A DNA stretch of 28,889 bases. It comes from a virus. The position numbers and the translations under genes were made by a program. Location: positions 1-28,889 of the IMG/VR virus record IMGVR_UViG_3300027911_000050. The stretch is one strand, 5' to 3'. Shown in pieces: positions 1 to 28,889 of the stretch (positions are counted from its first letter, which is position 1; every line of letters starts with the position of its first letter). The notes under the pieces were generated by a model, which was given only the letters and a program-made list of their open reading frames with translations, was not told the origin of the DNA and did no database searches.

Positions 1-539
1 CTAGTCATGATATACTTTTTTTCCATTTTAGCTCTGTGTTCTGGTCTTGTCCAAACTTCAGTTATAGATTTCGACAAGTTTTCTCTACATTTTGGAGTTT
101 GATAAATGCTATCGGGATCGTTCCACATCCTCGAAATTGAATCTGATATTTTCGATGAAAGGATTTTACTGTTATATGTGGAATTTGGATCAGTCCATTG
201 AGATTTTCTTATTTCACTCCGTTTAAGTTTCAACTCAAGTGATGCTCCCGAAACACCTTCTCCGCCATCAGTTTTATTTCTAAGGATTCCCGTGTTGTTA
301 TCTTTTCTTCCATACCAACGGATCAAACGTCTTTCTAATGCAAGCGCACCGATTTCAGTGAGATTTGCTTCAACAATGACAATTTTTTCTAGGTTTTTTG
401 GTGGTTGGATTTCTTTTTTAGTTTTTAACCATGCACGGAGTTTATGTCCTTTACCGATATAATACGGAGTTCCATCTTCTCGCAAATAGCTATAGACATA
501 AAAGTTTGATGGTATATTTTTTCTTGAATAAATATTCAT
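1..539 (-). CDS. GIY-YIG homing endonuclease, partial (C-terminus beyond left edge)
   Basis: The minus-strand frame opens at ATG 539 and stays open to base 1, giving at least 179 residues with no stop. The N-terminus carries a GIY-YIG nuclease core: YVYSYL near residue 14, GTPYYIGKG near residue 24, a following Arg in HKLRAW, and the metal-binding Glu region ALERRLIRWYGR near residues 58-69. Downstream are NUMOD3-like DNA-binding repeats of the form KISDSISRMWNDP and ENLSKSITEVWTRP, as in T4 Seg-type free-standing homing endonucleases. A Shine-Dalgarno AAGGAA (548-553) sits 8 bases before the start. A perfect late-promoter octamer on the same strand lies at 601-608. Such enzymes cut related phage genomes and spread their own gene by repair. 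Family assignment is firm; target and activity are unknown. Confidence 0.9.
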   Translation of the reverse strand, partial: MNIYSRKNIPSNFYVYSYLREDGTPYYIGKGHKLRAWLKTKKEIQPPKNLEKIVIVEANLTEIGALALERRLIRWYGRKDNNTGILRNKTDGGEGVSGASLELKLKRSEIRKSQWTDPNSTYNSKILSSKISDSISRMWNDPDSIYQTPKCRENLSKSITEVWTRPEHRAKMEKKYIMT

Positions 540-600
540 GCTGATAGTTCCTTTTAACTGTTAGAGTGGATGCAGAGGTCCAAGTCTGGTGATCCACACT

Positions 601-608
601 TATTTATA
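601..608 (-). promoter_or_regulatory. T4-type late promoter for the GIY-YIG gene
   Basis: The minus strand reads TATAAATA, the exact T4 late-promoter octamer, 62 bases upstream of the endonuclease start. On the plus strand the same bases overlap a TATAAT (605-610) with no convincing -35 box, so orientation is inferred from the downstream gene. Confidence 0.5.
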
Positions 609-619
609 ATTTCCAACAT

Positions 620-775
620 ATGAATTCACAAAGCACCCAACAAATTCCCATACTTCTTGGTGGTGGCCATTACAAACCACCAGTTTATCAAGAACAAATC
701 AAGAAACGCCCTCAACCAAAAGTGCCTGCACTGCTTAGAAAGGATACCCCTGTCTACTCAAAAACTTCCAAATAA
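620..775 (+). CDS. Small hypothetical protein upstream of phoH
   Basis: A 51-codon ORF starts ATG AAT TCA at 620 and ends TAA at 773-775. It is Pro-, Gln- and Lys-rich, with a GGGHYKPPVY segment near residues 14-23. No domain is recognised. It lacks an obvious Shine-Dalgarno and lies 31 bases before the likely phoH start, in a different frame from the N-terminal extension possible for phoH. The ATG is preceded by a TATAAT 10 bases upstream, which may be coincidental. The smooth, non-repetitive composition makes coding plausible, but the call is tentative. The alternative is untranslated leader of phoH. Confidence 0.4.
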   Translation: MNSQSTQQIPILLGGGHYKPPVYQEQIKKRPQPKVPALLRKDTPVYSKTSK

Positions 776-806
776 AACTCATAAACAATCTACAAGGAAA
801 GTTTCA

Positions 807-1574
807 ATGGCAAGCAATAGAAAAAGCGCACCCCAAAAACGTGAAGAAATGATTGATAATGATGCAACAACTCATATGCATCAGCCAGCTATTTCAAATT
901 CATTAAAGATTAAGTTAGATCACCTAAAGACTTTCGAAGCATTGACCAAGAATCAACAGAAATTCTTCGATGCATATAAGCGCGGAGACTATTTCTTGGG
1001 ATTATTAGGTTCTCCAGGTGTTGGTAAGACATTCTTGGCTCTTTATCGCGCCATTGAAGAGGTTTTGGACAAGAGTAACCCATTCGAACATGTTGTGGTT
1101 GTTCGTTCAGCGGTTCAAGTTCGAGATCAAGGATTTGTACCCGGTACACTCGAAGAGAAAATGGAAATTTATGAAGTTCCATATAAGGAAATTTGCGAAA
1201 CTCTGTTTGGTCGTAAAGATGCGTGGGAACGCTTAAAGGAACAAGGACATGCCCGGTTTATATCTACTACTGCCATACGTGGTATTTCTATCGATAATTC
1301 AATCATTATCGTGGATGAATGTCAATCAATGACATTTCATGAGTTGAATTCTGTTATTTCTCGTGTTGGTCATCGTTCTAAGATCATTTTCATTGGTGAT
1401 TTGAAACAAAATGACCTGATCAAGAGCCGTAATGACGTTTCTGGACTATCTCAATTTTTGGATGTAGCAAAACACATGGATGAATTTACAGAAGTTACCT
1501 TCACTCCAGACGACATTGTTCGTTCTAGTTTGGTGAAATCTTGGATTGTGGCGTGTGATAAATTAGGGTTTTAA
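807..1574 (+). CDS. phoH: PhoH-like P-loop ATPase
   Basis: This 255-residue protein has a Walker A motif GSPGVGKT at about residues 68-75, a Walker B IIIVDE at about 166-171 followed by CQ, and the GDLKQND segment typical of the PhoH / RNA-helicase-like AAA family common in T4-type marine phages. I chose ATG 807 because AAGGA sits at 794-798. The frame is open upstream to 657, but those 50 extra codons lack a ribosome-binding site and do not resemble PhoH. The family binds and hydrolyses ATP and has been linked to RNA metabolism and phosphate starvation; its role in phage is not established. A late promoter begins just after it, so PhoH probably belongs to an earlier unit. Confidence 0.93.
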   Translation: MASNRKSAPQKREEMIDNDATTHMHQPAISNSLKIKLDHLKTFEALTKNQQKFFDAYKRGDYFLGLLGSPGVGKTFLALYRAIEEVLDKSNPFEHVVVVRSAVQVRDQGFVPGTLEEKMEIYEVPYKEICETLFGRKDAWERLKEQGHARFISTTAIRGISIDNSIIIVDECQSMTFHELNSVISRVGHRSKIIFIGDLKQNDLIKSRNDVSGLSQFLDVAKHMDEFTEVTFTPDDIVRSSLVKSWIVACDKLGF

Positions 1575-1621
1575 TCGTTTGTGTATCGTACATAAATCAC
1601 AATATATAAATGATTTTTTTG

Positions 1622-1629
1622 TATAAATA
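1622..1629 (+). promoter_or_regulatory. T4-type late promoter
   Basis: Exact TATAAATA octamer in the 83-base gap between phoH and the mini tail-fibre gene, 29 bases before ATG 1658. T4 late promoters use this single -10 element with gp55 sigma and the gp33 co-activator; a gp33-like gene is present at 4983. Confidence 0.75.
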
Positions 1630-1657
1630 ATTCTAATTAGTTTAATGAAAGTTAACC

Positions 1658-1999
1658 ATGTCAGCAATATTAGGAAATGGTAATATCACTTTTGGTGATG
1701 GCACTGTTCAATCTTCAGCCGGATCTCAATCAATTTCTTCCAATGGATATCAAAAACTACCGAGTGGTTTGATTATTCAATGGGGTTCTATATCTGTACC
1801 ATCTCGTGTTATAACCGCTTTTAGTTTTCCGATCACGTTTCCAAATGCGTGTTTAACTGTTAATTTACAGGCTTCCGGTACAGGCTCTTATAACAGTGAT
1901 TTGAACGGTACATCGGTGACTTCAGTATCAACATCACAGTTTAATGTATGGCTTAATTCGTCTTCGTGGCCTATGTACTATATTGCAATTGGTTATTAA
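1658..1999 (+). CDS. Mini tail-fibre / receptor-binding tip protein
   Basis: 113 residues. The N-terminus has a short beta motif ending [11 protein letters not shown] (about residues 12-22), similar to FGDGTSQTTAG in the large fibre at 25075. The C-terminal 80 residues begin [16 protein letters not shown] and end in a strand-rich [10 protein letters not shown], as in the gp53-like C-terminal domain of many tail fibres that forms a trimeric distal tip. The protein is effectively a fibre tip without a shaft. It follows a perfect late promoter and precedes a Tfa-type chaperone gene by 12 bases, the usual fibre-chaperone pairing. It is probably a host-recognition protein, but how it attaches to the virion cannot be read from the sequence. 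Confidence 0.75.
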
Positions 2000-2011
2000 G
2001 GAGATTCAATC

Positions 2012-2248
2012 ATGTTTTATTCAAGTTCAACCAAAGGTTTTTATACTAACGAAATTCATGGTACTAATATGCCATCAGATGTAGTTGAGATTACCGACGA
2101 CACACATCAGGCATTATTGGAAGGTCAATCACAAAATAAACACATTAAAACTGATGCGGATGGTCTTCCTATATTAGTCGATAGACCCGCACCAGTAGAT
2201 GTTCCGGATACTGGCGTTATACCTTCACAATCTACGGTTTCGAATTAA
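2012..2248 (+). CDS. Tail fibre assembly protein (Tfa-like), short form
   Basis: 78 residues with a strong Shine-Dalgarno AAGGAG upstream. The N-terminus MFYSSSTKGFYTNEIHG followed by VVEITDDTHQALLEGQSQ is the signature of phage tail-fibre assembly chaperones (Tfa/gp38-like). The C-terminal conserved block of full-length Tfa proteins (about 140-200 residues) is missing, leaving a Pro- and Val-rich tail. It may be a naturally short chaperone or a remnant. It should help fold or trimerise the adjacent fibre-tip protein. Confidence 0.72.
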   Translation: MFYSSSTKGFYTNEIHGTNMPSDVVEITDDTHQALLEGQSQNKHIKTDADGLPILVDRPAPVDVPDTGVIPSQSTVSN

Positions 2249-2303
2249 ATTTCAAAACATCAGTTTATGACCAAGCACTAAAAATTTTATTGATAACAAA
2301 TTA

Positions 2304-2435
2304 ATGAAAACTAAAAAACTAATCATGAAACTATACCGAGCCGAATTTGAGCATAATCTCGAAAAGGCCAAAAAGCTATGGATGAAGATACTCAAAAAAT
2401 CAGTCAAACATAAGCATACTGAAACTGTACAGTAA
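2304..2435 (+). CDS. Small basic hypothetical protein
   Basis: A 43-codon ORF from ATG 2304 to TAA 2435, very rich in Lys and predicted helical (YRAEFEHNLEKAKKLWMKIL). No family is recognised and no good ribosome-binding site is seen; an internal ATG at codon 8 is an alternative start. It lies between the Tfa-like gene and a late-promoter-like element. Charge and helix pattern suggest nucleic-acid or membrane contact, but this is a guess. Confidence 0.4.
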   Translation: MKTKKLIMKLYRAEFEHNLEKAKKLWMKILKKSVKHKHTETVQ

Positions 2436-2443
2436 CATAAATA
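2436..2443 (+). promoter_or_regulatory. Late-promoter-like element
   Basis: CATAAATA, one base from the T4 octamer, 30 bases before ATG 2474. Position and spacing fit a late promoter for the H1-like protein gene. Confidence 0.4.
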
Positions 2444-2473
2444 CTAAAATAATCTATCATCAGAGGAATAACC

Positions 2474-3148
2474 ATGTACCTAACAGAAGAACAAATCCAA
2501 AGTCGTGAAGAATCTTTTCTAGAGCTAGTCGAAGCCGTCGCAGAAGAATTCTATGACATGAACGAAGAATATACAATGTCCGAGGAAGACGCTTATGTTA
2601 CTTCTTTGTTAATGGATTATTTTGTGGAGAACTTTAAACAACCTACCATGCGTGATGCCGTTATGGAATCATATACTGGTGTTGGTGTTAATGATGCGTT
2701 GTATGAAGAAATCATGGAAATGATGTTGGATGAATCTATTGGTTCGTTTGTTGCTGGTGCTGCTCATGGTATTCGCAATTTATTGAGCAAAGGTGGTAAA
2801 AAAATGGCTCAACGTAGAGCAAATACTGCCGGTAAACGTGCATCTTCATTAAAAGCTAAATCTTCGGCTGCTGCTAAGGCTGCTAAAGGAAAGACCGGTA
2901 TTCGTGCCACATTCCACCAAGCTAAATCAGCCGCTGTTAAATCTCGCGCTGATACCGCATCTACCGCTCATTCGGTTGCCAAGACAGATCGTGATGCCGC
3001 TTCTGCAAAACACGCAACAAATGTAAGAAAAACTGGTGAATTGGCCAAGAAGATCGATACTGGAATTTCTAATATCGGAACCAAAATCAAGTCTGGTGCT
3101 CACAAAGTTGTTGGTGCTGCTGGACGTTTGGCTGGTCGATTTGCATAA
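2474..3148 (+). CDS. Acidic/basic two-part protein, histone-H1-like C-terminus
   Basis: 224 residues in two contrasting halves. Residues 1-95 are strongly acidic and helical (many Glu and Asp, motifs such as EEFYDMNEEY). Residues 105-224 are Ala/Lys/Arg/Ser-rich with almost no acidic residues (AKSSAAAKAAKGK and similar), resembling histone H1-like or other disordered DNA-condensing tails. A GGTCG-free, GGAATAACC leader precedes the ATG, so initiation probably uses the AGAGG at 2461-2465. It may be an internal head or core protein in which an acidic segment masks a DNA-binding tail, or a DNA-compaction factor. No known family is recognised. Two hairpins, one a strong terminator, follow the gene. 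Confidence 0.7.
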   Translation: MYLTEEQIQSREESFLELVEAVAEEFYDMNEEYTMSEEDAYVTSLLMDYFVENFKQPTMRDAVMESYTGVGVNDALYEEIMEMMLDESIGSFVAGAAHGIRNLLSKGGKKMAQRRANTAGKRASSLKAKSSAAAKAAKGKTGIRATFHQAKSAAVKSRADTASTAHSVAKTDRDAASAKHATNVRKTGELAKKIDTGISNIGTKIKSGAHKVVGAAGRLAGRFA

Positions 3149-3150
3149 AC

Positions 3151-3168
3151 TGTTGTATTTTTACAACA
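3151..3168 (+). other. RNA hairpin after the H1-like gene
   Basis: Perfect 7-bp stem TGTTGTA / TACAACA with a TTTT loop, immediately after the stop codon and just before the main terminator. It may assist termination or protect the 3' end. Confidence 0.5.
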
Positions 3169-3170
3169 CA

Positions 3171-3199
3171 AAAGGGACTTGACAGTCCCTTTATTTTAT
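3171..3199 (+). terminator. Rho-independent terminator
   Basis: Perfect 9-bp stem AAAGGGACT / AGTCCCTTT with loop TGAC, followed by ATTTTATT. It separates the H1-like gene from the tmRNA unit. The loop and flanking stem bases also form the TTGACA -35 box of the next promoter. Confidence 0.85.
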
Positions 3200-3207
3200 T
3201 ATATAAT
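3179..3207 (+). promoter_or_regulatory. Perfect consensus sigma70 promoter for the tmRNA unit
   Basis: TTGACA (3179-3184), 17-base spacer, TATAAT (3202-3207), predicting a start near 3213-3215. Both hexamers and the spacing are ideal. It reads directly into the acceptor half of the permuted tmRNA, so host polymerase should make this RNA without phage factors. Confidence 0.85.
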
Positions 3208-3213
3208 TGAATT

Positions 3214-3305
3214 CTTTCAATGGGAAACTATTGAAGAAATTATAGTTGTATGAAGCAACTAGAAACATGTTCTGGACGTGGGTTCGACCCCCACCAGGTC
3301 CACCA
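3214..3305 (+). ncRNA. ssrA: Permuted tmRNA, acceptor (3') piece
   Basis: The segment ends with a tRNA-like 3' half: T-stem GTGGG (3278-3282), T-loop TTCGACC (3283-3289), CCCAC (3290-3294), acceptor strand CAGGTCC (3295-3301), discriminator A (3302) and an encoded CCA (3303-3305). No anticodon or D-arm precedes it, so it is not a tRNA. The acceptor strand pairs over 7 bp with GGGCCTG at 3480-3486 downstream, with G3-U70, the alanine identity pair. ATGTTCT (3267-3273) pairs with AGAGTAT (3507-3513) as helix P2. A local hairpin TAGTTG/CAACTA spans 3243-3261. The 5' boundary is set from the promoter and is approximate; processing may shorten it. This is the half that AlaRS would charge with alanine. 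Confidence 0.88.
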
Positions 3306-3316
3306 TAAGGAAGTTT

Positions 3317-3478
3317 ATGAGAACACTATTAGAACAATATCGTGAAAAGAAACGACAGGAAGAAATACAACGAACCGGTATCGAGGGATATTGTATTTGT
3401 TGTGGTGCTACATGCTATGTCGGAAAAGAAGTAGAACACGATAAAGAGTGTATTTGGTATGAAGAAGATTCCTTATGA
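3317..3478 (+). CDS. Small CCHC zinc-finger-like protein inside the tmRNA intervening segment
   Basis: 53 residues. The N-terminal third is a basic helix (LLEQYREKKRQEE). The C-terminal part has C26, C29, H41 and C45, a C-x2-C-x11-H-x3-C pattern that could bind zinc; C28 and C33 are additional. AAGGA (3307-3311) sits 5 bases before ATG 3317. An upstream GTG in the same frame at 3278 would lie in the tmRNA T-arm and is unlikely as a start. The gene fills the gap between the tmRNA acceptor CCA (3305) and the 5' end of the coding piece (3480), with only one base between its stop and that 5' end. Function is unknown. The location suggests co-transcription with the tmRNA precursor and a short-lived mRNA once the RNA is processed. 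Confidence 0.75.
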   Translation: MRTLLEQYREKKRQEEIQRTGIEGYCICCGATCYVGKEVEHDKECIWYEEDSL

Positions 3479-3479
3479 T

Positions 3480-3645
3480 GGGCCTGTCATGGTTTCGACA
3501 GGGCAAAGAGTATAGAAGTGGACAACTTGACACAGAGAGTCATTAAAAGTAAAATGCAATAAATGCAGCAAACGATGATCGTTTCCTAATGGTCGCAAAC
3601 GGCTAAAATAGGAATGGGGTTTTGGTGGTTGTCCTTATTTTCCAA
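3480..3645 (+). ncRNA. ssrA: Permuted tmRNA, coding (5') piece with tag reading frame
   Basis: It begins GGGCCTGTCATGGTTTCGACAGGG, shown here only to identify the conserved tmRNA 5' end and D-loop (positions 3480-3503; key bases GGTTTCGAC), which binds SmpB. The first 7 bases pair with the acceptor strand at 3295-3301. A resume-like GCA AAC GAT GAT starts at 3568, and the frame runs 12 codons, ANDDRFLMVANG, to TAA 3604-3606. An extra GCA at 3565 could be the true resume codon. A 9-bp stem with one bulge (3605-3613 / 3632-3641) follows and probably marks the 3' end of this piece. Start ANDD matches proteobacterial tags, but the tail lacks the usual LAA-like end. With SmpB the mature two-piece RNA would rescue stalled ribosomes. 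The 3' end is approximate. Confidence 0.88.
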
Positions 3646-3680
3646 TCAATCACTAATTTTATTAATTTAAGGAGTTTTTA

Positions 3681-4133
3681 ATGAAGAAGTTCGCAATCGC
3701 AGCCGTTTTGGCTTTGGCTACTATGGCAGCAAATGCTGTTGAATTTGGTATCGTTGGTTCAACTGTCGAACAAAAGAATCATTTCACCGATTCTGTTGGT
3801 TTGACTGTTGGGCAACATTTCGGTAAATTTAGTGTGACCGCTGAAGCCGACCGTGATGTTACTAAAAATATCAATAAATTCTCAACCATTGGTGGTTATG
3901 ATGTTTTGACATTGGGTACTGCTACTTTTGCCGTTAAAGCTGGCGCAGGTTATGTGGATACAACTAAGTTGATTCCTGCTGATCGTATTGTTGGCTTGGT
4001 TGGTGTTGGTGTGTCCGTTCCAGTTACCAAAACTGTAGCAATGACCGCTGACTATCGCTACCAAGAAGGTCGTGATCAGGCCAAAACATACAATGGCAAT
4101 ACTTTCACAGTAGGCGCTAAATTCTCGTTCTAA
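3681..4133 (+). CDS. Exported outer-membrane beta-barrel-like protein
   Basis: 150 residues. A clear Sec signal peptide (MKKFAIAAVLALATMAANA) has an ANA cleavage site after residue 19. The mature 131 residues alternate polar and hydrophobic positions in strands with Gly and aromatic girdle residues (GLTVGQHFGKFSVTAEAD, FAVKAGAGYVDTT, MTADYRYQEGRD), and the chain ends FTVGAKFSF with a terminal Phe, the beta-signal recognised by the BAM complex. This resembles small OmpX/Lom-like 8-strand barrels. A strong Shine-Dalgarno AAGGAG lies upstream, and the gene directly follows the tmRNA coding piece, so it may share that transcript. A hairpin follows at 4153. Likely roles are blocking superinfection or altering the infected cell surface; this is inference. 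Confidence 0.78.
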   Translation: MKKFAIAAVLALATMAANAVEFGIVGSTVEQKNHFTDSVGLTVGQHFGKFSVTAEADRDVTKNINKFSTIGGYDVLTLGTATFAVKAGAGYVDTTKLIPADRIVGLVGVGVSVPVTKTVAMTADYRYQEGRDQAKTYNGNTFTVGAKFSF

Positions 4134-4152
4134 GAGAATCTTAAAGGTTTCA

Positions 4153-4173
4153 ATGGGGTTCCTAAAACCCCAT
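4153..4173 (+). terminator. Hairpin after the barrel-like gene
   Basis: 8-bp stem ATGGGGTT / AACCCCAT with a CCTAA loop, starting 19 bases after the stop codon. The T-tract after it is poor (ATATTCCC), so termination may be weak or factor-dependent, or the hairpin may stabilise the 3' end. Confidence 0.5.
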
Positions 4174-4199
4174 ATATTCCCTCAACTCTAAAAGAAAAC

Positions 4200-4757
4200 A
4201 TGCAAAGTAAATCAATACTTTTTAGTGTACTTTTGTCTGTAATTATTGTATCTTTTGGTTTCATAAATTCAAACATGACTCCTTCTTTGCCTTTCAAGGT
4301 ATCATTCAGCGATCTTACTGAAGGTGCTAAAGAACAAGTTACATGTTTAGCCGAAAATATCTATTTTGAAGCGGGTGTAGAACCGGAAGATGGAAAAAAA
4401 GCTGTTGCATTCGTGACCATCAACAGGCTACAATCGGGTTTTGCCAAAGATATCTGTGGTGTCGTCAAACAAAAGACAGGCCATACTTGTCAGTTCTCGT
4501 GGTATTGCGACAAAGAAATTACCAAAAAACGCTTGACAATTAAGGACACTGTAGCTTATAATCAGATTTTGGAACTATCTACCAATGTGTTCATTAATTA
4601 TGATAAAATGGAAGATGTTACTGAAGGAGCGACGTACTACCATGCAGATTATATCAATCCTAAATGGCGACATTTGGACAAGATAAAACAAATTGGTAGA
4701 CACGTTTTTTATCGTCACAAAGACGATTCTATTGACCGAAATAAAGGGATCATTTAA
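4200..4757 (+). CDS. SleB-family cell wall hydrolase (endolysin)
   Basis: 185 residues. A hydrophobic N-terminal segment (about 5-22) acts as a signal peptide or signal-anchor. The Hydrolase_2/SleB domain spans about 45-170: CLAENIYFEAG with conserved Glu57, VAFVTINR, a Cys-containing QFSWYCD segment, ATYYHADYINPKW and a closing IGRHVFYR. SleB-type enzymes cleave peptidoglycan glycan strands. As a stand-alone exported hydrolase beside a small membrane protein it is the best endolysin candidate in the window. The N-terminal segment would allow Sec export, possibly as a signal-arrest-release enzyme. A perfect sigma70 promoter lies within its coding sequence. The leader has only a weak purine-rich AAAAGAAAA. 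Confidence 0.85.
   Translation: MQSKSILFSVLLSVIIVSFGFINSNMTPSLPFKVSFSDLTEGAKEQVTCLAENIYFEAGVEPEDGKKAVAFVTINRLQSGFAKDICGVVKQKTGHTCQFSWYCDKEITKKRLTIKDTVAYNQILELSTNVFINYDKMEDVTEGATYYHADYINPKWRHLDKIKQIGRHVFYRHKDDSIDRNKGII
4533..4562 (+). promoter_or_regulatory. Consensus sigma70 promoter inside the hydrolase gene
   Basis: TTGACA (4533-4538), 18-base spacer, TATAAT (4557-4562). Predicted start near 4569. It would drive the small membrane protein, gp33, gp59 and genes beyond as an early unit. Confidence 0.6.
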
Positions 4758-4758
4758 C

Positions 4759-4983
4759 ATGAACGATGTAAGCAAACAACTCATCACATTTTTTGTATGC
4801 GCGACAATTATTTTTACATCTGCTATTTTTAGTATTCTGCAATATAATATAAATGAGCGCAATTTAGTGGCAAAAAACATAGAATTGGCTATCAACAAAG
4901 GTGCTGATCCGGTGTCTGTGCGTTGTGCACACACTTCAAGCACCGACACAATCTGTCAACAATACGCAATGAGTAAACGCTAA
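4759..4983 (+). CDS. Small single-pass membrane protein
   Basis: 74 residues. One transmembrane helix spans about residues 8-29 (LITFFVCATIIFTSAIFSIL), followed by a soluble tail. The tail has AINKGADPVSVRCAH and DTICQQYAM, a pattern I associate with small membrane proteins common in T4-like and other phages. The two Cys flank a Ser/Thr-rich loop. I chose ATG 4759, just after the hydrolase stop at 4757; the frame is open further upstream, but that extension overlaps the hydrolase. Neighbouring the endolysin suggests a lysis role (holin-like or pinholin-like), but it is not a recognised holin. Stop overlaps the gp33 start (TAATG). Confidence 0.72.
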   Translation: MNDVSKQLITFFVCATIIFTSAIFSILQYNINERNLVAKNIELAINKGADPVSVRCAHTSSTDTICQQYAMSKR

Positions 4984-5204
4984 TGCCAACACATGATGAA
5001 ATTGCAGTATTCAGTCTAAAGATTGAAGCCATCGCAAATACTAAAAATATTCTTTGTACCGAAGCTATTGTGGACTACTGTGAAGAATCTGGAATGGAAA
5101 TTTTGACTGCTGCTAGTCTTGTTTCGACCCATTTAAAATCGCGTATTCAAGACGAATCACAATCCCTTAATCTATTGAAAAAGACTAGCCGACTTCCACT
5201 ATGA
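4983..5204 (+). CDS. 33: gp33-like late promoter transcription co-activator
   Basis: 73 residues, similar in size and layout to the short gp33 of cyano- and marine T4-like phages: an N-terminal helix (EIAVFSLKIEAIANTKNI), a central TEAIVDYCEESGMEI segment, and a C-terminal LNLLKKTSRLPL that resembles the conserved end used to bind the beta-flap and sliding clamp. In T4, gp33 bridges RNA polymerase and the gp45 clamp for late transcription with sigma gp55. Its start overlaps the upstream stop and its stop overlaps the gp59 start, so the three are translationally coupled. The presence of TATAAATA promoters in the window fits. Assignment is by pattern memory. Confidence 0.68.
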   Translation: MPTHDEIAVFSLKIEAIANTKNILCTEAIVDYCEESGMEILTAASLVSTHLKSRIQDESQSLNLLKKTSRLPL

Positions 5205-5809
5205 GCGATAACACAGGTTATGATACTTGCGTCATGTATATGGGTATAAAAACACATTTCACGACAAAATCGTATGATTACTTAAAATATCGCGGCAAAG
5301 TAAACCTTTCTAAAGACGCTTATCTCAAAAGAAAAGACAAATATTCATTTGAGAAGCTGGCTAGAAAACGTGATTTGTTAGAAACTAAAGATTTCATTCT
5401 TGCTAACTTTGTATATGGCAATGAACAATGGATTCGAACTTTATTATCACCAGAAGGCGAAAAAGCATACGAAGAATGGTCATTAGCAAACAAATCGTTG
5501 ACATATACGTTTGAGAATGATATAATGCATCTTCTTGAATTGGTTGATAACCCATCAGAATTATTCAAAGTAGTAAATGGTCAACATCCAATTATTTTAC
5601 GAGAACTAATGGGGAAGTCAATCAAGTTTGAAACTTTGGTTATAATGAACGATCTGCTCAACCTATTCCCAATATGGGATAAAAAGATCACAGACGATAT
5701 CATTTGGCCACAGTACCGAATGAAGTGTGTAAAATACACTCCATTCATTTATTATGACAAGCCTACATTCAAGGCTATTTTGAAAGAGCGAGTAGAAGAA
5801 AATGCCTAA
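5201..5809 (+). CDS. 59: gp59-like loader of the replicative helicase
   Basis: 202 residues (T4 gp59 is 217). The N-terminal domain shows KTHFTTKSYDYLKYRGKVN followed by a basic KRKDKYSFEKLARKR, which matches T4-type gp59; the rest is helical with FILANFVYGNEQWI and FPIWDKKITDDIIWPQY. In T4, gp59 binds forked DNA and gp32 and loads gp41 helicase in recombination-dependent replication. The location between gp33 and gp32, with overlapping starts and stops on both sides, supports the assignment. A perfect sigma70 promoter lies inside the gene. Confidence 0.85.
   Translation: MSDNTGYDTCVMYMGIKTHFTTKSYDYLKYRGKVNLSKDAYLKRKDKYSFEKLARKRDLLETKDFILANFVYGNEQWIRTLLSPEGEKAYEEWSLANKSLTYTFENDIMHLLELVDNPSELFKVVNGQHPIILRELMGKSIKFETLVIMNDLLNLFPIWDKKITDDIIWPQYRMKCVKYTPFIYYDKPTFKAILKERVEENA
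5498..5526 (+). promoter_or_regulatory. Perfect consensus sigma70 promoter inside gp59
   Basis: TTGACA (5498-5503), 17-base spacer, TATAAT (5521-5526). It would start transcription near 5533 and drive the HAD nucleotidase and gp32. Confidence 0.6.
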
Positions 5810-6293
5810 AGTTACTAAGATTTATTTGGATATGGATGGTGTTATTGCTGACTTTGAGAAGCGTTTCTATGAACTATATGGTATGTCACCAAAAGATGCG
5901 GAAGCACGTAAACAGTTCGGAAATAACTTCCAGAAGTTGATCGATGACAAACATTTCTCCACTTTAGATCTTATGCCTGACGCATTGGACCTTTTACAAT
6001 ATCTTAAACATCAAATGGTTCCTGTGGAAATTCTTTCATCCACCGCCCGTGAATCAGTGCATAATGCTGTTTCATTTCAAAAAGATGTTTGGTTACAAAA
6101 GCAGGGTATCAGCTATCCTCGCAACTTTGTACCCGGCAAACAACATAAGCCAAAGTTTGCCGATGAAAATTCTGTGCTGATTGATGACACAAAATCAATC
6201 ATTGATGCATGGAATAAGGCTGGTGGTATTGGCATTCATCACACTGATGCCTTGACAACCATCTCAATTTTAGACGTTTTACTACGCGCCTAA
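5802..6293 (+). CDS. HAD-family 5'(3')-deoxyribonucleotidase-like phosphatase
   Basis: 163 residues. Motif I is YLDMDGVIADF (about residues 8-18), with the nucleophile Asp and acid/base Asp. Motif II is the Ser in EILSSTARE, motif III a Lys in KHKPKFAD, and motif IV SVLIDDTKSIIDAW with the paired Asp that binds Mg2+. The layout, with a short cap between motifs I and II, matches NT5C-type deoxyribonucleotidases, which remove phosphate from deoxyribonucleoside monophosphates. It may tune nucleotide pools during phage replication. It overlaps gp59 by 8 bases and is followed by the gp32 leader. Substrate is inferred from the family. Confidence 0.8.
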   Translation: MPKVTKIYLDMDGVIADFEKRFYELYGMSPKDAEARKQFGNNFQKLIDDKHFSTLDLMPDALDLLQYLKHQMVPVEILSSTARESVHNAVSFQKDVWLQKQGISYPRNFVPGKQHKPKFADENSVLIDDTKSIIDAWNKAGGIGIHHTDALTTISILDVLLRA

Positions 6294-6296
6294 ATA
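6290..6296 (+). promoter_or_regulatory. Late-promoter-like CTAAATA upstream of gp32
   Basis: CTAAATA, a variant reported for some marine T4-like phages, overlaps the nucleotidase stop codon and lies 68 bases before the gp32 start. It could give late expression of gp32, but overlap with the stop codon makes chance likely. Confidence 0.3.
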
Positions 6297-6364
6297 CCTA
6301 CTACATTATGTGTAAGTGGACAAATCGCAAACATTAAAATACACCGTTATATAAGGAACATACT

Positions 6365-7258
6365 ATGGATTTCGCAAAACTTCGTCGTGGTGACAATACT
6401 TTCGCAAAGCTGAAAGAACGCGCTACCGAAACCCTCAACGCTAAGGCAGGCGGCGAGGATAAAGAAAATTACTGGAAGTGTGAAGTGGACAAGGCTGGCA
6501 ACGGCATGGCTACCTTCCGTTTCCTACCCGCTCCACCAACCGATGGTGAAGACGGTATGCCTTGGGTTAAGATCTTCAACCACGGATTTCAGGGTCCTGG
6601 TGGTAAATGGTTGATCGAAAACTGCCCAACCTCTAAAGGCCAAACTTGCCCAATCTGTGAAGCAAACTCTGTTTTGTGGAACTCGGGTATCGACGATAAC
6701 AAAGCCATTGCTCGTGAACAAAAACGGAAATTGGCTTATGTTGCTAACGTCTATATCATTTCGGACCCCAAAAATCCAGAGAACGAAGGCAAAGTTAAAC
6801 TGTTCAAGTTCGGTAAGAAAATCTTTGATAAGATTACCGAAGCCATGAATCCCGAATTTGATGATGAAACACCTTTGAACCCATTTGATTTGTGGGAAGG
6901 TGCTAACTTCAAGTTGAAGATTCGTAAGGTTGATGGTTATCAGAATTATGATCGTTCCGAATTTGAATCACCAGCACCTTTGTTGAAGGATGATGCCAAG
7001 ATGGAAGAGATCTGGAAATCTGAATATTCTTTGAGTGCTATTGTCGATGACAAGAAATTCAAGACATATGACGATTTGAAGGCTCGTATGCAGGAAGTTT
7101 TGGGTAATAATACCCCACGAACTACTGTTGAAACTTTGAAAGAAGCGGCCCATAAATCTTCACGTCCTAATTTCAGCCGAGAAGAAGATTCGCCGATGCC
7201 ACCAGCAGTATCGGATGATGATGATCTTGATTACTTCTCCAAGCTGGCAGAAGACTAA
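6365..7258 (+). CDS. 32: gp32 single-stranded DNA-binding protein
   Basis: 297 residues (T4 gp32 is 301). The N-terminal basic stretch (MDFAKLRRGDNTFAKLKERA) matches the cooperativity domain. The OB-fold core has a zinc site H73, C87, C95, C98, in GFQGPGGKW...CPTSKGQTCPIC, equivalent to T4 His64/Cys77/Cys87/Cys90. The C-terminus is acidic (DDDDLDYFSKLAED), the tail that in T4 contacts gp59 and other replication proteins. It coats ssDNA in replication, recombination and repair. AAGGAA (6353-6358) sits 6 bases before the ATG. The 70-base leader could hold an autoregulatory site, as in T4, but no pseudoknot was demonstrated. A terminator follows directly. Confidence 0.95.
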   Translation: MDFAKLRRGDNTFAKLKERATETLNAKAGGEDKENYWKCEVDKAGNGMATFRFLPAPPTDGEDGMPWVKIFNHGFQGPGGKWLIENCPTSKGQTCPICEANSVLWNSGIDDNKAIAREQKRKLAYVANVYIISDPKNPENEGKVKLFKFGKKIFDKITEAMNPEFDDETPLNPFDLWEGANFKLKIRKVDGYQNYDRSEFESPAPLLKDDAKMEEIWKSEYSLSAIVDDKKFKTYDDLKARMQEVLGNNTPRTTVETLKEAAHKSSRPNFSREEDSPMPPAVSDDDDLDYFSKLAED

Positions 7259-7261
7259 TTC

Positions 7262-7287
7262 AAAACCCGCCTAGTGCGGGTTTTTTT
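7262..7287 (+). terminator. Rho-independent terminator after gp32
   Basis: 9-bp stem AAAACCCGC / GCGGGTTTT with a CTAGT loop and a run of seven T's. It lies between convergent units; the opposite strand also ends in a T-run, so it may act in both directions for the leftward late block. Confidence 0.88.
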
Positions 7288-8941
7288 ATACCGGTCGTAA
7301 TGACTGTTTCTGTGTTTTTAAATATGTGGACTCATCCGATCTAACCGAAGCAGAATCTAATGAAATGGCTCCAGAACTTTGCCCACCACCAGCATTAATA
7401 GTTTTAGATTTATCAATAATTATTGATTTGTTTTCTGGTGGTGCCATATTCATTTCATTATTGGTGTTTATAGCGGCCTGAACTCGTTGGCCTAATGGAT
7501 TAGGTTCCGGCTCAATAGGAACGGCCATAGCAGAGGGAATTGGTGTAGTTGATGTCATAGTACCAGTAGGTGCTTTTTTAGGCGGTTCTACCGGCTTTGC
7601 TGCCCTTTTAGTGGTAACTGGTGCTGGAACTTGTTTCATTTTACGTTCGGCATATTCATCAGCTTGTTTCAAAAGCTCTGGTGGAGGTTCCATGCCCTTC
7701 TTGTCTTGAAAGGTATAACCACCATTAAATAAACCACCCATATAAGTCTTACGATAACGATCATAACCTTTATCCAATAAGAAAGTCCCAATCAAATCTT
7801 GTTTCTTCTTAATTTCCTTAGAAACGGTTTGTTCTCTTTTAATTTGTTGTTGGGCATATTCTTGGCTTTCGTCTGTAAGATTTGTTTCCTCTGGATCACG
7901 ACGACGGTTTTCGTGAATCTCTTTCATTGCGGCTTGTGCTTTTTCACCACCAGCTTCACCGGCTTTTTCTTCTGTTGATTTTTCCAACTTTCCTTTTAAG
8001 AATTCAGCAGCAACTAAAGAACCAATACCTAAAGCCGCAACTAATGCAGCAGGAGAAGCCAAAGCACTAAGTAACCATTTTGCGTCTTTCAATACATCCA
8101 GAACGGTTTCCACTTCTTTAAATTTTTCAAAGATGCTATTTTCTTTCGGTTTTTCAATTGGTTTTGCTGTTGAGGTAGACCCAATTTGTTTGCCGGTTAA
8201 TGCGGAAATAAGTTCATTATTCCAACGTTCACGATTAGCATCTTGCTCTTCTTTAAAATCTTTATCAAGCTCAAGACGTTTAATATCTTCTTCATGATAG
8301 TTCTTTATTAAATTGTAAAGTTTACCAACAACATCACCCAATGCATCATTTTTAACGACTGGTTTGTTTTCTTTATCACTAACTTTACTGTATAAAGGAT
8401 CTTTCGGTTTTCTATTCTTTTTATAAGATAAAGTATCACCCTTTATAAAATAATCCATTCTTTCTTCGGATGCATTGGTAAGTCTTCCCACAATACCAGC
8501 ACCAAAATCACCAGCAATGTTTCTGGCGACATTCAATGGATCGAACTTTTCTTTAATACCAACCATCTTGGCTTTGAATTTATCTGAAATGCTTCCTTTT
8601 ACAGCAGAAGTAAAAGTTTCATCAGGATTCTTCAATCTGCGACCAATCAAATCCAATAACTTAACAGAACGCAACTTATTAGCACGAGAATAACCCATGT
8701 TTTCATTGAATTCTTTTTCGCCAACATCATTTTCTTTCTCTCTTAATGCGGCAGAGACTTTTCTTCTAGCAGCAAGAGCAGGAATACCTTTTAATTGCTT
8801 GTGTTCGTCATCAGTTGCTTTACGCAGAAACTTATCAGAACCATTTGATAGATACCAACATTCTTCCACTTCATCAAAGACGAAGATTTTTCTTTCATTG
8901 GTATTTTTATTGAATAGGGTTCTTACGATTGGTGCTGCCAT
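7286..8941 (-). CDS. Tape-measure-like structural protein A (paralogue of the 8951-10468 product)
   Basis: 551 residues, charged and helical. A coiled-coil-like block is seen at about 199-250 (LGDVVGKLYNLIKNYHEED and following), a hydrophobic segment at about 289-315 (WLLSALASPAALVAALGIG), and a Pro/Thr-rich C-terminus. NVARNIAG at about 137 and the 199-250 block match TVARAIAG at 64 and residues 124-176 of the neighbouring 505-residue protein, so the two are diverged duplicates. Long helices plus a hydrophobic stretch downstream of gp26 and a small protein fit a tape-measure or tail-lumen protein (T4 gp29 is 590 residues), but no sequence match to gp29 is evident. It is the last gene of the leftward block, ending at the gp32 terminator. 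Confidence 0.65.
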   Translation of the reverse strand: MAAPIVRTLFNKNTNERKIFVFDEVEECWYLSNGSDKFLRKATDDEHKQLKGIPALAARRKVSAALREKENDVGEKEFNENMGYSRANKLRSVKLLDLIGRRLKNPDETFTSAVKGSISDKFKAKMVGIKEKFDPLNVARNIAGDFGAGIVGRLTNASEERMDYFIKGDTLSYKKNRKPKDPLYSKVSDKENKPVVKNDALGDVVGKLYNLIKNYHEEDIKRLELDKDFKEEQDANRERWNNELISALTGKQIGSTSTAKPIEKPKENSIFEKFKEVETVLDVLKDAKWLLSALASPAALVAALGIGSLVAAEFLKGKLEKSTEEKAGEAGGEKAQAAMKEIHENRRRDPEETNLTDESQEYAQQQIKREQTVSKEIKKKQDLIGTFLLDKGYDRYRKTYMGGLFNGGYTFQDKKGMEPPPELLKQADEYAERKMKQVPAPVTTKRAAKPVEPPKKAPTGTMTSTTPIPSAMAVPIEPEPNPLGQRVQAAINTNNEMNMAPPENKSIIIDKSKTINAGGGQSSGAISLDSASVRSDESTYLKTQKQSLRPV

Positions 8942-8950
8942 ATCTTATCC

Positions 8951-10468
8951 TTAATACGCTGACATAAACATAGGCAAATCTTGAGTATCTTTTTTAGTCA
9001 CTGCTATCGCAGGTGGATTTGCTGGTTTTATGATAGAGGTAACGGTATTATCCACCACCAGATTTGTGTTGGATTTTCCCTTTGGTTTTATCTCTTGATT
9101 CTTAATTGAAGCATCTTGCAATCTTTCACCGGGAACTTTTGGTGTTGTATCAACAGTAGATGCGTTCTGTAATCTTTGTGCTTGCAATGTCTTGGACATT
9201 TCTTCTACAGATATCAATGCTTTATTACCGTTTCCATAATGCGAACTCTTACCACCGGGAATATTTGGATCGGCAATAGATGCCCATTCTAATGACAATT
9301 CGTGTATAGCAGACATTAACAATGTAGGATCATCTGTTTTACTGGACAAATATGCCTGTAGATGTGGCTTTCTAACTTTCAACAAATAATCATTGAATAT
9401 CTTTTCTTGTGTGTTCGCATTAAACTTGGCTTTTGTATCCAACCTTAAAGTCTTAACGGCATCATTTAATGTGCCGGGAATAATTTGATACTTGCCGACA
9501 GCAAATAATTTATCTTTCTCATCTGGCGAGCCCCATTTAATAGACTGTCTACGCATGATTTCACCAATAGTCATATCTTCTAAATTGACTTTACCGGCAG
9601 ACATAATCTTATCTTTACCATCCACTTTTTTGGTCCCCATATTGGCGGCATTATATCCAGCTTTACCGGATTCACCTTTTTCCGCAATAAGTTTGCCCAA
9701 CATAGCAGTACCACCAACAGCAACAGCAGTACCACCAACGGCAACAGCAATTTCTCCAGCAGACATAGTAGCAACAGTGCCAGCAGCTTCTCCCGCAGCA
9801 CTTACTATTCTTGAGGTTATACTAGGTTTTGGTTCTGGTGGTGGTGCTTTAATTGCCGTTTCTTTTGGTTTCTTAACGGATGCTTTTTTCTTTTCGACAA
9901 TAGGTTCTTTTTCTGGCGGTGCTTTTTTTACACTCATCGCTTGCTTAACAGCATCCAATAGTTTTTTATGACGTTCTTCTTCCTTCTCGTTCAGAGTCTT
10001 TTCGAAGTCGTGTGACAATTCATATTGAGTGACTTTTTCTTCGTGTGCTTTTTCTAAGAAAGAAACAAGTTTAACCATAACGTCAGTTACAGATTCATTT
10101 GTTTTAATTTTAGTGCCCTTAGCCACCGTAGAGAAAAATGCGGTACTAACATTACCGACTTTAGATTCTTCTTTGGATTTTTTAGAACCAATCATTTTCT
10201 TCATTTCGATTGGTGCTTCTTGAATTGGTGCTGCTAATTTATCACTCATATCTGGACCAGCAATTGCTCTAGCAACAGTCTTTGGTTTAGAACTTTCAGC
10301 GATCTTTTCTGCCTTTTCCTTGAACAAATCAGACATAAGAATGTCTTTATCTTCTTTTGCGGCGGTATCTTTTTGTTTTCTGAAACCACCATTGCCCGCC
10401 AACTGTTCGATGACAGAAGTCAGTTGTTTCTTTTGTGCTGGTGGCTGTCCTGGTGTTAATTTGTTCAT
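8951..10468 (-). CDS. Tape-measure-like structural protein B with muralytic-like domain
   Basis: 505 residues. In order: TVARAIAG near 64; a coiled-coil-like block at 124-176 shared with the next gene; a Pro/Lys-rich linker at about 181-216; a hydrophobic Ala/Gly segment (about 222-262) containing AVAVGGT twice in tandem; and a C-terminal domain at about 290-430. That domain has TIGEIMRRQ with Glu303 and VGKYQIIPGTLNDAVKTL, the pattern of lysozyme/transglycosylase-like domains in phage virion proteins. This would open peptidoglycan during DNA entry, taking the role of the missing gp5 lysozyme. Start overlaps the upstream stop (ATGA). Assignment as tape measure is inference; the muralytic pattern is stronger. 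Confidence 0.68.
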   Translation of the reverse strand: MNKLTPGQPPAQKKQLTSVIEQLAGNGGFRKQKDTAAKEDKDILMSDLFKEKAEKIAESSKPKTVARAIAGPDMSDKLAAPIQEAPIEMKKMIGSKKSKEESKVGNVSTAFFSTVAKGTKIKTNESVTDVMVKLVSFLEKAHEEKVTQYELSHDFEKTLNEKEEERHKKLLDAVKQAMSVKKAPPEKEPIVEKKKASVKKPKETAIKAPPPEPKPSITSRIVSAAGEAAGTVATMSAGEIAVAVGGTAVAVGGTAMLGKLIAEKGESGKAGYNAANMGTKKVDGKDKIMSAGKVNLEDMTIGEIMRRQSIKWGSPDEKDKLFAVGKYQIIPGTLNDAVKTLRLDTKAKFNANTQEKIFNDYLLKVRKPHLQAYLSSKTDDPTLLMSAIHELSLEWASIADPNIPGGKSSHYGNGNKALISVEEMSKTLQAQRLQNASTVDTTPKVPGERLQDASIKNQEIKPKGKSNTNLVVDNTVTSIIKPANPPAIAVTKKDTQDLPMFMSAY

Positions 10469-10647
10469 CTACTTGCTTGTCTTTGTTTTATTTTTTCATT
10501 TTCACTTTCAATGTACTGAATCAACATAGCAACATAGATGTCCCTTTCCCAAGGGATCATATTTTCCAATTCACTTAAACTATACTTATGATGCTGCATT
10601 AATGAGAAATTTGTAGTGTAATAATTTCTCAAATTATCATGCCGCAT
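10465..10647 (-). CDS. Small tail assembly protein (chaperone-like)
   Basis: 60 residues: HHKYSLSELENMIPWERDIYVAMLIQYIESENEKIKQ. A short helical protein with an IPWERDIYVAML core, a pattern found in small proteins next to gp26-like genes of T4-type phages and reminiscent of tail-assembly chaperone C-terminal products that precede tape-measure genes. It lies 2 bases after gp26 and overlaps the next start by 4 bases. I cannot link it to a T4 gene by sequence with confidence; gp51 occupies a comparable functional place. Confidence 0.6.
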   Translation of the reverse strand: MRHDNLRNYYTTNFSLMQHHKYSLSELENMIPWERDIYVAMLIQYIESENEKIKQRQASR

Positions 10648-10649
10648 CG

Positions 10650-11375
10650 TTAACCGAAAAAACTGTCAAGACCCTCCACGTCTACTGAATGGTCAAAACC
10701 ACATTTTCTGCATTTCAATTCGATCTTCTTATTTAACACAGGAAGATTATTGAAAAAGTCTTCAATCTTAGAAAACTGATCGGCTCTTAGAGATTCAATA
10801 AACTCAATAAGTTCTGCTGGATCAGTTTCTGTGGCATAATAGAATTGTTCGCCATCAAAAATAGAATCGATACTACTTACAATCATATCAAAAGCCATAT
10901 CTGTGGTACTATCAAACTTACTTGCGCGTTCCAAAAATGAGAATTCTGGATAATGCAATTTGATACTGATCTTATCTGTCAACTGAATATTGTTGTCAGC
11001 AACTTTGCTCATATCGACTTGAATATCGAGAAGATTGATACGAGAATCCATCATATTACCACAAATTTTATCATCAACTTTGTTTTCGCAACGGTATTTG
11101 CTTTCTACAATTTCACCAACAGAACGAGCACGAAGGTTTAAGAAATAATACTCTACATCGACGATAGGCAACTTATCGATGTTGATGTTTTGTGTCAAAG
11201 TACAATTATGAAGAACTTGTTTGATGTTCTTTTCAATAGTTTCTTTATCATTCGATTCCATAGCCATAAACAAATTTCTTTGTTCTTTGACTAGGAACGG
11301 ACGGAATCTGATGTGTTTTTTGGATAGAGGTAAATCTATTTCATAAACGGGCGCATCAATTTTTGGTAAAGCCAT
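10650..11375 (-). CDS. 26: gp26-like baseplate hub subunit
   Basis: 241 residues (T4 gp26 is 208). The N-terminus MALPKIDAPVYEIDLPLSKK followed by IRFRPFLVKEQRNLFMAMES is the hallmark of the T4 gp26 baseplate family. It has two Cys pairs: CENKVDDKIC near residues 107-116 and CRKC near 226-229, which could form a zinc ribbon. The C-terminal region contains IEFIESLRADQFSKIEDFFNNLP. In T4, gp26 is a minor hub component. The ATG at 11375 follows a GAGGAAA ribosome-binding site. The small downstream gene lies 2 bases away, and the upstream gene is a tail-tube-family protein. Confidence 0.8.
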   Translation of the reverse strand: MALPKIDAPVYEIDLPLSKKHIRFRPFLVKEQRNLFMAMESNDKETIEKNIKQVLHNCTLTQNINIDKLPIVDVEYYFLNLRARSVGEIVESKYRCENKVDDKICGNMMDSRINLLDIQVDMSKVADNNIQLTDKISIKLHYPEFSFLERASKFDSTTDMAFDMIVSSIDSIFDGEQFYYATETDPAELIEFIESLRADQFSKIEDFFNNLPVLNKKIELKCRKCGFDHSVDVEGLDSFFG

Positions 11376-11399
11376 TATATTTCCTCATTAAAAAATCAA

Positions 11400-12239
11400 T
11401 TATGGTCCACCGATAGTATCGGCAAAATTTCCAGAACTTGTATTATTATTATTTGACGGTAAAAAATTTGAAACTGCATTAACCGCAGTGGTCGCAACAG
11501 AAGCAACTGAAGAAACCCCACCAGAAACAGCATCAACGATAGTACCAGTTATAGTAGGAGCACTTCCTGTTGCTTGTTGTAATTGATTTCCTATCATTGC
11601 ATTTACATTAACATTTTCAGACGAAGGAAGAATACCACTTCCTTGCAATACACTAACACCGCCATTTTGCCAATAGTCATATGCAAATACAACTGTTAGC
11701 TTGTGATATCCATCAGAACTCCAGTCAAGATCTAGTTGATTTACAGCAATAGGATATGCATTGAAAATATTAACGACATATGATGGTTGATTATTTACAT
11801 TATATTGTGTCACTGTGATGGTCGATGCATAACCAGTACCACCACCAGAATTATCTAATTTGTATCCAAAATCAAACGAACCAGTCGGATTTATATATTC
11901 CATCCAAATGTCGAAGAAAGTTTTTTCTGACATATCACCAGAAACAATGAATGTCAATTCAAGATCATTATATGATGTATGTATTGGGTGTTTTTGTGTT
12001 GGATTGGAACCAAACTTTTGATCGACAGTACCGAATGTTCTTCCAGGAAGTTGTGCATTCTCACATCTTAATGACAATATACCACCAGTTTGTTTTTTAA
12101 GTGGTATAAGTGGCTGTGGTACATTAATTCTAGCCAAGAAACGATTGGGTCTTGCTACGTCATTAGTAAATGAAGATAGAAAATCATTTAAAGGATTTGC
12201 TGATCTTCCTGCTGATACCATTACTGTTTCTAATGCCAT
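11400..12239 (-). CDS. Tail-tube-family protein (gp19/gp54-like)
   Basis: 279 residues. Residues about 28-200 match the gp19-like tail-tube fold: RPNRFLARINVP, a CENAQLPGRTFGTVD strand pair, DLELTFIVSGDMSEKTFFDIWMEYI and a HKLTVVFAYDYWQ strand. An Ala/Ser/Thr/Asn-rich tail of about 70 residues (NAVSNFLPSNNNNTSSG) follows. In T4, gp19 makes the tube and the related gp54 caps the baseplate to start it. Its place between a gp2-like candidate and gp26, and across from gp48, favours a gp54-type tube initiator rather than the main tube protein, which is usually shorter and next to the sheath. Start ATG 12239 is just after the upstream TAA. Confidence 0.7.
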   Translation of the reverse strand: MALETVMVSAGRSANPLNDFLSSFTNDVARPNRFLARINVPQPLIPLKKQTGGILSLRCENAQLPGRTFGTVDQKFGSNPTQKHPIHTSYNDLELTFIVSGDMSEKTFFDIWMEYINPTGSFDFGYKLDNSGGGTGYASTITVTQYNVNNQPSYVVNIFNAYPIAVNQLDLDWSSDGYHKLTVVFAYDYWQNGGVSVLQGSGILPSSENVNVNAMIGNQLQQATGSAPTITGTIVDAVSGGVSSVASVATTAVNAVSNFLPSNNNNTSSGNFADTIGGP

Positions 12240-12242
12240 TTA

Positions 12243-12905
12243 TTATTCCCCGTCCTGATTGAAATTTGCCATATGGTCTTTCCATGCTTCCACAGAATCC
12301 AGCCACACTTCGGCAGCTTTGGCTTTTTGAAATTGTTGAATAGGTAAAGCCATAGCAATATCCCATTCGTTTTCATGAACTTCCAACAAAGGAGATTTAA
12401 TATGAGGTTCCAAGTAACGCTTAATACACGGACGAAATTCAGCAAGACCCTTTGTGGCTTTAAGAATGCTGTAAGTAATACGCAATCTTTCGATTTCTTT
12501 ATCTTTGGTGATAACAGATCCTGGGGGATTCAGTTTCATCAATTTTCTTAAGAAAGCAATTCTGTACTTTACCGGAAGATAATGCAAGTTTAAACCCAAA
12601 AAGCCATCCGGATATAGTTCTAGAATCAAAACCAAAGGAAATTTATCCCAATAAGGTAAAGTGTCTTTTAATTTAGCATCATAGTAAAAAAAGTAAAGAT
12701 GTCCACGATCACGATACTTCGGATGTTTGCTTCTTTGACGAGAGGTTTCTTTGGAAATCTGCGAAGCAAAACTTGATGTGGATTTTAAGGCATTAATTTT
12801 TTGATTAAGCCATTCCACCGCTTTACTCGAAGCGGTTTTGAGCCCAAGGTCCGATTTCTGGTTACCAAGGATCGTTAGTTTTGAATTTCTAGGTTTTGTT
12901 GCCAT
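12243..12905 (-). CDS. Conserved T4-type protein, gp2-like DNA end protector candidate
   Basis: 220 residues. A basic N-terminus precedes GHLYFFYYDAKLKDTLPYWDK, then FPLVLILELYPDGFLGLNLHYLP, and later RFRPCIKRYLEPHIKSPLLEV and EWDIAMALPIQQF. This family is found next to gp4 in T4-type phages. In T4 the neighbour of gene 4 is gene 2, the DNA end protector that shields packaged ends from RecBCD, so I suggest gp2, on gene order more than sequence. It lies 7 bases after gp4 and ends 3 bases before the tail-tube-family gene. Confidence 0.6.
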   Translation of the reverse strand: MATKPRNSKLTILGNQKSDLGLKTASSKAVEWLNQKINALKSTSSFASQISKETSRQRSKHPKYRDRGHLYFFYYDAKLKDTLPYWDKFPLVLILELYPDGFLGLNLHYLPVKYRIAFLRKLMKLNPPGSVITKDKEIERLRITYSILKATKGLAEFRPCIKRYLEPHIKSPLLEVHENEWDIAMALPIQQFQKAKAAEVWLDSVEAWKDHMANFNQDGE

Positions 12906-12912
12906 TACTTAT

Positions 12913-13353
12913 TTAGGTCACTAGACCCAACTCTTTCTCTGTCCATTTTTGGAATTCCCAACCTCTATCGGCACAATATTCTTCAGCAGCTTTCCATTTC
13001 GCCTGATTGACACCCCAAGTCATAACTTCGGTAATATACCCTTTAGTCTTTCTTTTGCGCGGAGTTGGTTCTACTGTTTGTTTTTTCGGCTTTACTTCTA
13101 TTAACATAGTCTTCAGTTTGTTGTCTTTGGTACGATATTTTACCAGAAAATCAGGAAAATATCTATGTACTCTGTTATCAACAGGTGATACATAGGGTAT
13201 GATAAGCTCTTCAGAAGCCCATGAAATAATGTGATCGGCTTTGTCTAGATATGACATAACCTTACACTCCCAGGATGAGCGGTAAATGATATTTCTGTGG
13301 TCACCCACATACTTTTGTGGATTCTTTGGTGTAAATCTTCCAGAATATGCCAT
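12913..13353 (-). CDS. 4: gp4-like head completion protein
   Basis: 146 residues (T4 gp4 is 150). MAYSGRFTPKNPQKYVGDHR followed by IIYRSSWECKVMSYLD, SEELIIPYVSPVDNRVHRYFPDF and MLIEVKPKKQ align well in order with T4 gp4. The PD at 67-68 and EVK at 86-88 form a PD-(D/E)XK-like nuclease signature. In T4, gp4 is needed to finish DNA-filled heads before tails join. I chose ATG 13353 on the MAYSGRF start; an in-frame start at 13407 would overlap the divergent gp48 gene. Only 35 bases separate the two divergent starts. Confidence 0.85.
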   Translation of the reverse strand: MAYSGRFTPKNPQKYVGDHRNIIYRSSWECKVMSYLDKADHIISWASEELIIPYVSPVDNRVHRYFPDFLVKYRTKDNKLKTMLIEVKPKKQTVEPTPRKRKTKGYITEVMTWGVNQAKWKAAEEYCADRGWEFQKWTEKELGLVT

Positions 13354-13358
13354 AAATA
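13351..13358 (+). promoter_or_regulatory. Late-promoter-like element for the baseplate block
   Basis: CATAAATA, one base from the T4 octamer, 30 bases before the gp48 start. It overlaps the gp4 start codon on the other strand. It is the only visible candidate for driving the long plus-strand baseplate run. Confidence 0.4.
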
Positions 13359-13388
13359 GTAAATAAAGTCTTTTAAAAAGAGAAATAA

Positions 13389-14396
13389 ATGCCAGATACT
13401 TCAGCAATCACATTACAATCTGTATCCCAACAAAGTTCAGGTGCTACCAGAGGTCCGTTACAAGCCCTTTATCAAACATCTGCGGGTAATAAAACAACTT
13501 TATTATACCCACTTGATTTAGGAAATGGAACAAAAAATCACTTCATAAAGTTTTGGATAAAGAACATCGACACGTCTTCATTAGTTCAAAAACTACAAAC
13601 AACACAAGAATCGTTTAAAGAAAACGGTCTTCCAACTGTCGGATCGATAACCGCTTCTCCACCAACGGTCGAATCTTTGGCTACCATATGTCTATATATG
13701 CCAGATACTGTGCAAGCCAATTATAACGCTTCATACGATGAATTAAGCCTCACTAATGACTTAGGAGACATGGCCAGAAATATTCAGTTTGCCGGAACTG
13801 TAGCACAAGGTATTGCTGGCTATGCTAAAAATAAAACTTCACAATTTGGTACAGAAGCAGATCTTGCTGGATTGGTGCCTCTTGCCGACAGTTTTTTAAA
13901 TGGAAATTTATCAAAAGTGGTTCAAAGTAAAGCTGGGTTTGCTATAAACCCAAGAATTCAAACCATTTTCCGTGGTGTCGATTTTCGTACATTCCAATTG
14001 TCATTTAATTTAACACCAAGTTCACAAGAAGAAGCACAAGCAATCAATAACATCATAAACACATTTAGATATCACCAAGCACCGGACATTCTTAATAGCA
14101 CTAATGCTTCTAATGGACTATTCTTTGTTCCACCTTCATACTTCAATATTGAATTCATGTTTGGTGATGCAGAAAATCAATATCTACCAAGATATGGAGA
14201 TTGTGTACTAAAAGGAATGGATGTTAACTTTGCTCCTAATGGATTTGCTTCCCACATTGATGGGGCACCAGTTCAAACACAATTGACTTTGGAATTCCAA
14301 GAAATCGAAATCGTTACTAAGTCCAAATTGAATGCTGGCAAAAACGTCAGCAATTCCGGCCAAACTGCCTACAATCCCTCGCAAGGACTACGTTAA
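13389..14396 (+). CDS. 48: gp48-like baseplate tail-tube cap
   Basis: 335 residues (T4 gp48 is 364). The N-terminus shows LLYPLDLGNGTKNHFIKFWI and the centre a Gly/Ala segment. The C-terminal half has the family signature: AINPRIQTIFRGVDFRTFQLSF, SSQEEAQAINNIINTFRYHQAPD, YFNIEFMF, CVLKGMDVNFAPNGFASHIDGAPVQTQLTLEFQEIEIV. The family sits on top of the baseplate hub and starts tube polymerisation with gp54. It is first in the plus-strand block, and its stop overlaps gp53 (TAATG). The two quoted stretches are broken up in this note; the match covers residues about 190-320. Confidence 0.85.
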   Translation: MPDTSAITLQSVSQQSSGATRGPLQALYQTSAGNKTTLLYPLDLGNGTKNHFIKFWIKNIDTSSLVQKLQTTQESFKENGLPTVGSITASPPTVESLATICLYMPDTVQANYNASYDELSLTNDLGDMARNIQFAGTVAQGIAGYAKNKTSQFGTEADLAGLVPLADSFLNGNLSKVVQSKAGFAINPRIQTIFRGVDFRTFQLSFNLTPSSQEEAQAINNIINTFRYHQAPDILNSTNASNGLFFVPPSYFNIEFMFGDAENQYLPRYGDCVLKGMDVNFAPNGFASHIDGAPVQTQLTLEFQEIEIVTKSKLNAGKNVSNSGQTAYNPSQGLR

Positions 14397-15055
14397 TGTT
14401 ATATTTTAATCAACTACCATTAACAACAACCACAGATTATGCTGGCAACAGTGTAAGTGTTACCAACATTTTAGAACGTGTTGAGATTATTCCAAAGTTG
14501 TTGAAAAATCCTTTATTGTTTTATGCGTATGACATTCAGGATGGTGACACACCAGATATCATCGCCAACAAATACTATTCGGACCCATATAGATACTGGA
14601 CTGTTATGTTTGCCAATCAAATGTTTGATTATGAAGGTGATTGGCCAATGGATCAAAATCTTTTCAATGTGTATCTTGTTGATAAGTATACAAACGATAC
14701 AGCAAATTCATTAAATGTTCCAGCGAATACAGTTACACCAGCAATGGTTTCTGCATATACACAATCCACTATCCAACAATACATTAAAACTGTAACTACT
14801 GTGGATAGCAGTACCAACAATTCTAATACAGTATATTATGTAATCGATCAAGATTCATACAATACAACAGTCCAAGGTACACAGACACTTCCTTTTAATA
14901 CCGGGGCGTTTGTGACAATAACAACATTCGCATACCCACAATCTATCTTCGATTATGAAGTAGAAACCAATGAAGCAAAACGAAGCATCAATTTGATAAA
15001 TTCTTCATATATTGGTGCAGTGGAAAGTCAACTATCTTCTCTTTTGAGCAAATAA
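14396..15055 (+). CDS. 53: gp53-like baseplate wedge subunit
   Basis: 219 residues (T4 gp53 is 196). Residues 41-85 form a LysM-like segment typical of gp53: FYAYDIQDGDTPDIIANKYY, then SDPYRYWTVMFANQ and DWPM. A Thr/Asn/Ser-rich insertion (about 110-165) is absent from the T4 protein as I know it. The C-terminus has DYEVETNEAKRSINLINSSYI, a conserved closing helix. In T4, gp53 clamps adjacent wedges around the hub. ATG overlaps the gp48 stop, and the hub gene begins 2 bases after the stop. Confidence 0.85.
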   Translation: MLYFNQLPLTTTTDYAGNSVSVTNILERVEIIPKLLKNPLLFYAYDIQDGDTPDIIANKYYSDPYRYWTVMFANQMFDYEGDWPMDQNLFNVYLVDKYTNDTANSLNVPANTVTPAMVSAYTQSTIQQYIKTVTTVDSSTNNSNTVYYVIDQDSYNTTVQGTQTLPFNTGAFVTITTFAYPQSIFDYEVETNEAKRSINLINSSYIGAVESQLSSLLSK

Positions 15056-15056
15056 T

Positions 15057-16463
15057 ATGTCAGGAATTTTAAATGTACGGGACTTTAATCTAACCCACTG
15101 TGTCTTAATGACAGGGGCGGGTGACATTGATTTGCGCCTTATCATGGTGGAAATATCTTACCATGAAGATATTTTCAACAATACAGCTTCTGGTTATATT
15201 CTTATTTCCGAATCACAAGGTTATGCAGAAGGTTTAGGATTAAATGGAAACGAATTCTTACACTTAACTTTCAATAAAGGTGGCGACACCTCTCGTCAAA
15301 TTGATAGATACATGCGTGTGTATAAGTTAGACAAAAGAAAGTTGGAAGAAAATATAGCTACAGAATCATATTGTTTGCAGTTCTGTTCCGAAGAGTTGCT
15401 TTTATCAGAACAATATAAGATATCAAAATCTTATACAAACATGTCAATCGATCAAATGATTCTCGACATTTGTACAATGAAACCAGGATTGAACATATCT
15501 CCAAACAAACTAAATCCTGATAACATCAAGAAATCATATGGGACGTATGATTTTATAGTTCCAAACCTGAAGCCATTAGATGCCATCAATTGGCTTTGTG
15601 TATACGCACTTCCCGGTCCAGATGTTCCTGGTGCTGATATGATATTCTTCGAGAATAAAAATGGATTTAATTTCACATCTTTACAAAATCTTATGGATGC
15701 TAAGGATGTCGAGGTATATGATATATACACATACGATCCAAAGAACGTACATGGTATAGGAAATCAAGACATAACCGAACAAATGTCGAATGCTTTAAGC
15801 TATGAAATATTAAACTCATACGACACATTATATGGTGTCAATTCCGGAGTGTTTGCCAATCAATTAATTTCGGTAGACATTCTTACAAGAACACGAAAAA
15901 CAACCAACTTCGATTATTTTGCATACTTCAATGGTGATAATGGACCTCCATCTTTAGGTTTAGATGATAATCCTATTATCAATAACTACGCCAATAGAAA
16001 TGGGGATCAACTAAATCAAACAAGCCAAGCTGTGTTGAAACTTGTATTTTCTAATTTTGATGAACACAATCCAACATATTCGGCATTGACCAACGGATGG
16101 AATCCACCAGCAAATTATCCTACTGGAAGTTCTTCTATTGCACCAAATATCAATGCAGAAACTTATATTCCTTGGAGAACTGCTCAACTTTCTCTCGATA
16201 ACTATATTAGATTAAAGTTGACACTTCCCGGTGATCCAGATCTGACGATAGGATCTGTTATAAAATTCGACCTATTATCCAACAATCCAGGAACACGAAC
16301 ACCTAATGCATATTATTCGGGTTACTACTTAGTAACTGCTGTTCGTCATGTCATCAATCAAAATGAATATAGAACAATTATAGAAATTGCCAAGGAAAGT
16401 GTTCGTTCAAAATATTTTAATACACCCAATTCTAATGATTGGAAAGTAGCGTTAACATCATGA
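15057..16463 (+). CDS. gp27-like baseplate hub protein
   Basis: 468 residues (T4 gp27 is 391). The N-terminal part (about 8-130) resembles hub domain 1: VEISYHEDIFNNTASGYILI, an SQGYAEGLGLNGNEFLHLTF strand set, and a long YKISKSYTNMSIDQMI segment. The C-terminus closes with YLVTAVRHVINQNEYRTIIE, typical of gp27/gpD/gp44-type hubs. Such trimeric hubs fit the tail tube onto the spike. The next gene is the gp5-like OB domain, which overlaps by 4 bases (ATGA), supporting the hub call. The protein is longer than T4 gp27, with a mid-region insertion near residues 260-360. Confidence 0.75.
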   Translation: MSGILNVRDFNLTHCVLMTGAGDIDLRLIMVEISYHEDIFNNTASGYILISESQGYAEGLGLNGNEFLHLTFNKGGDTSRQIDRYMRVYKLDKRKLEENIATESYCLQFCSEELLLSEQYKISKSYTNMSIDQMILDICTMKPGLNISPNKLNPDNIKKSYGTYDFIVPNLKPLDAINWLCVYALPGPDVPGADMIFFENKNGFNFTSLQNLMDAKDVEVYDIYTYDPKNVHGIGNQDITEQMSNALSYEILNSYDTLYGVNSGVFANQLISVDILTRTRKTTNFDYFAYFNGDNGPPSLGLDDNPIINNYANRNGDQLNQTSQAVLKLVFSNFDEHNPTYSALTNGWNPPANYPTGSSSIAPNINAETYIPWRTAQLSLDNYIRLKLTLPGDPDLTIGSVIKFDLLSNNPGTRTPNAYYSGYYLVTAVRHVINQNEYRTIIEIAKESVRSKYFNTPNSNDWKVALTS

Positions 16464-16765
16464 AATCAGTAAATAATTTTGCAGGGCTAAATGGTTTTGT
16501 ATGGTGGGTCGGTCAAATCCAAAATCGGGTCGATCCATTAGGAATTGGAAGGTGTCAAGTGCGTATCTTCGGATGGCATAGTGACACCATTCCAACTCAA
16601 AATCTACCTTGGGCGCATCCAGTATTGCCCATAAATAACAGTACAACCTTTTCAGCACCAGCCCTTGGTTCGTGGGTCGTGGGATTCTTCATGGATGGTG
16701 AAAGTGGTCAGTTCCCAATTATGATGGGTGTATTACCCGGCATCGTACAACCAACAACATCTTAA
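16460..16765 (+). CDS. 5: gp5-like OB-fold hub domain, stand-alone
   Basis: 101 residues. GFVWWVGQIQNRVDPLGIGR, CQVRIFGWHSDTIPTQNLPWA, and GSWVVGFFMDGESGQFPIMMGV match the N-terminal OB-fold domain of T4 gp5. T4 gp5 continues with a lysozyme domain and a beta-helix; here the protein stops after the OB fold. ATG 16460 overlaps the hub stop; the upstream in-frame extension to 16439 lies inside the hub gene. The OB domain should sit between hub and spike. The rest of the gp5 function seems to be in the downstream genes. Confidence 0.85.
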   Translation: MKSVNNFAGLNGFVWWVGQIQNRVDPLGIGRCQVRIFGWHSDTIPTQNLPWAHPVLPINNSTTFSAPALGSWVVGFFMDGESGQFPIMMGVLPGIVQPTTS

Positions 16766-16767
16766 TC

Positions 16768-17634
16768 ATGTCAGTAAATATTCAATTAGCACCAATTCTG
16801 CCATCTTCTACCGGCCTCGGAAATAATATGGTAGAAACCGATCCACCATATGCATTGAATGGTGGTGATGCTATTTCTGCTGGTATGCTTTCTGTATCTC
16901 AGCTTTCACAAGGTATCATTGCTAATACCGGTATTGAATGGGGCAATCAACAGGCATTACACATTTGTGAACCTTTTGGCGGCAAAGGCACACTAAACAC
17001 ACAAAAAATAACTAGAATAGGCAAGGCAAGAGGAATTGTTCTTCCAAATTCAGTTCCTAATGGTTCACCAGTTCTTCAACTTCAACTGTTGTTAAAATCT
17101 TCAACTATTCAACAAGCAATAGCGCAGGTTCGCGCAGCAATTTCTTCTGCATTGTCCAGTCTTACCGGAACAACCGGTCCTTGGTTAGAAGACATGGCTG
17201 AATATGTTAAAAATATATTGGTTCCTTTGAATCATTATCTAAAATTAATCATATTTTATGAATCAAATATCACATTATGGGAAAATTATATCAATAAAAC
17301 CATTGCTTGGATCGAAAATTTACCAGCCCTTCTTGGTGCGGCACTTGCTGAATGTCTTGCTTTATTAAAAGCCGGTTTAGCAAATGCTTTTTCAGCTACT
17401 GTTAGCTCTGGTGGAGTTGTCGGACAAGTTATTCAATCATATCAATTGACTCAAACCGCATTGGCTGGTGCTAAACAAGTGGTTTCTGGTGCCAATCAAG
17501 TAGCTACGAACATACAAAATCTACCAACAGTTCTTCAGAACAATACAAATGCAGCAGTAAATAGCTTAACCAATCAGGTTAAAGGTATTCAAAATACATT
17601 TACTGCACCACAACTTAATGTGAAAGTGATGTAA
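16768..17634 (+). CDS. Virion structural protein, unknown
   Basis: 288 residues. An N-terminal strand-rich region (about 1-90: ETDPPYALNGGDAISAG, WGNQQALHICEPFG) is followed by helical Ala/Leu-rich segments (about 105-150 and 185-205: LPALLGAALAECLALLKAGL) and a Gln/Asn/Ala-rich C-terminus. No family is recognised. It lies between the OB-fold protein and the spike, and overlaps the spike start by one base (TAATG). Position suggests a spike-hub link or chaperone. Hydrophobic helices could mean membrane contact on injection; this is only a guess. Confidence 0.6.
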   Translation: MSVNIQLAPILPSSTGLGNNMVETDPPYALNGGDAISAGMLSVSQLSQGIIANTGIEWGNQQALHICEPFGGKGTLNTQKITRIGKARGIVLPNSVPNGSPVLQLQLLLKSSTIQQAIAQVRAAISSALSSLTGTTGPWLEDMAEYVKNILVPLNHYLKLIIFYESNITLWENYINKTIAWIENLPALLGAALAECLALLKAGLANAFSATVSSGGVVGQVIQSYQLTQTALAGAKQVVSGANQVATNIQNLPTVLQNNTNAAVNSLTNQVKGIQNTFTAPQLNVKVM

Positions 17635-18557
17635 TGACAATTAAACAAGCACCAAACGGAAGTATTTGGTATAATGATGCCAATACATCAATAGGACAAT
17701 CACCATATATCGATGTTAAACAAACAGCCAGCGGCCACTTTATGTTGTTTGATGATACTCCAGATGTCGAAGTAATTCAAATGCAGCATGGTCCTACAGG
17801 AACATATTGGAGAATAAACCCGGACGGAAGCAAAGAACAAATCATTCACGGCAACAACTTTACTTTAGTTATCAATGATAACAATTTAGTTGTGCAAGGT
17901 GTATGTAATATCGAGGTTCATGGAGATTCTAAACTTCATGTCTATGGCGATATGCACACACAAATCGATGGAAATTTAAACGCTTTGGTACTAGGTAACC
18001 CAACAACAAGCCCCGTAGCCGCAGCAATTCATGTGGCGGGTGATGTTGATTTAACTGCTGATGGTGATGTAAGTATTTCTGCTGGTAGTAGCACGAATTT
18101 AGATCCTTTAAATCCATCTGGTTCTATCATTTTAAACACACAGGCCGGAGTTATTATCAATGGTGATGTTACCGTTAATGGTAAGATAATGTCATTGGGT
18201 AGTATTTCTGCCGGTGGTCCTTTAAATCCATTTGCAAATATTACTGCTGGTGGTAAAGTCATTGGACAATATGGTTTAGAAACGTTATTTGGTGGTGTTA
18301 ATGTGGGTTTTACTTCGGAGTTAACAGGCCCAGCAGCCGCTTCCGAATATGGTATCGTTAAAGCAATGACAAGTTTCTTAACCCCAGGATTGGTTGCGGC
18401 AGGAGTATCTGTTACTGCACCCATTATTGCTGGTGTGATAACTTCAGATATCCAAGGACCAATGGGATTATTGCGTTTATTTGGTTCACTACATAATCAT
18501 ATTGCGCCTAATGGCCCTACATCTCCATCTCCACAAGCTGGAATGGAATTTGCTTAA
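17634..18557 (+). CDS. gp5 C-terminal-like central spike protein
   Basis: 307 residues. Residues about 40-120 show short strand repeats typical of gp5 beta-helix (VIQMQHGPTGTYWRINPDGS, LVVQGVCNIEVHGDSKLHVY, GDMHTQIDGN). Residues 130-210 continue with V-x-G repeats (AGDVDLTADGDVSISAG, INGDVTVNGKIMSLGSI). The C-terminal HNHIAPNG has the paired His often found in metal-binding spike tips. This is a trimeric membrane-piercing spike separated from its OB domain (16460) by one gene. There is no lysozyme domain. Confidence 0.8.
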   Translation: MTIKQAPNGSIWYNDANTSIGQSPYIDVKQTASGHFMLFDDTPDVEVIQMQHGPTGTYWRINPDGSKEQIIHGNNFTLVINDNNLVVQGVCNIEVHGDSKLHVYGDMHTQIDGNLNALVLGNPTTSPVAAAIHVAGDVDLTADGDVSISAGSSTNLDPLNPSGSIILNTQAGVIINGDVTVNGKIMSLGSISAGGPLNPFANITAGGKVIGQYGLETLFGGVNVGFTSELTGPAAASEYGIVKAMTSFLTPGLVAAGVSVTAPIIAGVITSDIQGPMGLLRLFGSLHNHIAPNGPTSPSPQAGMEFA

Positions 18558-18572
18558 TTATGAAAGAATGAT

Positions 18573-19436
18573 ATGAGTCAAAGTATTTTCAACAACTTCA
18601 ATTACAATTTTGATAGCTCTAAGTTCGGTGCTGGTCTGAACTTGTCCCAAGCATCACAGAATACGCTCGCTATTTTAGCAAATAACTCAAACATTAGCAC
18701 ATGGCAATTAAACGCTATTGCAAACAATAATGTTCTAACATATAGCGCGAACAATGGTTCATATGTTTTAAATCGAACACAGTTTTATCAGAACCCAACA
18801 GCAACACCAGTATCCGCACTGATAACCAATTTAAACACCATCTACTCGACAGCCAATACCATTTCAGCAACATACATTGTCCTATCACAACCGACAATTT
18901 CGGCATTAGCCAATACCGTTATGGCAGATGCGACAAATTGTATTATCAGTCTTAATAAGTTCCTGTCACACACAAACAATATTTCTGGTGTATCTGCTAA
19001 TACAGGCAATACAACAATTCCTTCATTAGATTTAATTACATCTGTTGGTAATCAATTAACAACCATCTTAAATAAAAGTGATGGTATTGCAAATACTGTT
19101 GGAATGCTTGGTTGTATGACTAGCTTGTTTGTAGTTACAGATTTGAATGCAAATAACACTTCACTATCAGTGGACTCCACCAATCTTATAAATTCATCTT
19201 CTGCTAATGTTTTGGCAAATCTAACACAGACGGATGTTGATATTGTAAACTTGAATAACATGGTTACAACAAGAAAAAATGGAGATTGGTTATTTTACCA
19301 ACAAGCTGTACAAACAGTCCTGGGTTATGCTTCTATTGCTTCTTTTGGAAATCCAAGTCCAACACAAGCATATTTGATTAATAATGTAATCGGAACATCT
19401 TTCCTAAAACAAGCAATAGCAACAAACGGCACATAA
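18573..19436 (+). CDS. Virion structural protein, unknown
   Basis: 287 residues, Asn-, Ser- and Thr-rich with many short helical stretches (ISTWQLNAIANNNVL, TNLNTIYSTANTISATYIV). No domain is recognised. It lies between spike and gp25, 15 bases after the spike stop and 7 bases before gp25. The composition resembles baseplate and fibre proteins of this phage. Location suggests a baseplate or tail-fibre attachment role, not supported by motifs. Confidence 0.6.
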   Translation: MSQSIFNNFNYNFDSSKFGAGLNLSQASQNTLAILANNSNISTWQLNAIANNNVLTYSANNGSYVLNRTQFYQNPTATPVSALITNLNTIYSTANTISATYIVLSQPTISALANTVMADATNCIISLNKFLSHTNNISGVSANTGNTTIPSLDLITSVGNQLTTILNKSDGIANTVGMLGCMTSLFVVTDLNANNTSLSVDSTNLINSSSANVLANLTQTDVDIVNLNNMVTTRKNGDWLFYQQAVQTVLGYASIASFGNPSPTQAYLINNVIGTSFLKQAIATNGT

Positions 19437-19443
19437 ATATCTG

Positions 19444-19836
19444 ATGGCTACATTACAGAAAATATTCGCAGATTTAGATCTTACTTTTAACCGCATTCCT
19501 GGCAGTGGGGATGTGGCTATGCGCTATGATGATCAAGCTGTAATAGCTTCTGTAAGAAATCTATTGTTGACAAACTTTTATGAAAGACCTTTCCAGCCAA
19601 GTCTGGGGTCTAACATGAATGCTATGTTATTTGAACCTGCTACCAACATTTCTTCAGGGATTCTAGCCGACGAAATTAGAAATGTTATTACAAACTATGA
19701 ACCAAGAGCACAAATAAACACACTGACTGTTAGTTTGACTCCCGACAATAATTCTTTTGTTGTTAATCTGAGTATCTTTATTGGTAATAACGTTACTGCA
19801 ACAAATGTTAATCTTCTTCTTCAAAGGTCCAGATAA
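19444..19836 (+). CDS. 25: gp25 baseplate wedge (sheath initiator)
   Basis: 130 residues (T4 gp25 is 132). It has the FQPSLGSNMNAMLFEP segment (about 50-65) and the EPR core motif at 86-88 (TNYEPRAQ), found in all contractile injection systems. The C-terminus forms strands (LTVSLTPDNNSFVVNLSIFI). gp25 nucleates the contractile sheath and is part of the wedge core with gp6. It overlaps gp6 by one base (TAATG). Confidence 0.93.
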   Translation: MATLQKIFADLDLTFNRIPGSGDVAMRYDDQAVIASVRNLLLTNFYERPFQPSLGSNMNAMLFEPATNISSGILADEIRNVITNYEPRAQINTLTVSLTPDNNSFVVNLSIFIGNNVTATNVNLLLQRSR

Positions 19837-21908
19837 TGGCATCTAATACACAAATTCAAGTCGCTAGTCTAGATTTTGCTGGTATCAAACAGAATTTCGT
19901 AAACTATCTACAATCACAAGATACTTTTAAAGACTACAACTTTTCTGGTTCGGCAATCTCGACTTTGTTGGATGTTCTTGCATACAACACTCAGTATAAT
20001 GCATTCTACCTGAACATGGTAGCAAATGAAATGTTCTTGGATTCTTCGTTACAGCGTTCTTCTGTCGTTTCCCATGCCAAACTATTAAACTATGTCCCAC
20101 AGTCTGCTGTAGGCCCTGTGGCACTGATTAACTTGACATTTAATGGAGTTACCACTTCATACTTCACATTGCCGCAATATACACGATTCATGTCTGAGGC
20201 TATCAATAACATCAACTATGGTTATGTTACCACACAAGAAACCAATGTTCAAGTTGTAAACAATCAAGCAATCATGACCGGCGTTGAACTAAAACAAGGT
20301 TCATTGGCTAATTACACTTTTACCGTTGATAGCACAGCAAATCCACAATATATTTTTGAGATTCCAGATCCACAAATCGACGTATCTACATTGCAAGTTA
20401 CTGTCGCACAGTCTTCTTCTAATTCTGCATATGAAATATTTAATCCAACAACCGATTATCTGGCGCTAGGTCCAACAGATGCGGTATATTTCTTACAAGA
20501 AGCTGTTGATGGAAACTACCAAATTTATTTTGGTGATGGGGTTCTTGGAAAACAATTGAGCGATGGTAATATTATTAAGGTTCAATATATTTCCACCCTA
20601 GGGACATCCGGTGGATTGGCTAACAACTTCACTTTAATGGATTCACTTCCAGCATCATTCTCCAACTATTCTTTAATTCCTTATGAAGCAGCCACATCGG
20701 GACAAGATAGAGAATCGATTGCTTCTATTAAATTCCAAGCACCAAAATCGTTCTCCGCACAAGGACGTGCTGTTAGCAAGAACGATTATATCACACTGAT
20801 TCAACAAAATAATCTCGGCATCCAATTCGATGCGGTTTCTGTTTGGGGTGGTGAAGAAAATAATCCTCCAGCATATGGTCAAGTATTCATTTCACTGAAA
20901 CCAAAAGGCGCATATGACTTAACCGCGACACAGAAAACATTGCTAATTCAAGATGTCATAACACCAATTAGCGTGTTGACGGTTCAACCAACTATTGTCG
21001 ATCCAGATTACACATACATTCAGCTTACCGCCAATGTTTTATATCAACAATCACAAACAAGTTTAACCCCTGGCGCTCTTCAAACAGCAGTAACTTCCGC
21101 TTTGTATGGATATGCTGCTAATAATTTGAACACATTCAATTCAACATTCAGTTCTTATGATGTATTGAGTACAATTAATGCGGTAGATCAATCAGTAATT
21201 ACCAGCGATTTTGTGATGGAAGTACAAAAGAAATTCTATCCAAATTTGAACGCACCAACAACATACACACTGCAATATAATAGCGGATTGAAAAAAGGTA
21301 TGTTCCAAAGTGGTGTGAATAGTTATCCTGGTTTAACTTTTAGAGACCCAGCCAATCCAGTAAATACTATCGATCAAGTATTCATTGAAGAAATCCCAAC
21401 ATCAACCGCTGGTGTTGATTCTATCTCGATTATTAATCCTGGTTATAATTATCAAGCCATTCCTTCTGTTACTATTGTTGGTGATGGAACCGGAGCAACA
21501 GCATCAGCAACAATTATCAATGGGGCATTGGCAAGCATCACGATCACAAACGCCGGAGTTGGTTATACCCAGGCACTAGCATATGTGACCCCGGCTATTG
21601 GAGATTCCGGCCAAGGCGCTTCGGTTATCGTTAATCTTCAAGGCCAATTTGGTACGCTAAGAACCTATTATAATAATATACTTAATGCCAAGACAGTTCT
21701 TAATGCCAACGTTGGAACCATCGACTATATAAACGGTATAATCACATTAACAAATTTCAATCCAATTCAAGTTGACAACCCATTAGGTGAACTGACAATT
21801 TCTGTTGAACCAACAACAACGATTATTTCTTCATCGTTAAATAGAATTATCACCATTGATCCATATGATCCTTCTGCGATTGTTGTTAATGTAACCGCAA
21901 AGAAATAA
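19836..21908 (+). CDS. 6: gp6 baseplate wedge subunit
   Basis: 690 residues (T4 gp6 is 660). The N-terminus has DFAGIKQNFVNYLQSQDTFK, GSAISTLLDVLAYNTQYNAF and LQRSSVVSHAKLLNYVPQSA, matching gp6. The centre holds the gpJ-like core (YEAATSGQDRESIASIKFQAP, VSKNDYITLIQQ). Residues about 525-590 are a Gly-rich module (INPGYNYQAIPSVTIVGDG, IINGALASITITNAGVGY) that recurs in gp7 and gp8 of this phage. gp6 dimers form the inner baseplate ring. Confidence 0.93.
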   Translation: MASNTQIQVASLDFAGIKQNFVNYLQSQDTFKDYNFSGSAISTLLDVLAYNTQYNAFYLNMVANEMFLDSSLQRSSVVSHAKLLNYVPQSAVGPVALINLTFNGVTTSYFTLPQYTRFMSEAINNINYGYVTTQETNVQVVNNQAIMTGVELKQGSLANYTFTVDSTANPQYIFEIPDPQIDVSTLQVTVAQSSSNSAYEIFNPTTDYLALGPTDAVYFLQEAVDGNYQIYFGDGVLGKQLSDGNIIKVQYISTLGTSGGLANNFTLMDSLPASFSNYSLIPYEAATSGQDRESIASIKFQAPKSFSAQGRAVSKNDYITLIQQNNLGIQFDAVSVWGGEENNPPAYGQVFISLKPKGAYDLTATQKTLLIQDVITPISVLTVQPTIVDPDYTYIQLTANVLYQQSQTSLTPGALQTAVTSALYGYAANNLNTFNSTFSSYDVLSTINAVDQSVITSDFVMEVQKKFYPNLNAPTTYTLQYNSGLKKGMFQSGVNSYPGLTFRDPANPVNTIDQVFIEEIPTSTAGVDSISIINPGYNYQAIPSVTIVGDGTGATASATIINGALASITITNAGVGYTQALAYVTPAIGDSGQGASVIVNLQGQFGTLRTYYNNILNAKTVLNANVGTIDYINGIITLTNFNPIQVDNPLGELTISVEPTTTIISSSLNRIITIDPYDPSAIVVNVTAKK

Positions 21909-21912
21909 GTAA

Positions 21913-24900
21913 ATGATACAGAGTAATCAAAAAACTTCACTGAAGGTTCCGTTCGAACTTCCTAAATTTATTAGTGAAGATCCAAATTACACCAATTTTG
22001 TTCTATTCCTACAGGCATACTATGAGTGGATGGAACAACAAGGAAATGTTTTAGATTTTACTAAAAGTATTAAGACTTACATGGATGTGGATTCCACAAC
22101 AGAAGAGTTCTTAAAATACGCCATGAATGATTTCATGGCGTATTTTCCACAGGATATAATGGCCGATCCTGTCAAAGTATTAAAAATAGCCAAGCAATTA
22201 TATCAAACCAAGGGAACACCAGCTTCGTATCAGTTCTTGTTTCGTGTTTTGTACAACACTGATGTGGACTTTTTCTTCACTAAAGATGCTGTACTGAAAG
22301 CATCTGCTGGTAAATGGTATGTTCCTAGAAGTCTAAAGTTAGCAACTTCTAATCCAAATTTCTTGAAGATTGCTAATCTAAGAGTATTCGGCCAAACTTC
22401 CAAATCGATTGCTACTATTGAAGCCGCCGTATTTGACGGTTTAAAGACTGAAGTTTTCATTTCTAACATCGAACGTTTGTTTCAATCCGGCGAAACAGTT
22501 ATTGTTGTAGATTCTAATAATCAACCAGTATTATTTGATGGGAACGAGTTAACGGCAACTATCGTGGGTCAGATTAGCCAAGTGTTAATAAACCCCAACT
22601 ATCGCGGTCTTAATTATCACGTAAACGATCCAGTTGTCATTTATGGTGGATTGAATTCTAACACACCAAATCCACTTGGCGCTACTGCTGAAATTGGTTC
22701 AGTTACATCTGGAGGCGTTCAACGCATTACAGTTACAACTGAAGGTTATGGTTATACGCCAGCGAATTATATTGGAAAAATTGGCAGTGGTAATACCAAT
22801 ATTAGCTTTGGAAATATCTCACCAACTGCTGGAGTTATTGCTGATGTTGGTTTATTAGATCTAACACATTCAAGTGGTCTTTCAAATGTTGGATATATCC
22901 CGGTTGATAGTATCGAACTTAAAAAAGATCATTACATTGGGAATATTGCGTTCAGTCATGGTGCCAATTTCCAGAATACAATGACAGGACTTTGGTCTAA
23001 TGGTAACTACAATTTTGCAAATGTTGCGTTCGCCAATGCCAACACTACATTAGCACAAGCATTTACATTTACTACATTGAATACAGCACCTATTCTTTCT
23101 GTTATTGTACAGAATCAAGGTGGTGGCATTACTACTGTGCCTACTGTTGCTGCACAATCTTTATATAATTCAGACAATCCATTGGCTGATATTGGTGGAA
23201 CTATTTTCTACCAACAAACTAACTTGGCAACGTTGGGTGTTCTTGCTCCAATTCAAATTGTAAATGCTGGTTATGGATATCAAAATAATGATACGATTAT
23301 CATAGCCGATGGTTCTGGTAAAGGTGCTACCGCCAACATTTTACATGTGAATTCTTCTGGTGCTATTATCAACGTAGGATATACACAATTAAACAATCAC
23401 TACCCAACTGGCGGTATGGGATACAATGCACAGCTTCCAAAAACTGTTTTTGTTGCCCATACAGCATCAGGAACAATTTCCTCAAGCAACACAAGCAATA
23501 CAATCTCGGGCAATGGAACTTCATTTACCACACAACTGAATGTGGGCTCATTGTTGATTTCCAGTTCTAATGTGATCATTGGTACAGTTCAATCAATTTC
23601 AAATGCAAATTCATTGATCTTGACCGCGAATGCTTCAAAAACTCTTATTGCGAATTCGTTCTATTTGAATACGGCTCAATTAGTTGTTCCTGGTATTCTT
23701 GGTACTGGTGCATCTTTCTCTGTTGTTTCTAACCGTATTGGCTCTGTGACTTCTATCAATTTAATTGATAACGGACAAGATTACATTTCTGCTCCAAAAG
23801 TTTCATTGTCCGTTCAGGATTTGATAGTAAGTAATGTTGCCTTAACAGGAACTCCTATTCCTGGTGATATAATTTATCAAGGTGCCAATACCAATAATGC
23901 AACATATCTTGCTACAGTCGATTTCATTTCTATTTTAGAAGCAAATGCAAATCCAGCAAATAGCATTTATCAAATGCGTGTGTATAACCACACATCTAAA
24001 CCAAGACAGAATACTGCCGGAATTATTACACCATTGAAAATTGATCGCGTGAATGCGAATATTGATTTGGTTTCAAATTATGGAACATCTCAAGTTCTAC
24101 CAACATTCAATTTAACCGATTCTCGTTTCGATTCCGCGAATGGTGCTATTACTTATGGTGATGGTAACGCAGAAGCCAATGCAACATTCTTAAACGGGTT
24201 GGTTATAGGTAGCGGCCAATATCTAGATACATCCGGACAGCCAAGTTCTTTTGATGTTTTACAAAGTACCCAATACAACAACTTTACATACGAAATTACA
24301 CTCGAAAAAGAAATTGCTAAGTATCGTGACATTCTATTAAATCTACTACATCCAGCGGGTATGCAAGTCATTGGTCGCTTTGCTATGAAGTCCAATACAA
24401 CATTGAATTTTAACACAATGGATGTATTGAATCAAGGTTTAAATTTATATGACTTGACTGGTGCTAAGTCATCTAATGTTTCGATGTATGGTAGTTTCAC
24501 CAATCCAAGTAATAACATCGTTAAATTTAACAATTTGTCTGGTGCAAATCTTGGCAATATCATCTTTGCAAATACATCTACAATCAGATTCCTAACCGCC
24601 AATAACATTGGAGTTGAGTCTTTAGTTATTGCAGTTAATTCATCAGCAAATACTATCACCTTACAAGACAATGTTTGGTTGAGTTTTGCCAATGTTGCTT
24701 ATGGTGTATCCAACACAGGTAACAATAGCATCATAAATATCGAATATTTGACCAATTCGTATAACATTGTAAACAATGGTTTGTATAGCAATACGATGTA
24801 TCCATTGATGGATATTATATATGCTGGAGACACCATTCAAGTTAATAACGCAACACAAGTTGTTGAAAGCATTAACTACTCTAATGGTGCTATCTATTTA

Positions 24901-25071
24901 CAAGGTGCATTGTCTAATGGTGCTAACGGCTTAATCTCAGTAACACGTAGCTTAAATTCAACCAATGTTCAAATTTTTGGACCATCAGGAACACAATATT
25001 TCCCAGAAATTACTGATGAAAATGGTAACTCACTAACAACAGAAAACGGAACTGTACTTCTACTAGGATAA
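21913..25071 (+). CDS. 7: gp7 baseplate wedge subunit
   Basis: 1052 residues (T4 gp7 is 1032). The N-terminus has LPKFISEDPNYTNFVLFLQA, YYEWMEQQG, TYMDVDSTTEEFLKYAMNDF and LYQTKGTPASYQFLFRVLYN, as in gp7 of T4-type phages. The middle has several copies of the Gly-rich module (GYGYTP, NAGYGYQNNDTIIIADGSGK, NGQDYISAPKVS) and an ISGNGTSFTTQLNVGS segment. Near residue 800 a helix EITLEKEIAKYRDILLNLLH precedes the C-terminal region. gp7 clamps the gp6 dimer with gp25 and gp53. The Gly-rich modules probably replace other T4 gp7 domains. Four bases follow before the fibre gene. Confidence 0.9.
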   Translation: MIQSNQKTSLKVPFELPKFISEDPNYTNFVLFLQAYYEWMEQQGNVLDFTKSIKTYMDVDSTTEEFLKYAMNDFMAYFPQDIMADPVKVLKIAKQLYQTKGTPASYQFLFRVLYNTDVDFFFTKDAVLKASAGKWYVPRSLKLATSNPNFLKIANLRVFGQTSKSIATIEAAVFDGLKTEVFISNIERLFQSGETVIVVDSNNQPVLFDGNELTATIVGQISQVLINPNYRGLNYHVNDPVVIYGGLNSNTPNPLGATAEIGSVTSGGVQRITVTTEGYGYTPANYIGKIGSGNTNISFGNISPTAGVIADVGLLDLTHSSGLSNVGYIPVDSIELKKDHYIGNIAFSHGANFQNTMTGLWSNGNYNFANVAFANANTTLAQAFTFTTLNTAPILSVIVQNQGGGITTVPTVAAQSLYNSDNPLADIGGTIFYQQTNLATLGVLAPIQIVNAGYGYQNNDTIIIADGSGKGATANILHVNSSGAIINVGYTQLNNHYPTGGMGYNAQLPKTVFVAHTASGTISSSNTSNTISGNGTSFTTQLNVGSLLISSSNVIIGTVQSISNANSLILTANASKTLIANSFYLNTAQLVVPGILGTGASFSVVSNRIGSVTSINLIDNGQDYISAPKVSLSVQDLIVSNVALTGTPIPGDIIYQGANTNNATYLATVDFISILEANANPANSIYQMRVYNHTSKPRQNTAGIITPLKIDRVNANIDLVSNYGTSQVLPTFNLTDSRFDSANGAITYGDGNAEANATFLNGLVIGSGQYLDTSGQPSSFDVLQSTQYNNFTYEITLEKEIAKYRDILLNLLHPAGMQVIGRFAMKSNTTLNFNTMDVLNQGLNLYDLTGAKSSNVSMYGSFTNPSNNIVKFNNLSGANLGNIIFANTSTIRFLTANNIGVESLVIAVNSSANTITLQDNVWLSFANVAYGVSNTGNNSIINIEYLTNSYNIVNNGLYSNTMYPLMDIIYAGDTIQVNNATQVVESINYSNGAIYLQGALSNGANGLISVTRSLNSTNVQIFGPSGTQYFPEITDENGNSLTTENGTVLLLG

Positions 25072-25074
25072 TAA

Positions 25075-27402
25075 ATGACAACAGTAAAAATTTCTCAATT
25101 ACCAACGCTTAATACTCTAGAAGCAAATACAGCAAATACATTTCTGATTGCTGATGATTTTACCACTGGAGTTACTAGCAAGATTACTCTTACTACATTA
25201 GCCGGTCAGTTATATTCTAATAATGCATTGGCTGTAGGCAATAATCTTATTTTGTTTCCGGATACTATTGCTCAATTTTCTGGTAATGCTGCATCTTATT
25301 TGCAGGTCAATCAACAAAACTTTAATCCATTTGGTTCATCTGATTATATTTTGACGGGTGATATCGGTACCAATACACAAGGCTATATCGATTTAGGTAT
25401 CAATAATTCACAATACAATACAGTAGCAGCAAACCAAACCGCACAGTCCCCAATGGATGGATATTTGGTTACTCAAGGTGATGGAAGCTATTTTTCTAAT
25501 CTAATTATCGGTACAAGCACTACTGGTGCAAATGTTATTTTTACTGTTGGTGGACAGAACGCAAACAACATCATTGCTAAAATAACTTCTACTGGTGTAG
25601 TAATGAACACAGCAATGGCTCTCATTTTTGGAGATGGCACATCACAAACGACTGCTGGCGCATCAAACGCATATGCACAAGCAGCGTTTGCTACCGCAAA
25701 TTCCGCATTACAAAATTCTGCTAACATTCTAATTCCTGGAAATCTAATATTAAATGGCGTAACAACATTTAATGGAAACACAGTATTCGAAAGCAACACA
25801 GTCCATTATGGCGCTTTGACTACAAATGGTAACAATATCACCAATGGTGTTTCTACACTTAATGGTAATGTTAATATTTCCGGAACAACAGTACACACAG
25901 GAAATACTTATTTTATCGGTGGTGTGACAGCAAATGGCATTTCTGTTCTTAATGGCCCACTGACGGTTAATGGAAACACCACAGTAACTGGTAGCACTTC
26001 GGTCATTGGTAACACAAATGTTACTGGTAATACCGTGGTAACCGGAAACACCACAGTAACTGGTAGTACATTAGTAACCGGAAACACCACAGTAACTGGT
26101 AGTACATTAGTAACCGGAAACACCACAGTAACCGGAAACACATTTGTTACCGGAGCAATTACAATCTCCGGAAATACTGTTGCTAATGGAACATCAACCC
26201 TCAATGGGAATGTTACCGTTGTTGGGGTTTTGGTAAACAATGGAACATCAATAAACAATGGAAATACTACACTTAATGGATTGGTGACAACCACAAGCAC
26301 ATTGACTATTGGTGGTACATTGATTCCAGCGAACAATAACATCTCATTGGGAACACCGTCTAATCCATTCAATACACTATACACAAGCAACTCTTCGGTT
26401 GTATTTGCAAATGCCAATGTATCGATTTCCGGTACATTTATGGCCAATGGTCAATCCGACTTCTTAGGTCCGGTTATTATTCAGAATCAAGTATATAATC
26501 AAAATGTTGGGTCGCTTGAAATTATTGGTAGTAACAATTATTCAACAGTTATACCCGCATCTAATGGTGTAATGATGCACGTTACCGGTTTGGATTATAT
26601 TGCTTCTAAAATAATGAACGATAGTTTTGGTCCTGGAAACACATATTCTGTATTTGTTGGTCGTGCTGGTAGGGGATCTGCCGGAGCACCAACAGCATCA
26701 CAAGCCGGTGACACTATTGCTAGATTCTCTGGATCATCTTACAGCAGCCCAAATTCAACGTTCATAACAACTGGTGTTGGTAGAATGGATATTGTTGCAT
26801 TAGAAAACAACACAGACTCATCTCGTGGTGCAATGATTGCATTCAGTGCGGTTCCTGTTGGCTCAAATACGATTGCAACAAACTTAGTAACAATCGCATC
26901 TAATGTGATGAACATCGGATCAAACACATCATTGAATGTAGCAAATGCCATTTATGTTGCCGGAAATGTTGTCCCATCTCAAGTGATTGGTACATGGACA
27001 CCATCAATGTTATTTGCGACAACACAAGGAACACAAGTCTACGCGACACAATATGGCAACTACATCAAAACTGGTAGAAAAGTATATGCAACATTTGATA
27101 TTGTTATTACAAGTCTAGGAACCGGGGCTGGAAATTTTAGCATGTCACTTGCCGGACTCCCAACACCAATGACAGGCAATGGTACATTTGGCGCTCTAGA
27201 AATTAATACTCAACAAGTAACCGCATCCGATCCAACATCAATGCAAGGTACTGTAGCAAGTGGCGCAACATCAGTGCCGGTGTTTGGTCAAATTATTGTT
27301 CCTGGTGGTGGTGGATCTATTACATATCGCCAAATCACCGCAGCAGATTTGGGTGGCACTACAAATATCACGGGAACTATCCAATACATCTCAGCAGCAT
27401 AA
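25075..27402 (+). CDS. Repeat-rich tail fibre protein
   Basis: 775 residues. The N-terminus starts VKISQLPTLNTLEANTANTF, a common virion-anchoring motif of phage fibres. An FGDGTSQTTAG motif is near residue 187. Residues about 220-420 are six-residue repeats of the form V-T-G-N-T-T, suggesting a triple-stranded beta shaft. The C-terminal domain (about 640-775: GTWTPSMLFATTQGTQVYAT, YGNYIKTGRKVYATFDIVI, GLPTPM) is shared with distal parts of many fibres. A 36-base tandem DNA repeat lies inside. Its place between gp7 and gp8 suggests a baseplate-attached fibre in a site not used by T4, where gp7 and gp8 are adjacent. Receptor unknown. Confidence 0.82.
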   Translation: MTTVKISQLPTLNTLEANTANTFLIADDFTTGVTSKITLTTLAGQLYSNNALAVGNNLILFPDTIAQFSGNAASYLQVNQQNFNPFGSSDYILTGDIGTNTQGYIDLGINNSQYNTVAANQTAQSPMDGYLVTQGDGSYFSNLIIGTSTTGANVIFTVGGQNANNIIAKITSTGVVMNTAMALIFGDGTSQTTAGASNAYAQAAFATANSALQNSANILIPGNLILNGVTTFNGNTVFESNTVHYGALTTNGNNITNGVSTLNGNVNISGTTVHTGNTYFIGGVTANGISVLNGPLTVNGNTTVTGSTSVIGNTNVTGNTVVTGNTTVTGSTLVTGNTTVTGSTLVTGNTTVTGNTFVTGAITISGNTVANGTSTLNGNVTVVGVLVNNGTSINNGNTTLNGLVTTTSTLTIGGTLIPANNNISLGTPSNPFNTLYTSNSSVVFANANVSISGTFMANGQSDFLGPVIIQNQVYNQNVGSLEIIGSNNYSTVIPASNGVMMHVTGLDYIASKIMNDSFGPGNTYSVFVGRAGRGSAGAPTASQAGDTIARFSGSSYSSPNSTFITTGVGRMDIVALENNTDSSRGAMIAFSAVPVGSNTIATNLVTIASNVMNIGSNTSLNVANAIYVAGNVVPSQVIGTWTPSMLFATTQGTQVYATQYGNYIKTGRKVYATFDIVITSLGTGAGNFSMSLAGLPTPMTGNGTFGALEINTQQVTASDPTSMQGTVASGATSVPVFGQIIVPGGGGSITYRQITAADLGGTTNITGTIQYISAA
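26038..26132 (+). repeat. 36-bp tandem repeat in the fibre gene
   Basis: Two perfect 36-base copies (26038-26073 and 26074-26109), then 23 bases of a third (26110-26132). Each encodes VTGNTTVTGSTL in frame. Diverged hexapeptide units lie on both sides. Slippage or recombination here would change shaft length in steps of 12 residues. Confidence 0.9.
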
Positions 27403-27412
27403 TAAATAGATC

Positions 27413-28825
27413 ATGGCATCAAATCAAAACATTCTCACTTATAACGCTAAAGCAATTCAAGTAGAACAGGCATATTACACCCCTGTTTCTACTGTGCAAG
27501 GTGTTCCTGTCGGTACCGCATATGCATTCATTGGTCGTGTCGATCCTTGGGCTAATAACACACCGGAAAACCCACTAGAAACTCAACAATATTTGAAGCA
27601 GACATTTAAAAACATGTTTGCAGCAAAAAAAGTAACAACAAATAACATTAGTCCGGTTATTCAAAGAATCAATTGGTCAGCCAATACCGTATATTCAGAA
27701 TATAGTGACATTGTTGATATGTTTGCAACCGATCAAAACGGTTATTTAATATATCCATTCTATGTAAAGAATCGGTATGATCAAGTGTTCAAATGTTTGT
27801 GTAACAACAACAATGGACCATCACAATACGAACCATTCTTTCAACCAGGAACATACCAAACCAATAACATTTTTGCGAATGCTGGTGATGGGTATAAATG
27901 GAAATACATTTATACAATCGATGTGGGTGGTAAAAAATCGTTTATGGATTCAAACTGGATGCCTGTTCCTGTTGGCGCAAATACTCCAAATCCTTATTTA
28001 ACTTCTGCTGGTTATGGCGATATCGAAGTAATTAATGTAACAAGCGGCGGTGGCGGTTATGATGCAGTCAATACTTATATCGTCGCAACAATTACTGGTG
28101 ATGGTTATGGAGCAACAGCCAATATCACACCCCAACAAGTAACAAATGGTATAATCACTGATATTGTTGTTGGCAATCCAGGAACAAACTATACTAATGC
28201 TAATGTAGCTATCAATGTGTATACATCATCAAATTTAGCTATTCCTGTTATTATTTCCAACACAGCAACAGCTATTGCTCCAATTTCTCCTGTTGGTGGA
28301 CATGGTTATGATCCATTATCGGAATTGGGTTGCTATAATGTAATGTATACAGTAGAATTTAATGGGTCCGAAAATGGCGCAATCCCAACAGATCCAGAAT
28401 ATTATCAAGTTGGTTTGTTGATCGATCCTTCAGATTATAACTCATATCCATATCCGGCAAGCAATGCGATTTATAACTTAGCAACACAATTTACGGTTGC
28501 TTCTAATATCGGTAATATATATCAAGACGATGAGGTTGTTGTTCAAGTTGATAACAATAATAATGTTTTGTTCTCCGGTACAGTTCTTAGTTTCAACTCA
28601 GCATCTTCTGTGTTGCAGCTAATAAATACAAATGGATCTTTTGTTATTGGGTCTGCTGTTAAGGGATTAAATTCTGGTGCATCTAGAACTTTACTTCAAA
28701 TCTCTGAACCATTAATGATACCATTCTCAGGATATCTCGCATACATAGAAAATAGGACTGGCGTTCAAAGAAGTGCTGATGGCATAGAACAGTTCAAGTT
28801 TATATTAGGTTATGGTGGACTTTAA
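27413..28825 (+). CDS. 8: gp8 baseplate wedge subunit, enlarged
   Basis: 470 residues (T4 gp8 is 334). Conserved gp8 parts: AYAFIGRVDPWANNTPENP, FKNMFAAKKVTTNNISPVIQ, RINWSANTVYSEY, DGYKWKYIYTIDVGGKKSFM with WMPVPVG, and a C-terminal RTGVQRSADGIEQFKFILGY. The excess length includes a Gly-rich insertion at about 201-268 (INVTSGGGGYDAV, ITGDGYGATANI, VVGNPGTNYTNANV) of the type also in gp6 and gp7, and a strand-rich segment near 370-430. gp8 dimers support fibre attachment in the T4 baseplate. The last 64 bases of the window hold only a 7-codon ORF and a trailing AAAGG that may be the ribosome site of the next gene. Confidence 0.9.
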   Translation: MASNQNILTYNAKAIQVEQAYYTPVSTVQGVPVGTAYAFIGRVDPWANNTPENPLETQQYLKQTFKNMFAAKKVTTNNISPVIQRINWSANTVYSEYSDIVDMFATDQNGYLIYPFYVKNRYDQVFKCLCNNNNGPSQYEPFFQPGTYQTNNIFANAGDGYKWKYIYTIDVGGKKSFMDSNWMPVPVGANTPNPYLTSAGYGDIEVINVTSGGGGYDAVNTYIVATITGDGYGATANITPQQVTNGIITDIVVGNPGTNYTNANVAINVYTSSNLAIPVIISNTATAIAPISPVGGHGYDPLSELGCYNVMYTVEFNGSENGAIPTDPEYYQVGLLIDPSDYNSYPYPASNAIYNLATQFTVASNIGNIYQDDEVVVQVDNNNNVLFSGTVLSFNSASSVLQLINTNGSFVIGSAVKGLNSGASRTLLQISEPLMIPFSGYLAYIENRTGVQRSADGIEQFKFILGYGGL

Positions 28826-28889
28826 TATTATAATTACTCCCATAAAAAAGTGAGTTTTAATGTCATTAATACACAAAGATTAATAAAGG

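Follow-up and report, generated by a model that had tools for sequence, protein, structure and literature searches.

The tmRNA gene analysed here is very probably a betaproteobacterial-like, circularly permuted (two-piece) gene of a T4-type phage, in which the intervening sequence (ITS) between the two halves now serves as a slot in which small protein genes reside. The window, i.e., the whole stretch of DNA that was analysed, is a 28.9 kb linear viral fragment, and its core genes (gp32-like SSB, helicase loader, DNA end protector, tail tube, and baseplate wedge and hub) identify the contig as a fragment of a T4-type phage. The ITS of its tmRNA gene is occupied by an ORF that was absent from an earlier reading of this DNA from its letters alone (hereinafter, the sequence-only reading). 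Comparable ORFs, which we term cargo, were recovered in 83 of 194 distinct viral permuted tmRNAs and fall into 40 unrelated protein families. Comparison of these loci establishes the anatomy, conservation, covariation and exchange of cargo at the level of sequence, and from it we infer that the cargo is expressed.

Anatomy of the permuted tmRNA gene

The region from 3214 to about 3650 (plus strand, as are all features described below) was confirmed as a circularly permuted tmRNA gene by two independent methods. The Rfam model RF04321 matched positions 3244–3600 over its full length (model positions 1–213; 91.8 bits against a cut-off of 47; E = 9.7 × 10–17), and ARAGORN, which is independent of Rfam, called a permuted tmRNA (tmRNA*) at 3213–3697 with the tag AANDDRFLMVANG. 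The sequence-only reading had proposed precisely such a phage-encoded permuted tmRNA and suggested a covariance-model search as a check, and both the proposal and the check are borne out by these matches. The ARAGORN 3′ end at 3697 overlaps the next gene. The gathering-level matches of the window do not include RF01850 (beta_tmRNA), whose cut-off is reached by eight cargo-bearing relatives. Apart from RF04321, no Rfam family was found at gathering level anywhere in the 28.9 kb window; no group I intron was thus detected around the ORF.

The first piece (3214–3305), delineated by RF04321, ARAGORN and the sequence itself, comprises a 5′ leader and the tRNA-like 3′ half, with a T-arm at 3278–3294 (stem 3278–3282/3290–3294) and the acceptor 3′ strand CAGGTCC at 3295–3301, followed by A3302 and the CCA at 3303–3305. 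Next comes the 174-nt ITS (3306–3479), which lies between the CCA and the mature G1 and is presumed to be removed from the precursor. The second piece (3480 to approximately 3650, on the same three lines of evidence) comprises the 5′ half and the mRNA-like domain, and begins with the acceptor 5′ strand GGGCCTG (3480–3486). Direct reading of the sequence thus agrees with the earlier placement of the tRNA-like 3′ half upstream of the 5′ half. All seven pairs of the proposed acceptor stem form, including G3482-U3299, which corresponds to G3-U70, and the conserved D-loop GGTTTCGAC (3491–3499) and the resume region from 3565 are likewise present. Helix P2, however, had been misplaced at 3267–3273/3507–3513: the Rfam model pairs TGT-T-CTG (3268–3274), in the first piece, with CAG-G-GCA (3499–3505). 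The acceptor stem also displays the compensatory changes that a genuine pairing predicts: among the 194 related viral loci there are 22 distinct acceptor combinations, in which the G-U pair at G3-U70 is constant and pairs 4–6 vary as pairs, with absolute pairing percentages being biased by a parser that demanded at least 6/7 acceptor pairs.

Upstream of the gene is a perfect sigma-70 consensus promoter, TTGACA-17 nt-TATAAT (3179–3207; 12/12 matches), with an expected start near 3214; the upstream gene has a terminator-like hairpin (3171–3192), whose loop contains the −35 box. Promoters with at least 10/12 matches occur upstream of the tmRNA in 63 of 189 relatives, mostly at one fixed distance, as against 6 in shuffled sequences. 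The promoter fits expression by the host polymerase, probably early. A 224-aa Ala/Lys-rich protein without a PHROG match is encoded directly upstream of the tmRNA, at 2474–3148, and in many T4-type relatives among the collected viral contigs permuted tmRNAs are found upstream of gp32.

The tag frame (3565–3606; AANDDRFLMVANG followed by a stop) has its resume codon and stop, yet ends in VANG, i.e., in NG and not in the usual C-terminal Ala-Ala, which closes 110 of the 121 distinct viral tags. The window tag most resembles the type ANDSRFLMVA/ANDSRFLMAA (in the loci L424 and L006), relative to which it looks extended by two codons. Other tags without a terminal Ala-Ala were seen in six viral loci (...AANA, ...TANA, ...RANA, ...ARYA, ...LVA and ...MVA), and long tags of 23–33 aa (e.g., ANADTFDFSAMSFTGNTVSGKSKVALAA) recur in more than eight loci, where they sit among otherwise short-tag phage tmRNAs. 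E. coli ClpXP recognises tags chiefly by their terminal Ala-Ala (PMC7652416); by this rule, from which the host's protease may depart, proteins bearing the window tag may escape ClpXP. An Ala-Ala end is usual but not needed for ribosome rescue. The unusual end of the tag leaves the full function of the window tmRNA uncertain and, together with a model score below that of most relatives, could indicate a degenerate tmRNA or an inhibitor of the host tmRNA, acting as a tRNA-like competitor as proposed for mycobacteriophage DS6A. We consider this very unlikely, given the complete tag frame, the G3-U70 pair, the CCA and the perfect promoter, and DS6A has little beyond a tRNA-like domain (PMC4131195).

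Protein genes in the intervening sequence

The ORF in the window ITS (3317–3478) runs from an ATG at 3317 to a TGA at 3476–3478 and encodes a Cys-rich protein of 53 aa (YCICCGATCYVGKEVEHDKEC). A Shine-Dalgarno (SD) sequence, AAGGA, begins 2 nt past the CCA, the 53 codons fill the 174-nt ITS, and the stop lies 1 nt before the mature 5′ end (a single T, then G1). The frame is more open than expected from dinucleotide shuffles (p=0.006), and its codon score, best in frame 0, was reached by 19 of 5000 shuffles. The same score lies at about the first percentile of this phage's other genes, and no homologue was detected by tblastn in phages or viral contigs, in PHROGs, in Pfam or among the other cargos; a further search via the neighboring hydrolase gained a GTG-start cargo and no window-like one. 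Hence, the coding evidence for this particular ORF is weaker, and consists of the open frame and the layout it shares with other loci. That the protein is a zinc-binding host-takeover factor is a guess.

We gathered viral loci from the nearest gp32 relatives, by three DNA patterns and from the nearest hydrolase relatives, and defined cargo as an SD-like motif plus an ATG plus a long ORF in the ITS; three weak ORFs without a proper SD were left out. The cargo rate is lower in the sets unselected for an SD, namely 23/94 for the TGATGGG pattern and 2/21 for the gp32 neighborhood, and the hydrolase set yielded 0/12 by the strict rule plus the one GTG-start case. An SD lies at most 12 nt from the CCA in 77 of the 83 cargo-bearing loci versus 6 of the 111 others, a contrast inflated by the fact that an SD-like motif belongs to the cargo definition; five of those six exceptions, L345 among them, hold ORFs that the definition misses (a GTG start, two ORFs or a shorter ORF). 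The commonest cargo family is a membrane-type peptide of 22–24 aa with 18 distinct sequences, and the remaining cargos are Cys-rich, coiled-coil-like or of no recognised type. The longest cargo-bearing ITS has 382 nt (L323); its 122-aa product gives a weak, sub-threshold match to GNAT acetyltransferases. Three loci contain two or more tandem ORFs in the ITS, each with an SD-like sequence, and in two others the spacer has a further T-arm-like stretch (GGGTTCGACACCCACC / GGGTTCGATTCCCACC) that may be what is left of a tRNA. Most of the contigs are uncultivated metagenomic fragments. A search of cultured phages with the consensus 5′ half returned only BUCT-ZZ01 and a weak match in an Erwinia phage, and no cargo was found in the cultured phage tmRNAs examined (BUCT-ZZ01, Stenotrophomonas phages and Xanthomonas phage X1).

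Several observations point to coding among the cargos at large. Open frames exceed those in dinucleotide shuffles (combined p=2.6 × 10–14; 21 families), and in each of the 12 families with more than one member no codon position varies more than the third, with pN/pS of 0.15–0.67 and, for the best pairs, dN/dS of 0.04 (L135/L219) and 0.14 (L006/L177). By these substitution patterns, all 12 are constrained at the level of the protein. For two cargos the family is already known: that of L205 is a PGDYG protein (PF14083, e-value 3.4 × 10–6; phrog_419, 9.7 × 10–12) and that of L095 a member of phrog_13558 (9.8 × 10–13), both of which are ordinary free-standing genes in other phages. Xanthomonas phage X1 carries an unannotated phrog_13558 relative at 120380–120508, approximately 470 bp upstream of its own permuted tmRNA.

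These data bear on the simplest alternative for the window, namely a plain permuted tmRNA with a non-coding spacer, whose long ITS happens to contain an open frame. Its lack of homologues and poor codon usage would fit such an origin, as would the conservation, even without cargo, of the TGAT tetranucleotide that supplies its stop (see below). On the other hand, the SD and ATG stand at a fixed place, the frame is unlikely to be open by chance at the above p-value, and in other loci ORFs of this layout are constrained at the protein level, some of them belonging to known families; we accordingly regard a chance ORF as distinctly unlikely.

The cargo is also exchangeable, its families sorting independently of the RNA that carries them. 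L230 and L189 carry cargos of different families (25 and 2, respectively) and L168 has a cargo-free ITS of 53 nt, with flanks that are 98–100% identical among the three; L401/L153, L372/L368 and others follow the same pattern. Such near-identical tmRNA backbones with different cargos or none show that the ITS is an exchangeable gene slot, and the conserved tmRNA halves could serve as homology arms for the exchange.

The terminal stem and the ends of the cargo ORFs

The ITS is closed by a covarying stem of 10 bp between its first 10 nt and the 10 nt preceding the final TGAT, which extends, and stacks on, the acceptor stem. In cargo-bearing ITSs 631 of 670 stem pairs form (maximum of 561 in 1000 shuffles), and in cargo-free ones 906 of 970 (maximum of 688 in 1000 shuffles), with several pair types at most positions and many compensatory changes. 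In the cargo versions, the 5′ strand of the stem carries the SD and the 3′ strand encodes the last cargo residues (often VSL or SL). The window conforms to this arrangement: as supported by folding and by covariation in relatives, the 5′ strand TAAGGAA (3306–3312) holds the SD AAGGA, and the 3′ strand TTCCTTA (3469–3475), located by folding, lies within the last ORF codons. The precursor segment folds at a z-score of −5.5 with the SD paired.

The TGA stop and the following T (3476–3479) directly precede the mature G1. This TGAT is kept in 183 of 194 relatives, of which 94 were chosen by a pattern that itself contains TGAT. It also precedes G1 in cargo-free viral loci and in Thauera-type bacterial sequences; hence, the constant place of the stop does not by itself indicate coding, and the cargo would use a pre-existing TGA. 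Among the 40 families, 19 stop at the TGA before G1, 11 stop 9–13 nt upstream of it and one is mixed; in the other nine, no member has a stop before the mature 5′ end and the ORF runs into the tmRNA, as in families 3, 9 and 10 and in family 2, where it passes the cleavage site in all seven members.

This last class and the 19 families with a stop 1 nt from the cut raise the possibility that cargo synthesis is tied to trans-translation, such that the cut leaves the stop at the very 3′ end or, in the nine families, falls inside the ORF and creates a nonstop mRNA, with the same tmRNA then tagging the product in an ArfA-like feedback. The three frames leading into the conserved TGATGGG, however, yield such stop classes by themselves, and we therefore think such a tie unlikely.

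It is quite possible, if short of probable, that the cargo is a phage gene like any other that occupies a convenient gap, with incidental co-transcription and no regulatory link between processing and translation. Co-transcription of tRNAs and mRNAs is known from bacteria, e.g., thrU-tufB; moreover, the 40 unrelated families have no common function and cargo-free versions occur on near-identical backbones. What this account leaves unexplained is that the SD usually lies within the conserved processing stem and that the limits of the ORF are set to the RNA-processing sites.

Under our preferred reading of the ITS as a gene slot, one precursor would be transcribed from the sigma-70 promoter, and a cut by RNase P before G3480 together with 3′ processing that exposes the CCA ending at 3305 would yield the two-piece tmRNA for trans-translation. 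The ITS fragment between the cuts may act as a mini-mRNA or be translated while still within the precursor. As the SD is synthesised well ahead of the strand with which it pairs, the simplest order, and the most likely timing, would be co-transcriptional translation of the cargo, which ends once the stem has closed and processing takes place. A single transcript, probably an early one, would in this way provide the phage with both a tmRNA and a small accessory protein. A more far-reaching version, which we hold to be doubtful, is that the tmRNA spacer is an exchangeable expression cassette in aquatic phages, in which the ribosome-binding site in the processing stem lets maturation of the tmRNA and translation of the cargo exert mutual control, and in which ORFs extending past the cleavage site would give a nonstop mRNA and a cargo tagged by its own tmRNA.

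Relationship to known tmRNAs and significance

The sequence-only reading knew of no permuted tmRNA in T4-type phages, which does not hold: Buchholz et al. (2022; PMC9004378) described a two-piece tmRNA from Melnitz, a T4-like phage, and counted 53 such structures in public phage genomes, of which 50 were of marine or aquatic origin, and a 2025 tmRNA database paper counts 79 bacteriophage tmRNAs (PMC11915505). Melnitz, a Methylophilales phage, and the pelagimyophages resemble the window in having a permuted tmRNA in a T4-like aquatic phage; however, their tmRNA is described with a glutamine riboswitch and no ITS ORF is reported (PMC9004378), and the Melnitz tmRNA is alphaproteobacterial in type, whereas that of the window is beta-like. 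The betaproteobacterial permuted tmRNAs (RF01850/RF04321; Thauera family) share with it the permutation, the acceptor and P2 layout, the terminal stem and the tag type ANDERFALAA, and the Thauera type also shares the TGAT before G1.

Unlike the 174-nt, ORF-bearing ITS of the window, those of the betaproteobacterial examples have no gene inside. Permuted tmRNAs were found in 25 of 61 genomes of the Thauera family, with ITSs of a few to approximately 45 nt; in these 25 sampled relatives the ITS is too short for cargo. In an order-wide sample around Thauera, 5 of 150 genomes scored above the permuted-model cut-off. A bacterial pattern search for an SD plus ATG after the tmRNA T-arm, which demands a four-base gap from CCA to GGA and therefore overlooks TAAGGA layouts such as the window's, recovered 17 genome contigs, 12 with ARAGORN tmRNA calls; only two of these were permuted (Thauera type), with 36-nt spacers devoid of an ORF.

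Two known arrangements also place a gene within a tmRNA gene. The 883 known tmRNA genes with a group I intron, 36 of them with a homing endonuclease (PMC11915505), likewise have a protein gene in a segment removed from the pre-tmRNA; however, these are self-splicing introns in the T-loop region of non-permuted genes, whereas the window has a processed spacer of a permuted gene and no intron. The permuted tmRNA of GCA-2688965 has a foreign gene within its ITS (PMC11915505), but this is a single case and the gene is a tRNA-Ala rather than protein-coding. We found no description of an ORF in a tmRNA intervening sequence in the open-licence literature, and a protein gene in the ITS of a permuted tmRNA, recurrent and exchangeable and also present in other uncultured phages, appears to be new.

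Until now, the permuted tmRNA has been viewed as a single RNA whose spacer is simply discarded; across dozens of phage lineages this spacer would instead be a protein gene, whose start and stop signals are fitted to the RNA-processing sites. The slot offers a small and recognisable place in which to find short phage proteins that are missed by, or lack context in, gene calls. It further makes a link between trans-translation and phage gene expression testable, and bears on the question of why phages keep a tmRNA at all.
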